Shown piece after piece: positions 1 to 64,000 of a DNA stretch of 64,000 nucleotides (the stretch's first letter is position 1; each line of letters starts with the position of its first letter). The DNA lies in assembly GCF_000380185.1 (NCBI RefSeq), contig NZ_KB904746.1:1-64000 (forward strand). Direction: 5' to 3'. The notes below the pieces were generated by a model. It made no database searches. It worked only from the letters and a program-made list of their open reading frames with translations, and had not been told where the DNA came from. A program made the translations under genes and the position numbers. The stretch comes from Thiofilum flexile DSM 14609. GTDB lineage: Bacteria > Pseudomonadota > Gammaproteobacteria > Thiotrichales > Thiotrichaceae.

Positions 1-243
1 TCCCATTGGGGGATTGAGAACCGACTCCATTGGGTCTTGGATGTGCTGATGCAGGAGGATCGGGCGCGTAACCGTACCGGCGATGGGCCTCACAATTTCT
101 CCCTCCTACGCCAGATGGCGACTAACTTACTTCGGTACAGCCAGACAAATAAGCATAGTCTCAAAGTACGGCGCAAGCAGGCCGCTTGGTCAACCGATTA
201 TCTCGCCGAACTCTTGGAGCCACTCATCCCTCTACAACAATAA
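1..243 (+). CDS. ISAs1-family transposase, C-terminal part (cut by window edge)
   Basis: The reading frame is open from base 1 to a TAA and encodes the last 80 residues of a DDE transposase. It starts with the motif HWGIENRLHWVLDV, followed by EDRAR and LRQMATNLLR, which is the typical end of ISAs1-family (H-repeat associated) transposases; the Glu of IEN is the usual last acidic catalytic residue. The N-terminal part with the two catalytic Asp residues lies outside the window, so whether the element is intact cannot be judged. A probable IS end follows the stop codon within 20 bases. Confidence 0.82.
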   Translation, partial: SHWGIENRLHWVLDVLMQEDRARNRTGDGPHNFSLLRQMATNLLRYSQTNKHSLKVRRKQAAWSTDYLAELLEPLIPLQQ

Positions 244-244
244 A

Positions 245-263
245 GATTCAAGCGATTGCCCTG
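245..263 (+). repeat. probable right terminal inverted repeat of the ISAs1-like element
   Basis: The sequence ends in GCGATTGCCCTG just after the transposase stop. ISAs1-family ends commonly terminate in a similar GCCCTG block (recalled, not searched). The matching left end is outside the window, so this is an inference from position and ending. Sequence after base 263 would be flanking DNA, including any target duplication. Confidence 0.45.
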
Positions 264-437
264 ATAAATAACCCCGGAAAATATACTATCCAATGGGTTC
301 CTGCTAAAATAACTGCCAGTTCGACCTGGACTCCTGAAGATCAAGCTCGAAAGGATCGTGAATTCCAGATATTCCTTAGTCTTTTCAAACTAATCCCCCT
401 CTTCCTAGCACAAATCAAAGGAAAAACTCCTGCCTAA
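264..437 (+). pseudogene. C-terminal remnant of an unknown gene next to the IS end
   Basis: Immediately after the proposed IS end a frame is open for 57 codons and ends in TAA. Its translation (NPGKYTIQWVPAK, then TWTPEDQARKDREFQ and a hydrophobic LFKLIPLFLAQ stretch) has a coding-like composition, but no start codon or ribosome binding site lies on this side of the IS. The simplest reading is that the IS inserted into or deleted the front of a small gene. No family was recognised. Confidence 0.35.
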
Positions 438-456
438 CTCCCTGATTTAACCAAGC

Positions 457-480
457 ACTAACCGCCCTATGACGGTTAGT
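457..480. terminator. hairpin between remnant gene and gabD
   Basis: Arms ACTAACCG and CGGTTAGT form a perfect 8-bp stem with an 8-base loop, sited downstream of the minus-strand dehydrogenase and of the plus-strand remnant. There is no clear T-run on either strand, so termination is possible but not assured. Confidence 0.4.
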
Positions 481-495
481 TGCTAAGCAGAATTA

Positions 496-1953
496 TCAAA
501 TATTAAAGCACAGATACTTCATTTCTAAGTATTCCTCTATCCCATGCCGCGAACCCTCACGTCCTAACCCTGAATACTTCACCCCACCAAAGGGTGCCAC
601 TTCGGTGGAAATCAAGCCGGTATTAATCCCCACCATACCATATTCCAAGGCTTCCGCTACTCGCCAGACTCGGCTCACATCTCGTGCATAAAAATAGGCA
701 GCTAAACCAAATTCGGTCGCATTCGCCATCTGAATCACATCGGCTTCGGTGTCAAATTTAAATAAGGGTGCTAAAGGGCCAAAGGTTTCTTCCCGTGCGA
801 CCAACATATCCAGCGTTGCGCCAGTTAATACTGTTGGCTCGAAAAAGGTTTTACCCAAAGCATGGCGATGCCCACCTGTGACTAATGTTGCTCCTTTACT
901 CAGCGCATCCTGTAAATGGCTTTCGACTTTTTGCACCGCGCGTTCATCAATCAAAGGCCCGGTGGTAATACCTGCCTCTAAACCATTGCCGACTTTGAGC
1001 TGCTCTACGGCCTGTGTTAGTTTTGCAGCGAATTGATCATAAATACCGGCTTGTACATAAATACGATTAGCGCACACACAGGTTTGTCCGGCATTACGGT
1101 ATTTAGAAATAATCGCGCCCTGTACCGCTGCATCCACGTCCGCATCGTCAAATACAATAAACGGCGCATTCCCCCCTAATTCTAAAGAGAGCTTTTTGAG
1201 TGTAGGCGCACATTGAGCCATCAGCTTCATCCCGACTGCGGTAGAGCCAGTAAAGGATAATTTACGCACCACAGGGCTATTGCAGAGCACATTACCAATC
1301 TCAGAGGCTCCGCTCATACCTGCCGTGACAATATTAAACACGCCCGCCGGAATACCGGCTTGGGTAGCTAATTCGGCAAGGGCAAGCGCAGAAAACGGGG
1401 TTTGCGAGGCGGGTTTTAAGATCATAGTGCAGCCCGCAGCTAAGGCCGGAGCCGCTTTACGGGTAATCATGGCGGAGGGGAAATTCCACGGAGTAATCGC
1501 AGCCGCGACCCCTATCGGTTGTTTAATCACAACGAGACGTTTATCCGCCTGATGTCCGGGGATTGTTTCGCCATAAACACGCTTGGCTTCTTCTGCAAAC
1601 CATTCGATAAATGAGGCCGCATAGGCAATTTCGCCTTTTGCCTCGGCTAAGGGTTTACCCTGCTCTAGGGTCATGATACGGGCTAGCTCGTCTTGGTTTT
1701 GCATCATGAGATTAAACCAAGTGCGAAGTTTACCGGCACGCTCTTTAGCCGTTAAGGCTCGCCAAGCGGGTAGTGCAACCTCAGCCGCTTGAATGGCTTG
1801 TTCGGTCTCCGCCGCTCCCATGGCAGGAACGGAGCCTAATTGCTCGCCGGTCGCAGGATTATGCACGGGGTAGGTGTGGTTAGAGTGAGCACTTACCCAC
1901 TGTCCATTAATAAACGCTTGTTGTTTAAATAGATGACTAGTTGCTAATGACAT
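496..1953 (-). CDS. gabD: NAD(P)-dependent succinate-semialdehyde dehydrogenase (GabD type)
   Basis: This 485-residue protein is a full-length aldehyde dehydrogenase. Visible motifs are the cofactor-site sequence TPWNFPSAMITRK (about residue 155), the general base Glu in LELGGNAPF (about 257) and the catalytic Cys in GQTCVCANR (about 291). The GabD-like CVCANR and the length near 480 favour succinate-semialdehyde dehydrogenase, which oxidises succinate semialdehyde to succinate in the cytoplasm. The start ATG is preceded by AGGAT at suitable spacing. No gabT or other GABA gene is adjacent, so glutarate semialdehyde or another aldehyde could also be the substrate. It is transcribed alone. Confidence 0.9.
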   Translation of the reverse strand: MSLATSHLFKQQAFINGQWVSAHSNHTYPVHNPATGEQLGSVPAMGAAETEQAIQAAEVALPAWRALTAKERAGKLRTWFNLMMQNQDELARIMTLEQGKPLAEAKGEIAYAASFIEWFAEEAKRVYGETIPGHQADKRLVVIKQPIGVAAAITPWNFPSAMITRKAAPALAAGCTMILKPASQTPFSALALAELATQAGIPAGVFNIVTAGMSGASEIGNVLCNSPVVRKLSFTGSTAVGMKLMAQCAPTLKKLSLELGGNAPFIVFDDADVDAAVQGAIISKYRNAGQTCVCANRIYVQAGIYDQFAAKLTQAVEQLKVGNGLEAGITTGPLIDERAVQKVESHLQDALSKGATLVTGGHRHALGKTFFEPTVLTGATLDMLVAREETFGPLAPLFKFDTEADVIQMANATEFGLAAYFYARDVSRVWRVAEALEYGMVGINTGLISTEVAPFGGVKYSGLGREGSRHGIEEYLEMKYLCFNI

Positions 1954-2135
1954 TATGCTTCATCCTATGAGAGTAAAAATCTTAATTTATCATGATAAAT
2001 ACGATGATGCTTGCAGCCTAACACACTCATTACCTGCCTCATTAGTGATATAATGGATATATTTTCACTCACCATTATAAAGCGGCAAATACCCGTAACA
2101 ACTACCTACTCCACGACCTAGCGGGTATACAATAT

Positions 2136-2696
2136 TTGGTCTATATTGGGCAACGTGGTTTGGGCATGCAAAGCCAATTGCTGTTACCCAATCTGGATTA
2201 TCGTTATCAAGTGCTGGATATGTATACAGTGGATTGTAGTCTGCTACTGGCACAAGATACCCCTGAAGCCTTAGTACTCGCCATTTTGTGTGACTTCAAA
2301 CAGCGTCCTGTGCAGGAAGTGGTCAATTATATTGTCGTGCGTTTGCGCGAGTTAACCGGCGATGATGAAAAAGCCTTTCGTAATTATTATGAAATGTTAG
2401 AAACACTTGCCGATAATCGTAACCTACAAGCCAACCTAGATGAGGCCAAACATATGTTAACTCAAGTCGATATTACCCGTTTTTCTACCTATCGTTGGGG
2501 CTTTGAGAAAGGGATTGAGCAAGCGCGTGAAGAGCTTCAGCCCTTATTAGATGCGGAAAAACAACGCTTATTACAAGGGGTCAAGCAATTAATTAGTATG
2601 AACACCATGAGTCATCAGGCGATTGCTGATTTATTTCAGTTGTCACTAGCCGAAGTTGAGCAGATTGCGGGTTCCACTGCACCCACACAACACTGA
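2136..2696 (+). CDS. Rpn/PD-(D/E)XK-type nuclease or transposase-like protein, N-terminally truncated
   Basis: The 186-residue frame (TTG at 2136) matches the rear part of the Rpn family, often annotated as putative transposase or DUF4351-type protein: VYIGQ strand, YRYQVLDM, the ILCDFK segment, a helical middle, and a C-terminal sequence with a short helix-turn-helix-like end (MSHQAIADLFQLSLAEVEQI). The family's catalytic core precedes the VYIGQ strand, and here only about 29 in-frame codons of doubtful similarity lie between an upstream TGA and this point. No ribosome binding site or ATG start is evident. It is best regarded as a decayed or 5'-deleted member. Confidence 0.6.
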   Translation: MVYIGQRGLGMQSQLLLPNLDYRYQVLDMYTVDCSLLLAQDTPEALVLAILCDFKQRPVQEVVNYIVVRLRELTGDDEKAFRNYYEMLETLADNRNLQANLDEAKHMLTQVDITRFSTYRWGFEKGIEQAREELQPLLDAEKQRLLQGVKQLISMNTMSHQAIADLFQLSLAEVEQIAGSTAPTQH

Positions 2697-2741
2697 AGAG
2701 GCAGGAAGCGATATCTTTGCCAATACGAAAACGGAAAACCA

Positions 2742-3086
2742 ATGGAAGAAGTCGTTACCTTATACCGCCCTATTGGTCCTAAAGAATTAGAGTTAGTCAG
2801 GCAAAGTGGTTTTACAGCTTGGCCGCCGCGTTTACCCGAACAGCCGATCTTTTACCCCGTAACTAATGAAGAGTATGCGAAACAAATCGCTATTCAATGG
2901 AATATTAAAGACAGTGGAGTAGGATATGTGACGCGCTTTCAGGTGCAGAAAGCCTTTATGGAGCGCTACCCTATTCAAAAGGTAGGCGGTGCTATTCACA
3001 CGGAATGGTGGATTCCAGCCGAAGATTTAGCAGAATTAAATGCTCATATCGTCGGGCTAATTGAGGTTATAGCGGAGTATCGCTAG
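2742..3086 (+). CDS. small conserved protein, ADP-ribosylation/crystallin J1-like annotation family
   Basis: A 114-residue soluble protein with the strongly patterned sequence VTLYRPIGPKELELV, then FTAWPPRLPEQPIFYPV, GYVTRFQV and HTEWWIPAEDL. I recognise this as a widespread small family usually labelled ADP-ribosylation/crystallin J1, whose biochemical role is not established. The ATG at 2742 has no strong Shine-Dalgarno sequence in front of it. It follows the truncated Rpn gene by 45 bases on the same strand and converges on the iron transporter operon, with only 7 bases between the two genes. Functional claims beyond the family label are not supported. Confidence 0.75.
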   Translation: MEEVVTLYRPIGPKELELVRQSGFTAWPPRLPEQPIFYPVTNEEYAKQIAIQWNIKDSGVGYVTRFQVQKAFMERYPIQKVGGAIHTEWWIPAEDLAELNAHIVGLIEVIAEYR

Positions 3087-3093
3087 TACGCAC

Positions 3094-4134
3094 TTAGGGG
3101 ACTAGTACTAAGTGCTGCATATCCAGTTCAAAATAAACGGTTTCCCCAATTTCGTACTGTTGATGACTAGGTGCTAAAGCCAAAATAGTCGTTTTTTGAT
3201 CGCTCAATTGTAGCGTATATAAATACTCAGCCCCGCGAAACACTCGCGATATGACCACCGCTTTACGCTCCGCCTTAGCGACCAGACGAATATCATCAGG
3301 GCGAATCAATACCTGTAAGGGCATATGCGGGGTCGCCCCCACGGGCAAACTACCCGACACCACACCAACAGCCGTTTGAACGGTATAATTATCAAGTACT
3401 TCACCTGCAATCAGCACACCCTGCCCAATAAACTCCGCTACAAATGCATTAGCGGGGCGATGATACAGATGATAGGGATTATCCCATTGCTGCAAGCGCC
3501 CTGCTTTTAGCACCCCAATCTCATCGGCCATTGCAAAGGCCTCATGTTGATCATGGGTGACTAAAATGGCGGTCGTTTGCTCTTGTTTTAAAATATCCCG
3601 CACTTCTCGCGCCAGTATTTCCCGCAACTCCACATCCTGACTACCAAACGGCTCATCCAGCAGCATAAGCTTAGGTTTAGGTGCTAAAGCTCTAGCTAAG
3701 GCAATACGTTGCTGTTGTCCACCCGATAATTCATGTGGATAACGTTTTTGATAACCGGATAAATTAACTAACTCTAATAACTGCTCGATTCGTTTCGTTT
3801 GTGCCACTTTACTAAGCTGGCGAATGCCAAAACTAATATTATTAGCAATCGTTAAATGCGGAAATAACGCATAATCCTGAAATACCATCCCGATCTGACG
3901 TTTTTCAGGGGGGATATGAATTTGAGGTGAGCTAATAATGGTATCGCCTAAAGCAATTTGACCACTCGTTACCGCCTCAAATCCGGCAATAGCTCGTAAT
4001 AAGGTCGTTTTACCACAACCACTAGGGCCTAATAAGCAGCCAATTTGCCCATGCTCGACTTGCAAAGACACGTCATGAATGACGACTTGTTGACCATATT
4101 GAATAACAATATTTTGAAGACTGAGTTGACTCAT
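3094..4134 (-). CDS. fbpC: ferric iron ABC transporter, ATP-binding subunit
   Basis: The 346-residue ATPase has all ABC motifs: Walker A GPSGCGKTT (about residue 36), Q-loop FQDYALFPH, signature LSGGQQQRIALARAL, Walker B LMLLDEPFG and the switch His in LVTHDQHEAF. The last 110 residues form the regulatory beta-domain typical of FbpC/PotA-type importers. It is the last gene of an operon: its ATG overlaps the permease stop codon (4131-4134), so translation is coupled. It powers uptake of Fe(III) from the periplasm together with the two upstream gene products. The aromatic-rich Q-loop and gene context favour iron over polyamine or sulfate. Confidence 0.92.
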   Translation of the reverse strand: MSQLSLQNIVIQYGQQVVIHDVSLQVEHGQIGCLLGPSGCGKTTLLRAIAGFEAVTSGQIALGDTIISSPQIHIPPEKRQIGMVFQDYALFPHLTIANNISFGIRQLSKVAQTKRIEQLLELVNLSGYQKRYPHELSGGQQQRIALARALAPKPKLMLLDEPFGSQDVELREILAREVRDILKQEQTTAILVTHDQHEAFAMADEIGVLKAGRLQQWDNPYHLYHRPANAFVAEFIGQGVLIAGEVLDNYTVQTAVGVVSGSLPVGATPHMPLQVLIRPDDIRLVAKAERKAVVISRVFRGAEYLYTLQLSDQKTTILALAPSHQQYEIGETVYFELDMQHLVLVP

Positions 4135-5774
4135 GAGCTTGAAGTACCTGCTCGTGAAGTGGCAATAGAACGACTTAATAAAATCACGGGTAAAATGCCT
4201 GCAGCCACAATCATTAAAGCAGGCAAACCCGCTTCAGCTAAACGCTCATCTGAGGCTAACTCATAGGCTTTTACCGCTAAGGTATTAAAATTAAAAGGAC
4301 GCAGAATTAAGGTCGCGGGTAATTCTTTTAATACATCGACAAATACTAAAAGCAAAGCCGTGAGTAATGTTCCTTTCATTAAAGGTAGATGTAAATACCG
4401 CAAAACACCGACAGAGCCTAGCCCTAACGAACGCCCTGCATTATCAATCGTCGGTTTAATCTTACCCAGCCCTGCTTCTACGGTTTGTAGGGATACCGCT
4501 AAAAAACGTACATTATAGGCATAGAGTAAGGTCAATAAAGAGCCGCTGAAAATCAGACCTACCGAAGTACCCCATACATATTTAGCCAATATATTGAGCT
4601 GAGTATCTAACCACGCTAAGGGTATGAGTACCCCAATCGCAATCACAGTTCCGGGAATGGCATAGCCTAGAGCGGCAATGCGAGTGGCTGTTTTTACCAT
4701 AGGGTCGGGATTAATACGCTTACCATAGCCCAAAATCAGCGCCAAGATTAAAGCAGACAAGGCGGCTAAAGCGGCCAAGATTAAGCTATTAAGCACTAAC
4801 TCCCAAAAGCTACTATCCAAGGTCAAGTGAGCGGTACTAATACCCCAATACACTAATTGCGCGACAGGAATAATAAACCCTAACGCTAACGGTAAGGCAC
4901 AGACTAGAAAAGCGCCTATAGCCCACCAACCCTTGAGTTGATATTTAGGAATACGAGAATATTTGCTAGAGGTATGGTGATAGCGGGCGCGTTGTCGTGA
5001 CCAGAGTTCTAATAAAATCAATACCAACACCAAGGTCATGAGTAAGGCCGCTAATTGAGAAGCTGCTGCATGATCCCCTAAGCCAAACCACGTGCGAAAA
5101 ATACCCGTAGTGAACGTACTCACCCCAAAGTATTGCACCGTACCAAAATCTGCTACTGTTTCCATGAGTGCCAGTGATAAGCCAGTAATCACCGCAGGAC
5201 GGGCTAAGGGTAAAGCGACTCGGAAAAAACTTTGCCAACGATTCGCACCTAAGGTACGGCTGACCTCCAGCACACAAATGGATTGCTCCAAAAAGGCCGC
5301 ACGGGCTAATAAATAGACATAGGGGAATAGGACTAAGGACAACATAGTAATCGCCCCCCCTAAAGAACGTACCTTAGGGAACCAATAATCACCATACCCC
5401 CATCCCGTGAGCGAGCGAATCAGGCTCTGTACAGGCCCCGCAAAATCCAACATGCCGGTATAGGTATAGGCAATAATATAGGCGGGCATGGCGAGGGGCA
5501 GTAATAAGGCCCACTCAAAAAAACGCTGTGCGGGAAAATCACACATACTCATTAGCCAAGCCGCCGGTATTCCTATGAGCAATACACCGACACTGACACC
5601 GAGCATCAGCCATAGGGTATTACTGATGTAGTCCACTAATACCGTGTCAAATAAATGCGCCCACACCTCTGGTGCAGGCACAAAGACATAGCTGAACACC
5701 GCAATAATCGGCAATGCGGTAAAGGTAGCCATCCCTATGATGAGGGTGCGCCAAATACCTTTGCTTATTTCCAA
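4131..5774 (-). CDS. fbpB: ferric iron ABC transporter, fused permease
   Basis: A 547-residue inner-membrane protein made of two tandem binding-protein-dependent permease domains, the usual design of FbpB/FutB-type iron transporters. Twelve or so hydrophobic segments are visible, and an EAA loop occurs in each half: LEVSRTLGANRWQSFFRVALPL (shortened here to its core GANRWQSFFRVALP) and IDNAGRSLGLGSVGVL. It overlaps the binding-protein gene by 10 bases upstream and the ATPase gene by 4 bases downstream, so the three genes are one translationally coupled operon. It forms the membrane channel for Fe(III). Confidence 0.92.
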   Translation of the reverse strand: MEISKGIWRTLIIGMATFTALPIIAVFSYVFVPAPEVWAHLFDTVLVDYISNTLWLMLGVSVGVLLIGIPAAWLMSMCDFPAQRFFEWALLLPLAMPAYIIAYTYTGMLDFAGPVQSLIRSLTGWGYGDYWFPKVRSLGGAITMLSLVLFPYVYLLARAAFLEQSICVLEVSRTLGANRWQSFFRVALPLARPAVITGLSLALMETVADFGTVQYFGVSTFTTGIFRTWFGLGDHAAASQLAALLMTLVLVLILLELWSRQRARYHHTSSKYSRIPKYQLKGWWAIGAFLVCALPLALGFIIPVAQLVYWGISTAHLTLDSSFWELVLNSLILAALAALSALILALILGYGKRINPDPMVKTATRIAALGYAIPGTVIAIGVLIPLAWLDTQLNILAKYVWGTSVGLIFSGSLLTLLYAYNVRFLAVSLQTVEAGLGKIKPTIDNAGRSLGLGSVGVLRYLHLPLMKGTLLTALLLVFVDVLKELPATLILRPFNFNTLAVKAYELASDERLAEAGLPALMIVAAGILPVILLSRSIATSRAGTSSS

Positions 5775-6781
5775 TTCGCTTTATCCATGATCTTCACGGC
5801 TTCAGCATTATTTTTACCTAGCTCAGAAAGATTAAGGCTATCGGCTTTAAACTCCCCCCAACCTTTTAATAAGGCACTAGGACTAACGCCTGCTTTGACA
5901 GGGTACTCTTGATTATGCTCAGCATACCAATGCTGTGCTTCATCATGGGTCAAATATTCGAGTAGTTTTACCGCATTGTCTTTATTTTTTGCCGCTTTAG
6001 TGACCGCAGCACCACTGATATTAATATGGGTGCCACGTTGCCCCTCACCTTGATCTGGCCAGAAAATAGCAACTTTCTCAGCAGCAGCTTTGTCCTCAGC
6101 ATTCTCACCACTGAGCATTTGCCCAAAGTAATAGGTATTAGCCAGCGCTAACTCGCATTGACCCGCAGCGGCAGCTTTGATTTGATCACGGTCGCCACCT
6201 TCGGGGGGACGCGCAAAATTCTGCACAAAACCAGTCACCCATTTTTCGGTAGCCTCAGCACCTGTGCTCGCAATCATAGAGCCTACGAGGGATTGATTGT
6301 AAATATTGTCCGAGCTACGCACGCAGATTTTCCCTTTCCATTTAGGATCGGCTAAATCGGCATAGGTAGAGAGCTGCTCAGGCTTTACCTTGTCTTTAAC
6401 ATAGAAAATAGGACGAGCGCGATAGGTTAAGCCAAACCAGTGATTTTCGGGGTCACGTAGATGCTCAGGAATATTTGCTTTTAGTGCATCTGATGCTATG
6501 GCTTGGGTTAATTCCATACTTTTAGCACGATATAGACGTCCCGCATCGGCGGTCATCAGTACATCAGCAGGAGAGTTTTCACCTTCTAACTTAAGGCGCT
6601 CAATCAGCGCATCATCTTTACCCGTGACGAGGTTGACTTTAATACCTGTGCTAGTGGTGAATTGATCTAGTATCGGTTTAATCAATTGCTCTTGACGGGA
6701 AGAGTAAACATTCACAGCGCCATCCGCCCAAACGGGTGTCGCTAAAACTAATCCCAATACACAACTGAATAGTTTACGCAT
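5765..6781 (-). CDS. fbpA: periplasmic Fe(III)-binding protein of the iron ABC transporter
   Basis: The protein begins with a signal peptide (MRKLFSCVLGLVLATPVWA, cleavage before DGAVNVYSSR) and continues as a class D extracellular solute-binding protein of FbpA/FutA type. The double Tyr in ANTYYFGQML near residue 220 corresponds to the iron-ligating Tyr pair of ferric binding proteins. An ATG at 6790 would add three residues, but the GAGG sequence is better spaced for 6781. It is the first gene of the operon and sits directly behind a Fur box, so expression should rise when iron is scarce. It captures Fe(III) in the periplasm. Confidence 0.92.
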   Translation of the reverse strand: MRKLFSCVLGLVLATPVWADGAVNVYSSRQEQLIKPILDQFTTSTGIKVNLVTGKDDALIERLKLEGENSPADVLMTADAGRLYRAKSMELTQAIASDALKANIPEHLRDPENHWFGLTYRARPIFYVKDKVKPEQLSTYADLADPKWKGKICVRSSDNIYNQSLVGSMIASTGAEATEKWVTGFVQNFARPPEGGDRDQIKAAAAGQCELALANTYYFGQMLSGENAEDKAAAEKVAIFWPDQGEGQRGTHINISGAAVTKAAKNKDNAVKLLEYLTHDEAQHWYAEHNQEYPVKAGVSPSALLKGWGEFKADSLNLSELGKNNAEAVKIMDKANWK

Positions 6782-6824
6782 TAATCCCATGCCTCGAATC
6801 GTAGTTAAAACTGAACATGATATT

Positions 6825-6843
6825 AATGATAACTATTATCATT
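6825..6843. promoter_or_regulatory. Fur box upstream of fbpABC
   Basis: The 19 bases form a perfect inverted repeat AATGATAA-CTA-TTATCATT. The core TGATAACTATTATCA differs by one base from the classical 7-1-7 Fur motif TGATAATnATTATCA. It lies 35-60 bases upstream of the fbpA start, where binding of Fe-Fur would block the promoter. Iron repression of the operon is a strong inference. Confidence 0.88.
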
Positions 6844-6944
6844 TGCAACCTAACTTCGATTCATCAGTGGAATTAATTTTCAGCACTTTCTTGTTTGCTT
6901 CCCTATCCTACATTTATAGTTAGTTAGGTATACCAAAGTAGTCA

Positions 6945-7005
6945 GGTATTTCTGAAGCAGTCTTGGCGGCAGGGATGTATTCACAGCGGCTGCGGAAGAA
7001 ATACC
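6945..7005. repeat. dispersed hairpin repeat, copy 1 (shorter form)
   Basis: The arms GGTATTTCT and AGAAATACC bracket about 40 bases containing CAGTCTTGGCGGCAGGGATG and CAGCGGCTGCGG. The same segments recur in inverse orientation at 54463-54564, where a further 23-base piece is inserted in the middle. It lies between the thioredoxin-like gene and the Fur-regulated promoter. Two diverged copies in one window indicate an interspersed repeat family of this genome. Confidence 0.8.
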
Positions 7006-7026
7006 CGATTACCTTGGCTCAGATAC

Positions 7027-7584
7027 TTATAGGCTCTCATCGCTCATATGCTCACCGGCAAACCATAAACGCAAACGTAAGCCCCAGCTCGTACTTAAGC
7101 CCACTTCACGAAAGCGAATCATGCCCTCACCATCAATAATATAATAGGTAGGTGTTGCTTTCACTGCGAATTGCCGATGGATATTGCCCTCTTCATCCAT
7201 AATGGTGGGCCAGCTACTAATACCTTTTTCTTCCATGTAGGCGCGTAATTGCTCTTGATGACTCGCCTGCACTACCGTTAAAACAGAATGATTTTTAGCC
7301 AGATCACTAATAGTCGATTGCTGAAACTGACACATAGTACAGTCTGGATACCAAAAATAGAGTAAAAGGGGTTCACCTCGATAATCAATTAACTCTACCC
7401 GCTCACCGCTGGTCATTTCGGCCTTAACATTAGGAGCTGCTCCTGTAATTAATTCCGCTTGATTCCAAACCCTAATACCTAGCACGATGAGCAAAATAAT
7501 CAGTAACTCTACTACCCACCACCAACGTGAGCGTTGTTTAGCAGGCTTAATAAGAGTAGATGAACGGCGCAGCAATAATGACAA
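7027..7584 (-). CDS. membrane-anchored thioredoxin-like protein (ScsD/TlpA type)
   Basis: A 185-residue protein with a basic N-terminus, one membrane helix (WWWVVELLIILLIVLGIRVW, about residues 21-40) and a periplasmic thioredoxin fold. The redox site is PDCTMC (about residue 80) and the cis-Pro loop is KATPTYY. The layout resembles ScsD-type protein disulfide oxidoreductases linked to copper stress. The start is uncertain: TTG at 7584 has AGGA only a few bases away, while TTG at 7575 has better spacing. Its client proteins are unknown. Confidence 0.82.
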   Translation of the reverse strand: MSLLLRRSSTLIKPAKQRSRWWWVVELLIILLIVLGIRVWNQAELITGAAPNVKAEMTSGERVELIDYRGEPLLLYFWYPDCTMCQFQQSTISDLAKNHSVLTVVQASHQEQLRAYMEEKGISSWPTIMDEEGNIHRQFAVKATPTYYIIDGEGMIRFREVGLSTSWGLRLRLWFAGEHMSDESL

Positions 7585-7654
7585 ATCCTAAAAACCATAA
7601 TGGCCTCTAGCATAGCATAGGGGTTGTATAGGGAGGTGGGCAAAATATAGCTCA

Positions 7655-7690
7655 TAAAAAGAACAAAGCCACTCTTAATAAGTGGCTTTG
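7655..7690 (-). terminator. rho-independent terminator of the OmpA-family gene
   Basis: On the minus strand a perfect 10-bp stem (CAAAGCCACT / AGTGGCTTTG, 7-base loop) is followed by TTCTTTTT. It lies 37 bases past the stop codon of the gene ending at 7727. Confidence 0.85.
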
Positions 7691-7726
7691 CCCTAACCTT
7701 AATAGCTATTACGTACTTAAGATAAA

Positions 7727-9592
7727 TTAACTTTGAACATCCACATAAACAGTGGCTTGAGCAGTATTGCCATTTTTATCTTGTACGGTATAGGTAAAAG
7801 TATGGCTCTCACAGTAACCATGACGTAAGGTATAGCTGATTGACTTACCATCTTTACTAATCACCGCTGTACCATATTGTGGGGTACTGACATTAATAAT
7901 AGTCAACCCATCGCCTGTGTCATTAGTCAAGACATTAATAGTTTTTGTATTAGTATCATTCAATACAACGCTAAAGGAGTCGTCTTTTACATTGATAGTA
8001 CTGGTATTAGTATTACCTGCTACTCCACCTGTGCGATATGTATCAATAGAACGTTTGTGTTGAATATTGTTACGTAATGCACGTTCTACCCATCTTGGTG
8101 GTGTTTTAACCAACTCTTGACGCCATACTACCCGTGGAGCGGTACGTACTGTGGTCGTTTTAGTTTCATCAACAACCACGTTTTTATAGCTATTTTGATA
8201 GGTGAGATACTCAATATCAACCCGACGGTTCCGGTAACGATGTGCCTCATCATTAGGATACTTAGGATTAGCCTCACCCATACCTTCGGCAAGCAAGGTA
8301 TTAGGATCAAAACCATTAGAAATGAAATACTCACGTACTGCATTGGCTCGTTTTTCTGAGAGGAATTTATTACTCTCTGCTGTACCTAAATCGCAAGTAC
8401 TACCCACGATATGAATATTACCTTTTACCCCATTACGCATTTGCGCCATGATACTTTGTAGGCGTTGCTTAGCGGCAGGCAATAGTTCCCATTTACCCCG
8501 TGCGAAGAAGGTATCCCCTTCCAGCTCCATGGTGTTTTTCACCATTTTCTGTTCTATTTTTTTGCCCGGAGTCTGAACGACTTTAACCTCACCCGGTATC
8601 TCTACACGAACACGTTTATACATTTGATTCGGTTCGTATAAACCATTCGCGCCACCGAATTCATAACGATAACTTAGGCTACCGCGTGCATCATTTTTCT
8701 TCTCTTCCTCGGTACCACCCGATTTATTGAGTAACTCAATATTCGCACCGATGCTGTGGGGGGAATCCATAAAGAATTTTTCCACGCCACCCGATACAGT
8801 CACTTGAGTAGGACGCTTTTCGTTATCAGCATAGGTTTTACCAAACTCAAGATCCAAGCCACCTTGCACTTGCATCAATTGATTAGGTAAGAAAGTACCT
8901 ACACGACCACCGACACCATAGTCATAGGGGCGTTCTATAATAGGGGTTTTACCAGAAGTCCCCACTACACGCTCATCGCCCTTAGCAAAACTCGCTTGGC
9001 CTGACCAGAACATATTCTGGGTTTCTTGACCATAACCTGCGGTAACTTTTTTATCTTTTTGCTCGTTTTGATCATAAGCACCAAAGACTTTGTGTACCCG
9101 ACTCACACCGCCAGTGTCATTTTTTCCCACCCAGTTATGATTGATTTTAAGCCCTGCTCCCGTTAGTGCTTTTTCATCCTCATCCTCATTTGGTTTAGGG
9201 TTAAAACCAATCCAGCCCTCACCACTAGTGACCGAATCCTTGGTATCAGAAAAAACTTGTGTCCCATCCAAACGCAATTTGTATTGGCTATCAACACTAA
9301 CGCCAATACGGGTATTTCCGCCCATATAGCTTTTACTACCCCCCGCAGTAGAGGTCGTTTGGGTCTCTAGAAAACCATTGCTATTATTGGCTAATGCTGT
9401 GGCTTGAGCCTTTGCATTAGGAGTCGTAGTTCTGATAGTAGTATTCGGGGTCTCTACATAATTATCTTCCAAAGTGAGTACCGAATTAGGCACTCCACCT
9501 GCAGCTAACTCATTTGCTAGTACGATAGAAGAACATGATAATAGGGGTAGCAACAGCCATTGTGAAAATGGGTAGCGCTTGGTAATTTTCAT
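7727..9592 (-). CDS. OmpA-domain outer membrane protein with C-terminal Ig/cadherin-like domain
   Basis: The 621-residue protein has a signal peptide (MKITKRYPFSQWLLLPLLSC, cleaved near VLA-NEL), a Gly- and charge-rich middle of about 300 residues with alternating polar/hydrophobic strands that may form a beta-barrel, an OmpA-like peptidoglycan-binding domain (about 350-460, key motif NKFLSEKRANAV and RNRRVDIEYL), and a last domain of about 85 residues beginning DDSFSVVLND that resembles bacterial Ig/cadherin-like tail domains (TFTYTVQDKNGNTA). It probably sits in the outer membrane, tethers to peptidoglycan and exposes the Ig-like tail. A strong terminator follows. The barrel assignment is weak; the OmpA domain is firm. 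Confidence 0.82.
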   Translation of the reverse strand: MKITKRYPFSQWLLLPLLSCSSIVLANELAAGGVPNSVLTLEDNYVETPNTTIRTTTPNAKAQATALANNSNGFLETQTTSTAGGSKSYMGGNTRIGVSVDSQYKLRLDGTQVFSDTKDSVTSGEGWIGFNPKPNEDEDEKALTGAGLKINHNWVGKNDTGGVSRVHKVFGAYDQNEQKDKKVTAGYGQETQNMFWSGQASFAKGDERVVGTSGKTPIIERPYDYGVGGRVGTFLPNQLMQVQGGLDLEFGKTYADNEKRPTQVTVSGGVEKFFMDSPHSIGANIELLNKSGGTEEEKKNDARGSLSYRYEFGGANGLYEPNQMYKRVRVEIPGEVKVVQTPGKKIEQKMVKNTMELEGDTFFARGKWELLPAAKQRLQSIMAQMRNGVKGNIHIVGSTCDLGTAESNKFLSEKRANAVREYFISNGFDPNTLLAEGMGEANPKYPNDEAHRYRNRRVDIEYLTYQNSYKNVVVDETKTTTVRTAPRVVWRQELVKTPPRWVERALRNNIQHKRSIDTYRTGGVAGNTNTSTINVKDDSFSVVLNDTNTKTINVLTNDTGDGLTIINVSTPQYGTAVISKDGKSISYTLRHGYCESHTFTYTVQDKNGNTAQATVYVDVQS

Positions 9593-9914
9593 AGTTTTCT
9601 CGCTATAGTTTTATTATTTTTTTATTGTTATGGACTCAGGGCAGCGCCTATTCCCCTTAGTATAAGCAACTTTATCCCCTGACTTATACCGATTACCGAC
9701 GAGCGCGGTGTGTTTTGTCTGCTATTCGATAAACGGAATCATCCCCTTAACATGACCGCTGCTCCGATCTCAATCTAACGTTAAGTGCCATATTCCTTTA
9801 CAATGTTTGACTTGAACAGCTCACTTACTCCTAACGACTTAGCTCTATGAGTACCTAGGACTTGCTTACCCCATGTTGTTCATGGCACCAGAACCACTCA
9901 TCTAGAGATAAAAT
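9593..9914. other. intergenic region between divergent envelope genes
   Basis: This 322-base region separates divergent genes and must hold both promoters. An AT-rich tract sits next to the minus-strand start, and GAGATAAA precedes the plus-strand ATG. No RNA gene, repeat or confident operator was recognised. Confidence 0.5.
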
Positions 9915-10325
9915 ATGCTTCGTTTACTGCCTTTTATGCCTCTATTCGGTATTCTGTTATTGATTTATTGGCTATGCGTACAGTTTGGTATTTTTCCCCG
10001 TGGCTTAAATATTATCCTTTTTAATATTACTTTACCTTCAGGGCATATTTGGCGGCCTACGTGGGGAGACTTTATGGTTTTGGCTGGTATACTAGTGTTA
10101 TATATCGAGATATTTAAGTCCACTCGTACTTCAGAAACCACTATTATTGACCACTTACTGTCCACCATAGTATTGATTTTTTATTTAGTATGTTGGCTAA
10201 TTTATCCGTGGGGAGGTAATTCCGTGTTTTTAATTCTTGCTTGTATGTCTTTTTTGGACGTTATAGCGGGCTTTACGATTACAATTTCCTCAGCACGACG
10301 TGACCTAACCATAGGTGGCAAATGA
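9915..10325 (+). CDS. small four-helix membrane protein of unknown function
   Basis: The 136 residues contain four hydrophobic helices (about 4-24, 45-65, 78-98, 103-125) joined by short polar loops, with WRPTWGDFMVLAG before helix two and WLIYPWGG between helices three and four. I do not recognise a named family. It is followed after 41 bases by the large OmpA/TSP3 protein on the same strand, so the two are probably co-transcribed, which suggests a role at the cell envelope. The start ATG follows CTAGAGATAAA at acceptable spacing. Confidence 0.72.
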   Translation: MLRLLPFMPLFGILLLIYWLCVQFGIFPRGLNIILFNITLPSGHIWRPTWGDFMVLAGILVLYIEIFKSTRTSETTIIDHLLSTIVLIFYLVCWLIYPWGGNSVFLILACMSFLDVIAGFTITISSARRDLTIGGK

Positions 10326-10366
10326 CTCTGACCCTATTTTCCCAAACTCAGCGTGAGGTTTGACGC

Positions 10367-12946
10367 ATGTATAAACTGATTACTGGAGTAACTCTGATCA
10401 CTGCATTGGTAAGCACCGCCATCCATGCAGAAAATCAGTTGCCTAATCCGAATGCTTTACCCAAAGAAGGTATAGCCCCCTCGACTTCCCCGACCTCCCC
10501 TCCCAGTGATCTTAATACCAATGGTGTATTTGTTTATCCAATGACCTCCACCCAAGAAATGACTAATGGCGTGAGTGTAGGCCAAGGGAGTGCGGAAGGG
10601 GCGGTAGCACCTATGCCTTATGCGATTGGTGTGCCATTTTATCCGCCTTATTATGGCGATGGCTCCACCTCTCCTGATACGGCTCAAACCCCCAATACAG
10701 CCAATCCACAGGATACGACGACTACACCTATGTGGGTTCCGGCCTATCCTTATGGTGGCGGGGCATGGCCTACTGACACCATGAATCCCCAAGCTGTCCC
10801 CGCCGGTGCGATGTCATTAATGGGTGGACAAGCCACTACTCAAGCTCCACGCTCATCAGGCCTAGAGTTTTCATGGAATGACATTAAGGAAATCCAACAA
10901 AACCTCAGTGCTAAAGCTCAGCAAATTGGCGCATTACAGCAAGAATTAAAAACCACTAATGAGACGCTAAGCAATCTCAAGACTCAGCTCAGCAAAACCC
11001 AAACGGAGGCAACCGATCTAAGAAATCAATTAAACACCAAAGCCCAAGCGCTGAGTGAGTTACAAGGTTCGGTTGATGGTAAGACTGAAAGCCTCAATAC
11101 TATTCTCAAGGAAAAAGATGCGGCTCTAGATGATCTGCACAAGGTACTGAGTGCGCAGGATAAAGAGCTTGATGAGCTTAAAACCTTAGTAGTCACTAAA
11201 GAAAAAGATATTGCTGATCTAAAGGCAAATTTGGCAACTAAAGAGCAAGAGTGGCTAACCCAGCAAAAAACCCTGAGCGATAGGGTCGCTACCCTTAATA
11301 TGCAAGTGGGTACTATTCCTGAAATTGCGGCCCAATTTAGTCAAAGTAAGCAACAGCTCTTGGCTAGTCTCGATACCCTGAAAGGCTCAGAGTCACAATG
11401 GACGACCGAAAAACAAGACTTAAGTGAGCAAATCAGCGCCCTCACCGCTCAAGTTCATACGATTCCAGAGATTGCCGCTCAAATTACTAAGGTAAGTGAG
11501 GAAAAGCAGCAATTACAAACTAATCTGGAAGATATTGAAAAGCAATCCAGCGACCTGATGGCTCAACGTGCCGAACTAGAAAATACGCTTGCTAAGGAAC
11601 GTGAACAACTCCAAACCCAAGTCAAAGCGCAAGAGCAAACCAGCCAAACGTGGCAACAAGAGCGGGATAAACTCTTAGCTGATTTAACTGAAAAAGATCA
11701 AAAGCTACAGGCGTGGACTACAGAAAAACAAGCCCTAACTGCACAGGTCGGTGCCGTTACAGAAGTCGCTAGCGAACTCAATAACTCTCAAACCGCGCAA
11801 AAGCAATTAGAGGAGCAGTTAAAACTAGCTGCCACTGAACAACAGCAACTTGCTGAGCAGCTCAAAGTGGCTACGACAGACTCTGATAGCGATTTAGTCG
11901 TCGATCCTCGTGATAAATGCCCTAATACCCCCGCCGGTGTACGGGTCGATGCGACGGGTTGTGAGCTAGACACCGATCAAGATGGCGTGGTGGATAGTCT
12001 GGATCAATGTGCTTTGACCCCTCAAGGCACTAAGGTGAATGATAAAGGTTGCGAGCTAGATGATGATCAGGATGGTGTAGCTAATAGCCAAGACGCCTGC
12101 CCTGAGACAGCAGCCGGTACAAAAGTCGATGCTCTCGGCTGTGAAGTCGATGAGGATAGTGATGGTGTCCCTGATAGTAAAGATCAGTGTTTAGGTACAC
12201 CTAATACCGTACCTGTTGAGGCCAATGGTTGTGAGCTAGATACGGATAAAGACGGTGTGGTGAATAGCAAAGACCAATGCCCTGCGACTCCAGAGGGTAT
12301 TAGAGTGGATGCTAAGGGTTGTGAGCCTGACTCTGACCAAGATGGCGTCGTCAATAGTAAGGATAGCTGTGCTGAGACTCCCGTTGGAGCCAAAGTCAAT
12401 GATCAAGGCTGTGAACTCGATACCGATAAAGATGGTGTGGTCGATAGCAAAGATCAATGCTCAATGACTGCCCCTAATACCAAAGTGGATGAGAAAGGTT
12501 GCGACTTAGTATCAGACACGGATGCTGATGGGGTAGCGGATAATGACGATCTTTGCCCAGACACCGCAGCCGGTGCGGCAGTCAATCAGGTCGGTTGTGC
12601 TAAAGATGCTAATATTAATCTCAAAGGTGTCAACTTTGAGCGTGGTTCTGATCAATTAACCTCTGAATCCTTACCTATTCTGGACGATGCTGCAGAAGCA
12701 TTGCGTAAATACCCTGAGCTGAAATTGGAAGTGGATGGACATACTGATAATGTAGGCAATGATGAGAGCAATATGACCCTTTCACAAGCCCGTGCTCAAG
12801 CAGTATTAAATTACTTAGTGAGCAAAGGCATTAATGCTGCTAACTTAACCGCTAAGGGCTATGGTGAAACTCAGCCCCTAGTACCCAATACCACTAGTGA
12901 AGGTCGAGCACAAAATCGTCGGGTAGAACTTAAAATCCTGCCTTAA
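10367..12946 (+). CDS. OmpA-family protein with coiled coil and thrombospondin type 3 repeats
   Basis: An 859-residue envelope protein in four parts: signal peptide (MYKLITGVTLITALVSTAIHA), a Pro/Thr/Gly-rich segment to about residue 165, a long coiled coil of about 330 residues rich in Gln, Lys, Glu and Leu, then about nine Ca-binding-type TSP3 repeats (DxDxDGVxDxxDxCxxTP pattern, residues 503-755) and an OmpA C-terminal domain (LEVDGHTDNVG, LSQARAQAVLNYL, RAQNRRVELKIL). OmpA/TSP3 proteins of this type link the outer membrane to peptidoglycan; the coiled coil could span or extend a large distance. A GAGG precedes the ATG, and a strong terminator follows. Confidence 0.9.
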   Translation: MYKLITGVTLITALVSTAIHAENQLPNPNALPKEGIAPSTSPTSPPSDLNTNGVFVYPMTSTQEMTNGVSVGQGSAEGAVAPMPYAIGVPFYPPYYGDGSTSPDTAQTPNTANPQDTTTTPMWVPAYPYGGGAWPTDTMNPQAVPAGAMSLMGGQATTQAPRSSGLEFSWNDIKEIQQNLSAKAQQIGALQQELKTTNETLSNLKTQLSKTQTEATDLRNQLNTKAQALSELQGSVDGKTESLNTILKEKDAALDDLHKVLSAQDKELDELKTLVVTKEKDIADLKANLATKEQEWLTQQKTLSDRVATLNMQVGTIPEIAAQFSQSKQQLLASLDTLKGSESQWTTEKQDLSEQISALTAQVHTIPEIAAQITKVSEEKQQLQTNLEDIEKQSSDLMAQRAELENTLAKEREQLQTQVKAQEQTSQTWQQERDKLLADLTEKDQKLQAWTTEKQALTAQVGAVTEVASELNNSQTAQKQLEEQLKLAATEQQQLAEQLKVATTDSDSDLVVDPRDKCPNTPAGVRVDATGCELDTDQDGVVDSLDQCALTPQGTKVNDKGCELDDDQDGVANSQDACPETAAGTKVDALGCEVDEDSDGVPDSKDQCLGTPNTVPVEANGCELDTDKDGVVNSKDQCPATPEGIRVDAKGCEPDSDQDGVVNSKDSCAETPVGAKVNDQGCELDTDKDGVVDSKDQCSMTAPNTKVDEKGCDLVSDTDADGVADNDDLCPDTAAGAAVNQVGCAKDANINLKGVNFERGSDQLTSESLPILDDAAEALRKYPELKLEVDGHTDNVGNDESNMTLSQARAQAVLNYLVSKGINAANLTAKGYGETQPLVPNTTSEGRAQNRRVELKILP

Positions 12947-12970
12947 CTCTTTTCCTAGGGTTATTTATGG

Positions 12971-13003
12971 AAAATGGCGGGCGCTGAGTCCGCCATTTTT
13001 TTA
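12971..13003 (+). terminator. rho-independent terminator after the OmpA/TSP3 gene
   Basis: Perfect 10-bp stem AAAATGGCGG / CCGCCATTTT with a 9-base loop, running into a T-run. It lies 25 bases after the stop codon and before rsmA. Confidence 0.9.
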
Positions 13004-13028
13004 TTAGTATTTTTTAAATTAGAAGCCT

Positions 13029-13841
13029 ATGAGCCATTATCAAAACCGCACCAAAAAGCGTTTTGGACAGCATTTCCTACAAGACACTTCGATTATTAAT
13101 AGCTTAGTCCGTGCTATTTACCCCAAATCAGAACAACAGATTATTGAAATCGGCCCGGGTGGAGGTGCCTTGACGTTTCCACTGTTGGACTATGTTGATC
13201 ATTTAGAGGTGGTAGAACTAGATCGGGATGTGATCGCATGGTGGCAATCACAAACTGATTTAAACGATAAACTCACTATTCACGCTCAAGATGCCTTAAC
13301 GATTGATTTTAAAGCGCTTGCTCGCCATGACAAGATTCGTGTGGTAGGTAATCTGCCTTACAATATTTCGACCCCGCTTATTTTTCATTTACTGGAACAA
13401 GTGGATGTGATTGAAGATATGCACTTTATGCTGCAGAAGGAGGTGGTAGACCGCCTTGTGGCGGTAGCAGGTAATAAAGATCATGGGCGTATGGCGGTGA
13501 TGGTGCAGTATTGGTGTGAGACGGAGTTTTTATTTGATGTACCACCGAGTGCCTTTAGCCCTCCCCCTAAAGTCGATTCTGCGGTAGTACGGTTAACACC
13601 GCGCCGTGTGATTAAAGACCCCGTACAAAATACGCAAAAGCTCTCTGAATTAGTCGCTCTCGCCTTTGCCCAGCGGCGTAAGACCTTGCGTAATAATCTT
13701 AAAAGCATTATTAGTGATGCGGGCTTTGAGGCTTTAGGGATTGATCCGAGTCGGCGGGCGGAAACATTAGAGGTGAGTGACTTTGTGCGGTTGACTAATT
13801 ATTGGTTAGAGCAAACTGCACTCAGTAAAGCTACGGGCTAG
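13029..13841 (+). CDS. rsmA: 16S rRNA (adenine(1518)-N6/adenine(1519)-N6)-dimethyltransferase
   Basis: The 270-residue sequence has the complete KsgA/RsmA signature: KKRFGQHFLQD at the N-terminus, the SAM-binding loop EIGPGGGALT (about residue 40), the catalytic motif NLPYNIS (about 109), and FSPPPKVDSAVVRL (about 178), followed by the C-terminal helical domain with RRKTLRNNLK. It dimethylates two adjacent adenines in helix 45 of 16S rRNA during late 30S assembly. Length and motif spacing are normal. It lies alone between a terminator and a tRNA gene, whereas in many gammaproteobacteria it neighbours pdxA or apaGH. Confidence 0.96.
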   Translation: MSHYQNRTKKRFGQHFLQDTSIINSLVRAIYPKSEQQIIEIGPGGGALTFPLLDYVDHLEVVELDRDVIAWWQSQTDLNDKLTIHAQDALTIDFKALARHDKIRVVGNLPYNISTPLIFHLLEQVDVIEDMHFMLQKEVVDRLVAVAGNKDHGRMAVMVQYWCETEFLFDVPPSAFSPPPKVDSAVVRLTPRRVIKDPVQNTQKLSELVALAFAQRRKTLRNNLKSIISDAGFEALGIDPSRRAETLEVSDFVRLTNYWLEQTALSKATG

Positions 13842-13886
13842 TTATTTACTTTACCGGCCTAGTGGGGTAGGATTGCGAGCCTATCT

Positions 13887-13976
13887 GGAGAGGTGTCCGA
13901 GTGGTTGAAGGAGCACGCCTGGAAAGTGTGTATAGGTTAACCCCTATCAAGGGTTCGAATCCCTTCCTCTCCGCCA
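13887..13976 (+). tRNA. tRNA-Ser (anticodon GGA)
   Basis: The 90-base sequence folds as a class II tRNA. Acceptor strands GGAGAGG and CCTCTCC pair perfectly, with discriminator G and an encoded CCA end. The anticodon arm CACGC-CTGGAAA-GTGTG places GGA in the anticodon, reading UCC and UCU. A long variable arm (TATAGGTTAACCCCTATC) and the T arm with GGTTCGAATCC follow. A hairpin terminator is found 34 bases downstream. Confidence 0.97.
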
Positions 13977-14009
13977 AGTATTACTATAAAAATAACGAAG
14001 AATAGTAAG

Positions 14010-14034
14010 AACCTGCATTATAGCGGGTTTTTTT
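14010..14034 (+). terminator. terminator of the tRNA-Ser transcript
   Basis: Stem AACCTGC / GCGGGTT with a 6-base loop, running directly into seven T residues. It lies 34 bases past the CCA end. Confidence 0.85.
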
Positions 14035-14120
14035 ATGCCTACCGTATTTGACTAAGATTTACTTAGTCATTGTCCTTGCTTTAAAATCTTTCTATTCGCG
14101 CCTTTAACCCTAGGTCTATT

Positions 14121-16646
14121 ATGCCCACTCCCCTAGAGATTGCTTTAGAACGTATTGAAGCTTGCCGTCAAACCCAAGCCCTCAGCTTGGACTTGAGTGA
14201 TCTACTATTAGATGAAATCCCGCCTAGTGTGTTTGAGCTGGATTGGTTAGAGGAATTAGACCTTTCCATGCCAATAGAGAAATTTAATAGGCCTAACAGG
14301 TTTATCGAGACTATTCCTACAGAAATTGCTCAATTAACTAAGTTGTTACGTTTAAACATAGCATGGCAACGCCTGAGTGATTTAATCCCTCTGCAATCAC
14401 TCCACCAGTTACAAGAACTCGATTGCTGGAACAATCAGATCACCGACTTAAGCCCTCTGCATTCACTCCATCAGTTACAAATACTCGATTGTAGTTGTAA
14501 TGAGATTACCGACTTAAGCCCTCTACATTCACTCCTCCAATTACAATCACTCGATTGTGGTGGCAATCAGATCACCGACTTCAGCCCTCTACAATCACTT
14601 CACCAGTTACAATCACTCCATTGCAATGACTATCAGATCACTGATTTAAGCCCCCTGCAATCACTCCTCCAGTTACAATCACTCGATTGTAGTTGTAATG
14701 AGATTACCGACTTAAGCCCTCTGCAATCACTCCTCCAGTTACAATCACTCAATTGCAGTTACAATCAGATCACCGACTTCAGCCCTCTACATTCACTCCT
14801 CCAGTTACAATCACTCGATTGTAGTTGTAATGAGATTACCGACTTAAGCCCTCTGCAATCACTCCTCCAGTTACAATCACTCGATTGTAGTAGGAATAAG
14901 ATCACCGACTTAAGTCCTCTGCAATCACTCCACCAGTTACAATCACTCGATTGTAGTAGGAATAAGATCACCGACTTAAGTCCTCTGCAATCACTTCACC
15001 AGTTACAATCACTCGATTGTACTAACAATAAAATCAACAACTTAATCCATCTGCAATCACTCCACCAGTTAAAAAAACTCCATTGCAGTGGCAATCAGAT
15101 CACCGACTTAAGTCCTTTTATTGAAACCCTGTTGTCTCCTCGATTCAAGCAACTAACCTTAGCCAAGAACCCCATTGCTTCTATTCCCTCTGTGCTGTTA
15201 GGAGACAACAACTACGACAACTGTTATGAAAACTTGCGTCATTACTACCTAGCCTTTCAACAAGGCTTTGAATGGCGGCGTCAACTCAAGATTCAATTCA
15301 TCGGCAATGGTCGCGTCGGCAAAACTAGCCTAGCCTATGCCCTACAACACAATAAGGCCGCACCTCCGAATATGGAATCCACTCATGGGATTACCATTGA
15401 AACCTGCTCCCTCTCCTCTGAGAGTAGCGAGCCTATCACATGGCAACTATGGGACTTTGGTGGGCAAGAAATCTATCATGCTACTCACCGCCTCTTTTTA
15501 AGTGATGACTGTTTATATCTCTTAGTGTGGGCAGAGGAGACTGAAGAGCAACCCACAGAAATAAATCACCCTGTGAGCTATTGGCTAGAGGCTATCCATG
15601 ATTTAGCGCCGAATAGTCCGGTGATTCTAGTCAAAAATCAGATAGATCGCTCAGACAAACACCCTACCCCATATCCTGCTGACTTCAACGCTGACATGCT
15701 TGGGGCTGATCAAATTCGCCAAGCCACTAAAATCTCTGCAATACAGTATAAAAATATTAAGGGCTTAAGGGGGATGATTGATGATGTGATTGAAGAACTC
15801 GAAGGGCGGGTCTATCTTCAATTACCGCGCTCATGGTTAGCTGTTGAAGAGGCGATTAACCGCTATAAACTCGCTCACCACAAAACTCTAAGTTTTGACA
15901 CATTTATCACGCTGTGCCAACAGCATCAGATTGATTATGCGAAGTGGTTTGCAGACTACCTACATAAAATAGGAGTCGTGTTTTATCAGTCTAATACCTT
16001 TGAAAACCAACTTATCTTAGATCAAAACTGGATCATAGAAGCCGTCTATAAAGTTTTTGATCGTAAGACAGACAAGCGGCAATGGTTACTCAAAAAAGGG
16101 GGAAAATTCTCAGGTTTTGAAAGTCAATTGATTTGGCAAAACACCGATGAAGCTGAGCGGGAGGTTTATATTAATTTCATGCGCGATTGTCATATTTGCT
16201 ATGAAGCAAACCGTGAGCGGGACACTCCCTTTGAAGAGCGCGAATACATTATTCCCGCCCTTTTACCTGAGAAAAATCCGACTGAGAAATTATGGGGCAA
16301 CGCCCCTAAGGATTGGCAATACATCGTTCACTATGCTTTCTTGCACCATAGTATTATTGAGCGCTTGATTATTCGTCTAGGCGAAACCTATAAACATAAT
16401 GTCCAACCGTGGCGCAAGGGCATTTACTGCGAAACAGAATGGGGACAAGTGTCCTTAGTGTGCCATACTCCTGACAAACCTCAATCAAATCAAGGCTATC
16501 TACAGTTTAGTCTACGCGGATTGTATCAAGAGGATTTACTGGATGCTTTGCGTCATGTAGTAAAACAAATTAGTCCCCACGCTCGTTATGAGGAATGGTT
16601 ACAGCGTGGGCAAAAGGCGGCTAGTGCTTTACCTAGACTTGAGTAA
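14121..16646 (+). CDS. Roco-family protein: leucine-rich repeats, Roc GTPase and COR domain
   Basis: The 841 residues contain an N-terminal cap (1-90), eleven 22-residue leucine-rich repeats of the form LQSLxQLQSLDCSxNxITDLSP (91-332), a linker, and a Roc GTPase domain with P-loop GNGRVGKTS (about 397), switch II WDFGGQEIYHATHRLFL and the base-recognition motif KNQID in place of the usual NKxD. A COR domain of about 300 residues completes the protein (AILPEKNP-like segment at IIPALLPEKN). Bacterial Roco proteins are GTP-driven dimeric switches whose partners are mostly unknown. It is transcribed alone; the last codons overlap a tiny CDGSH frame. The DNA of the repeats is nearly identical from unit to unit. 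Confidence 0.92.
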   Translation: MPTPLEIALERIEACRQTQALSLDLSDLLLDEIPPSVFELDWLEELDLSMPIEKFNRPNRFIETIPTEIAQLTKLLRLNIAWQRLSDLIPLQSLHQLQELDCWNNQITDLSPLHSLHQLQILDCSCNEITDLSPLHSLLQLQSLDCGGNQITDFSPLQSLHQLQSLHCNDYQITDLSPLQSLLQLQSLDCSCNEITDLSPLQSLLQLQSLNCSYNQITDFSPLHSLLQLQSLDCSCNEITDLSPLQSLLQLQSLDCSRNKITDLSPLQSLHQLQSLDCSRNKITDLSPLQSLHQLQSLDCTNNKINNLIHLQSLHQLKKLHCSGNQITDLSPFIETLLSPRFKQLTLAKNPIASIPSVLLGDNNYDNCYENLRHYYLAFQQGFEWRRQLKIQFIGNGRVGKTSLAYALQHNKAAPPNMESTHGITIETCSLSSESSEPITWQLWDFGGQEIYHATHRLFLSDDCLYLLVWAEETEEQPTEINHPVSYWLEAIHDLAPNSPVILVKNQIDRSDKHPTPYPADFNADMLGADQIRQATKISAIQYKNIKGLRGMIDDVIEELEGRVYLQLPRSWLAVEEAINRYKLAHHKTLSFDTFITLCQQHQIDYAKWFADYLHKIGVVFYQSNTFENQLILDQNWIIEAVYKVFDRKTDKRQWLLKKGGKFSGFESQLIWQNTDEAEREVYINFMRDCHICYEANRERDTPFEEREYIIPALLPEKNPTEKLWGNAPKDWQYIVHYAFLHHSIIERLIIRLGETYKHNVQPWRKGIYCETEWGQVSLVCHTPDKPQSNQGYLQFSLRGLYQEDLLDALRHVVKQISPHARYEEWLQRGQKAASALPRLE
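14391..15116 (+). repeat. eleven tandem 66-bp units encoding the leucine-rich repeats
   Basis: Units of 66 bases start at 14391 and run to 15116. Several differ by only a few bases (for example the CTGCAATCACTCCTCCAGTT type and the GATTGTAGTAGGAATAAGAT type recur exactly). DNA identity this high, beyond what protein conservation needs, points to recent duplication or gene conversion, and copy number may vary between strains. Confidence 0.93.
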
Positions 16647-16740
16647 CCGTCAAGCCCTATGCCGCTGTGGACAGTCAAATAATAAACCCTTTTGTGATGG
16701 CACCCATGTTGCGGTCAAATATCAAGACGGCATTTCATAA
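16639..16740 (+). CDS. minimal CDGSH iron-sulfur protein
   Basis: A frame too short for ordinary gene calling encodes SNRQALCRCGQSNNKPFCDG followed by THVAVKYQDGIS and a stop. It carries the complete CDGSH signature C-R-C-G-x8-F-C-D-G-T-H: three Cys and one His that bind a redox-active [2Fe-2S] cluster. Possible starts are TTG 16639 (33 residues) or GTG 16624 (38 residues), both inside the end of the Roco gene in another frame. Known CDGSH domains usually have about 30 more residues on the N-terminal side, so this is either an unusually small protein or the surviving end of a longer gene. A protein product is not proven. Confidence 0.6.
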   Translation: MSNRQALCRCGQSNNKPFCDGTHVAVKYQDGIS

Positions 16741-16757
16741 CTCTAAAGCGACCTCCT

Positions 16758-17582
16758 TCAAGCCGAATACCGACTCACAGGTTTGCTTAAACTATCTGTA
16801 TTCCATTCAAAGCCCTGAGCGGGAAACCAACGATTTAGCACCACCACTAAGGGCGACATCAGCACTAAAGCATATAAAAACGCATTGGGCACATAGAGCT
16901 TAAATTGGATTAAAGCAGCCACAATTGCCACCCCTACCCCATACAGCAAACGGGCTAAGGCATGAGCCGGCGTGGTTTTAGGATCAGAGAGCATAAAAAA
17001 GGTAAACAACAATAGAGAACCATTATTCATCTGATGCTCTGGAATCGCCCACGGATCACCTAAATACCACGCACGACTAAATAACAAGGCCGCATAACTC
17101 AATAAAAAACTGATGGAGACTAACATGGTTTTGCCTCCCACCTGCGGGATGAGTCCTAGTCCTGCCACTAATAAAAATAACCATAACTCATGTCCCCACT
17201 TACCTGACGATACCCATACATTGTGCGTCAGTAACAGCACGACCACTATACCTATATTAGAAGGATTAAAAATATGTCGTCCTTCAAAGCGCAAGACAAA
17301 CTTACTAACAATAGCAATAACGGCGGCTAAACCTAACCACCAAGGGTTTTGGGCAGTGAGTAATAATAAAATCGATAAACTGGTATTGAAGCTACTCAAA
17401 TATACTGCAGGTAATTGCTTATAAGTCGTGCAAGCCCATTGAGCAATTAATGCACACCCTAATACAATAACAATATGTTGCCAAGCAATAGGAAATTGCA
17501 AAAAAACCATTCCCCAACCGAGCAAAGAAACCTGTACCACTAATTGATAATAACGCGGATCAAAGGCCAATAATTTTTGCAT
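16758..17582 (-). CDS. stand-alone NQR2/RnfD-family membrane protein
   Basis: A 274-residue membrane protein with about nine hydrophobic helices. The sequence RHIFNPSNIGIVVVLLLT and the segment FFMLSDPKTTPAHALARLLYG match the NQR2/RnfD family, subunits that bind FMN or carry ions in the Nqr and Rnf complexes. No other rnf or nqr genes are present and the protein is shorter than RnfD, so it is one of the orphan members found beside varied genes. It converges on the CDGSH frame with 17 bases between the stop codons. The role is unknown. Confidence 0.78.
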   Translation of the reverse strand: MQKLLAFDPRYYQLVVQVSLLGWGMVFLQFPIAWQHIVIVLGCALIAQWACTTYKQLPAVYLSSFNTSLSILLLLTAQNPWWLGLAAVIAIVSKFVLRFEGRHIFNPSNIGIVVVLLLTHNVWVSSGKWGHELWLFLLVAGLGLIPQVGGKTMLVSISFLLSYAALLFSRAWYLGDPWAIPEHQMNNGSLLLFTFFMLSDPKTTPAHALARLLYGVGVAIVAALIQFKLYVPNAFLYALVLMSPLVVVLNRWFPAQGFEWNTDSLSKPVSRYSA

Positions 17583-17787
17583 TGCACACCCAAGTGAAGC
17601 GCCGAATTTTCTTAGTTTAAGCCATCATAGGGAGTGTGACAGATGAATGTGCAAAATGTTTGGAGTATGCAACCTGATAAGTGCAGATAAACACCTTATC
17701 CGATTCGTTAGCGACTTTTAAGCCGGGGTTCTACACTCAATACAAGCTCATCTTAAATCATCAACAAAATAAAGGATAAGGATATCC

Positions 17788-18537
17788 ATGCTTAAATTTA
17801 TTATTATCGCGGCAGTTACTTTAGGCATGCTCGCCCCGCTCTCCCCTCTGCTTGCTAAGGAGCGCATTTATTTACTCGCCGGACAATCCAATATGATGGG
17901 GCACGGTAAAACCCATGAACTACCACCACGCTATAAAAGAACCCCACCCAATGTACATTTTTTCTACCAAGGACGCTTAAAGCCGTTAGCCCAGACGACC
18001 TACTTTGGCCCCGAAGTCACTTTTGCACATGAGGTTGCACGCGCCTTCCCCAATGACCAGCATATTTTGATCAAAATGGCAGCGACGGGTAGTTCTATTA
18101 AACAATGGCAATATGGTCAACCGCTATACTATGGTTTACTCCGCCACTTACAGCTTGCTTTGCCGGAGTATTTTTACCGAGCAACCCCTCCGGTTGAAGC
18201 CATTATTTGGATGCAAGGCGAACAAGATGCGCGCAAATGGGTCGATGCACGAAATTACCAAACGCTAGTGTGGCACTTTATTAGTCAGCTACGCAGTGAT
18301 ATTGCTGCACCTAAAAGCCTACTGATTATGGGGCGGGTGAATCCGCGCACGCCCTACTTTAAAATGGTAGGCATGGTACAAAATAGTCAAGCGCAATTAA
18401 CCCGTACTCTGCCCTATACCCTATTAGTCAATACCGATGGCCTAGGCACCTTACGCGATCGTATTCACTACAGTGCTAAGGGGCAAATGGAACTAGGGCG
18501 ACGCATGGCACGCGCCTATATTCGGTCGCGACGCTAG
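17788..18537 (+). CDS. secreted SGNH-type esterase, sialate O-acetylesterase (SASA) domain
   Basis: The 249-residue protein starts with a signal peptide (MLKFIIIAAVTLGMLAPLSPLLA). The SASA family blocks are all visible: LAGQSNMMGHG with the nucleophilic Ser, GPEVTFAHEVA, WMQGEQDA with the Gln-Gly-Glu block, and near the end DRIHYSAKGQMELG carrying the catalytic Asp-x-x-His. Such enzymes remove acetyl groups from carbohydrates. ATAAAGGATAAGG precedes the ATG. It is monocistronic and ends at a hairpin shared with the convergent neighbour. Substrate cannot be told from sequence. Confidence 0.86.
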   Translation: MLKFIIIAAVTLGMLAPLSPLLAKERIYLLAGQSNMMGHGKTHELPPRYKRTPPNVHFFYQGRLKPLAQTTYFGPEVTFAHEVARAFPNDQHILIKMAATGSSIKQWQYGQPLYYGLLRHLQLALPEYFYRATPPVEAIIWMQGEQDARKWVDARNYQTLVWHFISQLRSDIAAPKSLLIMGRVNPRTPYFKMVGMVQNSQAQLTRTLPYTLLVNTDGLGTLRDRIHYSAKGQMELGRRMARAYIRSRR

Positions 18538-18552
18538 ATGCTGCACCTATAG

Positions 18553-18581
18553 TAGACTAAGCCCTTAAGACGCTTAGTCTA
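18553..18581. terminator. hairpin between convergent genes
   Basis: Perfect 10-bp stem TAGACTAAGC / GCTTAGTCTA with a 9-base loop. It lies between the esterase and the DUF1232 gene and overlaps the stop codon of the latter. T-rich sequence is poor, so efficiency is uncertain. Confidence 0.5.
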
Positions 18582-18935
18582 GGTATTAAACCATTGATTA
18601 TAGCGAGCTTGGGCTTGAGCCTTGACTTCATCATCAATATAACTAGCCACAAGACCTAGCGCGACGGTTAAGACACCCATATCATCCATATATCCTACGA
18701 CGGGCGTAATATCCGGTACAAAATCAATCAAGCTAATAAAATATCCTAAGGCTCCATAGATAGTCGTTTTTGCCCACACAGGTAGATCTTTACGGCGTGA
18801 GGCATAAAATAACTGTAATACCTTTAAAATTAACTCGCGCCCCGCACCTTTGGCAAACTGCGCTAACTTACTCCATAAACCAGCCTCAGAATAATGCTGC
18901 TCAAACTGCTGATAGGGTTTGGGTAACATAAACAC
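18579..18935 (-). CDS. YkvA-like DUF1232 membrane protein
   Basis: The 118-residue protein contains the DUF1232 core: WAKTTIYGALGYFISLIDFVPDITPVVGYMDDMGVL, of which LIDFVPDITP and GYMDDMGV are the hallmark. One or two membrane helices flank it. DUF1232 proteins are widespread in bacteria and their function is unknown. GGGGAG precedes the ATG at good spacing. It is transcribed alone, divergent from the hydrolase gene. Confidence 0.85.
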   Translation of the reverse strand: MFMLPKPYQQFEQHYSEAGLWSKLAQFAKGAGRELILKVLQLFYASRRKDLPVWAKTTIYGALGYFISLIDFVPDITPVVGYMDDMGVLTVALGLVASYIDDEVKAQAQARYNQWFNT

Positions 18936-19158
18936 TCCCCTTTAAATGGTTGCAATACTTAGTCTAATGAGTATAAACCAAGGCTGATATAGGCTATGTA
19001 ATTACCCCATTATGCTGTAGTTAGGCTCCTTAGCTGTGCAGCTCTCCATGGTTGAGTCTGCACAAAAAATCCAGCTTAGCCGGATATCTTTTGCAATTTT
19101 CAAAGTCAAAATAACTAGGTATACCCAAGTACTTAACAATAAGAATGAAGGAGTCGCT

Positions 19159-20145
19159 GTGAAAATATTCGGTCGTGCATTACGTCAAACTATACTGGGT
19201 TTATTACTCATACTTAGCCCTACGTTATGGGCGCTGAATCATTGGACGGATACTATTTTCACCCCACCACGCCGCCCTCTCTTACCCTATCATCAAGAAC
19301 GGCTGAATAATCCCACCCACTTCGCTCTCAAAATCCAAAGCTATGGTTGCTTACAGGGTAAAGCGCCTTGTTTAATTGTTGAAAGCGATCCCCATTACAT
19401 CAGCAATATTGGTAAACGAATTCGTCGACAGGTAGGCAATCAAAATCCAAACCTTGCACCGTATGGCAAAACGCTAGGAACAGTAGTGCTATTACACGGA
19501 CGTAAAGGACGCAAAGAAGATTTATTACCCGTCGCGGAGCGTTTTGCTGCGTTAGGCTTACGGTGCTTGCTGATTGACCTACCCGCACATGGCGCTAGTC
19601 CTTTGCGAGAAACGTATTTTGGAGCAACTCCGTTTGAGCGCCAACTCCCCCGCTTAGCCTTTGAAGATGCGGCACGACAGTTTAATTGGCCTAAGCAGCC
19701 TGCATTCTTATGGGGCATATCCATGGGTGGGGCTTTTGCAGTAGCTGCTGCAAGTGAAACACCGAATTATTGGAATAGTTTAATTGTAGTCAGTAGCTTT
19801 GATCAGATGGAGCGTATTATGTTGGAGAAAATACCCCAGCGTTTACAGTTTGCGGGTATTTGGGCACGAGCCGCGATTGATCAAATTCGATACTTTAGGG
19901 GTAAAACGGTTGTCAGTACTATCACCCCCGCACAATGGGCGCAGCATATTCAAACACCAACCTTAGTGGTACATGGCGACCATGATCAACTCATTGGCGT
20001 CAAACAAGGGCAATCCCTTTATGAAGCGGTCGGCAGCTCACAAAAGCGCTGGGTCACGGTAGCAGGCGCGGGGCATCGATCCGTTTTATCAACCCCCATG
20101 CCGTTATATGCTGAAATGGGTAGCTGGTTACTTAAGCATCTTTAG
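19159..20145 (+). CDS. secreted alpha/beta hydrolase
   Basis: From GTG at 19159, preceded by AAGGAG, the product has 328 residues and a signal peptide (MKIFGRALRQTILGLLLILS, cleaved near LWA). An in-frame TTG far upstream exists but would bury the signal peptide. The hydrolase motifs are the oxyanion-hole HGRKGRKED, nucleophile WGISMGGAF, acid HGDHDQLIG and His in GAGHRSV. The fold fits esterase or lysophospholipase-like enzymes; the substrate is unknown. The last 14 bases overlap the convergent uspA gene. Confidence 0.83.
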   Translation: MKIFGRALRQTILGLLLILSPTLWALNHWTDTIFTPPRRPLLPYHQERLNNPTHFALKIQSYGCLQGKAPCLIVESDPHYISNIGKRIRRQVGNQNPNLAPYGKTLGTVVLLHGRKGRKEDLLPVAERFAALGLRCLLIDLPAHGASPLRETYFGATPFERQLPRLAFEDAARQFNWPKQPAFLWGISMGGAFAVAAASETPNYWNSLIVVSSFDQMERIMLEKIPQRLQFAGIWARAAIDQIRYFRGKTVVSTITPAQWAQHIQTPTLVVHGDHDQLIGVKQGQSLYEAVGSSQKRWVTVAGAGHRSVLSTPMPLYAEMGSWLLKHL

Positions 20146-20590
20146 GGGCTTGCATGACAAATACATCGCATTTGGCATGTTTGACAATGCTTTCGGCAGT
20201 AGATCCCATCATAAAACCGATTAAACCCTTTTTAGCACTATGTCCGGTGAGGATCAGGTCTACCTCATGGTCTGCTACATATTCCATAATACTGTCATAG
20301 GGCAAGCCTTCAGCAATTTCGAGCACTACCTCAGAACTTAACTCTAATTGCTTGGCTAAATCGGCTAATTGCTTTTGAGCATCATCAATTAGTTTGGCTT
20401 GCAGCTCAGGCTCAATCGTAATACTCGGCACATCACCAAAGGCTTGCGCAGTAAGGGGCAAATCCTGCACTACATGCAATAAGGTGAGACGGCTTTGATA
20501 GTGAGCGGCGAGTTCTTTACCACGATTAATCAAACGTGGGCTTACAGGGGAAAAGTCGACTGGAACTAAAACGTGCTGATACGCTTTCAT
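20132..20590 (-). CDS. uspA: universal stress protein A family
   Basis: A single-domain 152-residue Usp protein: N-terminal YQHVLVPVDFSPVSPRLI, a central strand DLILTGHSAKKG, and the phosphate-binding loop MGSTAESIVKHAKCDVFV typical of ATP-binding members. AGGAGA precedes the ATG. It is expected in the cytoplasm and to help survival under stress. A 10-bp inverted repeat lies about 20-50 bases upstream of the start and may be an operator. Confidence 0.9.
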   Translation of the reverse strand: MKAYQHVLVPVDFSPVSPRLINRGKELAAHYQSRLTLLHVVQDLPLTAQAFGDVPSITIEPELQAKLIDDAQKQLADLAKQLELSSEVVLEIAEGLPYDSIMEYVADHEVDLILTGHSAKKGLIGFMMGSTAESIVKHAKCDVFVMQAPKDA

Positions 20591-20607
20591 GGCAATCTCC
20601 TTAGCTT

Positions 20608-20637
20608 GAGGGTAAGAATTATAGTTATCTTACCCTC
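20608..20637. promoter_or_regulatory. inverted repeat upstream of uspA
   Basis: Arms GAGGGTAAGA and TCTTACCCTC pair perfectly around a 10-base AT-rich centre. The site lies 18-47 bases before the uspA start, within the probable leader or promoter. It could be a dimeric repressor site or an RNA hairpin; the regulator is unknown. Confidence 0.5.
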
Positions 20638-20745
20638 ATACTAACGCAATCTCAGCAAACTACCATGATAAATCTCTATTTACCCTTGAGGTTTCGGACA
20701 ATTAGCATAAACAGCCCAAGAAACACTCAAATTTGAAAAAGGGAT

Positions 20746-21411
20746 TTAATCAAAAAATCTTGCGAAACTGGCTACAGGTTCTCTAGGAGTACGATAGCTA
20801 TTCACTAAAGCATCCATATCAGGATAGCCCAATGCCATACCTGCCAGGAGTATTTCATTATCACTATAACCCAATTGCTCTCTCACAATTTGCGGAAACT
20901 CACCTAAGGCGGCTTGTGGGCAAGTGGCTAAACCCTTTTCTAGAGCGGCTAACATAATGGATTGCAAAAACATACCGTAATCCATATAAGACCCGGTCTC
21001 CATCACTTTGTCCATGAAAAATAACAACATAACGGGAGCATCAAAGGCTCGATAATTAGCCGCCCACTGATCTAATTGGCGTTGCTTATCTTCGCGTTTA
21101 ATCTCCAAAGTACTATACATTTGCAAACCACACGCTCTGCGCCGATCAATATAGGGAGAGACCCAGTTATCAGGATAATACTTATACTCCATAGTCTTAG
21201 GCTGATTAGTGCGGAATGCGGTTTCAATAGCGGACTGGAGTTTTATTTTAGACTCACCCGACACAACGGCTACACGCCACGGCTGAGTATTAGTACCTGA
21301 GGGTGCGGTAGAGGCTAAGGTTAAAATCTCTTCAATGACTGCCTTATCAACCGCTTGAGGCAAAAATGCACGAATCGATTGCCGTGTACGTAAAGCGTCT
21401 GCTACCTTCAT
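20746..21411 (-). CDS. nitroreductase family protein
   Basis: The 221 residues show the FMN-dependent nitroreductase pattern: RTRQSIRAFLPQAVDK at the N-terminus, SGTNTQPWRVAVVSG (about residue 37), MDYGMFLQSIMLAALEKGLATCPQAAL in the middle, and GMALGYPD near the end. Such enzymes are homodimers that use NAD(P)H to reduce nitro compounds or quinones. Length and motif order are normal. It is transcribed alone; the true substrate is unknown. Confidence 0.9.
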   Translation of the reverse strand: MKVADALRTRQSIRAFLPQAVDKAVIEEILTLASTAPSGTNTQPWRVAVVSGESKIKLQSAIETAFRTNQPKTMEYKYYPDNWVSPYIDRRRACGLQMYSTLEIKREDKQRQLDQWAANYRAFDAPVMLLFFMDKVMETGSYMDYGMFLQSIMLAALEKGLATCPQAALGEFPQIVREQLGYSDNEILLAGMALGYPDMDALVNSYRTPREPVASFARFFD

Positions 21412-21825
21412 TCCCTTGCTCCAGATTTTGTTGAGGTGTTAATCATACTAACGAATATCACTCCTCGCCATATCCTTTCTTAATGAACTAGTTTTAGCTA
21501 GCTACTTAATTAGTCTCATATTATTGACTCGGATGAAATTTTCCAAGCTATTTCATGGGTAGTAATTTTATTAGATATTGGGTTGCATGATTGAGGCAAC
21601 TGGGTGGGATATTGTAAGAATCGACTAAGCACAACACACACCTGCAATATAGGTGTGGTTGGCTCTGTCATGAAAACTCCTCCTAGCGAGTTACCCTTAC
21701 GTAAATGTCATAGTGACGTTTACGTAAGGGTAACTGGTGGGTATAAGATAATTAAAACCACCTGAACGGTCAACAAAAATTAGAAGAAATCCGAGAGTTT
21801 TAAGAGGATATTCGATAAGCTGCAA
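21412..21825. other. long intergenic region with inverted repeats
   Basis: No convincing gene was found in this stretch. It contains a short hairpin (CACACCT / AGGTGTG, 21636-21657) and the long hairpin described at 21690-21734. A small RNA or an old mobile-element fragment could account for the structure, but neither is shown. Confidence 0.5.
21690..21734. repeat. long perfect inverted repeat (hairpin)
   Basis: Arms GTTACCCTTACGTAAA and TTTACGTAAGGGTAAC (16 bases each) are exact reverse complements. The stem continues inward through one T-G pair and GTCA/TGAC to a three-base loop, so about 21 bp can pair in a plus-strand transcript. No T-run follows on the plus strand. Confidence 0.85.
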
Positions 21826-21849
21826 AGAAAAAGCCCTCTTGCGAGGGCT
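21826..21849 (-). terminator. terminator of the Spy-like gene
   Basis: On the minus strand the stem AGCCCTC-GCAA-GAGGGCT is followed by TTTTTC. It lies about 40 bases past the stop codon of the gene ending at 21891. Confidence 0.88.
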
Positions 21850-21890
21850 AATACGACATTCAGAAGAGAAAAGGAGGTTAAAACTTACAA

Positions 21891-22604
21891 TTACATACGC
21901 TCTAAACGTTGTTGCATGTTTTTAATTTGCTCTTGCATACGTTGTTTACGCTCATTCTGTAGTGACTGAAATTTAGTCGCTTGATCCGGCGTCAACAGTT
22001 TCACTAAGCTATCTTTAGAGGCTTGGCGGAATTGATCCATTTGTGCTTGTTGATCCTTCATAATGGCTTGTACTTGAGTCACTTGCTCAGGTGTTAGTTT
22101 TAAGTCATCTGTTAAACGACTGACCATGCGATCACCACCTGCACCCGGCCCGCGTGGACCACCTTTGCCTGCGAAGTCAGGGCCGCCATGACCGCGTCCT
22201 TTATGTCCATCAAAACCATGTCCACCGTGACCACGACCTTCGTGATGTCCTCTGAACTCACCGCGACCACCTTTGCCCTCTGCCATGCGTTTTTCACGCT
22301 CTGCCCGACGTTGTTCCATTTTATCGGTCATTTCTTTAAACTTAGTAGCCTGATCCGCTGTCAAGATTTGAGCAATACGCGCTTGAGTAGCGGTATGCGC
22401 GGCATCCATTTGCTTACGTTGCTCATCACGCATGGTTTTTAATTGTTCCATTTGAGCGTCAGTTAAGCTCAGTTGTGACTGTAAATGTGACATCGGGCCA
22501 CCTTTACCACCACGCGGGCCACCCATGCCATCACGATCTGCCATTACTGCTGAAGTACCTAAAGCTAATGCTACTAAAACGGTCATTACTAATTTTTTCA
22601 TCAT
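21891..22604 (-). CDS. Spy/CpxP-like periplasmic protein with two LTxxQ units and a His/Gly-rich centre
   Basis: The 237-residue protein has a signal peptide (MMKKLVMTVLVALALGTSAVMA). LTxxQ motifs occur in two pairs: LTDAQ and LTADQ in the first half, LTPEQ and LTPDQ in the second. This suggests a duplicated Spy/CpxP helical module. Between them lies about 60 residues rich in Gly, His and Arg (GHHEGRGHGGHGFDGHKG), which could bind metal ions. Spy and CpxP are periplasmic chaperone or stress sensors. AAAGGA precedes the ATG, and a strong terminator follows. Confidence 0.85.
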   Translation of the reverse strand: MMKKLVMTVLVALALGTSAVMADRDGMGGPRGGKGGPMSHLQSQLSLTDAQMEQLKTMRDEQRKQMDAAHTATQARIAQILTADQATKFKEMTDKMEQRRAEREKRMAEGKGGRGEFRGHHEGRGHGGHGFDGHKGRGHGGPDFAGKGGPRGPGAGGDRMVSRLTDDLKLTPEQVTQVQAIMKDQQAQMDQFRQASKDSLVKLLTPDQATKFQSLQNERKQRMQEQIKNMQQRLERM

Positions 22605-22939
22605 ATTATCCTTTCGAGTAATTAAGTTTGTTTAAGTTAATGTTGTTCTTGTTTGTATGAGTGCATAGTACAGCTCAATTACGCAGCAAATCGGATACAA
22701 ATGTGCAAATCTAAAGGAACTGATAAATTCGTGACTTATCCTAAAAAAATCTATCGATCACGATGAGTTAGCCGAATACTTTCACATGAAATAACTTGAC
22801 TATAAATAGTATAACTATATGGTTTTTATTTATTTTTATAGCAAGAGGTGTAACTAAAAGGGTATTAAAGCGTTTCAGAATGACGGCTTACCTGCTAACT
22901 AGATGACTAATTAGGCAGGTGTTACCTTTCTTAGAATAA
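22605..22939. other. intergenic region upstream of the Spy-like gene
   Basis: The 335 bases are AT-rich and should hold the promoter of the Spy-like gene. An imperfect hairpin (ACCTGC / GCAGGT, 22890-22920) lies just past the lipoprotein gene and could end its transcript. No gene or known operator was recognised. Confidence 0.45.
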
Positions 22940-23269
22940 TTAACTAGCCGGTGCAGACTCTAGTTGTCTAATACGTTCTTGAGATAATAAATCTTCTGCC
23001 ATTTCTTCTCCCTTAGCACGGCGTGCAGCTTCACGCTTATTAATTTCAGCACGAAGCTTTTGAGCCTGTTCGGGATTACAAGTGACGTGTTCAATGACTA
23101 ACACTTCTTTAATACGTTTAGGTTTAGCAACCGCGACCGTAGTCGTCTCAGTTGCTACAGCAGTAGTCGCCGGCTCTGGTGGTGGTGCAGACTCACAGCC
23201 TGTCAATAAGGCTGCACTCAATGCTAGGCCTATTAAATTAACTAGTTTAAACAAGGAATTTTGCGCCAT
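22940..23269 (-). CDS. small lipoprotein
   Basis: The 109-residue product begins MAQNSLFKLVNLIGLALSAA and has a lipobox LLTGC, so it is probably acylated at Cys and anchored in a membrane. After the Cys comes a Pro/Ala/Thr spacer (ESAPPPEPATTAVATETTTV) and a charged helical region (HVTCNPEQAQKLRAEINKREAARRAKGEEMAEDLL). A start 11 codons upstream exists but would displace the signal peptide. No family was recognised. It lies 69 bases downstream of the DUF1007 pair on the same strand and may belong to that transcript. Confidence 0.75.
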   Translation of the reverse strand: MAQNSLFKLVNLIGLALSAALLTGCESAPPPEPATTAVATETTTVAVAKPKRIKEVLVIEHVTCNPEQAQKLRAEINKREAARRAKGEEMAEDLLSQERIRQLESAPAS

Positions 23270-23338
23270 TGTTATTGCTCTCGAATCGCGGAAATAAAAC
23301 ACACATGTTAACGGGTTTAAAGTCGATTGTTAAACCCC

Positions 23339-23941
23339 TTACTTAGCACAGGTAATCTTAACCCACTCAGCCGGTTTGCCATGCTCAAACTCTGCCCTAT
23401 TAGCTATCGCTTGGCGTTGCTCAATGGTGGTTTGGCAATATGCTTGTAATGCCGCTGGTAGAATGACCTGATTCACTTGACCGTGATAGGGAATAGCCGC
23501 ACCCGTAGGGTCTGCCATATCAATCACTAACTCACCCTTGAGGCGTAATGGAGAGGATAAAGGCTGCTTAAGTTTTAACACCAACTGCCCCTGTTGTAGG
23601 CTCAAGTCAGATTCACTGACCAGCTCACGTGGCAAAACAACACCATTAAAACGCAACTCAGTGAAATAGGCCAAGCCCGTCAAATCCTGCACCAGTTGCT
23701 CTTTTAAAGCATTCAACTCAGCAGGGCTACTCTGATCACTTAAACCTAAATCAGCGATTAAAATCGCCGAGGTGGGGCGATCATAACGCCATATTTGCTC
23801 AATAGCGCTTAGCTCCCCTGCGGCATTGAGAACTAAGCGACTTTGTACTTGAATTAAATATTGATAGCCATGCGCCCATAGCGTAATGCTAATAAGCATC
23901 CCGATGATTAGCCCTAAGCCCTTCCCCACTATGATTCGCAT
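23339..23941 (-). CDS. DUF1007 family secreted protein, copy 2
   Basis: A 200-residue protein with an N-terminal hydrophobic segment ending at WAHGYQY, followed by the DUF1007 pattern LVLNAAGELSAIEQIWRYD, FTELRFNGV and LVIDMADPTGAAIPY. The next gene upstream encodes a second DUF1007 protein of the same size and motif order, 11 bases away. DUF1007 proteins are often found beside nickel/cobalt-type permeases and are thought to act in the periplasm in metal uptake. The conserved His after the signal sequence is kept here. Function remains unproven. Confidence 0.82.
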   Translation of the reverse strand: MRIIVGKGLGLIIGMLISITLWAHGYQYLIQVQSRLVLNAAGELSAIEQIWRYDRPTSAILIADLGLSDQSSPAELNALKEQLVQDLTGLAYFTELRFNGVVLPRELVSESDLSLQQGQLVLKLKQPLSSPLRLKGELVIDMADPTGAAIPYHGQVNQVILPAALQAYCQTTIEQRQAIANRAEFEHGKPAEWVKITCAK

Positions 23942-23952
23942 AAGTATACCTA

Positions 23953-24546
23953 TTAGGTGCAGTCAATGGTGACTAACTGAACGGGATCACCATGCACATA
24001 GGTTGCCGCATTATTAGGATCTTGTTTTTTCTCTAGGGATACTCTGCACTGTGACTTTAATGCATCGGGTAAATTCACCGAGGCCGCACTAGCATGTCTT
24101 AAAATACCGGTTCCATCGGGGTCAGCCATATCAATCACTAATCGTTTACCTTTAATATCCACAGGCTCAGCAAAAGGATGGAACATTTGTAGTTCTAATT
24201 GCTTTTCAGAAGGCAGCAGAATGTCATAGTCCTCGACTTCACTGTGATTAATATCGGCACCATCGACTCTAAAATCGACAAAATACCCTAATTTCTTTAG
24301 ATCCTTCATCATATCAAGACCTAACTCATCGAGTGACTGATCGGAGATCACGTCCATACTCTCTAGCATAATATTAGTAATTTCAGGTGCGTAGTCCCAT
24401 ACCTGACGCACGCCCATCACCTTACCTTCATTATCTAGCTCTAACTCACTCGTCACATCGATATCATAATGAAAACCATCCGCATAAGCCGGCATAGCCC
24501 CCCATAAAGCCGTTAGTAAAGCGGCATATAAAGCAATACGTTTCAT
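23953..24546 (-). CDS. DUF1007 family secreted protein, copy 1
   Basis: The 197-residue protein has a signal peptide (MKRIALYAALLTALWGAMPAYA) followed by DGFHYDIDVTSELELDNEGKVMGVRQVWDY and later LVIDMADPDGTGILRHA, the DUF1007 pattern. It is paralogous to the next gene; the shared order of VIDMADP and the C-terminal CRVSLEKKQ/CQTTIEQRQ blocks indicates an old tandem duplication. It is likely exported to the periplasm. Metal-related function is suggested only by the family's usual neighbours. Confidence 0.82.
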   Translation of the reverse strand: MKRIALYAALLTALWGAMPAYADGFHYDIDVTSELELDNEGKVMGVRQVWDYAPEITNIMLESMDVISDQSLDELGLDMMKDLKKLGYFVDFRVDGADINHSEVEDYDILLPSEKQLELQMFHPFAEPVDIKGKRLVIDMADPDGTGILRHASAASVNLPDALKSQCRVSLEKKQDPNNAATYVHGDPVQLVTIDCT

Positions 24547-24666
24547 TTTTTAATTCTCCCAATTAAATTATATCAACCAACTAAATCATTACTCGTAATC
24601 GACCGCACATCTCAACCAATGTTCAGCCTGAATACGCATCATTATCAGATTAACTATTAAATAGAC

Positions 24667-25197
24667 TTAAAGCTTGAGCACTTTAGTCGCTGCTAACACC
24701 AAGACCATTAAAGCACTCGCGACAATCCATGACGCTACTGCTCGTACTAATACCCCCTCCCAAAAGCGCTTTAGCCCTACCGTAATGGCAATCACCCCCA
24801 CTAGTATTAAAGCAGCACTACAGGCCACTCCGGCGAAAGTGCTATAAACCTTAAACCCAGCAAAACCGGGTAATAAAAAGGGTTTCACCATGACACCTAC
24901 TGCTAAACCACTGAGTAAAGCCAGCATCGTGCTAATACTGATCGGTGGCTTTAAATACAGCACGGTACTCAATGCCATCCCGCCCGCAAGAGCCAAGCTA
25001 GCCTCCCCTGCATTAGCGGTGAATAGACGAGCACGTACTAACATCAGCCCTACTAATAGCGCTAGCACAAAAACGGGTAGCGTAAATTTGAGTACCCGTG
25101 TGGGTTGTTGCCCCAAAAAGAGTCCCAAAGCAACTAACACTAATAGAGCAATGGGGTCATTCAATACTTCCATTACACCATTCATAAAATAGGTCAT
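24667..25197 (-). CDS. small polytopic membrane protein, distant HupE/UreJ-like
   Basis: The 176 residues are almost wholly hydrophobic with five or six helices (for example IALLVLVALGLFLGQ, FTLPVFVLALLVGLML, VYSTFAGVACSAALILVGVI). The pattern LPVFxLALLVG and the length resemble HupE/UreJ metal transporters, but the His-rich HPxxGxDH motif of that family is absent. It is the first gene of a probable run with the two DUF1007 genes, 120 bases upstream of them, which supports a joint role in uptake of a metal or other solute. The family call is weak. Confidence 0.7.
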   Translation of the reverse strand: MTYFMNGVMEVLNDPIALLVLVALGLFLGQQPTRVLKFTLPVFVLALLVGLMLVRARLFTANAGEASLALAGGMALSTVLYLKPPISISTMLALLSGLAVGVMVKPFLLPGFAGFKVYSTFAGVACSAALILVGVIAITVGLKRFWEGVLVRAVASWIVASALMVLVLAATKVLKL

Positions 25198-25392
25198 TCA
25201 CAGATACCCAGCTAAATTAAGAGGTGCTATAGCATACCCTATTCAAGGTGAGCAAAAAGCAAGTAGCTCCCTAAAAAATTTTTGGGTTTCATTAGTGCAT
25301 ACTTTGCGGTATTCTCGCCCCTCGTGAAACCTTGAGCCAATGCCACATTGGCTATTTGCAAGCAGTTTTTCTCTAGGGCAAACCCTAGGTTT

Positions 25393-25408
25393 CATCAATA
25401 TCTTGTGC
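25393..25408 (+). promoter_or_regulatory. NrdR box 1 (distal)
   Basis: The core CAATATCTTGTG matches the NrdR consensus CwATATaTwGTG at all but one position, though the outer flanks fit poorly. It lies exactly 32 bases (three helical turns) upstream of the second box, the usual arrangement for NrdR, the repressor of ribonucleotide reductase genes. Confidence 0.75.
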
Positions 25409-25424
25409 TTGACCCTAACCTAAC

Positions 25425-25440
25425 ACACATTCTATAGTGT
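25425..25440 (+). promoter_or_regulatory. NrdR box 2 (proximal)
   Basis: ACACATTCTATAGTGT matches the 16-base NrdR consensus acaCwATATaTwGtgt at 14 positions, with the ACAC/GTGT flanks intact. It lies 88 bases upstream of the nrdA start. Confidence 0.8.
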
Positions 25441-25528
25441 TCTGTAATTAAAGTCGCATTTGTCTTTCCATACATTATTTTCATGATTTATCACGCTGCT
25501 CCAGCAGAGTGCTAGAGGATTTTTACGC

Positions 25529-28500
25529 ATGTCAACAACACACATCACGGATAAAGAGTCTAGTCCTACTATCCAAGCCCCTGCATTACAACACCCTGAA
25601 TGGCGCGTAATTCGTCGCACGGGCGAAGTGACTCAATTTGATGCGCGTAAAATTTATGTCGCTATGACCAAAGCCTTTTTAGATGTAGAAGGTAGTTCCG
25701 CCTCTGGCTCGGCCCGGATTCATGATGTTGTCACCAGTCTTACTGAAAGAGTGATCGAACAATTAAATCGTCGCACGGCTGAGGGTGCGAATATCCACAT
25801 TGAAGAAATTCAAGATCAAGTCGAACTCGCCATGATGCGAGCGGGTGAGCATAAAGTAGCGCGGAGCTATGTGTTATATCGCGAAGATCGCGCCCGTCTA
25901 CGTGCCGAAAAAGAAGCCAAAACCCGCAAAGGTAAGAAAAAAACCGAAACCACCATTAAAGTTAAATATGCCAATGGTGAGCTACGCCCCCTTGATGAAG
26001 ACCGAATGAAACGCCTGATTGCGGAAGCCGTCGCCGGTTTAGAAGGGGTTGATGCGGAGCAGGTGTATAAAGACGCGCTGCGTAATTTATACGATGGCAT
26101 TACTGAAAAAGAAGTGGCAACTGCGCTCATTATCAGTACCCGTATTTTAATTGATCGTGACCCCAATTATTCCTATGTAGCCTCGCGCATGTTGCTTGAT
26201 ACCTTACGTCGTGAGGTACTCACGCTATTAGAAGGTACTCACACCGAAGCGACTCAAGTCGAAATGCAAGGCCTCTATGCTGAAACCCTACAAAAAGCAC
26301 TGCGTAAAGGGGTGGAGGTCAAACTGCTCAGTGATGAATTGTTGCGCTATGACTTGAACGCATTAGGTGCTGCCATTAAACCTGAGCGCGATTTGCAATT
26401 TACCTATTTAGGTTTGCAGACGCTGTATGATCGCTATTTCCTGCATCACAATGGGGTACGCTTTGAATTACCACAAGTATTCTTTATGCGGGTGGCCATG
26501 GGTCTTGCGATTAATGAAGTCGACCGTGAAGCGCGTACTATTGAATTTTATAACCTGCTCTCTAGTTTTGACTTTATGAGCAGCACCCCTACTCTGTTTA
26601 ACTCTGGCACGCTACGCCCACAATTATCCTCTTGTTATTTAACAACTGTAGGGGATGACTTAGATGGTATCTATAATGCGATTAAAGATAATGCCCTACT
26701 CTCCAAATATGCCGGTGGCCTAGGTAATGACTGGACGCAAGTACGCGGTATGGGAGCACACATTCACGGCACCAATGGCAAATCGCAAGGTGTGGTTCCC
26801 TTCCTGAAAGTAGCCAATGATACTGCAGTAGCTGTCAATCAATGTTTTGCTCCTGAAACCCCATTATTTACAGCCAATGGCATTAAACCTATTAAAGAAA
26901 TCAAAACAGGTGATTTAGTACTAGGTATTAGTGGTACTTACCGCGAAGTGAAGCAAACCATGGTGTATAACCAAACGGATGCTATGGTTGCCGTGGATAT
27001 TAAACACTCCATCGCTCCGGTGCGTGTGACGGCAGGACACCCTATGTATGCCATTCAAGGCATTCCTTTAGGACAAGCGAATGAGCGCACTGCTGAATGG
27101 TTAGCTAAAGGCAAAGTCGCTCCGCAATGGGTAGAGGCGGGTCAACTACAAAAAGGTGATTTTGTTGCCCAAGTTATCCCGACTGAAACCGTCATGGTCG
27201 CGGGCTTCTTCGAAGACGATGCTCGTTTATATGGTATTTTACTCGGTGATGGTCATCTCTCTAAAGAGGGTACACAGTGGGGTGTTTCAGGTAATCCACA
27301 ACAGGATACCCACCTTGAGTTTGTGCGTGCCTATCTCAGTGAAAGAGGTATTCACTCATGGGAAACCACACGTGGCGAAACCTATCTACAAATTCACTGG
27401 GCTAGCGGACGTGGTGCGCTACGGGATGGCAGCACCGGACGTATTGTAGGCGCAGGGGCTGCTACTCTGCCCTTTACTTATGACGACTTATACAATAGCA
27501 AAGGCGAAAAACGCATTGCGCGGCGCTTTAGCCACTTACCCAAAAATCAAACGCTTGCTCTCTTACAAGGCTTGCTTGAAACGGATGGTGGTATTAGTCG
27601 CGGCAAAGAAATTTATTTTACGAGTACCTCTCAAGAGCTAGCTGAGGGTGTGCGTTATCAATGTTTACGTCTAGGCGTTCCTACCGCAGGACAATATCGT
27701 GAGCGGGATAATAGCCATAGCGCTACACGCTCTGACGGCTCTAGCATCCAATTCCAAGGTATTACTAAAACCTACGATATTCGCATTCCAGCACTTGCCC
27801 CTTTGGCTGAACGAGTCAATTGCCAACCTTTAACTAAGCAAAACTGGTTTACCTATAATGGTTGCGTCTATAGCCGAGTACGTAGTGTAGAAGCTATCGA
27901 AGCCGTACCGTTTGTATTTGACCTCATTGTTGAAGGTGATGAGTCATACATGACTACCTCCGGCCTGAACCACAATGGTGGAAAAAGGAAGGGGGCGGTC
28001 TGTGCTTACTTAGAAACCTGGCATATTGATATTGAAGACTTTTTAGAGCTGCGCAAAAACACGGGGGATGAGCGCCGCCGTACTCATGATATGAATACCG
28101 CGAATTGGATTCCCGATTTGTTTATGAAACGGGTTGCGGCTGATCAAGAGTGGACACTTTTCTCACCAGATGAGGTTCCTGATCTACATGATCTGACCGG
28201 TAAAGCCTTTGAAGCGCGTTATACCGAGTATGAAGCGAAAGCGGCACGTGGTGAAATTAAACTACACCGGAAACTACCTGCTCAACAATTATGGCGCAAA
28301 ATGCTAGGGATGCTGTTTGAAACAGGTCATCCTTGGATTACCTTCAAAGACCCTAGCAATATTCGTTATAGCAACCAGCATGTGGGTGTGGTGCACTCTA
28401 GTAATCTTTGCACTGAAATCGCCTTACACACTACCGATGCAGAAATTGCCGTTTGCTTTCCAGCGGGCACACAAATTCTAACTCGTGAGGGTCAACGTGC

Positions 28501-30682
28501 TATTGAAGACTGTGATGGTCGCGAGGTATTAGTACCTTTCTCTGAAAGCTTACAACAGCAAACTCGTTTCCTACCTGCTCGCTTAGTTTTACAAGGCGAG
28601 AAACCTGTTTATGAATTAACTACCAAAAATGGTTTAACCATTGAAGCAACAGAGGATCACCCTTTCTTAGTTCAAAATCCGGTTGATCGTGATAAACCTA
28701 AGACCTATCAATGGAAAAAGCTCAAAGAATTAACAGCGGGTGATTTTATTGCCACACCTTTGACTGAAAATATTTATCCTGAGTTAGGACAACAAGATAC
28801 CGACTTTACTGCTGCGGGTTGGATGCTAGGTGATGGCTGGATGTCTAGTAGCTATGGAGCCTGTTTTGGTCCACACGAGCAATATGCACAAGACTTTGTC
28901 TTACCTATTTTGAATAAGTGGCATCAAAACTCTGAATTAGGCCATAACACGCCCCATCACTATGCCCCTGCCCCTTACACACAACCTAATGGGGTCGTTA
29001 ATTGGCATACGCAACGCGCTGGTTTTATTCGCTATGTCGAAGAGCGCTTTGGTTTTAAAACAGCGACTGGCCCCGAAAAGCGTATAGGCCAACCCATTTG
29101 GCAAGCCAAGCCGGAACAAATCGCCAGTTTCTTATCGGGCTTATTCTCTGCTGATGGTTGTGTAATGGAGGATGCTCGTCGTACTAAAGGTGGTATTACG
29201 GTTTCCCTATCCTCTGCCAGTATTGAGCTGTTACGGGATGTGCAGTTACTGCTCAAACCTTTTGGGGTACATGGTCGCATTCGTGGTGGTCAAGTGAGCG
29301 GGCGTGAGGGTCGTTGGCAGGGTCAATTAGAAGTCAAAGGTGGAGCCTCCATAGTAAACTTTGCCGAGTTAATTGGTTTTAATTTAAGCCCAGTTAAACA
29401 TGAAAAACTTCATAATTACCTTGCTAAACTAACCACCAAACCCGCACTACAACATAGTGCTGTAGTTAGTATTATGCCCAAAGGTATTAAACCTGTTTAT
29501 GACTTAGCATTAACCGAAGATCATAGCTTTATTGCCAATGGCTTAGTGGTACATAACTGCAATCTTGGCTCCGTGAATCTACCCGCCCATACTAGCAATG
29601 GTAAACTCGACCTCGAAAAACTAGAGCGCACCATTACTACCGCCATGCGTATGCTGGATAATGTGATTGACTATAACTACTACAGCGTTCCTCAAGCGCG
29701 GCGCTCTAACCTTAAACATCGTCCCGTCGGTTTAGGGATCATGGGTTTCCAAGACGCTTTGTATGAAATGAATATGGCGTATAGCTCCACCGAAGCGCTG
29801 GAATTTGCCGATCGTAGTATGGAGGCGGTGTCTTATTTTGCCATTCGTGCCTCTAGCCAATTAGCAGCAGAACGGGGCAAATATGCTACCTATCAAGGCT
29901 CGCTCTGGAGTCGCGGGATTCTCCCCATTGACTCACTCGATTTACTCGCTGAAGAGCGTGGTGAGTATTTTAGTGTGGATAAAACACAAACCTTAGATTG
30001 GGATGGTTTACGTCAACTCATCAAAACCCAAGGGATGCGTAATTCCAATGTGATGGCTATCGCACCGACGGCGACCATTTCTAATATTTGTGGTGTATCG
30101 CAATCGATTGAGCCTACCTATCAAAACCTCTTTGTGAAATCGAATCTATCAGGTGAGTTTACGGTCATTAACCCCTATCTCGTGAAAGACCTGAAAGCGA
30201 TGAGCATGTGGGATGAGGTGATGATGAATGATCTCAAGTATTTTGATGGTTCGGTGCAACGCCTAGATCGTGTACCGGAAGCCTTTAAAGCGAAATATGC
30301 CACGGCGTTTGAAATGGATGCACGTTGGTTAGTGGAGGCTGCCAGTCGCCGTCAAAAATGGATTGATCAAGGCCAGTCATTGAACCTGTATATGGCTGAA
30401 CCTAATGGTCAGAAGCTTGATAATCTGTATAAACTGGCTTGGGTACGGGGTTTAAAAACGACCTATTACTTACGTACTTTAGGCGCTACGGGTGCAGAGA
30501 AGACCGGATCAGATGATATGCCTAGTGCAAAAGCAACCAGTAGTGCGCCTAGCAGCTCTAGCCTTCCGGCCTCCTCTGGAAAGCCTAACCTGCACTTAGT
30601 GTCGAAGAATCTAATCTCGGTAGGCTCAGAGGCTCCTAGCGCCTGCTCGCTGCTTGATCCAGATTGTGAAGCTTGTCAGTAA
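25529..30682 (+). CDS. nrdA: class Ia ribonucleoside-diphosphate reductase alpha subunit with two inteins
   Basis: The 1717-codon gene encodes a 971-residue reductase interrupted by inteins at 439-816 and 976-1343. Before the first intein are two ATP-cone domains (about 24-115 and 140-235) and the start of the catalytic barrel with the substrate-site Cys in LSSCYLTT. Between the inteins are VNQ|GGKRKGAVCAYLETWH and NLCTEIAL (active-site Asn, Cys, Glu). After the second are CNLGSVNL with the partner redox Cys, PTATISNICG and a C-terminal DCEAC relay pair. Without inteins it matches Pseudomonas-type NrdA in length. It makes deoxyribonucleotides with NrdB. NrdR boxes lie upstream and a hairpin follows. 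Confidence 0.96.
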   Translation: MSTTHITDKESSPTIQAPALQHPEWRVIRRTGEVTQFDARKIYVAMTKAFLDVEGSSASGSARIHDVVTSLTERVIEQLNRRTAEGANIHIEEIQDQVELAMMRAGEHKVARSYVLYREDRARLRAEKEAKTRKGKKKTETTIKVKYANGELRPLDEDRMKRLIAEAVAGLEGVDAEQVYKDALRNLYDGITEKEVATALIISTRILIDRDPNYSYVASRMLLDTLRREVLTLLEGTHTEATQVEMQGLYAETLQKALRKGVEVKLLSDELLRYDLNALGAAIKPERDLQFTYLGLQTLYDRYFLHHNGVRFELPQVFFMRVAMGLAINEVDREARTIEFYNLLSSFDFMSSTPTLFNSGTLRPQLSSCYLTTVGDDLDGIYNAIKDNALLSKYAGGLGNDWTQVRGMGAHIHGTNGKSQGVVPFLKVANDTAVAVNQCFAPETPLFTANGIKPIKEIKTGDLVLGISGTYREVKQTMVYNQTDAMVAVDIKHSIAPVRVTAGHPMYAIQGIPLGQANERTAEWLAKGKVAPQWVEAGQLQKGDFVAQVIPTETVMVAGFFEDDARLYGILLGDGHLSKEGTQWGVSGNPQQDTHLEFVRAYLSERGIHSWETTRGETYLQIHWASGRGALRDGSTGRIVGAGAATLPFTYDDLYNSKGEKRIARRFSHLPKNQTLALLQGLLETDGGISRGKEIYFTSTSQELAEGVRYQCLRLGVPTAGQYRERDNSHSATRSDGSSIQFQGITKTYDIRIPALAPLAERVNCQPLTKQNWFTYNGCVYSRVRSVEAIEAVPFVFDLIVEGDESYMTTSGLNHNGGKRKGAVCAYLETWHIDIEDFLELRKNTGDERRRTHDMNTANWIPDLFMKRVAADQEWTLFSPDEVPDLHDLTGKAFEARYTEYEAKAARGEIKLHRKLPAQQLWRKMLGMLFETGHPWITFKDPSNIRYSNQHVGVVHSSNLCTEIALHTTDAEIAVCFPAGTQILTREGQRAIEDCDGREVLVPFSESLQQQTRFLPARLVLQGEKPVYELTTKNGLTIEATEDHPFLVQNPVDRDKPKTYQWKKLKELTAGDFIATPLTENIYPELGQQDTDFTAAGWMLGDGWMSSSYGACFGPHEQYAQDFVLPILNKWHQNSELGHNTPHHYAPAPYTQPNGVVNWHTQRAGFIRYVEERFGFKTATGPEKRIGQPIWQAKPEQIASFLSGLFSADGCVMEDARRTKGGITVSLSSASIELLRDVQLLLKPFGVHGRIRGGQVSGREGRWQGQLEVKGGASIVNFAELIGFNLSPVKHEKLHNYLAKLTTKPALQHSAVVSIMPKGIKPVYDLALTEDHSFIANGLVVHNCNLGSVNLPAHTSNGKLDLEKLERTITTAMRMLDNVIDYNYYSVPQARRSNLKHRPVGLGIMGFQDALYEMNMAYSSTEALEFADRSMEAVSYFAIRASSQLAAERGKYATYQGSLWSRGILPIDSLDLLAEERGEYFSVDKTQTLDWDGLRQLIKTQGMRNSNVMAIAPTATISNICGVSQSIEPTYQNLFVKSNLSGEFTVINPYLVKDLKAMSMWDEVMMNDLKYFDGSVQRLDRVPEAFKAKYATAFEMDARWLVEAASRRQKWIDQGQSLNLYMAEPNGQKLDNLYKLAWVRGLKTTYYLRTLGATGAEKTGSDDMPSAKATSSAPSSSSLPASSGKPNLHLVSKNLISVGSEAPSACSLLDPDCEACQ
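26843..27976 (+). mobile_element. NrdA intein 1 with LAGLIDADG homing endonuclease (Gly at +1)
   Basis: The insert of 378 residues begins CFAPETPLFTANG and ends with block G SGLNHN. It contains the block B-type AGHPMYAI with His, and two LAGLIDADG motifs: LYGILLGDGHL (about residue 566 of the precursor) and LLQGLLETDGG (about 685). It splits the conserved host sequence VNQ-GGKRKG. Cys1, penultimate His and terminal Asn are all present, but the first residue after the intein is Gly, not Ser, Thr or Cys. Splicing by the standard branched-ester route should not be possible with Gly at that place. Confidence 0.92.
28454..29557 (+). mobile_element. NrdA intein 2 with LAGLIDADG homing endonuclease
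   Basis: The 368-residue insert begins CFPAGTQILTREG and ends FIANGLVVHN, followed by Cys. Block B appears as TEDHPFLV. Endonuclease motifs are WMLGDGWM (about residue 1100) and FLSGLFSADGCV (about 1205). All standard splicing residues are present. The +1 Cys is the first residue of the host motif CNLGSVNL, the redox Cys of the active site, so the intein uses the reductase's own catalytic Cys as splicing nucleophile. Confidence 0.95.
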
Positions 30683-30706
30683 GCAATTTTTACCAAATAG
30701 TGAAGG

Positions 30707-30736
30707 TTAAGAGCTAGATTAGCTCTTAATCTTTTC
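30707..30736 (+). terminator. hairpin between nrdA and nrdB
   Basis: Stem TTAAGAGCT / AGCTCTTAA with a five-base loop is followed by TCTTTTC. It lies 25 bases past the nrdA stop and 65 bases before the nrdB start, so nrdB may have its own promoter or depend on read-through. Confidence 0.7.
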
Positions 30737-30800
30737 AATTCATGCCTGTTCAAAAGCCCCTACAATTTAGTTGGCATTCAGGTATTGGGAGAGTACAATC

Positions 30801-32945
30801 ATGACCCTAAATTGGGATGACCCACTGGCTACTGCACCAAAAGGTGCCAAAGTAGCCGATAAAACAGTTTCTAAACCCACCCAAGAGGTATGGTCGCATG
30901 AGCAGCGCGAGAGCCAAACTAGCGTTAAGCCGTCAGTTGCGCCAACGCCGTCGTCAAGCACGTCGGTAAGCCAAACCCCGGCGTACTGTGATCAGACGCC
31001 GGTTGAGTTTACCCCGATGCAACCCATTAACCCCGAAGACAAACGGGTGATTAATGGGATGGGCGATATTAATCAGCTTGCGCCGTTTAAATACCCTTGG
31101 GCTTGGGAATTTTTCCTCAATGCCAATAAAAATCATTGGACACCGCTCGACATTAATATGGCGCAGGATGTGCATGACTATCATCACAACCTCAAACCCT
31201 CCGAGCGCCATGTGTATGAAAATGTCCTCGCCTATCTCACCACCTCCGATATTTTAGCTATGCGTAATATTGGGCTGGCGGTGATGGAAAAAATGACCGC
31301 CCCCGAATTGCAAATCTATCAAGCTCGGCAAGTATACGAAGAGGCGTTGCATTGTTTTAAAGAAGGCACTGAAGTACTAACCCCACAGGGCTGGGTCGAT
31401 TTTCGTAATCTAGTGGAGGGGCAAACTGTCGCGCAATATTGCGCAGACGGTACGATTGAGTTTATCCAGCCACTCGGTATCACGCGTGATTATTTTGAAG
31501 GGGATTTAATTCGTTTTAGTTCTAGCGTCTATGAATCTATTGTCACGCCAAATCATCGCTGTGTTGCGCTTGATATACGCAATGATAATAAACTAGTGAT
31601 TCAAACCGCTGATAAAATTAGTGTTCATAATAAAAATATTCCGGTAGCGGGCAAATTAAATAATCCCCAAAGTATTACTCAACTATCTTGGTTAGAGCGT
31701 TTAGCTATTGCTTATCAAGCGGATGGCACCCTAATCAATAGCCATAGCAATGACTTTACCGGTACAGGCTATCGTTTCCATTTCAAACGTATTGATAAAA
31801 TTGAACGTTTAGAAACCATCTTAAATCACTTAGATATTAAGTATTCAAAATATACCTGTGCAGATGAAAGTACTCGCTTTGATATTCCCAAACAAAATCT
31901 TGAATTAGTAAAAGACTTCTCATGGGTTTCGTTCAAAACCATATCTTATGAGTGGATTCGTGAGTTTATCGACGAACTTATGAATTGGGATGGCAGCCGT
32001 TCGAGTGATATGTTGCGTTATGTAACAACCAATCAGAGTTGCTATGATGTGGTTATGGCGTTGGGCGTTATGGCTAATTACCGTTGTGGGGTACATAAAG
32101 CTAAAACCTCCGCCGGTAATATGGCATGGACGATTAATTTTGTAGACCGCTCTTATGTGAGTGGGCGCACGATTGAAAAAACGACCGAAGCCTATTGTGG
32201 TTATGTTTATAGTGTGGGTGTACCGAGCACTATGCTAGTAGTGCGCTATAACGATAAAGTCACCGTGTCGGGCAATACTTGGACCTATCAACACTGCATT
32301 GAAACTATCGGTCTGGATCAAGGCGAAATTTATAATCGCTATCGAGTCGTCCCTGAAATTAATGCCAAAATTCAAATTGCGAATCGGCGTTTAAATGCGG
32401 TGATGCGTTCTGATTTAAATTTAAGAAACGCGGATGATTTACATCAATTCGTGTTGTCTTATGTATTTTTCTCCGGTGTATTTGAAGGCTGTTGGTTTTA
32501 TAATGGCTTTTCGCCGGTTTTTGCCTTGCAGCGCCGTGGTTTAATGAAAGGTACTGCGGAGCAATTGCAATATATTATGCGCGATGAAGTATTGCATTGT
32601 TCCTTTGGTATTCGCGTGGCGCGGCAAATTATGCTGGAAGAAAATGTGCAATTAGACCCTGCCGCTTTGCGGTATATGTGGGATGAGGCGGAAGCAGCAG
32701 AAGCAGGCTATGCTAATTTCTTATTACCGAATCCAATTTTGGGCTATTCCAAAGAGGATCACAGCGAGCAATTCCGCTTTACCGCTAATCGGCGGGCGCG
32801 TCAGTTAGGATTAGATGAACCATTTCCGGGGGCTAAGAATGCTTTGCCGTGGCTTGATGAGCAATCGAATATGCGTAAGGAAAAGAACTTCTTTGAAACT
32901 CGCGTGACCGAATATCAAACAGGTGGCGCGTTAAAGTGGGATTAA
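30801..32945 (+). CDS. nrdB: class Ia ribonucleoside-diphosphate reductase beta subunit with one intein
   Basis: From ATG 30801, preceded by GGGAGAG, the precursor has 714 residues, of which 308 are an intein, leaving a 406-residue NrdB of Pseudomonas type. The di-iron and radical residues are visible: EEALH (Glu and His ligands), then after the intein TWTYQH with the probable radical Tyr, FEGCWFYNGF and RDEVLHCSFG with the other ligands. The N-terminal 65 residues are a low-complexity Thr/Ser/Pro extension. The protein forms the diferric-tyrosyl cofactor that activates NrdA. A terminator follows. Confidence 0.95.
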   Translation: MTLNWDDPLATAPKGAKVADKTVSKPTQEVWSHEQRESQTSVKPSVAPTPSSSTSVSQTPAYCDQTPVEFTPMQPINPEDKRVINGMGDINQLAPFKYPWAWEFFLNANKNHWTPLDINMAQDVHDYHHNLKPSERHVYENVLAYLTTSDILAMRNIGLAVMEKMTAPELQIYQARQVYEEALHCFKEGTEVLTPQGWVDFRNLVEGQTVAQYCADGTIEFIQPLGITRDYFEGDLIRFSSSVYESIVTPNHRCVALDIRNDNKLVIQTADKISVHNKNIPVAGKLNNPQSITQLSWLERLAIAYQADGTLINSHSNDFTGTGYRFHFKRIDKIERLETILNHLDIKYSKYTCADESTRFDIPKQNLELVKDFSWVSFKTISYEWIREFIDELMNWDGSRSSDMLRYVTTNQSCYDVVMALGVMANYRCGVHKAKTSAGNMAWTINFVDRSYVSGRTIEKTTEAYCGYVYSVGVPSTMLVVRYNDKVTVSGNTWTYQHCIETIGLDQGEIYNRYRVVPEINAKIQIANRRLNAVMRSDLNLRNADDLHQFVLSYVFFSGVFEGCWFYNGFSPVFALQRRGLMKGTAEQLQYIMRDEVLHCSFGIRVARQIMLEENVQLDPAALRYMWDEAEAAEAGYANFLLPNPILGYSKEDHSEQFRFTANRRARQLGLDEPFPGAKNALPWLDEQSNMRKEKNFFETRVTEYQTGGALKWD
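31353..32276 (+). mobile_element. NrdB intein between the iron ligand and the radical Tyr
   Basis: The 308-residue insert begins CFKEGTEVLTPQG and ends VTVSGN, followed by Thr. Block B is present as VTPNHRCVA. Endonuclease-like motifs are LAIAYQADGTL and FIDELMNWDGS, both carrying the acidic residue. The penultimate residue is Gly instead of the usual His. The host context is YEEALH-TWTYQH, so the insertion point is directly after the iron-ligand His and four residues before the Tyr that carries the radical. Confidence 0.93.
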
Positions 32946-32960
32946 CTTAAAATCCCCGCA

Positions 32961-32992
32961 ATAAAAGGCTAGTTTTAAACTGGCCTTTTTTA
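32961..32992 (+). terminator. terminator of nrdB
   Basis: An interrupted stem AAAAGGCTAGTTT / AAACTGGCCTTTT ends in six T residues. It lies 16 bases past the nrdB stop. Confidence 0.85.
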
Positions 32993-33027
32993 TTGCTTAT
33001 TAGAAAATCTTAATTGCCGCTTATATT

Positions 33028-33051
33028 AAAAAAGTAAAATTTTACTTTTTT
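33028..33051. promoter_or_regulatory. 24-bp perfect palindrome upstream of paralogue 1
   Basis: The half-site AAAAAAGTAAAA is followed directly by its reverse complement. The same palindrome occurs before paralogues 2 and 3, its centre about 157 bases from each start codon. A second shared palindrome CCATTAATGG follows at 33066-33075. An operator or curved-DNA element is likely. Confidence 0.8.
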
Positions 33052-33196
33052 GACACGCTGTTTTTCCATTAATGGCATTAACATTGCCTCCTATCCTCTC
33101 GCCGTTGCACATCCCCATAGCTTCCTTTATTAATTTGTTATTAAAAATACTATTACCCATACGGTACTTAATTTAGCACAATAAGGAAGACCCTTT

Positions 33197-35719
33197 ATGA
33201 GCACTATTAATACGACTTCACCCCGTATCACTACCATTCGTCCAACTACTACTGTTGGCTCTACCGCTACTACAAATCGCTCTAGCTCCACCCCGACTAC
33301 GCCGATACCTACCACACTGACCACACCGGTTCAGAATATTACCCAGCAAACGATGGCTCAAGTGGGGTTGACACCAACGCCCGCTCCTGTGTCTATATCT
33401 ATGCCTACTCCGATCCCACCTCCTATCGGAGTGTGGATGACACCAACGCCTGTACCTACTGCGCCCACGCCTGCTCCCTCAGTAACCCCTACTCCTGTCC
33501 CACGCCCTATCGGATCTGTGGGAATGACACCCGTTCCAGTTGGTGTTATGGAGCCAGGTATCACCGTTTGGGGTTCTACTACTGCTACTGAAGCACGCCA
33601 ACAACTCAGTGATGCACGTACACGCTGGGCTAATAAAGGCATCACAAACTACAGCCTACAAATCAATAGTCAAAATACTAGCGCCACTCCAACCACCATG
33701 ATGGATCTGGGTAAATCGGCTACTGTAGATATTATCAATGGACAAGTGGTGGGTGCCTCGAATCCTTATTCCACTGAGCCTGCTGATACTGCTTTAGCTA
33801 AGCTCACCGTTAATGACTTATTCGATCTAGCCGAAAAAGCGATTAATGCGGGGAACTTCTCCGATATCTATTTTGATGAGCGTGGTATCCCTACCAATAT
33901 TCATGTGGGTGATAAACAATACCAAGCCTATTTACAATCTGTGATCACTCCTGCCACCTCCGGTAATGATACAGTAACGATTGCGACCCCTAACTATCCC
34001 GGTATGGAGCCAGGTGTCACCTACCCGGCACCAGTCCCCGTTACTATTGGGACTCCGGCTTTAGAGAACAAAACCTATTGGGGTGGTGAGGGGCAAGATA
34101 CAGCCGTACTTTCTGGTAAACTCAGTGACTACACCCTGCAAACCCAATCAGATGGCACGATTGTACTCACTCCGATCAATGGCCCCTCAGTTACCCTAAA
34201 AGCCTTTGAAACCTTCCAATTTGCTGACACCAGTTTGACTAAAGAGCAGATCACTGATCCCGCTCAAATGCTTAACTATCGCCGCCAACAATGGCAGTCA
34301 CAGGGTTTGACTAACTATTCGCTCGGTGTGGGAAAATCAACGAATAATAATGATGGTCGTACTATTACTGCCGATGTAATGATGAATTACCAATCCGCCA
34401 AGATTGATGTGATTAATGGGCGCGTGGTCAATGCTGAAACCTCTGATATGGGTAATACAACGCTCAGCCCAGAACTAGCAAATATGACCATTGACTCCCT
34501 CTTTGACATGGCGCAACAAGCCATTAACCGTGGCGAGAAAGTTGATATTCAATACAGTAATACAGGCATCCCTCAGAGTGTGCGCATCGGTAGCACCCAA
34601 TATCATGCCAATATTCACTCTAAAATCACGGCAGGTACGACAGGGAATGATACTTTCACCGCTCAATTTACGCCTTACTCTGCTACAACCCCGTATAGCC
34701 TCCCAGAAAATACTCGCTATGTGGGCGACAGCGGCGACGATACCTTAAAGATAAATGGGCGCTTACAGGATTTTCAAATAAACCAAAACTCTACGACCCA
34801 AAATGGCTCGTTTACTATTTATAACTCCAGTAATAATAGCCCCGCCATTTCAACCAGTGGCATAGAGCATTTGCAATTTAATGACACGACAATTGATGCG
34901 GCTCAACTTAAACCACAAATGCTCAATTATTATCAACAGCAATGGAATAATGCGCCCTTAAAAGACTATACCTTAGAGCTGACTAAAAATACGGCTCCCA
35001 CTATCCCCACTGCTACTACTACCGTGACAACACCTACTTCTCCTATTGCCAACCCTGATAGTAATCGCCGTACCATTATTGAGGTTAAAAACGGACAAAT
35101 TGCCTCAATAACAGCTAAAGATTATATGGGTAATACGCTCACACCTGATCCAGAGTTTGCTAATTTTACGGTGGAGAAACTATTTGATTTAGCCCAACAA
35201 GGTTTAGCGGCTAATGATAAAAGTACTGTTTACTATGACTCGAAAAAATCCTATCCGCAATCTATTCAAGTGGCGGGGAATAATGGTAATACCACCTATT
35301 ACAATGCTCAAGTGAGAGTACCGGGCGAGCCTGAAAATATATTTGGCTATGCCACTACCACAGGTGGAATGGGTAGTTTTGGAACTGCGACGACAGGTAC
35401 AACAGGTGGCATTATTCCAACTCCAGTACCAACGCCGACTACCCCTAGCATCGCTCCCCCCTCACAGGGAACTGCGACGGGAGCAACCCCGACTAGTGGC
35501 AGCATAGCTACCCCGACTCCTACGGCTAACGGTGCTACCTCTACTCATCAAGGTAGCAATAATGCTAATGCCAATCGCCCTAAAATCGATCCGCAGGTAT
35601 TAACTCGCTTATTAACCGCGCTGATTCAGTTGATTAAAAACATGCAAGCTAATAATCAAACCAATACCGCGCATAATAATACGGTGAATAGCAACGCTTC
35701 TCAGCGTATTCGTAATTAA
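33197..35719 (+). CDS. modular DUF6174/RTX-like protein, paralogue 1
   Basis: An 840-residue protein without an N-terminal signal peptide. After a Thr/Pro-rich lead (MSTINTTSPR, then TPVQNITQQT and a TPTP-rich stretch to about residue 115) come three DUF6174-like units, each opening with RRxWxxxGxxxYSL and containing the VINGxVVxA and LFDLAxxAI blocks. Between them lie two RTX-like modules with degenerate Gly/Asp repeats (GGEGQDTAVLSGKLSDY and GDSGDDTLKINGRLQDF) and FQFADTS/LQFNDTT ends. A second Pro/Thr linker precedes a conserved helical end, RPKIDPQVLTRLLTALIQLI. The design suggests export by type I secretion, with no transporter here. AAGGAAG precedes the ATG. Confidence 0.85.
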   Translation: MSTINTTSPRITTIRPTTTVGSTATTNRSSSTPTTPIPTTLTTPVQNITQQTMAQVGLTPTPAPVSISMPTPIPPPIGVWMTPTPVPTAPTPAPSVTPTPVPRPIGSVGMTPVPVGVMEPGITVWGSTTATEARQQLSDARTRWANKGITNYSLQINSQNTSATPTTMMDLGKSATVDIINGQVVGASNPYSTEPADTALAKLTVNDLFDLAEKAINAGNFSDIYFDERGIPTNIHVGDKQYQAYLQSVITPATSGNDTVTIATPNYPGMEPGVTYPAPVPVTIGTPALENKTYWGGEGQDTAVLSGKLSDYTLQTQSDGTIVLTPINGPSVTLKAFETFQFADTSLTKEQITDPAQMLNYRRQQWQSQGLTNYSLGVGKSTNNNDGRTITADVMMNYQSAKIDVINGRVVNAETSDMGNTTLSPELANMTIDSLFDMAQQAINRGEKVDIQYSNTGIPQSVRIGSTQYHANIHSKITAGTTGNDTFTAQFTPYSATTPYSLPENTRYVGDSGDDTLKINGRLQDFQINQNSTTQNGSFTIYNSSNNSPAISTSGIEHLQFNDTTIDAAQLKPQMLNYYQQQWNNAPLKDYTLELTKNTAPTIPTATTTVTTPTSPIANPDSNRRTIIEVKNGQIASITAKDYMGNTLTPDPEFANFTVEKLFDLAQQGLAANDKSTVYYDSKKSYPQSIQVAGNNGNTTYYNAQVRVPGEPENIFGYATTTGGMGSFGTATTGTTGGIIPTPVPTPTTPSIAPPSQGTATGATPTSGSIATPTPTANGATSTHQGSNNANANRPKIDPQVLTRLLTALIQLIKNMQANNQTNTAHNNTVNSNASQRIRN

Positions 35720-35728
35720 CCTATCACT

Positions 35729-35765
35729 TCAGCCCAAATACCTAGCACTAAGGTATTTGGGCTGA
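35729..35765 (+). terminator. hairpin after paralogue 1
   Basis: Perfect 15-bp stem TCAGCCCAAATACCT / AGGTATTTGGGCTGA with a seven-base loop, ten bases after the stop. A related hairpin follows paralogue 2. No T-run follows, so it may stabilise the mRNA end rather than terminate. Confidence 0.65.
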
Positions 35766-36107
35766 CTTGCTTACCAAAGCACTCATTAAATATTTTGATA
35801 TATAAGCTATCAATTTTATAAAATATCGCTAACTATAAAGTTAGTACAGAGATTAAGCTAAGCCCTATTAACGAATCAGTCATTTAAAATAAGTTATTTA
35901 TATTACCCATCAGAAATACTTAATTTACTTCTCTATTACAAAAGTAAAATTTTACTTTTTCCAAACGCTACTTTTCCATTAATGGTACTAACCTTACCTC
36001 CTATCCTTTAGCAATTGTGCAAATATTTAGACCTCTTTATTAATTAGCTATCAGGAATACTGTCATCCCAGCAGTACTTAAATCTAGCAAAATAAGGAAG
36101 ACACTTT
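35766..36107. promoter_or_regulatory. conserved leader/promoter of paralogue 2
   Basis: This region holds the 20-bp palindrome (35940-35959), CCATTAATGG (35976-35985), the shared block CCTCCTATCCTTTAGCAATT and, just before the start, AAATAAGGAAG. The last 180 bases are highly similar to the regions before paralogues 1 and 3. No additional gene was seen in the first 170 bases, which are AT-rich. Confidence 0.75.
35940..35959. promoter_or_regulatory. 20-bp palindrome upstream of paralogue 2
   Basis: The half-site AAAAGTAAAA is followed directly by TTTTACTTTT. Its centre lies about 158 bases from the start codon of paralogue 2, the same as at the other two sites. Confidence 0.8.
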
Positions 36108-38480
36108 ATGAGCACTATTAATACAACTCGTATCAATATCCCCCGTACTAACCCTACTACCGTAGCGGCTAGTAATAATGCGGCGACTAATCGCACGAGA
36201 TCAACTACAACAGCCCCTATACCTACCACACTGAGCACACCCGTTCAGAACATTACCCAACAAACCACGGCTCAAGTAGGACAACTCACACCGACTCCCG
36301 TTGTACCCATCCGGCCTACCACCACTACAGGCGCTACAGGTTTCACTAGTAGTACTTCTGTACCCGTTGTACCCGGATCTGTTGGTATAGTAGGGCCTGG
36401 TGTTGTTTGGTCCACTGGCCCTGCTACTGCAGCCGAGGCACGCCAACAGCTCAGTGATGCACGGACACGTTGGGCAAACAAAGGGATTACTAATTACTCG
36501 TTAAGCCTCAATAATTTTAGTGAAGCCATAGGTACAGGAGGAAGTGCAACCGTCGATGTTATCAATGGGCAAGCTGTGAGTGCTTCTAATCCTTATTCAA
36601 CGGTGCCTGTCGATACCGCCCTAGCCAAGTTGACCGTTAATGACCTATTCGACCTAGCCGAGAAAGCGATTAATGCGGGGAATTTCTCCAATCTCTATTT
36701 TGATGATCGTGGTATTCCTACCAATATTCGTATTGGTGATAAACAATATTCTGCGTATTTACAATCTATTATCATACCTGCGACCGCTGGTAATGATACC
36801 GTCACTATTGCGACCCCTAGTTATCAGAACCCTACCACAGGAGAGATGATTTTTAATCCTTCAGATAGCAAAACCTATTGGGGTGGTGAAGGGCAAGATA
36901 CTGCCGTCTTTTCAGGTAAACTCAGCGATTACTCTATACAGACCCAATCGGATGGATCGATTATAGTAGCCCCCTTCAATGGTCAACCTGCCACGATTAA
37001 AGGCTTTGAAACGCTGCGTTTTGCTGATACCAGCATGACCAAAGAGCAGCTCACTGATCCCGCTCAAATGCTCAATTACCGCCGTCAACAATGGCAGTCA
37101 CAGGGGTTGAATAACTATTCGCTCATTGTCTCAAAATCAACTGGTTCTGAGCCATCATCCATCTCTAGCACTACGCCCATCCCGATATTAGCGACAAACT
37201 TTCAAACCGCTCAGCTCGATATTGTCAATGGACGGGTATTAAATGCTAATGCGATGGAGAACAGTAATAACAACACTCCACTTAGCCCTGATTTGGCGAA
37301 TATGACCGTTGATAACCTATTTGATATGGCACAACAAGCCATTAATCGGGGTGAGAAGGTTGATATTCAGTATGATTATAGAGGTATCCCTAATAGTGTG
37401 CGGATAGGTAGCACACACTATAGTGCACATATTCAATCCAAAATTGTAGCGGGCACCACAGGGGATGATAATTTCACTGCTCAATTCACCTCCTATCCTA
37501 GTACTATGATGCCCTATACAGAACTAGGAGAAACTCGCTATGTAGGGAATAGCGGCAATGACACTTTAAAGATTAATGGGCGTTTACAGGATTTTTATGT
37601 CTCTCAATCTCCTGCTCAAAACGGCTCATTTAATATTTTTAGCTCGACTAACAATGCTTTCCCCGTCTCTACTAGTAGCATAGAGCGTTTACAATTTAAT
37701 GACGTGAGTATTGATAGCGCTCAATATAAATCGCAAATACTCAATTATTATCAACAACAATGGAATAATGCGCCTTTAAAAGACTATACCTTAGAGCTGA
37801 CTAAAAACACCTCTGACCCAGTTAGTGCTTGGTCGTCCTCTTATCATGTTCCTGATTACAGTCGCACTATTATTGAGGTGAAAAATGGGCAAGTGGCCTC
37901 GGTAACAGCCAAAGATATGCAGGGCAATACCGCTACACCTGATCCTGAATTTGCCAACTTTACCGTGGATAAACTCTTTAGCTTAGCCCAACAAAGCATA
38001 GCCGCTAATGATAAAGCGGAAATTTTCTATAGCTCACGCAGACCCTACCCGCAATCGATTCAGACCACTGATAATAATGGTAAATCCACCTATTACAGTG
38101 CTCAAGTGAAAGTGGCGGGTGAGCCAGAAGAGATGAATGCTATCGCTTATGGTACGATAACAATAGGTGGAGGTGGTGCTATACCTACACCAGTAACACC
38201 CCCCACCGTTGCGGTGCCACCACGGGGTAATACAACGACTCCCACAACAGGCACAACGACCTCTGGTAGTACACCTACTCCAGTCAGTACCACCACAGGC
38301 CATACTAACTCGGCTTCTAATACAGCTAATGCCAATCGCCCTAAAATCGATCCGCAGGTATTAACTCGTTTATTAACCGCACTGATTCAATTGATTAAAA
38401 ATATGCAAGCTAATAATCAAACCAATACCGCGCATAATAATGCAGCGAATAATAACGCCGCTCAACGTATCCGTAATTAA
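36108..38480 (+). CDS. modular DUF6174/RTX-like protein, paralogue 2
   Basis: The 790-residue product has the same plan as the gene before it: MSTINTTRINIPR lead, a shorter Thr/Pro-rich part, three DUF6174-like units (ARTRWANKGITNYSL, RRQQWQSQGLNNYSL, YQQQWNNAPLKDYTL), two intervening Gly/Asp modules (GGEGQDTAVFSGKLSDY, GNSGNDTLKINGRLQDF), a Pro/Thr linker and the nearly identical C-terminal helix RPKIDPQVLTRLLTALIQLI with an Asn-rich tail. Units two and three and the C-terminus are closest to paralogue 1, the N-terminal linker differs most. No signal peptide is present. It has its own promoter-like leader with the shared palindrome. Confidence 0.85.
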   Translation: MSTINTTRINIPRTNPTTVAASNNAATNRTRSTTTAPIPTTLSTPVQNITQQTTAQVGQLTPTPVVPIRPTTTTGATGFTSSTSVPVVPGSVGIVGPGVVWSTGPATAAEARQQLSDARTRWANKGITNYSLSLNNFSEAIGTGGSATVDVINGQAVSASNPYSTVPVDTALAKLTVNDLFDLAEKAINAGNFSNLYFDDRGIPTNIRIGDKQYSAYLQSIIIPATAGNDTVTIATPSYQNPTTGEMIFNPSDSKTYWGGEGQDTAVFSGKLSDYSIQTQSDGSIIVAPFNGQPATIKGFETLRFADTSMTKEQLTDPAQMLNYRRQQWQSQGLNNYSLIVSKSTGSEPSSISSTTPIPILATNFQTAQLDIVNGRVLNANAMENSNNNTPLSPDLANMTVDNLFDMAQQAINRGEKVDIQYDYRGIPNSVRIGSTHYSAHIQSKIVAGTTGDDNFTAQFTSYPSTMMPYTELGETRYVGNSGNDTLKINGRLQDFYVSQSPAQNGSFNIFSSTNNAFPVSTSSIERLQFNDVSIDSAQYKSQILNYYQQQWNNAPLKDYTLELTKNTSDPVSAWSSSYHVPDYSRTIIEVKNGQVASVTAKDMQGNTATPDPEFANFTVDKLFSLAQQSIAANDKAEIFYSSRRPYPQSIQTTDNNGKSTYYSAQVKVAGEPEEMNAIAYGTITIGGGGAIPTPVTPPTVAVPPRGNTTTPTTGTTTSGSTPTPVSTTTGHTNSASNTANANRPKIDPQVLTRLLTALIQLIKNMQANNQTNTAHNNAANNNAAQRIRN

Positions 38481-38490
38481 CCTACCTTTT

Positions 38491-38524
38491 GCAGCTCAAA
38501 TACTTAGCAAGGTATTTGGGCTGC
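38491..38524 (+). terminator. hairpin after paralogue 2
   Basis: An imperfect stem GCAGCTCAAATAC / GTATTTGGGCTGC, ten bases after the stop, related in sequence to the hairpin after paralogue 1. No T-run follows. Confidence 0.6.
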
Positions 38525-38816
38525 TTATTTCATCAATCAAACCAACTAAATAAGTAATGATTTTAAAAAACATTCAATTGATAAAATACTTAGCTTGAAA
38601 CTAGTATTTTTTATTCTTCATTAAAAATTTTTAATTAACCCTTCTCTGAAAAAAGTAAAATTTTACTTTTTTCAAAGGCTCATTTTCCATTAATGGCTAT
38701 AACCTTACCTCCTATCCTTTAGTAATTGTGCAAGCATTTAGACTTCCTTATTAATTTAATATTTCGAGTGCAGTGATCCCAAGGTACTTAAGCTAGCAAA
38801 ATAAGGTAGATATTTT
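38525..38816. promoter_or_regulatory. conserved leader/promoter of paralogue 3
   Basis: It contains the 24-bp palindrome (38649-38672), CCATTAATGG (38687-38696), the block CCTCCTATCCTTTAGTAATT and AAATAAGGTAG before the ATG. The order and spacing equal those before paralogues 1 and 2. Confidence 0.75.
38649..38672. promoter_or_regulatory. 24-bp perfect palindrome upstream of paralogue 3
   Basis: Half-site AAAAAAGTAAAA followed by TTTTACTTTTTT. It is identical to the palindrome upstream of paralogue 1, with the centre about 157 bases before the start codon. Confidence 0.8.
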
Positions 38817-41042
38817 ATGAGCACTATTAATACAACCCGCCTCAATATCCCCCGTCCCCATCCAACTATTGTGGGGTCTCCTACTAACTCGCTGACTAAT
38901 CGGTCTAGCCCCACTCCGAGTGCAACAATACCCGCCACACTGAGCACACCCGTCCAAAATATTAGCCAGCAAACTACCGCTCAAGTGCATCTACCTGTGT
39001 CAGGATATACCGGAGGTATCTTTGTACCAGGCTCCATAGGTCCAGGTGGTGGAACGTTAACTCCAACACAGGCACGCCAACAGCTCAGTGATGCACGTAC
39101 TCGTTGGGCTAACCAAGGCCTCAATAGCTACACTTTAGCCCTCTCTACCGGATCGCTAGGTGATGAAACACTAGTGGATGTGGTTAATGGGCAAGTGGTT
39201 CATGCCGCTAATCGTTACACCGCTGACCCGGCTAACTCCACTTTAGCCCAACTCACAGTCAGTGACTTATTCGATTTAGCTGAGCAAGCGATTAATGAGG
39301 GGATGGGTTCTAGTCTGCGTTTTAGCGAACGGGGTATTCCTAGTAGTATTCGCGTTGGAGATAAGCACTATTCTGGTTATATAGAATCGGTTATTACGCC
39401 TGCCACGGCGGGCAATGATACGGTTGTTATCGCTACACCTTTGCCTGCGCCTATCTCTACTACAGCCCCTAGACCTTTCACGATTTCTATGGAGGAAATA
39501 GCCTACGGGAATAAAACGTACTGGGGAGGTGCAGGGCAAGATACCGCCGTCTTTGCAGGGAAATTGAGCGACTATTTCGTACAAACGCCACCGAATGGAG
39601 AGATTAAAGTCACACCCGCTAGCGAGTATGCGGCACTTCAGCCAGTGACTATTAAAGACTTTGAAGTCTTTCAATTTGCTGACATTAGCTTAAGCAAAGA
39701 GCAACTCAAGAATCCTGCAGCAACACTCGATTACCGTCGCCAACAATGGCAAGCTCAAGGCCTGAATAATTATTCGTTATCGGTTGAAAAATTCACTGAT
39801 CCCAACCAAGTACCCAGAACAATAACCGCCTCCCCTGCCATGTGGGCAGATTACCAATCCGCACAACTCGATATCCTCAATGGGCGAGTGGTGCAGGCTA
39901 GTGGGACTAAGGATAATTCTACACTCAGCCCAGAGCTGGCTAATCTCACCATTGATGCTCTATTTGACTTAGCTCAGCAAGCTATTAATCGAGGGGAAAA
40001 GGTTGAGATTAACTATAATGCTAAAGGGATTCCAGCCAGTATTCTTATAGGAACCACACAATACCGTATTACTATGCAATCAGACATTATTGCAGGTAGC
40101 ACTAGGGATGATCATTTTACGGCTCAATTCGCCACTGATCCTTCACTTCCCACAGGTACTATGAGCAATATGAAATCTACTCGTTATATAGGTGACACGG
40201 GCAATGACACTTTAACGATTAATGGACGCTTACGCGATTTTAATGTCACGCAGCCCTTGCCTAGTCATACAGGCTCATTTGATATTCAGCGCTCTAGTGG
40301 TGGCTCCTATCCCGTTTCCACCAGTGGCATAGAACACTTGCAATTTAGCGATGCCACTATTGAGGCTGCTGAACTCAAGCCTCAGATCCTCAATTACTAT
40401 CAAAAACAATGGAATAACTTCGCCCCACAAGATTACATCTTAGACGTCATTAAATTTAATGATCAAGGCGTTTACCCTTATCGCAATGATACTCAAGCCT
40501 CTATTGAGGTTAAAAATGGGCAAATTGCCTCGGTGAGCGCAAAAGATATGCGCGGCAATGCCACCACACCCGATCCTGAGTTAGCCAATCTGACGGCTGA
40601 TAAGCTGTTCACCTTAGCACAGCAGATGCTCACTGATAATCCTAAAACTGAGATTACCTATAACCGAGATAGGGGATACCCCGGCTTTATTCAACTCTCC
40701 GCTAATAACAGCCGTAGTGGATATAGTGCTCATTTGCGGCTACCAGGGGAGCCAGAAATACCTCAGGGGAGAACCAGTATAGGTGTAGGAAGTGTAAATA
40801 TAACAGACACTGGAATCACTCCTTACAGCGGTGTTACCCCTGCCACTATAAGCCCTACTAGCGGGACTACCCCACTAACTCCAGCTACAATAGGCCATAG
40901 CAACACTAGCCCATCAACAGCGCAAAACACGGGGCGGATTCAAATCGATCCGCAGGTATTAACCCGTGTCTTAACCGTGCTAAGACAATTGATCAACACT
41001 ATGCAAGCCAATCATTCATCCTCTGCTCAAGCTACACGATGA
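38817..41042 (+). CDS. modular DUF6174/RTX-like protein, paralogue 3
   Basis: A 741-residue member with the lead MSTINTTRLNIPRPHP, a short linker, three DUF6174-like units (ARTRWANQGLNSYTL, RRQQWQAQGLNNYSL, YQKQWNNFAPQDYIL), two Gly/Asp modules (GGAGQDTAVFAGKLSDY, GDTGNDTLTINGRLRDF) and a C-terminal helix QIDPQVLTRVLTVLRQLI. It is more diverged than the first two, and its Pro/Thr linkers are shorter. The fourth member follows after 36 bases with its own AAGGA site and no separate palindrome, so the two are probably co-transcribed. Confidence 0.85.
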   Translation: MSTINTTRLNIPRPHPTIVGSPTNSLTNRSSPTPSATIPATLSTPVQNISQQTTAQVHLPVSGYTGGIFVPGSIGPGGGTLTPTQARQQLSDARTRWANQGLNSYTLALSTGSLGDETLVDVVNGQVVHAANRYTADPANSTLAQLTVSDLFDLAEQAINEGMGSSLRFSERGIPSSIRVGDKHYSGYIESVITPATAGNDTVVIATPLPAPISTTAPRPFTISMEEIAYGNKTYWGGAGQDTAVFAGKLSDYFVQTPPNGEIKVTPASEYAALQPVTIKDFEVFQFADISLSKEQLKNPAATLDYRRQQWQAQGLNNYSLSVEKFTDPNQVPRTITASPAMWADYQSAQLDILNGRVVQASGTKDNSTLSPELANLTIDALFDLAQQAINRGEKVEINYNAKGIPASILIGTTQYRITMQSDIIAGSTRDDHFTAQFATDPSLPTGTMSNMKSTRYIGDTGNDTLTINGRLRDFNVTQPLPSHTGSFDIQRSSGGSYPVSTSGIEHLQFSDATIEAAELKPQILNYYQKQWNNFAPQDYILDVIKFNDQGVYPYRNDTQASIEVKNGQIASVSAKDMRGNATTPDPELANLTADKLFTLAQQMLTDNPKTEITYNRDRGYPGFIQLSANNSRSGYSAHLRLPGEPEIPQGRTSIGVGSVNITDTGITPYSGVTPATISPTSGTTPLTPATIGHSNTSPSTAQNTGRIQIDPQVLTRVLTVLRQLINTMQANHSSSAQATR

Positions 41043-41078
41043 GCAGGACAACTTATTGTATATTAAGGAAAATTTATT

Positions 41079-42899
41079 ATGAGTGCTATTAATTCTAGTC
41101 GTCTAACAGCCACACCATCCACCACTCGTGCGACAACTGCAACACCGGCTCGAAGCCTGACCCCAACACCCTTTGCAACCTCTAGCACACTTGCGCCAGT
41201 GACTAATCTCACCCAACAAACGACCTCTCAAATTAATATGGGTGGTACATCCTCTATCTCTTCCTCTGCCTCTGCCCCAGGCCCTGTACCTAATCAAGAA
41301 ATCATTACGACTCAGGGGACTGAGGGGGATGATGTATTGCAGGCTAATGTGAGTACAACACAGGCAGCTACTCCTCCTAGGGGTTATCATGGCATTTATG
41401 GCAAAGGCGGAACGGATACTCTAGTTTTCCCCAAACGCTTGGCGGATTATCAAGTCAGTATCCCCGAACTCACAGCGGACCCCATCACTGGCACCCTTAG
41501 TCGCTCAGATGAAATCACCATTACCGACCGCAACACCAGCTCAATGACGGCCTCTCAACCCCCTCGCACGATTAGGGGCATTGAGCGTTTTCAATTTTCT
41601 GATGTGACTTTAGATAAAGCCGCACTCATTGATCCACTACAAGAACTCAAGTATTACAAACAACTCTGGGCGCGTGAGGGTAGCGATAACTATATCATAC
41701 GCCTTTCACGTAATAGTCAGGGGATGCAATCCACCACTGTCTTAAATGGGGTTACGCATATTACACCAGAATCCTCTAGTGGCATGGCGGTAGTCGAAGT
41801 ACAAAATGGTCAAGTTGTCTCTGCTTCACTCAATCAACTAGTAGGACATGCAGGCGTAGTACAGGGTACTTCTCCCGACCAAACCGTTGATCCACAATTA
41901 GCTAAATTTACAGTGGACTCTCTCTTTGACCTGATTGAGCGCTCCATAGCCGAAGGTAAAACAGTAAAGGTTCAATACAGTCCCGAAGGATTACCACGCG
42001 GTATCTACATTGGCAACGTTGCTAGAATTAACTACTTTGCCGATTTACTCTCAACCATCGTTCCGGCGACAGAGGGGGATGATAAAGTCAAGATAACCGT
42101 CAAACCCTCCTCCTATCTTTTTAGCCCTAACATAATAGGCTCTAATGACCCCAACTATATCAATACAGCCTATCGAGCAGGGGCAGGACAAGATACCGCC
42201 ATACTCCCCGGAAAACTCAGTGATTATTATATTCGCCAAGTATTTAATGATGACAGCACCGTAGCGATTCGCCCCTACAAAGGGCAGCCTATTACGGCTA
42301 AAGACTTTGAAACCTTCCAATTTGATGATGTGACACTGACTAAAGCACAGCTTTTAGACCCCGCACAAACGCTAGACTATCATCGTCAGCAATGGCAAAA
42401 CCAAGGCATCAATAGCTATTCGATGTACCTTAGTAAAGATAGCAGTGGCACCGGACAAAATCGGACTATGGTTCAATCCAATGTGGTCAATGGTCAGGTT
42501 AAGGAAGCGGTGGCATATGGTCCTAATACGACTACCAACTCCCAACCTGATGCTGAATTAGCTCAACTTACCATTGATAAGCTTTTTGATTTAGCAAAAG
42601 CCGCCGCTAATCGCGGGGAAAAGGTTGATGTTTACTACGATAGCCGGAGTATTCCGACACAATTTTTTATAGGTAATACCAGCTATATGATTAGCATCCC
42701 ATCACTAGACAGCACAATGACACTCACCCCACCCAGTGCTCCTATTCCCATACCACAGCCAGTGACTACCACTACCCCCTCAACACGCCCAGAGAGACCC
42801 ACGAATACAACTGAAACGATCCGACTCGACCAGCAAACATTAATCCGCTTATTAGTGGCACTCGTGCAATTACTGCAAACGATGAAAGCCCGTACCTAA
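41079..42899 (+). CDS. modular DUF6174/RTX-like protein, paralogue 4
   Basis: The shortest member (606 residues) begins MSAINSSRLTATPSTTRATT and shares the TPVTNLTQQTTSQI-like leader pattern. Its order differs: it opens with a Gly/Asp module (TEGDDVLQANV, YGKGGTDTLVFPKRLADY) and then has two DUF6174-like units (YKQLWAREGSDNYII, HRQQWQNQGINSYSM) separated by a second module (GAGQDTAILPGKLSDY). The C-terminal helix is IRLDQQTLIRLLVALVQLLQ. The first DUF6174 unit has been lost or never acquired. AAGGA precedes the ATG, and a proper hairpin ends the array. Confidence 0.84.
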   Translation: MSAINSSRLTATPSTTRATTATPARSLTPTPFATSSTLAPVTNLTQQTTSQINMGGTSSISSSASAPGPVPNQEIITTQGTEGDDVLQANVSTTQAATPPRGYHGIYGKGGTDTLVFPKRLADYQVSIPELTADPITGTLSRSDEITITDRNTSSMTASQPPRTIRGIERFQFSDVTLDKAALIDPLQELKYYKQLWAREGSDNYIIRLSRNSQGMQSTTVLNGVTHITPESSSGMAVVEVQNGQVVSASLNQLVGHAGVVQGTSPDQTVDPQLAKFTVDSLFDLIERSIAEGKTVKVQYSPEGLPRGIYIGNVARINYFADLLSTIVPATEGDDKVKITVKPSSYLFSPNIIGSNDPNYINTAYRAGAGQDTAILPGKLSDYYIRQVFNDDSTVAIRPYKGQPITAKDFETFQFDDVTLTKAQLLDPAQTLDYHRQQWQNQGINSYSMYLSKDSSGTGQNRTMVQSNVVNGQVKEAVAYGPNTTTNSQPDAELAQLTIDKLFDLAKAAANRGEKVDVYYDSRSIPTQFFIGNTSYMISIPSLDSTMTLTPPSAPIPIPQPVTTTTPSTRPERPTNTTETIRLDQQTLIRLLVALVQLLQTMKART

Positions 42900-42912
42900 C
42901 CATCCCTTATAG

Positions 42913-42946
42913 CCCAAACGTTTACTCTAAAAACGTTTGGGTTTCA
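42913..42946 (+). terminator. terminator at the end of the paralogue array
   Basis: Perfect 11-bp stem CCCAAACGTTT / AAACGTTTGGG with a seven-base loop, followed by TTTCATT, 14 bases after the stop of paralogue 4. Confidence 0.75.
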
Positions 42947-43240
42947 TTATCGAGTCCGCAAACCGGATACCAGCCTTGTGACTTAGCTTTATACTAGAGG
43001 CATGAATACCCCTCCTCGAATGAAGTATTGCGAATGTATCAAGCCCTTAGGCCCAGCGATCTCCCTAAATTTTAAGTGGTTTTTTGCAAAAACCTCTTTA
43101 TGGCATCACATTGGTATCAATATAGTTTGTGTATGAATGTAGCAAGGGTACATGGAGCCAATTTTTCACCCACGGTCAGGCTGCACCGCATACTGGCACG
43201 GTCTGTCTGGCATCATTTAATAGGCCAGAGGAGAATGAAA
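42947..43240. other. intergenic region upstream of the lectin gene
   Basis: About 290 bases without a convincing gene. A small perfect hairpin GGTTTTT-TGC-AAAAACC is found at 43078-43094. The frame of the lectin continues upstream through this region but its residues look non-coding. The lectin promoter should lie here. Confidence 0.45.
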
Positions 43241-43669
43241 ATGCTTAAGAAAGCGATAGCCCTAGTTCTCTTATTTTTAATGTCTGCTGTTTTCAATATC
43301 AGTTCCGCCGCCGAAATCACCGGCATAGGGGGCAAGTGCCTTGATGTGACTGATAATAGAACAGCCAATGATACACCGATCATTCTTTGGCAGTGTCATG
43401 GCGGCGCGAACCAAAGCTGGCAATTTGTGAATGGAACTGTCCGAGGAGCGGGAGGTAAATGTCTGGATGTGCAGAGTTTCAAAACTGCTAATGGAACACC
43501 GATTATTCTTTGGACTTGTCACGGAAGAGCCAACCAGCGTTGGTCGCTTGTGAATGGAACTCTCAGAGGGATTGGAGGCAAGTGTCTTGATGTGAGCACG
43601 GCTAATGGAAAATCAATCATTCTTTGGGAATGCCACGGAGGCGCTAATCAGCGCTGGCAGGTTCGGTAG
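43241..43669 (+). CDS. secreted ricin-type beta-trefoil lectin
   Basis: From ATG 43241, with AGAGGAGA about six bases before it, the product has 142 residues. A signal peptide (MLKKAIALVLLFLMSAVFNI, cleaved near SSA-AEI) is followed by three tandem units of about 40 residues: GGKCLDV, then TPIILWQCHG and ANQSWQFVN, with the QxW motif of ricin B-type lectins in each. The three units complete one beta-trefoil. It probably binds galactose-like or other sugars outside the cell. Units are highly alike, so the protein is symmetric. No enzyme domain is attached. Confidence 0.88.
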   Translation: MLKKAIALVLLFLMSAVFNISSAAEITGIGGKCLDVTDNRTANDTPIILWQCHGGANQSWQFVNGTVRGAGGKCLDVQSFKTANGTPIILWTCHGRANQRWSLVNGTLRGIGGKCLDVSTANGKSIILWECHGGANQRWQVR

Positions 43670-43703
43670 ATTCTGCATCAACGTATGGGCATACAACGAC
43701 ATA

Positions 43704-43730
43704 AGCTCAACCTATCAGATAGGTTGAGCT
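43704..43730. terminator. bidirectional hairpin between lectin and PRC-barrel genes
   Basis: Arms AGCTCAACCTATC and GATAGGTTGAGCT are exact reverse complements around one base, so the real loop is three to five bases. It lies between two convergent genes. Confidence 0.65.
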
Positions 43731-43746
43731 ATTAAGTACTTCAGAC

Positions 43747-44256
43747 TTATTTAGTGTAATTAAAGGCAGGCATTTTCTCTAATAATTGTTTTGTTGCCCC
43801 ATCTAATACAATTTTATCACCTTGCATTTGGAAGAATTTAACCGGAATAGCAACTCGATGCTCACCCATTCCTAAAAATCCACCCACTTCTAAAACCGCA
43901 TAAGAAAGAGCAGTATCAGGGGCAATAATTAAATCTTCAACTTCACCCACTTTATCATCTTTCTCATTTACCACTTTTTTATCTAGCAATGACTTTTTAA
44001 CACTCCAACCATTCACCACATTCACAAACTCGGTCACAGACACCCCTGTCAATGAAGCACCCGCTACCGGTGGGGTCGTAGCAGCCGGTGCGGCTTCCGC
44101 TGAAGCAGCCTCTGCTGGAGCGACATCTACGGCTGCCGTTGCTGGAGTGGCCTCTGCTGTAGCAGCAGGGGTTTCATCTGCTGCAGTAGAGACTTGAACC
44201 AAACTAGTTGCCGCGAATAAAACAGCGCTCAATGCTAAAACAAAACGATAACTCAT
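43747..44256 (-). CDS. exported PRC-barrel domain protein
   Basis: The 169 residues comprise a signal peptide (MSYRFVLALSAVLFAATSLV, cleavage near STA-ADE), an Ala/Glu/Pro/Thr-rich linker to about residue 68 and a PRC-barrel domain (NGWSVKKSLLDKKVVNEKDD, then VGEVEDLIIAPDTALSYAVLEVGGFLG and HRVAIPVKFFQ). PRC-barrels are small beta-barrel adaptor modules found in RimM and photosynthetic reaction centres; exported versions of this kind are common and their role is unknown. A good AAGGAG-type site precedes the ATG. It is transcribed alone. Confidence 0.85.
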   Translation of the reverse strand: MSYRFVLALSAVLFAATSLVQVSTAADETPAATAEATPATAAVDVAPAEAASAEAAPAATTPPVAGASLTGVSVTEFVNVVNGWSVKKSLLDKKVVNEKDDKVGEVEDLIIAPDTALSYAVLEVGGFLGMGEHRVAIPVKFFQMQGDKIVLDGATKQLLEKMPAFNYTK

Positions 44257-44572
44257 TGATAAACTCCTTTTATCAAAAATAGTTTAATTAACTTAATACT
44301 CTCCTTTTTCCATATCACACTCTTGCGTTTTTATATTGATAGTGGAGTCGTGAATGGCGGGGGATTTATGGCGTGAGAGATAAAAATAACCCCTAACAGC
44401 CCACCCCTATTCAAGTATAGAAGAGGGTTTATACTTTTTATGGAAAAAATGATCACTGTTAAACCTTTCGCAAAAATCGTAAGTGCTCAGGTATAGGATG
44501 CCCCAAAAGCAACTTGCCCACGCTCCACACAATACGCCATCATACTCACCTCTTTTCTGGGTGTTACTGACT

Positions 44573-45475
44573 ATGGCTGTTGATTATTCTGAATTACGGA
44601 CTATTTTGGATTTTATTCGCTGGGGAGCTAGTCGCTTTCGTGAGGCAGAACTCACCTTTGCGCATGGTATGGCTTCCCCTATTGATGAGGCGGCCTATTT
44701 GGTATTACATACCCTGCACCTACCGATTGATACCCCCTCACTGTACTTCCCTAGCACATTAACCTCTGTCGAGCGTGAGGCGGTGGCTGCCATTATTGAG
44801 GAGCGCATTAGTACCCGCAAACCAGCGGCGTATTTAACCCAAGAAGCTTGGTTTGCAGGCTTACCATTTTATGTAGATGAGCGTGTATTAGTGCCACGCT
44901 CACCTTTAGCCGAATGGATTGAAAAGCAATTTATACCGTGGCTTGATCCTGATCAGGTTACGCGCGTACTCGATCTATGTACGGGTAGCGGCTGCATTGG
45001 GATTGCCTGCTCCTATGCCTTCCCGAATGCGGAAGTAGATCTTAGTGATATTTCTTCAGATGCTTTAGCTGTGGCTCATATCAATATTGAGCGACATGGG
45101 ATGGAGGGGCATGTGGCGGCTATCGAGTCTAATCTATTTGCCCAGTTACAAGGGCAACGTTACGACCTGATTATTAGTAATCCTCCTTATGTCGATGCGG
45201 AAGATATGGCAGTGCTTACACCGGAGTTTCAACATGAGCCAGCGTTGGGTTTAGCGGCGGGTGAGGATGGTTTGGAGATTGTGCATACCATTTTAGCCGA
45301 AGCGAGCCAACATTTAACTGAGCAAGGCATTTTGGTGGTTGAAGTGGGCAATAGCCAAGCCGCTTTAATAAATGCTTATCCCGATTTAGACTTTCATTGG
45401 TTAGAATTTGAACGTGGGGGTGGTGGAATATTTTTACTCACTGCGGAGCAATTAACTCATTATTTTTCCTCATAG
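44573..45475 (+). CDS. prmB: 50S ribosomal protein L3 glutamine methyltransferase
   Basis: From ATG 44573 the product has 300 residues and starts MAVDYSELRTILDFIRWGAS, the usual beginning of PrmB. In-frame starts at 44483 and 44498 would add a 25-30 residue tail not seen in the family, though AGGTATAGG precedes 44498. Motifs: LVPRSPLAEWI, the SAM loop LDLCTGSGCIGIA (about residue 140 of the shorter form), and the catalytic NPPYVDAEDM. The enzyme methylates the Gln of ribosomal protein L3 within a GGQ-like context. Length and spacing are standard. Confidence 0.9.
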   Translation: MAVDYSELRTILDFIRWGASRFREAELTFAHGMASPIDEAAYLVLHTLHLPIDTPSLYFPSTLTSVEREAVAAIIEERISTRKPAAYLTQEAWFAGLPFYVDERVLVPRSPLAEWIEKQFIPWLDPDQVTRVLDLCTGSGCIGIACSYAFPNAEVDLSDISSDALAVAHINIERHGMEGHVAAIESNLFAQLQGQRYDLIISNPPYVDAEDMAVLTPEFQHEPALGLAAGEDGLEIVHTILAEASQHLTEQGILVVEVGNSQAALINAYPDLDFHWLEFERGGGGIFLLTAEQLTHYFSS

Positions 45476-45640
45476 TAAGGTGCTTTATAGACACATCTAG
45501 GTATTTTATTGGGGAGATTAGGTGTGTATAAACTTTAATCAATCGCTATACTTCTGCTCATTCCACTCTACACTCAATAAAATTTACGTGTAATGTAATG
45601 ATGCAATGAATGCTTTAACTCAGGAACGGAGTACTTCTAT

Positions 45641-47275
45641 ATGACCGATACTAACCTGCAACGGATTGACGCTAAATTAGCTGAGTTTGCTCGCGACCCG
45701 ATTGCTTTTATGAATACCCTCCCCCAGAAAATGGATGGTGATGGTAATCCTATTTTGGCACCTAGTTTATTTGATGCGGCAGCCATTGAAGCAGAAGACT
45801 ATGTCAATGCCCGTGATACCCTACGCGCGGGTTTCTTACACGTTAATGATACTAGCCGTGCGCCTATTGCCTCGCATGATCGCCCCGAAAACTTAGTCGA
45901 CTCAGTGCGCTATACCTCACTTCAAGCCATTGCAGACGCCAACCTGAGCAAAGGTCGCTTAAAAGAATCACCTTGGTCAGATGATTACTGGGCGATTTAT
46001 AAGGGGATATTAGCGTGGCGTTATGCCGATCCTAATTTCCCAGAATCTACCGACTGGGATAAAAACCGCCAGTATAGTGTAAATAACCCAGCTAGCACGA
46101 TTTTAGCCAGCGGTAATGCGAATGCGATTGATCTGCTTTCACCGGCTGAAAAATATGATGCCTTAGTCGGCGATACCACCTTTAGTTTAACTCAATACAT
46201 GTGGCGCTCCGGGCGTAGCTATTATGAGCAATATGGCAAAGTAGAAACATGGATGGGAATTTGCCACGGTTGGGCACCCGCCGCTTTTATGCTGGCACGC
46301 CCCCAAAACGCCATTACGGTCAAAGCCCCCAATGGGGTTAATCTCAATTTTTACCCTGCCGATATTAAAGCTCTCGCCTCCTTATTATGGGCGAATGCTG
46401 CGGGAGATACGCGCTTTATTGGTGGACGTTGTAATGATAAAGATCCAGCAAAAGATCCTATTACCGGACGCTCTATCTCGTCTGACTGTTTTGATACGAA
46501 TCCGGGGACTTGGCATTTAGCGGTTGTCAATCAGATAGGGGTTGCTCAACGTAGTTTTGTGTTGGATGTGACCTATGACTATGAAGTCTGGAATCAACCC
46601 TGCTTTAGCTACGAATATCGTTATTTCAATCCTCAAACCAATAAGAGCACGAATGTACTCTCTGACGCCATTGTAAAACTCACTGATTTTACACAGGATA
46701 AATTTAAAAAATATCGCAGCAGCAAAGCCACCCATTTGGTTGGGGTAGCCATGACGGTCAGCTATGTGGTGGAAACCAAACCCACTCATCGTGAAACCGA
46801 TCAACCCCGCTTTGATGTGATTCAGTCGGTAGAGTATTTATATGATCTCGAACTAGACAGCAGCGGAAATATTATTGGTGGTGAGTGGTATCAAAACCGT
46901 CATCCTGACTTTTTATGGACAGCTCCGGTAAAAAGCCGCTCGACCACCACCTTTGACCGCCAAGCCACGGGAGAATGGGATACCGATCAAGTGATTCCGG
47001 CGACATGGCGAGCAGCGGCTAAGGCAGCCTCTCAATCTCAGGGTGCGCCTTTAGCAGCGATTGTGGAGCATTTAATTCGTTTTTCTAATGCTAGTATTCA
47101 ACAGCCCACACCCGCGCCAACGCCTGTACCAAGTCCGGTTCCTAATCCAACCCCAACACCTGTTCCTGCTCCCGTACCGAATCCTACACCGCGCCCCGCG
47201 CCAACACCCACCCCTAGCCCAACTTCTAGTGGCTCATGGTTGATGGATTTCTTACGGCGCTTATTCGGACGCTAG
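45641..47275 (+). CDS. transglutaminase-elicitor-like protein with Pro-rich tail
   Basis: The 544 residues resemble the transglutaminase elicitor family (GP42 of Phytophthora and bacterial relatives). The probable catalytic Cys is in MGICHGWAPAAFML (about residue 210), with the His in NPGTWHLAVVNQ (about 290) and DVTYDYEVWNQP shortly after, fitting a Cys-His-Asp protease-like fold. The last 60 residues are a Pro-rich PTPVP repeat followed by GSWLMDFLRRLFGR. No signal peptide is present. Such enzymes crosslink proteins by joining Gln and Lys. AACGGAG precedes the ATG. Activity is inferred from the motif only. Confidence 0.75.
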   Translation: MTDTNLQRIDAKLAEFARDPIAFMNTLPQKMDGDGNPILAPSLFDAAAIEAEDYVNARDTLRAGFLHVNDTSRAPIASHDRPENLVDSVRYTSLQAIADANLSKGRLKESPWSDDYWAIYKGILAWRYADPNFPESTDWDKNRQYSVNNPASTILASGNANAIDLLSPAEKYDALVGDTTFSLTQYMWRSGRSYYEQYGKVETWMGICHGWAPAAFMLARPQNAITVKAPNGVNLNFYPADIKALASLLWANAAGDTRFIGGRCNDKDPAKDPITGRSISSDCFDTNPGTWHLAVVNQIGVAQRSFVLDVTYDYEVWNQPCFSYEYRYFNPQTNKSTNVLSDAIVKLTDFTQDKFKKYRSSKATHLVGVAMTVSYVVETKPTHRETDQPRFDVIQSVEYLYDLELDSSGNIIGGEWYQNRHPDFLWTAPVKSRSTTTFDRQATGEWDTDQVIPATWRAAAKAASQSQGAPLAAIVEHLIRFSNASIQQPTPAPTPVPSPVPNPTPTPVPAPVPNPTPRPAPTPTPSPTSSGSWLMDFLRRLFGR

Positions 47276-47298
47276 GCATTAACTCATGCTTTATCATT

Positions 47299-47320
47299 AA
47301 GGCAGCTATTAGGCTGCTTT
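47299..47320. terminator. weak hairpin between convergent genes
   Basis: Stem AAGGCAGC / GCTGCTTT (with one mismatch) around a short loop, overlapping the stop codon of the CHAT-like gene. Only a weak T-run follows on the plus strand. Confidence 0.4.
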
Positions 47321-49039
47321 AATGAGATTCGCCATACTAGGCTCTCCATAACACTCAAACCCCAGCCACTCATTACCTTTTTGTCCGGCTACCACCCAAA
47401 TGGTTTTCCGCGCTTCAAATACCGCTGCCCCTACCTCCTTATCCGCCGCTAAGGCTTGATAAAAACTGCGTAACCATATCTTACTCGCCTGTGGTATGAG
47501 CTTTTGTCGATTGACTACTAAAGTCTGCGCCCCTGCCTGCAACCACGCATAAATTAAAGGCGGTAGTAATACCTCTAATTCAGCCGTTTCATTGCTAAGC
47601 TCTAAGATAACTAAACTAGGTGCCTGACGTATTTGAGCAATATCACTCAGGCTCATAACCAACTCTTGAGACACAGCTAAGTAAGGTTGCTTAGCAGAAC
47701 CTCCCACATGCCCCGTCCAATGCAGCATCGAGTAATCACCTGTATGTAAAGCACAAAAAATCTTTTCGGTGGCTTCTAGGCTTAGCTCATGGGCTACCCA
47801 ATCATCCGGTAAGATATTACGCACGGTAAGCGCTTGCTCACTCTCGCCTATAGCCAGTAAACCTTGCTCCTTATTTACAGGCTCACCATCATGCCTAGGT
47901 ATATCTATTAACTGCCGCACCACAGCGACTTGCAGCCCCAAAGCTAAGCTATTCGCCTCTTGTAAACGCTCCCACTGTACGCTCAAAGTACTTTGATCAA
48001 GCTGCACAATCACATTACTACCACTCAACCACTGGGCGCGAGCTGAGGTGGGTAATAAGCTCAAAGTAGGTAAGACTCGCTCCACGCCACTAGGCACGCG
48101 TGGCAAAGCACTAGCACTTAAATCCCAGCGCATCCACCAGCCTTGATTATTACTTGGCGGTTTAGTCACAGGGGTAGTACTCGGTAATTGCTGCAAATAT
48201 TCAGCTAAAACAAATTCACTGGCATACTCGGCTTGCTTGGTTAATTTAAACAATAGATCACTGGCCTCTAAGGCACGCCATGGATCAATTTCAATGATTT
48301 CTATTTGCCAACGATGGGGTAATTGCTGCTCTTGTAAACGCTGACTCGCCGCACGAATACCTAGTAATAAACTACTCAGTACTTGCTCTAAGGTCAGCGT
48401 CGGCGCTTGAGCACCAATTAATAAAGTGCTTAATTGCCAAACTTGCTCTGTATTGGGTAATACCTCTGGATGGCGGGTGTAACGTAATAATCCTTGCGCA
48501 TAGGTGCTGGCTAGCTCATGAGCATCTAATTGCCCCGCCGCCCCTAACCCTAACACTAAAGCCCCACAGGGTTTCAAGGAGCGGTCGATTACTAGGGTGC
48601 TGCTGCCTACGCTGCCCGCATAAATGCCTAATTGCTGCCATTGAGTGAGTTGCCCTTTGAGGCATTGATCGAGTATTGCCTCTGCCCCACTAATCACATC
48701 CTGCTGATAATGTCCTACCGCTACCGGATAAATACTCGTGCTAAGACTGCCTAAGCGTAGATAAATCTCACCCCGTAGAGTGGGCAGTAATCTAGCATCA
48801 AGAGTATGAGTAATTGGAGCGAGGGTGGGAGTATTTGCTAATGGCTCTAGCGCTGAGGGATCGGAGGTGGTGGTAGTGGGTATATCATTAGCGGTATGCT
48901 CTATCCTAGGTATAGTGGTTTCACTCGGATTAAGCGATATTTCATTTATTGGCACGCTATCGGGCACTATAGTAGTCTTGGGTTTGAGCCACTGACTGAT
49001 ACGTTGCCATAGCGTATCCATCCATGCATTAACTTGCAT
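47309..49039 (-). CDS. CHAT-like protein lacking the catalytic cysteine
   Basis: A 576-residue cytoplasmic protein. The N-terminal 90 residues are low-complexity (Thr/Pro/Ser). The middle has LVLGLGAAGQLDAHELASTYAQGLLRY, a block often found before CHAT domains. The C-terminal 150 residues resemble a CHAT (caspase HetF-associated) protease domain: the His block is LHWTGHV, but the usual LSACxT at the catalytic Cys is LELSNETAE, with Asn in place of Cys. It is therefore probably inactive as a protease. Its ATG overlaps the tadA stop codon, so translation is coupled to tadA. Confidence 0.78.
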   Translation of the reverse strand: MQVNAWMDTLWQRISQWLKPKTTIVPDSVPINEISLNPSETTIPRIEHTANDIPTTTTSDPSALEPLANTPTLAPITHTLDARLLPTLRGEIYLRLGSLSTSIYPVAVGHYQQDVISGAEAILDQCLKGQLTQWQQLGIYAGSVGSSTLVIDRSLKPCGALVLGLGAAGQLDAHELASTYAQGLLRYTRHPEVLPNTEQVWQLSTLLIGAQAPTLTLEQVLSSLLLGIRAASQRLQEQQLPHRWQIEIIEIDPWRALEASDLLFKLTKQAEYASEFVLAEYLQQLPSTTPVTKPPSNNQGWWMRWDLSASALPRVPSGVERVLPTLSLLPTSARAQWLSGSNVIVQLDQSTLSVQWERLQEANSLALGLQVAVVRQLIDIPRHDGEPVNKEQGLLAIGESEQALTVRNILPDDWVAHELSLEATEKIFCALHTGDYSMLHWTGHVGGSAKQPYLAVSQELVMSLSDIAQIRQAPSLVILELSNETAELEVLLPPLIYAWLQAGAQTLVVNRQKLIPQASKIWLRSFYQALAADKEVGAAVFEARKTIWVVAGQKGNEWLGFECYGEPSMANLIKAA

Positions 49040-49511
49040 CTCGTTTACCCTTTTGTATTAAACGCCGCTCGCGAAAAAAGGCTTGTAATTGTGCGGCACA
49101 TTGTTCTTGCATAAGCCCCCCTTGCACACTGATGCGATGATTATGTGCTTCATTTGGAATCAGTTGAAAAACCGATCCCGCTGCCCCCGTTTTAGGGTCA
49201 AATGCACCAAATACCACCCGCTCTACACGGGCATGAATCAAGGCACCCGCACACATCACACAAGGTTCTAAAGTGACATAAAGTGTAGTATAGGGGAGGC
49301 GATAATTTTGCCGTACTAAGCCTGCTGCACGTAATGCTACCATTTCAGCATGAGCACTCGGATCATGAGTACTGATGACTTGATTAAACCCGGTAGCTAG
49401 CAGTTGATTATCCGCTACCAATACCGCCCCGACGGGAACCTCACCTTGCGCTTGAGCCTGAGATGCCAGCTCATAGGCTAACTGCATCCAGCTCAAATCC
49501 TGCTCAAGCAT
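49029..49511 (-). CDS. tadA: tRNA-specific adenosine deaminase
   Basis: From ATG 49511 the protein has 160 residues and begins MLEQDLSWMQLAYELASQAQ. It has the deaminase zinc site: HAEMVAL (His and catalytic Glu) and PCVMCAGAL (two Cys), plus VPVGAVLV and the FNQVISTHDPSAHAE loop. TadA converts adenosine 34 of tRNA-Arg(ACG) to inosine. The start overlaps the end of the ThiF-type gene by 8 bases and the stop overlaps the next ATG by 11 bases, so three genes are tightly coupled. A longer frame reaching upstream into the previous gene is not needed. Confidence 0.93.
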   Translation of the reverse strand: MLEQDLSWMQLAYELASQAQAQGEVPVGAVLVADNQLLATGFNQVISTHDPSAHAEMVALRAAGLVRQNYRLPYTTLYVTLEPCVMCAGALIHARVERVVFGAFDPKTGAAGSVFQLIPNEAHNHRISVQGGLMQEQCAAQLQAFFRERRLIQKGKRDAS

Positions 49512-50289
49512 GCGGCACTCCACAGACCCTACACTGCGGATTTTTAGGTAATACAATACTATGCCATTCCATAGCAAGTGCATCTAATAATAAAACACGC
49601 CCCACCAATCCCTTACCCGCGCCCGTGAGTAGCTTAATGACCTCTAAGGCTTGGGTACTACCAATCATACCCAGCAAAGGAGAGATAACCCCATTCACAC
49701 TACAAGCCTGCTCAACCTCAGTGAGTTCACCATAAAAACAATGATAACAAGGGCTATCCGGCTTACGACTATCAAATACACTCACCTGCCCCTCCCAACG
49801 AATCGCAGCCCCCGAAACCAAAGGTTTTTGCGTCTGTACACAAGCACGATTAATCAAAAAGCGCGTGCTGAGATTATCGGTACAGTCCACCACAATATCA
49901 GCCTGTTGCGCTAACTGGATTAAGCCCTCTTCACTCAAAGCACGCGGAATCAGCTCTAGCTCCACCGTAGGATTTAAGGCCGTGAGTTGAATCGCGGCGG
50001 ACTCGACCTTAAACATGCCAATACGCTCGGTGGTATGCACAATCTGACGTTGTAAATTAGTTAGCTCCACCTGATCGGGGTCGACCAAGATCAACCGCCC
50101 AATACCACTACTGGCTAAATACATCGAAACCACTGAACCTAAGCCACCTAAGCCAATAATAATCACAGTGGCTTTAAGCAATGCTTGTTGCCCTTTAATG
50201 TCAATTTGCGGCAGCATAATCTGGCGACTATAGCGCAGTAACTCTTCATCAGCACTCAGGCTATCAGCAGTAGGTAAATCGTGTGGCAT
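49504..50289 (-). CDS. moeB: MoeB/ThiF-family E1-like adenylyltransferase
   Basis: The 261-residue protein has the nucleotide-binding loop IIGLGGLGSVVSMYLASSGIG (core GLGGLGS, about residue 43), LTNLQRQIVHT with the conserved Arg, VDCTDNLSTRFLIN, and two CxxC pairs (CYHC and CRVC) that bind structural zinc. It activates the C-terminal Gly of MoaD- or ThiS-like sulfur carriers with ATP. MoeB is preferred over ThiF because of the length and zinc pairs, but the two cannot be fully separated by eye. It is the first gene of the tadA/CHAT-like operon. Confidence 0.87.
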   Translation of the reverse strand: MPHDLPTADSLSADEELLRYSRQIMLPQIDIKGQQALLKATVIIIGLGGLGSVVSMYLASSGIGRLILVDPDQVELTNLQRQIVHTTERIGMFKVESAAIQLTALNPTVELELIPRALSEEGLIQLAQQADIVVDCTDNLSTRFLINRACVQTQKPLVSGAAIRWEGQVSVFDSRKPDSPCYHCFYGELTEVEQACSVNGVISPLLGMIGSTQALEVIKLLTGAGKGLVGRVLLLDALAMEWHSIVLPKNPQCRVCGVPHA

Positions 50290-50419
50290 GGCTAATCATC
50301 TACGTTAAAAGGTTAAGGAATACGATCATAGTACGCATCTTAATGGACTATTTTAACGCATCGCACAACAATAGGATGATTTTTATAGGTGGGAAATGAA
50401 GTCCCTTGTGAAAGTAGTA

Positions 50420-50525
50420 GCCCCCCTCTCGATCTCCCCCTTTGCAGAGGGAGAAGTCAAACTAGCCCCTCACCTCACTAGGAAGAAGCTCCCTCACCTA
50501 CTAAGGAGAGAGCCGGGGTGGGGTC
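50420..50525. repeat. intergenic G+C-rich inverted-repeat element
   Basis: Between moeB and fba about 105 bases carry repeated CCCCTC/CTCCC-type words, including CTCCCCCTTTGCAGAGGGAG and a GAGAGAGCCGGGGTGGGG end that pairs partly with CCCCTCTC at the other end. The arrangement resembles miniature interspersed elements seen in many bacterial genomes. Other copies are not seen in this window. Confidence 0.5.
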
Positions 50526-50535
50526 TAAATGCTTA

Positions 50536-51600
50536 TTAGTTAACTTTAGGCGTTAACGCGCCTGAAGCATAACGCTTAAACATCGTTTCCAAAGAGACAG
50601 GCTTAATTTTAGAGGCCTGACCTGCACTACCAAAGGCTTCGTAACGTGCCTTACAAATCTCTTTCATGGCCTGAGTAGAGACTTTTAGGTATTTACGCGG
50701 GTCAAAATTTTTACGATCTTCCGCCAGCATACGTCGTATAGACCCAGTGGAAGCCATGCGTAAATCGGTATCAATATTGACCTTACGCACTCCATACTTA
50801 ATGCCTTCGACAATTTCGTCGACTGGCACGCCATAGGTTTGCCCCATATCGCCGCCATAGTTATTAATAATTTCAAGCCACTCTTGGGGGACTGAAGAGG
50901 AGCCATGCATCACTAAATGTACACTAGGAATACGTTCGTGAATTTCTTTAACCCGATCAATGCGGAGTACTTTACCAGTTGGCTTTTGGGTGAATTTATA
51001 AGCCCCATGTGAAGTACCAATGGCAATGGCTAAAGCATCGACTCCGGTTTTTTTCACAAAATCAGCCGCTTCTTCGGGATCAGTTAACAGCATAGAATGA
51101 TCCAGTTGCCCCTCAGCCCCATGACCATCCTCTTCTCCCATCATACCCGTCTCTAATGAGCCTAGGCAGCCTAGTTCCCCCTCCACCGACACGCCACAGG
51201 CATGGGCTAACTCCACCACCTTTCTAGTTACTTCGACATTATAGTCATAACTCGAAGGTGTCTTAGCATCCGCCATTAAAGAACCGTCCATCATCACAGA
51301 CGAAAAGCCCGACTGAATAGAACGGAAACAAACCGCAGGCTCTGCACCATGATCCTGATGCATACACAAAGGAATATGTGGATACATTTCCATCGCCGCT
51401 AAGATCAAATGGCGCAGAAAAGGCTCGCCTGCATAAGAGCGTGCCCCTGCTGACCCTTGCAGAATAACGGGTGAATTGGTTTCATCCGCCGCCTGCATAA
51501 TGGCCTGTACCTGCTCCATATTATTCACATTAAAGGCTGGCATACCGTAGCCATGCTCAGCCGCATGGTCTAGCAACTGACGCAATGAAATTAATGCCAT
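50536..51600 (-). CDS. fba: class II fructose-1,6-bisphosphate aldolase
   Basis: The 354-residue enzyme is of the Calvin-cycle (CbbA) class II type: [14 protein letters not shown] at the start, zinc-binding CMHQDHG (about residue 80), [15 protein letters not shown] (about 134), [12 protein letters not shown] and NIDTDLRMA. It cleaves or forms fructose 1,6-bisphosphate using Zn. It is the last gene in a same-strand run tkt-gap-pgk-pyk-fba, 49 bases after pyk, so it may be co-transcribed with it. A GGAG-like site precedes the ATG. Role in both glycolysis and carbon fixation is possible. Confidence 0.95.
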
Positions 51601-51649
51601 GACGTGTCTCCTCAGACTAGTAGAGTATTAAACCTAGCTCATTGGAGTT

Positions 51650-53092
51650 TTAGCCATTCTCGTGCTCTCCAACGCGTAAAATTTTCAACTGATTAGTGCC
51701 ACCTTGAGCACCCATTAAATCGCCTTTCGTGACAATGACTGCATCGCCATTATCGACCACACCCTGCTCGACTAAGAAGTCAACAGACTGGCGATTCGCA
51801 ATCTTAGGATCAGTCACTGGCTCACGAGTTAACACGGGATAAACCCCACGATATAAACTCACCCGCCGTGCTGCTCGCTCATTGGTGGTAATAGCATAAA
51901 TCGGAATCCCCGAACTAATGCGCGACATCCATAATGCAGTCGAACCGGATTCTGTTAAGGCCGCAATGGCACGGACATTCATATGGTTCGCGATATACAT
52001 GGTCGCCATGGCAATCGCCTCATCTACCCGTCCGAATTGGTCATCCATACGATGCCCAGAGATGCGTACTTGCATGGATTGCTCGGCTTCCTCACAAATA
52101 TTTGCCATCGTTGCTACGACTTTAGCAGGATGCTTACCCGTTGCGGTTTCACCTGAAAGCATGACCGCATCCGTGCCATCAAACACTGCATTAGCTACGT
52201 CGAATACTTCCGCCCGTGTCGGGATTGGGTTTTCGATCATGGTTTCCATCATCTGGGTTGCCGTAATGACCGCCCGATTTAAGGCACGTGCGCGGCTAAT
52301 CAGATTCTTTTGTGTCAAAGGTAGCTTGGCATCACCAATCTCGACCCCTAAATCACCCCGCGCCACCATAATGGCATCCGAGGCAATAATAATGTCATCT
52401 AAGTCCGGTTGCTCAACCGCTTCAGCACGCTCAATTTTAGCCACTAAGGCTGCATTACTACGTGCTGCACGTAATAATTCTCGTGCTTCCATCATATCGG
52501 CGGCTGAACGTGGGAAAGAAACCGCGACAAAGTCCACCCCAATCATGGCAGCCGTTTTAATATCTTCTTTGTCTTTATCGGTTAGCGCCGCTGCGGATAA
52601 ACCACCACCCCGACGATTCAGACCTTTATTATTAGAAAGTGGGCCGTCTGTAAGTACTTCAGTATAAATTTCTTTGCCTTTGACTTCTTTGACTAAGAGC
52701 ACCATACGCCCATCATCAAGCCATAGCTCATCACCTGAAGTCACATCATAAATCAGCTCTTTATACCCTAAGCCTACACGCTCTTGTGTACCTGCCTTAG
52801 AGTCAAGTGCCGCATCTAGAATAAAACTATCACCACGCTTTAAATAAATTTTACTATCCACAAAGCGAGCAATACGTAGTTTAGGTCCCTGCAAGTCACC
52901 TAAAATACCGACTGTGCGCCCTGCGCGTTTTGCTGCGTCACGAATCATTTCCGCCCGCTTCAAATGGTCTTCTGGTTCGCCATGCGAAAAATTAAGACGC
53001 ACTACATCCACACCGGCTCTTACAATCGCTTCAATCGTTTCAGGCGTATCGGTAGCTGGGCCTAACGTTGCCACAATTTTGGTTCTTCTCAC
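51650..53092 (-). CDS. pyk: pyruvate kinase
   Basis: A 480-residue pyruvate kinase with all key blocks: RRTKIVATLGPA at the start, NFSHG (about residue 36), LGDLQGPKLR, KIERAEAV (catalytic Lys), VARGDLGVEI, and ATQMMETMIENPIPTRAEVFDVANAVFDG, the family signature. The C-terminal domain has TESGSTALWMSRI. It makes pyruvate and ATP from phosphoenolpyruvate. It lies 107 bases downstream of pgk on the same strand. Start ATG has GGAAG nearby; length is typical of the type II enzyme of proteobacteria. Confidence 0.96.
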   Translation of the reverse strand: MRRTKIVATLGPATDTPETIEAIVRAGVDVVRLNFSHGEPEDHLKRAEMIRDAAKRAGRTVGILGDLQGPKLRIARFVDSKIYLKRGDSFILDAALDSKAGTQERVGLGYKELIYDVTSGDELWLDDGRMVLLVKEVKGKEIYTEVLTDGPLSNNKGLNRRGGGLSAAALTDKDKEDIKTAAMIGVDFVAVSFPRSAADMMEARELLRAARSNAALVAKIERAEAVEQPDLDDIIIASDAIMVARGDLGVEIGDAKLPLTQKNLISRARALNRAVITATQMMETMIENPIPTRAEVFDVANAVFDGTDAVMLSGETATGKHPAKVVATMANICEEAEQSMQVRISGHRMDDQFGRVDEAIAMATMYIANHMNVRAIAALTESGSTALWMSRISSGIPIYAITTNERAARRVSLYRGVYPVLTREPVTDPKIANRQSVDFLVEQGVVDNGDAVIVTKGDLMGAQGGTNQLKILRVGEHENG

Positions 53093-53199
53093 AATTTCTT
53101 CCTAACAATGATGGTGGTAATCGAAGTAAGCCATGGTAACCATTGCTTACTTGGTATGTATCTTTACTCTTAGTATTCAGACTTTAGTTGTAAACTAAA

Positions 53200-54384
53200 T
53201 TAGCTTTTAGCCCGCTTTTCTAACATCTCAACCGCAGGTAATACTTTGCCCTCTAGGTACTCTAAAAAGGCACCGCCTGCTGTAGAGATATAAGAAATAT
53301 TGTCGTAAATGTCATATTTTTGAATCGCGGCAATGGTATCGCCCCCACCTGCTAGCGTGAAGGCTGGTGTTTCAGCAATCGCCAGTGCTAGCGTTTTAGT
53401 ACCAGCGCCAAACTGTTCAAACTCAAATACACCTACGGGGCCATTCCAGACCACAGTGCCCGCCTTCATAATCATATCGGCCAGCACTTGAGCCGAGTCG
53501 GGGCCAATATCAAAAATCATGTCATCGTCTGCGACATCTTTAACATCTTTTAAAACGGCGGGTTCATTCGGGTCAAACTTTTTACCTACTACCACATCCG
53601 TTGGTAAGGGAATAGTCGCACCTCGTGCAGACATTTTTTCCATTAGCGCTTTTGCCGTAGGAATTAAATCTTTTTCAGCTAAAGACTGGCCGATATTATA
53701 ACCTGCAGCAGCCAAGAAGGTATTAGCAATCCCGCCACCGACCACTAACTGATCTACTTTTTCAGCCAATGACTCTAGTACGGTTAATTTAGTAGAGACT
53801 TTAGAACCCCCCACAATCGCCATCATCGGGCGTGCAGGATTCGCTAAGGCTTTGGCTAGCGCATCTAACTCTTCGGTCATTAACATACCCGCCGCCGCAA
53901 CCGGGGCAAACATACCCACACCATAGGTGGAGGCCTCCGCACGATGCGCTGTACCAAAAGCATCCATCACGAATACATCACATAATGCCGCATATTTTTT
54001 GGCAGTATCGTCGTTATTTTTCTTTTCGCCTTTATTAATGCGGCAATTTTCTAAAATGACGAGTTCCCCATCCGCTACGTCAAAACCACCATTCACCCAA
54101 TCTTTAATCAGGCGCACCGGCTTACCTAAGCGAGCGGCAATATCATCAGCCACCGGCTTTAAGGAGGACTCTTCGGTCCACTCACCTTCGGTGGGACGCC
54201 CTAAGTGCGAGGTAACCATCACTTTTGCACCCGCCTTTAAAGCGTGCTCAATCGTAGGCATTGAGGCGGTAATCCGCGCATCAGAAGTTACTTTACCCTC
54301 AGCAACGGGAACATTGAGATCGGCACGAATAAACACCCGTTTACCCTTTAAATCCAGATCCGTCATTTTAATAAAAGAAGCCAT
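53200..54384 (-). CDS. pgk: phosphoglycerate kinase
   Basis: The 394 residues start [20 protein letters not shown] and contain RADLNVP (substrate Arg and Asp), [20 protein letters not shown], and GGGDTIAAI near the end, the full PGK signature. It interconverts 1,3-bisphosphoglycerate and 3-phosphoglycerate in the cytoplasm. Its neighbours gap (185 bases upstream, with a dispersed repeat between) and pyk make a standard lower-glycolysis/Calvin cluster. Length is normal. Confidence 0.97.
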
Positions 54385-54462
54385 TACACTACTCCGCGGT
54401 CAAATGAGTTAAGCATAAGGGCAAACCTAGACTCGCCCTTACTGAGCTATATCTCTAATAAA

Positions 54463-54564
54463 AAGTAAGTGTGCATCTCCTCCGCAGTCGCTGTAAATAC
54501 ATCCCTGTACGCTACAAGGCAGCGTCCTTGCCGCCAAGACTGCTCCAGAAATACCCACTTACTT
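54463..54564. repeat. dispersed hairpin repeat, copy 2 (longer form)
   Basis: Outer arms AAGTAAGTG and CACTTACTT enclose a 102-base element. Read on the minus strand it contains GCAGTCTTGGCGGCA and GGGATGTATTTACAGC, separated by an extra GCTGCCTTGTAGCGTAC-type segment. Copy 1 at 6945-7005 lacks that middle piece. It sits in the gap-pgk intergenic space and would be transcribed, so it may fold in the mRNA. Confidence 0.8.
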
Positions 54565-54569
54565 CTTAG

Positions 54570-55601
<1,032 letters not shown>

Positions 55602-55706
55602 CTAGCCTTTCAATGGCTAGTGTGCGTGCGCTGTCAAGCATAACCCTAATGGTTCATAGTTGCATCATTTGCCACCATGAACCCTCATTCTAATTTTACC
55701 GGACTG

Positions 55707-57713
55707 TTAACTCAAAACACGTTTTACGGCGGCGACTACATTATCAACCGTAAACCCAAAGTATTTAAATAACTCACTCGCAGGAGCCGATTCGCCAAAA
55801 CGATCCATACCCACCACTTCGCCATTTAAACCAACATATTTATACCAACCCGCACTCACAGCGGCTTCAACCGCGACGCGTGCTGTTACTGCTTTGGGTA
55901 ACACGGATTCTTTATATTCGGCGGATTGCGCATCAAAGATATTAGTGGATGGCATAGACACCACGCGTACTTTACGGTCGGTCATTTGCGCCGCCGCTTT
56001 CATGGCTAAATCCACCTCTGACCCAGTCGCAATAATAATGGCATCTGGCGTACCCTCGGTATCCTTCAACACATAGCCACCTTTGGCGATATTGGCGATT
56101 TGCTCTGGGGTACGGGTTTGGAACGCTAGATTTTGGCGGGTAAAGATCAAGCAGGACGGCATGGTTTCAGACTCAATAGCAGCCTTCCACGCCACAATAC
56201 TTTCCACCCCATCACAAGGACGCCAGACCTGCATATTGGGGATCATGCGTAGAGTGGGGATTTGCTCAACCGCTTGGTGGGTAGGGCCATCTTCACCTAA
56301 ACCGATAGAGTCATGGGTGTAAACAAAAATCGAGCGGATTTTCATTAAAGCCGCCATGCGTAAGGCATTGCGTGCATACTCGGAGAACATTAAGAAGGTA
56401 GCACCATAGGGAATAAAGCCGCCATGCAAAGTCACACCATTCATAATGGCACTCATCCCAAACTCACGCACCCCGTAGGAAATATAGTTACCACTAAAAT
56501 TCTGCTCAGGGCCATGAGTCGAGTTAATCGCTTTACTGACCTTATTAAAGGTATTGTTAGAAGGCGATAAATCCGCCGAACCGCCTAAAAACTCAGGCAA
56601 TAAAGGCGCAAATTGGTCTAAGGCATTTTTAGAGGCTACACGAGTAGCGGGTGATTCAGCTTTAGCATTAATAGTTGCTATCGCAGCTTGTGAAGCTTCA
56701 GCCCAATTAGCGGGTAACTCGCCCTTCATACGACGTTGAAACTCAGCCGCTTCGGTAGGGTACTCTGCGGCATAGGCTGCAAAGGTTTTATTCCACTCTG
56801 ACTCTAGCGCTTGGCCCTTTTCTTTAGCATCCCAACCTAAATAAACTTCTGCCGGAATCACAAAAGGCTCATAAGGCCAGTGCATCGCTTCACGCGCAGC
56901 AGCAATTTCTGCAGCCCCTAAGGGTGCGCCATGCACATCATGCCCACCTTGTTTATTCGGAGCGCCTTTACCAATGATGGTTTTGCAGCAAATTAGGCTG
57001 GGGCGTTCGGTTTCAGCTTGCGCTTGTTCAATGGCTTGTTTGATAGCATCTGGGTTATGACCATCGACATTAGCCACCACATGCCAACCATAGGCTTCAA
57101 AACGTTTCGGTGTATTATCCGCAAACCAGCCGATTACATCGCCATCAATCGAGATACCATTGTCATCATAGAACGCGATTAATTTACCTAATTTTAAAGT
57201 CCCTGCTAGTGAACACGCCTCATGAGAAATACCTTCCATGAGGCAACCATCACCTAAGAATACATAGGTGTAATGATCAACAATAGTGTGATTGGGTTTA
57301 TTGAATTGAGCAGCTAATACTTTCTCAGCCAACGCCATACCGACCGCATTTGCAATACCTTGACCTAAGGGGCCGGTAGTGGTTTCAATGCCGGGCGCAT
57401 AGCCATACTCAGGATGACCGGGGGTTTTAGAGTGGAGTTGACGGAAGGCTTTAAGATCATCAAGCGTCAGATCATAGCCGGTTAAATGCAGTACCGAGTA
57501 AGGCAGCATGGAGCCATGCCCATTGGACATGACAAACCGATCTCGATTCGCCCACTTAGGATTGGTCGGATTGTGGTGCATGAAATCGTTGTAGAGCACT
57601 TCGGCAATATCCGCCATACCCATAGGAGCACCGGGATGGCCTGAGTTTGCTTTTTGCACAGCATCCATTGCTAATACACGAATAGCATTAGCCAACTGTT
57701 GGCGGGTGGTCAT
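55707..57713 (-). CDS. tkt: transketolase
   Basis: The 668-residue enzyme has the substrate and thiamine diphosphate sites of transketolase: [18 protein letters not shown] (about residue 23), [44 protein letters not shown] with the TPP motif, and [17 protein letters not shown] in the second domain. It moves two-carbon units in the pentose phosphate and Calvin pathways. It is the first gene of the minus-strand carbon cluster, and AAGGAG precedes its start. Whether the whole cluster is a single transcript is unknown. Confidence 0.97.
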
Positions 57714-58019
57714 AACAGAACTCCTTAAAATACAAATAATCGCAACTCAATGAAACATGCTGATAACACCTATAGCAGGGGTTATGAGGATGCATCATCA
57801 GACTTAGCCTTGTGTTGAATGGTGTACCGTGGCGCTAAGGGTGCCTATTATACCTAAGGATCATCGGTGTACTAACCTCTGATTGTGTATTGCATAGAAA
57901 GAGTGAGAAACACTTACCCGTTTGGAGGGTTCACAGTGGGCTAGGTGCAGCATAGCAAAGTAAGGTCTGATCTGGGATAGAGACCTTACTTTATACCGAA
58001 AAACCAGGCAGGGGTGAAC
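57714..58019. other. intergenic region upstream of tkt
   Basis: About 300 bases that should contain the tkt promoter. No clear CbbR-type or other operator was seen. The rest of the gap to the methyltransferase gene holds a decayed minus-strand frame described separately. Confidence 0.45.
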
Positions 58020-58189
58020 TTAAAACTTAGTACTTTGCCTAACAGCAGCTTTTAACCTATCCCCCACTCGATTAAAAGCCTCAAGGATTTCATCAAATAC
58101 CTCATAACCTGCAAAAGCAGCCCATAATGGCTCAGGGTAATAAGATCAGAGTTGTATAGAATACCACTACGAGTAACAACCTTAACCAT
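58020..58189 (-). pseudogene. frameshifted small gene of unknown function
   Basis: On the minus strand an ATG at 58189 opens MVKVVTRSGILYNSDLI, then the coding-like sequence continues in another frame as SYYPEPLWAAFAGYEVFDEI and LEAFNRVGDRLKAAVRQSTKF to a stop at 58020. The parts join only with a frameshift near 58135-58150. The total length (about 56 residues) is below usual gene-calling limits. No family was recognised. It lies at the border of the restriction-modification island. Confidence 0.45.
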
Positions 58190-58240
58190 AGTCACTATGT
58201 TACTATCATTTAGCTATTTTACTAAACTAATGCACCTACC

Positions 58241-59548
58241 ATGGAAAAAGAATATCTTTCAGTCGCTGAGGTTGCTGATATGCTTTCAGTCTCCAAAGAA
58301 ACCCTAAGGCGCTGGGATAAAAGTGGCAAACTTACCCCTCTACGTCATCCTATGAACAACTATCGGGTCTACCATCGCAGTCAGTTAGAGGTTTTTGAGC
58401 AAGCTCAACTCATGAAGAACTCTGCTTGGGAAGCGGAATATATTACCCAACCTTTACGTTCTTACACCTCTATAGAGTTATTTGCAGGTGCAGGGGGCCT
58501 AGGTCTAGGCTTAGAAAAAGCGGGCTTTGAGTCTGTTTTATTAAATGAAATTGATAAAACAGCTTGTGCAACACTTACTAAAAATCGCCCACATTGGAAT
58601 GTGAAAAATAGCAGTATTACTGAGCTAGATTTTACTGAGTACCATAATAAAGTAGATTTAGTTTCTGGTGGTTTTCCCTGTCAGGCCTTCTCCTATGCAG
58701 GTAAAAAACTAGGCTTTGAAGATGTCAGGGGTACATTATTTTATGAGTTTGCTAGGTGTGTTAAGGAAGTTAATCCACCTGTATTTCTAGCTGAAAATGT
58801 TAGAGGGTTATTAAAGCATGATAATGGTAAAACGCTAGAGGCTATTAAAAGTATTATTGATGAACTAGGCTATGAGCTTATTGAGCCTAAAGTACTAAAG
58901 GCTATTTTTTATCAAGTACCACAAAAACGTGAACGCCTATTTCTAATTGGCATTAGAAAAGACTTAAAGCATTTTATTGACTCTTATCAATGGCCTGCCC
59001 CTTATAAACGCATACTTACCTTACGCGATGCTCTAAAAACAGGAATGCTTTATGATACTGATGCTCCAGAGTCTAAAGGCCAATCCTATCCTAAGCGCAA
59101 AAAAGAAATTATGGATTTAGTCCCACCCGGCGGCTATTGGCGTGATTTACCTCTAGAGATTCAAAAAGAGTATATGCTAAAAAGCTTTTATTTAGGTGGG
59201 GGTAAAACAGGAATGGCAAGACGCTTATCATGGGATGAACCGAGTTTAACACTCACCTGTGCGCCTGCCCAAAAACAAACTGAGCGCTGTCACCCTGAAT
59301 TTACCCGACCACTGACCACTCGTGAATATGCACGGATTCAAACATTTCCTGATACTTGGGAGTTTGCCGGTACACCCACGAATATTTATAAACAAATTGG
59401 TAATGCCGTTCCGGTAAATTTAGCTTATGCCATGGCTCGTAGCTTAGTTAGATTATTTAATATCATTGAGCTAAATCAGCCTTTAGCTATACCTGTAAAA
59501 AGTGCAAATGATGACTTGATTTCTGATCAGCTTTCCTTAGCTTTATAG
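58241..59548 (+). CDS. DNA (cytosine-5-)-methyltransferase with N-terminal MerR/excisionase-like HTH
   Basis: The 435-residue protein begins with an HTH_17-like DNA-binding segment (YLSVAEVADMLSVSKETLRRWDKSGKL) and a linker to about residue 70. The methyltransferase follows with motif I ELFAGAGGLGLGLE, motif IV GGFPCQAFSYAG with the catalytic Cys, motif VI ENVRGLL, motif VIII QKRERLFLIG and motif X GNAVPVNLAYAMA. It modifies cytosine at C5 in an unknown site. The extra HTH may help recognition or let the enzyme regulate its own operon, as known for some C5 methyltransferases. argC separates it from a second methyltransferase. Confidence 0.9.
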   Translation: MEKEYLSVAEVADMLSVSKETLRRWDKSGKLTPLRHPMNNYRVYHRSQLEVFEQAQLMKNSAWEAEYITQPLRSYTSIELFAGAGGLGLGLEKAGFESVLLNEIDKTACATLTKNRPHWNVKNSSITELDFTEYHNKVDLVSGGFPCQAFSYAGKKLGFEDVRGTLFYEFARCVKEVNPPVFLAENVRGLLKHDNGKTLEAIKSIIDELGYELIEPKVLKAIFYQVPQKRERLFLIGIRKDLKHFIDSYQWPAPYKRILTLRDALKTGMLYDTDAPESKGQSYPKRKKEIMDLVPPGGYWRDLPLEIQKEYMLKSFYLGGGKTGMARRLSWDEPSLTLTCAPAQKQTERCHPEFTRPLTTREYARIQTFPDTWEFAGTPTNIYKQIGNAVPVNLAYAMARSLVRLFNIIELNQPLAIPVKSANDDLISDQLSLAL

Positions 59549-59605
59549 CCTTATTTACTTTTAAGGCTAGATAACATACGCCAAAATTTTTGTACTTTTG
59601 GCGTA
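59547..59605. terminator. two hairpins between methyltransferase and argC
   Basis: The first (AGCCTT / AAGGCT, 59547-59568) starts at the methyltransferase stop codon. The second is a perfect 10-bp stem TACGCCAAAA / TTTTGGCGTA (59577-59605) with T-rich loop. Neither has a clear T-run in the plus direction, but together they probably end the methyltransferase transcript. Confidence 0.5.
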
Positions 59606-59663
59606 GCTGAACTGGGTAAGTTTGTCTCATAATAGCGCTATTCATCCCTCTCAGAGATATACA

Positions 59664-60602
59664 ATGAGCAACAAACTAAAAGTATTTATTGACGGACAAC
59701 ACGGCACCACTGGGTTACAAATCAGAGATAAATTAGAGCACCACAATCATGTGCAAGTGATTGAAATTGCAACCGAAGCACGTAAAGATATCAATGCGCG
59801 TAAAGCCTTGATGAATGAGGCTGACATTGTCTTTTTATGCTTACCGGATGCAGCCTCTAAGGAAATTGCGGCGGATCTGTATCACATGGATACCCGCGTG
59901 ATTGATGCGAGTTCGGCGCATCGGGTGGATGAAAAATGGGTCTATGGTCTGCCTGAACTGCGTAAAGAACAACGTGCTCGAATTAAAAATGCTAAATATG
60001 TCTCGAATCCGGGCTGCTATGCCACAGGAGCCACGTTGCTACTAAACCCTTTAAGTGAGCAGGGTTTATTGGGCGATAATACCGCGATTCATATTAATGG
60101 TTATTCTGGCTATTCCGGTGGCGGTACTGCCATGATTAATACCTATGAATCGGGTGATACACCGCCTGCCTTAGCTTTATATGGTTTAGATTTCCAACAT
60201 AAGCATATTGCTGAGATTATTAAACATAGCGGTCTTAAACGCCGCCCAAGCTTTATTCCTAGTGTAGTGCCGATTCGTCAAGGCATGATTGTATTAGTCG
60301 CCTTTGATAAAACTGAATTAAATAGCACGACTAAAGACATTAAACAGCTGTATCAAGCTAAATATCAGGGCGAACAGTTTGTACAAGTGAGAGAGCATGA
60401 TCTTGAACAAGATAAATTTCTCAATATCTCGAATTTAGGTGGCTCTAATAACTGTGAGATTTATGTGTTTGAATCTGCTGATCAATCTCAAGTATTAGCA
60501 GTTGCCCGCTTAGATAATCTCGGCAAAGGTGCGAGTAGCGCTGCTATTCAAAATATGAATATTATGCTGGGGTTAGAGGAGTCATTAGGTATTTCCCAAT
60601 AA
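59664..60602 (+). CDS. argC: N-acetyl-gamma-glutamyl-phosphate reductase (type 2)
   Basis: From ATG 59664 the protein has 312 residues and begins MSNKLKVFIDGQHGTTGLQI; an ATG-less TTG start 42 bases upstream would add residues not seen in the family. It has the catalytic SNPGCYATGA (about residue 115), NGYSGYSGGG and the type 2 (short) ArgC arrangement. It reduces N-acetylglutamyl phosphate in arginine biosynthesis with NADPH. It sits between two methyltransferase genes and is an ordinary core gene, so the restriction-modification genes appear to have been gained around it. Confidence 0.93.
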   Translation: MSNKLKVFIDGQHGTTGLQIRDKLEHHNHVQVIEIATEARKDINARKALMNEADIVFLCLPDAASKEIAADLYHMDTRVIDASSAHRVDEKWVYGLPELRKEQRARIKNAKYVSNPGCYATGATLLLNPLSEQGLLGDNTAIHINGYSGYSGGGTAMINTYESGDTPPALALYGLDFQHKHIAEIIKHSGLKRRPSFIPSVVPIRQGMIVLVAFDKTELNSTTKDIKQLYQAKYQGEQFVQVREHDLEQDKFLNISNLGGSNNCEIYVFESADQSQVLAVARLDNLGKGASSAAIQNMNIMLGLEESLGISQ

Positions 60603-60620
60603 CTAATAGTTTATATCAAA

Positions 60621-62300
60621 CTAAGCTCGATATTTTTGTTTGAAAATATCGAGCTGTTGATGATTAGTACATACCTCATTCGTTACTCTAGTTTCCACAT
60701 CATTTGGTAATTCTATTTTATTAGTGTTATTTTTATTTAGTAACTCTGTAATCACCTTACCTAAAGCAGCCCCTAATAAGGGTGGAACTGCATTACCTAC
60801 TTGAGTATATTGTGGTACTTCAAATTGGCGCATCTTACCACCTGTAGTAATTTTAGAGCGAAATACGAAATTATCAGGGAATGATTGAATTCGTGCCATT
60901 TCACGTACTGTTAAAGTACGTAACTCCTCAGGATGATAATGACAAATGTCATCCGCAATAGACATAGCTGCAGGTGCAGGCTTATCAGCAATCAACGCTT
61001 TTTGAGTTTGTTTTTTAGTTTGATGCTTAGTTAAATAACTCTCTAATTCATTCTTACTTTTAAACTTTATTAAACCACTACCATTTTCAGCTAGATACTC
61101 AAAATTTAATAACTCTAGAGCTACCTGATTGGACAATTGGTTAAGCTCACCTTTTAGCACTTGCTTTACCTCATTTAAAAGCCTCCTATCAACTTGATTT
61201 AGTATTTGATAAAGTCTAAACCGGCTTTTTACTAATAAACCATTACTACGTAATTCATGATTTTTTAAGATATTATTATTATCATTAAGCAGTAGCTTAT
61301 TTATTTTTTTAACATAGCTAGATTTTACGATAGTAATTTCCGCATTAACTCTTAGGTCATCAATAGCATCTGATACCGTATGTAAATTATTTTTACAGCA
61401 TACTAATTCTTTTAAAAAGGTATGATTAAAATAAATTTGCTGCTCTGATTTTTCAATATCAAAATACTTCAATTCACTATAATTAAACATTTGCTTATTT
61501 TTTAACTTTTCATGACAAGATTCTGATTGTGCAAACAATGCTTGCTCTAAAGTATTAAAATGGGGTTTTAGATTAAAATAAACATCCTGACGTAGTGCTA
61601 ACATAATAAAACGTGGTCGGTTTTGGGCAACTCCGACATATTTAGCATTAATATGTAAACATAGTGGTATATAGTCAATACTCATAAAAGCCTTAGCAAC
61701 TTCAAACCATGCATAATAGGATCGACCATCTGTTTTAAAAGGCTTTAATATACCTGATACATTTTCTAACAAAACAGCTTTGGGCTGTAAATACTTAACA
61801 AACTTAACAAACTCCCACGGTAAGGTATTACGCTCATTCGTTAATTGTCTCATACCTGCCATACTAAAACTTTGGCATGGTGGCCCGCCAGATACTAGAT
61901 CTAACTCTCCCTGCCCAAAACTTTTTTTAAGTATTTCTAATTGCTCTTGATGTTGCTCTAGCCACTCATTGAGCTGTACAATACTACCAATAATTAATCC
62001 ACCCTTAAAATCCTCAACACTATAAACTTCACTAAAGCCTTTGTTTAAAGATGGATAAGTACGGGGATTCTCGCGTAGGCGTTTATTTAAATCAGCAAGA
62101 GGGTAATTGCTACTCAACCATTTAGTTTTTAAGGGTATTTTTCCAGATAAAGTATCTGCTAAATTCTCTTGAAAAAAATTATACGCAAATGTTTCACCTG
62201 CCATTGCTGATAGCTCATTAGCAAAAACCAATTGAAAACCTACAGACTCCAAGCCTAAAGTTAGACCACCACAGCCAGCAAATAATTCAATATGATTCAT
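60621..62300 (-). CDS. DNA (cytosine-5-)-methyltransferase, second enzyme
   Basis: The product starts MNHIELFAGCGGLTLGLESV; ATG 62300 has AGG at good spacing, while ATG 62306 is too close. Motif IV is GGPPCQSFSMAG, VI ENVSGILKPF, VIII QNRPRFIMLA and X GNAVPPLLGAAL. The N-terminal half has an insertion of about 80 residues between motifs I and IV, and the region between VIII and IX is long (about 200 residues), where target recognition should lie. GC content is clearly lower than in the carbon cluster, suggesting transfer. It is divergent from the endonuclease gene, consistent with its protective partner. A hairpin overlaps the last codons. Confidence 0.9.
   Translation of the reverse strand: MNHIELFAGCGGLTLGLESVGFQLVFANELSAMAGETFAYNFFQENLADTLSGKIPLKTKWLSSNYPLADLNKRLRENPRTYPSLNKGFSEVYSVEDFKGGLIIGSIVQLNEWLEQHQEQLEILKKSFGQGELDLVSGGPPCQSFSMAGMRQLTNERNTLPWEFVKFVKYLQPKAVLLENVSGILKPFKTDGRSYYAWFEVAKAFMSIDYIPLCLHINAKYVGVAQNRPRFIMLALRQDVYFNLKPHFNTLEQALFAQSESCHEKLKNKQMFNYSELKYFDIEKSEQQIYFNHTFLKELVCCKNNLHTVSDAIDDLRVNAEITIVKSSYVKKINKLLLNDNNNILKNHELRSNGLLVKSRFRLYQILNQVDRRLLNEVKQVLKGELNQLSNQVALELLNFEYLAENGSGLIKFKSKNELESYLTKHQTKKQTQKALIADKPAPAAMSIADDICHYHPEELRTLTVREMARIQSFPDNFVFRSKITTGGKMRQFEVPQYTQVGNAVPPLLGAALGKVITELLNKNNTNKIELPNDVETRVTNEVCTNHQQLDIFKQKYRA
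60624..60655. terminator. hairpin between argC and the second methyltransferase
   Basis: Perfect 13-bp stem AGCTCGATATTTT / AAAATATCGAGCT with a six-base loop. It lies 21 bases past the argC stop and inside the last codons of the convergent methyltransferase gene, so one sequence encodes protein end and hairpin. Confidence 0.7.
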
Positions 62301-62444
62301 AGCCATCCTATCTCAAGTGAAGCAAAACTCTATTTTAGAATAAACTTATACTAAAGTCCAGGGCTTTTCTTAATTTACTTGATAAACCCATTCTACTCGC
62401 TGTAGTCTTACTACTCTTAAAAACATCTCAAGCCCCTCTTCACT
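62301..62444. promoter_or_regulatory. divergent promoter region of methyltransferase and endonuclease
   Basis: The 144-base AT-rich spacer separates the two divergent genes and should hold both promoters. No controller-protein box or clear inverted repeat was recognised. Confidence 0.45.
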
Positions 62445-63638
62445 ATGATAAGCAAAGTAATCTTAGACAATTCTAGTAATGTTCTTAACAACCGCGCTAC
62501 TCTAGTAGAGTTGGGCATTGATTTTGCTATTTTTTGGCCTACTAAAACAGGTTTAGATAAAAGTATTTTAGATGCAACCAATCCGGTAAGAGCACTTTTC
62601 ACAGCCATGAAATTGCATGATTACTCTAATCAAGCTCAAGGACCAGAAGCAAAGTGTAAATATACAGCCATTTTTGTAGCTAGCCCTGAATTAATTATTA
62701 CAGAAATGACAGCATATCGCCCACAAACTAAAAAAGGTGATCCACGCATGTGGTTCAAGTACTTAAAGGACTTTGCTAATGCAGGTGATGCTATTGCTAT
62801 TACTATTTATGATAAAACTCCATATCTATTTAATTTAAGTCAGATAACTTTAAGTATACATCAAAATACTAATGATCATATTGGTCAAATATTAAAACGT
62901 CTTGCTATTACTAATAATATTGCTCAAGATCTATTAAATAAATTACGTACTATCGCTAGAAGAGGAGCAATCACATCGCCTACTTCTGGAGATACGGCTA
63001 TCGGAATTGCTATTGAGCTAGCATTAGGTATACCTACCAATAGTAGTAAAAAACCTGATTATTTTGGCATTGAAATAAAATCCGCACGTAGCTCTAAAAG
63101 TAGTAATCGATCAAACCTTTTTGCTCAAGTACCAAACTGGCAAAAGAGCATTTTAAAATCAAGTCGAGAGATCTTAGAGAAATATGGCTATCAGCGTAAC
63201 AATGATCACAAGCTTTATTGCACCATACAGGCACTAAAACCTAATAGCCAAGGATTATACTTAACCCTAGCAGAAAATCAGGAAATTCTTTTTGAAAAGC
63301 ATATAGACGATGGTGATGTAGTACTTTGGGAGGCTGAAACTTTACGACAACGATTAGTTGAAAAGCATACTGAAACTTTTTGGATTGAGGCAGATTCATC
63401 CTTTGATAAACAAGGCCAAGAGCTGTTTTACTTAAAGTCCATCACTCATACTAAAGCTCCTTTGCAAAGTCAATTAATGCCATTGTTGGCTGAGGGTATT
63501 ATAACTGTTGATCATCTTATAAAACGTAAAGGCTCAAATGGACAAGTAAGTGAAAAAGGCCCTTTATTTAAGATAAACCCAGAACATTTAGCACTACTAT
63601 TTCCACAACCGGTTAAGTATGAGCTTATTACCCCCTAA
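62445..63638 (+). CDS. MvaI/BcnI-family type II restriction endonuclease
   Basis: The 397-residue protein has an N-terminal domain of about 160 residues (KGDPRMWFKYLKDFANAGDA resembles accessory DNA-binding domains of such enzymes) followed by a MutH-like nuclease of the MvaI/BcnI family: SGDTAIGIAIELALGI with an acidic residue, then PDYFGIEIKSAR, where D, E and K keep the D-x4-E-x-K spacing of the MvaI active site. Known members cut CCWGG or CCSGG; the specificity here is unknown. Gene orientation, divergent from a C5 methyltransferase, and low GC fit a mobile restriction-modification unit. Confidence 0.85.
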   Translation: MISKVILDNSSNVLNNRATLVELGIDFAIFWPTKTGLDKSILDATNPVRALFTAMKLHDYSNQAQGPEAKCKYTAIFVASPELIITEMTAYRPQTKKGDPRMWFKYLKDFANAGDAIAITIYDKTPYLFNLSQITLSIHQNTNDHIGQILKRLAITNNIAQDLLNKLRTIARRGAITSPTSGDTAIGIAIELALGIPTNSSKKPDYFGIEIKSARSSKSSNRSNLFAQVPNWQKSILKSSREILEKYGYQRNNDHKLYCTIQALKPNSQGLYLTLAENQEILFEKHIDDGDVVLWEAETLRQRLVEKHTETFWIEADSSFDKQGQELFYLKSITHTKAPLQSQLMPLLAEGIITVDHLIKRKGSNGQVSEKGPLFKINPEHLALLFPQPVKYELITP

Positions 63639-63899
63639 ACAAATAGGTAACTATTACTACCAGAATTTAAATTGGGTAAATAATGAGGGCTGGAAAAACG
63701 ACTCAATCTGTGATTCATAGTGTACTGCGATGAACCTCTACCACGGCAACAATGGCATCTTAGGTACATCGCGCATACGAAACAACATCACGCATTTTTC
63801 ATCTTGAGCAGCAGTGTTCAAGTGTCGAACATCTATATTTCAACGTATGGGTGCTCTGTAAGGTTTTTACAGAACATCCTGCTTTACGTAGGTTAGCTA
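63639..63899. other. intergenic region with a possible gene remnant
   Basis: No intact gene is visible. On the minus strand about 35 codons read NIDVRHLNTAAQDEKCVMLF and RMRDVPKMPLLPW to a stop, with coding-like composition but no start. A hairpin TCTGTAA / TTACAGA lies near 63855-63875 and could end the flavohemoprotein transcript. The phrase CAACGTATGGG also occurs near 43680. Confidence 0.4.
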
Positions 63900-64000
63900 C
63901 TACTGCAAACCAGCAAACATATCCGGGCCAAACACTTCATACTGAATACGTTCAGTCGGTATGCCATGTGCTTGTAACCATTGGCGTTGTGCTCTAATGA
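63900..64000 (-). CDS. hmp: flavohemoprotein (nitric oxide dioxygenase), C-terminal end only
   Basis: The window edge cuts this gene. The last 32 residues read IRAQRQWLQAHGIPTERIQY followed by EVFGPDMFAGLQ and a stop. The block I-x-Y-E-x-F-G-P at the extreme C-terminus is typical of Hmp-type flavohemoproteins and related ferredoxin-NADP reductase-like domains. With so little sequence the exact family is not certain. Confidence 0.55.
   Translation of the reverse strand, partial: IRAQRQWLQAHGIPTERIQYEVFGPDMFAGLQ

Follow-up and report, generated by a model that had tools for sequence, protein, structure and literature searches.

How does an intein without a penultimate histidine leave a ribonucleotide reductase (RNR) subunit that it splits between a metal ligand and the tyrosine at the radical position, and why is it inserted there? 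The nrdB gene of Thiofilum flexile DSM 14609 raises this question. The gene lies in the window analyzed here, a stretch of 64,000 nucleotides (contig NZ_KB904746.1, positions 1 to 64,000). The initial annotation had placed an intein at 31353-32276 and had pointed to its penultimate Gly (SGN ending), so that Asn cyclization has to proceed with no His at that position. Both coordinates proved exact, and the sequence agrees with this description.

Translation of nrdB from the ATG at 30801 gives a precursor of 714 amino acids, the alternative TTG at 30771 gives one of 724 amino acids, and the stop codon is located at 32943-32945. The insert is in frame and comprises 308 codons, with the junctions reading ...QARQVYEEALH / CFKEGTEVLT...VTVSGN / TWTYQHCIETIG... 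Its GC content is 40.4%, that of the N-extein 49.6%, and that of the C-extein 43.8%. A Pfam scan assigned PF00268 to the precursor with an E value of 1.4e-54. The match is confined to the N- and C-exteins (model positions 2-95 and 98-276, respectively), each over the cut-off, and these two pieces are the sole PF00268 matches in the genome (71 contigs, listed as 100% complete). NF005550 scored the precursor with 319.6 bits, above its cut-off of 309. The two family models, together with the full ligand set described below, identify the host protein as a class I RNR beta subunit. The features of the locus are listed in Table 1.

Table 1. Features of the intein-bearing nrdB gene, in window coordinates.
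Feature	Position	Strand	Evidence
nrdB precursor gene, class I ribonucleotide reductase beta subunit	30801..32945	+	single open frame
N-extein, ends YEEALH	30801..31352	+	frame translation and alignment
Ligand codons in the N-extein: Asp, Glu, His	31248-31250; 31341-31343; 31350-31352	+	alignment to solved R2
Intein, 308 amino acids, C1...SGN	31353..32276	+	frame, same-site homologues, predicted fold
Cys1, N-terminal nucleophile	31353..31355	+	Cys in 64/64 members surveyed
Block B: Thr65 (B:7), His68 (B:10), Arg69 (B:11)	31545..31559	+	Thr 62/64, His 64/64, Arg 43/64
Inserted LAGLIDADG-type homing endonuclease domain	31665..32147 (approximate, by eye from the model)	+	I-DmoI and full-length intein fold matches
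Catalytic-type acids of the endonuclease domain: Asp124, Asp213	31722-31724; 31989-31991	+	family survey
Block F position 4: Ser287	32211..32213	+	family mostly Cys there
Penultimate Gly307 and terminal Asn308	32271..32276	+	GN 63/64, QN 1/64
C-extein; +1 Thr at 32277-32279	32277..32942	+	frame translation and alignment
Radical-position Tyr and ligand codons in the C-extein: Tyr, Glu, Glu, His	32286-32288; 32484-32486; 32586-32588; 32595-32597	+	alignment

The closest solved chains to the window NrdB are 6y2n, 2ani, and 1syy. Alignment placed Asp150, Glu181, and His184 of the precursor at residues 89, 120, and 123 of 2ani, and Tyr496, Glu562, Glu596, and His599 at residues 127, 193, 227, and 230. 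We take 2ani to be the R2 protein of Chlamydia and these residues to be its metal ligands and radical-site position. All seven positions were identical in 31 of 31 NrdB proteins, 26 with an empty site and 5 with an intein; four of the 30 empty loci described below had no row longer than 250 amino acids and were left out of this comparison. The earlier statement that the split follows a predicted iron-binding His and falls four residues ahead of the Tyr is thus borne out. The radical place is occupied by Phe in 6y2n and by Tyr496 in the window NrdB, and the first ligand is Asp150 versus Glu89 in 2ani. A class Ic R2 of the Chlamydia type was therefore rejected, and a Tyr-radical enzyme appears to be the better guess because Tyr is present at the radical place and Asp is the first ligand.

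Analysis of the insert revealed the sequence features of a class 1 intein, namely, Cys1, a block B TxxH motif (T65-PN-H68), the C-terminal Asn308, and Thr at +1, together with a predicted Hint fold. Two LAGLIDADG-type motifs, AYQADG and NWDG, contain Asp124 and Asp213. A class 3 mechanism was considered and rejected; Cys1 is present, and the positions of the WCT-type triplet read Cys70, Ser287, and Ser306. Among the NCBIfam and Pfam models for inteins and endonucleases, none scores the insert above its threshold: TIGR01445 scores 14.9 bits (cut-off, 24.5), PF14890 is not listed, and no Pfam LAGLIDADG model is listed up to an E value of 1. These curated models are detection aids and no defining trait of inteins. 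In L021 and L091, which are viral relatives, PF14890 likewise stays under its threshold.

Three further genomes of the class have a full-length homologue, 44 to 49% identical, in exactly this position of NrdB. Those with 49% identity are L004 and L016 (Thiotrichaceae MAG) as well as L005 and L017 (gammaproteobacterial MAG), and L006, from the same class, has 44% identity; L016 and L017, which have the junctions, length, and identity of L004 and L005, did not enter the count as separate members. A further same-site member with 41% identity (L018) was found in a Campylobacteraceae MAG within a quite different NrdB (EEALH/...SGN/SQSY). Among 39 relatives, 2 have a homologue, and among 369 genomes sampled from the class, 5 have one, the window genome being inside both counts; three of these five are at the NrdB site and two are in other proteins. 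In relatives, all 30 NrdB loci that were retrieved continue through the site without interruption. NrdB matches were present in 33 of the 39 relatives and gave 36 match rows, 30 of which supplied these loci; of the remaining six, four are the paired pieces of the two carriers, one is a further NrdB, and one is the second NrdB of genome G005. At L048, which is among these empty loci, the +1 residue is Val, with which the window intein is incompatible. Genome G005, which carries L004, encodes its second NrdB (C96, open frame of 378 amino acids) without interruption beside the intein-bearing copy. The same-site full-length homologues in three other genomes and the uninterrupted loci of the relatives (30/30) argue that the insert is not a chance feature.

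The intein was modeled with AlphaFold2 from 21 sequences, which gave a pLDDT of 94.8. The model matches solved intact inteins over 277 to 294 residues (7qsu, Z of 22.9 and 3.9 Å over 291 residues; 1dq3, Z of 21.9 and 3.2 Å over 294 residues), and the predicted endonuclease fold, also analyzed with Foldseek, matches I-DmoI. Superposition of the splicing domain on AceL NrdHF (6zgq_B) gave a Z of 21.8 and 1.5 Å over 144 of 154 residues at 17% identity. The same protein was the only clear match when the family profile was compared with the Protein Data Bank (6zgq, E value of 3e-12); the next match, with an E value of 0.01, is an unrelated protein.

To place the SGN ending in context, 75 sequences were collapsed to 64 non-identical family members and surveyed. 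A tblastn search of phages yielded 197 records, of which 120 cover at least 80% of the query, all with less than 60% identity; they are annotated as NAMPT, NrdA, NrdB, primase, helicase, and others. Seven of the 197 matching records, picked for different host genes, entered the survey. One plasmid record also matched. A scan of viral contigs with the single protein gave no match, and the viral members were found by alignment-based searches. From the first set of this search, 15 of 23 loci entered the survey; L023, L030, L034, and L035 were left out as near-copies (the L023 contig re-entered as L094), L042 as partial, and L039 to L041 because the match was N-terminal only, although they align over the full length with L004 as the query. 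A larger locus search retained 80 of 96 matching loci, of which the 45 full-length ones were surveyed and the other 35 stayed outside the survey.

All 64 members have Cys1, the block B His, and a terminal Asn. The penultimate residue is Gly in 63 members and Gln in one. Block F position 4 is Cys in 56, Ser in 6, and Gly in 2, position 124 is Asp in 57, Glu in 6, and Asn in 1, and Asp213 is present in 64 of 64. The initial annotation had implied that the Gly ending is exceptional and had proposed a survey of the SGN ending and the insertion point. The first idea finds no support: GN is the norm of the family, and splicing with a penultimate Gly is already in print for the mycobacteriophage Bethlehem RDF intein (PMC5050341) and for AceL NrdHF (PMC7891396). 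The survey itself found GN to be near-universal and the exact site to be occupied in seven inteins. The Gly ending thus characterizes a large intein family with mostly viral members and is no peculiarity of the window gene. Outside the survey, L039 ends with GN, L040 and L041 end with SN, and all three have Asp at block F position 4; judged from these sequences, close neighbours of the family with other endings exist. L006 is the sole member of the 64 with a penultimate Gln and also the sole one with Trp at B:11, which, as a single event, is only suggestive of a possible compensating change.

Ser at block F position 4 is found in all five cellular same-site members. It was rejected as a mark of the site, since the viral same-site members L086 and L088 have Cys and Gly, respectively, and the NAMPT-like L097 also has Ser. 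According to PMC4031507, this position is most commonly Asp, then Cys, then Trp. Most family members hold both possible first nucleophiles, Cys1 and the block F Cys, whereas the window intein has Cys1 alone. A hidden block F His was also rejected as a substitute helper: the window intein has no His after residue 248, i.e., none in its last 60 residues. Helper His residues are absent from the last 40 residues of four of the five cellular same-site members; in the fifth, L018, which belongs to this clade, a single His occupies the tenth position from the intein end. Arg69 is present in four of the five, the exception being L006 with Trp.

Two characterized inteins indicate how cyclization can proceed under these conditions. 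AceL NrdHF interrupts an RNR beta gene on a possible phage contig, with SIRDE on one flank and SMHVE on the other. Both helper histidines are missing, Gly145 precedes Asn146, and splicing takes no more than a few minutes (PMC7891396). In that report, the G145H mutant is inactive, and R69A is slower yet nearly complete; its authors propose that Arg69, which is close enough to the C-terminal scissile carbonyl for a hydrogen bond, may compensate (PMC7891396). The Bethlehem RDF intein, a class 1 intein with a penultimate Gly, splices completely, and replacement of the Gly by His slows it (PMC5050341, Kelley et al.); compared by its description, it resides in another host protein than the window intein. 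The model of the window intein resembles AceL NrdHF-1-1 (6zgq) in its predicted Hint fold, its penultimate Gly, the missing block F and block G histidines, and the identical numbering of His68-Arg69, and both inteins are located at an E-x-x-H stretch of an RNR beta gene. In contrast to the contiguous window intein with its Cys1, Ser at F:4, and Thr+1, AceL NrdHF is split, is without a LAGLIDADG domain, belongs to class 3 (Ala1, Cys at F:4), and is followed by Ser+1. Judged by its flanks, it is located at the second R2 motif, and the window intein is located at the first. AceL NrdHF uses the class 3 route, so its details carry over to a class 1 member by inference.

These data point to the following scheme. 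The insert would be a mobile class 1 intein that carries a LAGLIDADG-type endonuclease and has homed into the E-x-x-H-x-x-x-Y codons of nrdB, the first metal-ligand motif. Splicing would start with an acyl shift at Cys1 assisted by Thr65 and His68 and would continue with transfer to Thr+1, cyclization of Asn308, and ligation to ...EEALHTWTYQH... With no His in block G or block F, cyclization would depend on another helper, most likely Arg69, which adjoins the block B His, as in the AceL NrdHF proposal, and the small Gly may leave room for it. The assignment of the insert to class 1 of a phage-dominated family, with predicted splicing, is almost certainly correct, and the scheme as a whole, a homed class 1 intein of this family that splices, is very probable. 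For Arg69 as the main substitute for the helper histidines, the chances are about even. Arg is found in just 43 of the 64 members, so it can be no general requirement, and a strict need for Arg69 was rejected on this count. The Ser that replaces the block F Cys or Asp could slow a splicing step. We infer splicing in vivo, the role of Arg69, present endonuclease activity, and the transfer route from these comparisons.

The distribution of the intein was analyzed with respect to homing. The exact site is used by seven inteins, five cellular and two on viral contigs, whose R2 genes read YEEAIH/THSYQH (L086) and TEEQIH/SLSYS (L088). A careful tree built from 30 inteins unites the five cellular members at this site (100/98), and 8 of 500 label shuffles gave values as low. 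In a quick-search tree of 64 inteins, all seven form one clade (SH-aLRT, 90; 0 of 500 shuffles as low), and the five-member cellular group has an SH-aLRT of 63. On the extein tree, the five carriers need five changes, four of which are forced by well-supported branches, and the carriers are no better grouped than shuffled labels; this tree contains two very long branches (L018 and L048), the placement of which is unsure. The nearest host protein to the window NrdB is 90% identical and has an empty site. Same-site inteins that form one clade and carriers that are scattered among empty NrdB proteins give the pattern expected of site-specific homing between lineages, and viruses would be among the carriers.

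Other family members are inserted around the R2 metal-ligand motifs as well, the first and second motif being assigned by eye. At the first motif, after Glu, are phiTE (WAFSE/TIHSRSY) and L102 (NME/CIHALSY), and just ahead of this motif is L091 (AE/CEVRHADAY). At the second motif are PA-SR01 (DEA/CH), PTm1 (DEN/CH), L021 (EE/CIH), and L027 (I/CRDENLH). The frames of L086, L088, L021, L027, L091, and L102 all exceed the PF00268 cut-off (6/6). The viral NrdB members phiTE (E/TIHSRSY), PA-SR01, and PTm1 share the family, the GN ending, and the location in R2 metal-ligand motifs with the window intein but use other sites, whereas L086 and L088 share its site exactly. At F:4, the viral NrdB members have Cys (Gly in L088) where the window intein has Ser. 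The NrdB intein of phage CB7, a phiTE relative, is called one without a homing endonuclease by the authors of PMC7344957. R2 inteins and introns cluster near metal-ligand residues, as described by Rehling et al. (PMC8772380).

That article also describes the R2 intein of Aquifex aeolicus, which, like the window intein, resides in a bacterial chromosomal NrdB among the di-iron ligands and has a LAGLIDADG-type endonuclease. It splices in Escherichia coli (PMC8772380). Compared by its description, it is inserted between Glu228 and His231 of the second motif (Leu229/Cys230), whereas the window intein follows the first His. The His/Thr site of the window intein is not named in the accessible text of PMC8772380, PMC3653736, and PMC7344957; Figure S4 of PMC8772380, which lay outside this comparison, marks nearby phage R2 inteins. 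The window intein adds a member to an already known family of phage-linked inteins, at a type of site that is likewise known. Its site in bacterial chromosomes and the Ser at block F position 4 are mildly new.

The dependence of the organism on splicing was assessed from its RNR genes. The nrdA gene (25529-30682) precedes nrdB and is the sole PF02867 gene in the genome; PF02867 also covers class II enzymes. An NRDD gene was not found in the genome by a search that detects the one of E. coli. No second RNR was therefore found (one NrdB, one PF02867 gene, no NRDD). This is the strongest indirect evidence of a working intein, and splicing of the nrdB intein is very likely for this reason. With a single RNR found, dNTP synthesis needs nrdB splicing, unless another route exists, and nrdB splicing is very likely essential for the organism.

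Two further inteins are encoded in nrdA on the same strand (+). The first (26843-27976, 378 amino acids) reads AVNQ/CFAPETPLF...LNHN/GGKRKGA and has Gly and no Cys, Ser, or Thr at +1. Homologues of it occur in 8 of 39 genomes, including its own, with HN/GG as the C junction in all eight (10 loci, L073 to L082, three of them from one genome; C junctions read). Its +1 position without a nucleophile recalls type A BIL domains, as described in PMC4031507, and the only NrdA found in the genome carries this intein despite the BIL-like +1. The second (28454-29557, 368 amino acids) has the canonical junction VVHN/CNLGSVNL. Among the three inteins of nrdA and nrdB, only the nrdB one ends with GN, and three splicing events would be needed for the sole RNR found. 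Downstream of nrdB, the frames 33197-35719 and 36108-38480 (+; 840 and 790 amino acids) resemble each other, have segments such as RWANKGITNYSL and LNYYQQQWNNAPLKDYTLELTKNT in common, and apparently form a tandem duplicate.

A decayed intein that no longer splices would leave NrdB as a pseudogene or as a protein that works in two pieces. The helper histidines and the block F Asp or Cys are indeed all missing, and the insert scores below the curated model cut-offs. Against this stand the intact nucleophiles and extein ligands, the genome in which no second RNR was found, and the open frames kept in all five cellular same-site members, and decay is extremely doubtful.

For a splicing intein, the timing of cofactor assembly has to be considered. 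According to the initial annotation, no cofactor can arise in the precursor before splicing, and the intein was regarded as special through its Gly ending. The insert does part a His ligand from the radical-position Tyr, but Gly is the family norm (63/64), and AceL NrdHF splices so fast (PMC7891396) that a switch would have little time to act, provided that the window intein has a similar speed. The authors of the Aquifex study deduce that iron is loaded before the intein leaves (PMC8772380). The certainty that no cofactor forms before splicing is therefore not warranted, and such an off-switch is quite improbable. A model of the whole precursor, made to judge whether the R2 core can fold around the intein, was of low quality (mean pLDDT, 50.8).

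The opposite role, in which iron is loaded while the intein holds the site open and splicing then closes it, so that timing affects cofactor assembly, is suggested by the Aquifex R2, for which the intein-bearing construct gave more iron and twice the activity (PMC8772380); among R2 inteins, this is the sole one for which metal data were found. The repeated occurrence of family relatives beside R2 metal ligands would fit this role. However, the Aquifex effect was seen in heterologous expression and with an intein at a different site, and homing alone explains insertion at a conserved site. Moreover, two other inteins are located in nrdA, and the family also occurs in NAMPT and primase, where a metal-loading logic fails. 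An assembly aid is thus unlikely. A far-reaching version, in which the same-site lineage is a His-less class 1 type that derived its Ser at F:4 from ancestors with Cys and in which splicing of an obligate RNR is coupled to di-iron loading as an assembly or iron-sensing checkpoint, is highly improbable.

The reading as a homed class 1 intein of a phage-dominated family thus offers a probable answer to the question. A GN ending does not signal a defect; it marks a large intein family borne by phages. The position among the metal ligands would follow from homing into highly conserved codons. The locus adds an insertion site in bacterial chromosomes that is tied to viral contigs at the identical site. 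The natural class 1 set of Ser at F:4, Gly at G:6, and Arg at B:11 would provide a system for Asn cyclization without helper histidines.
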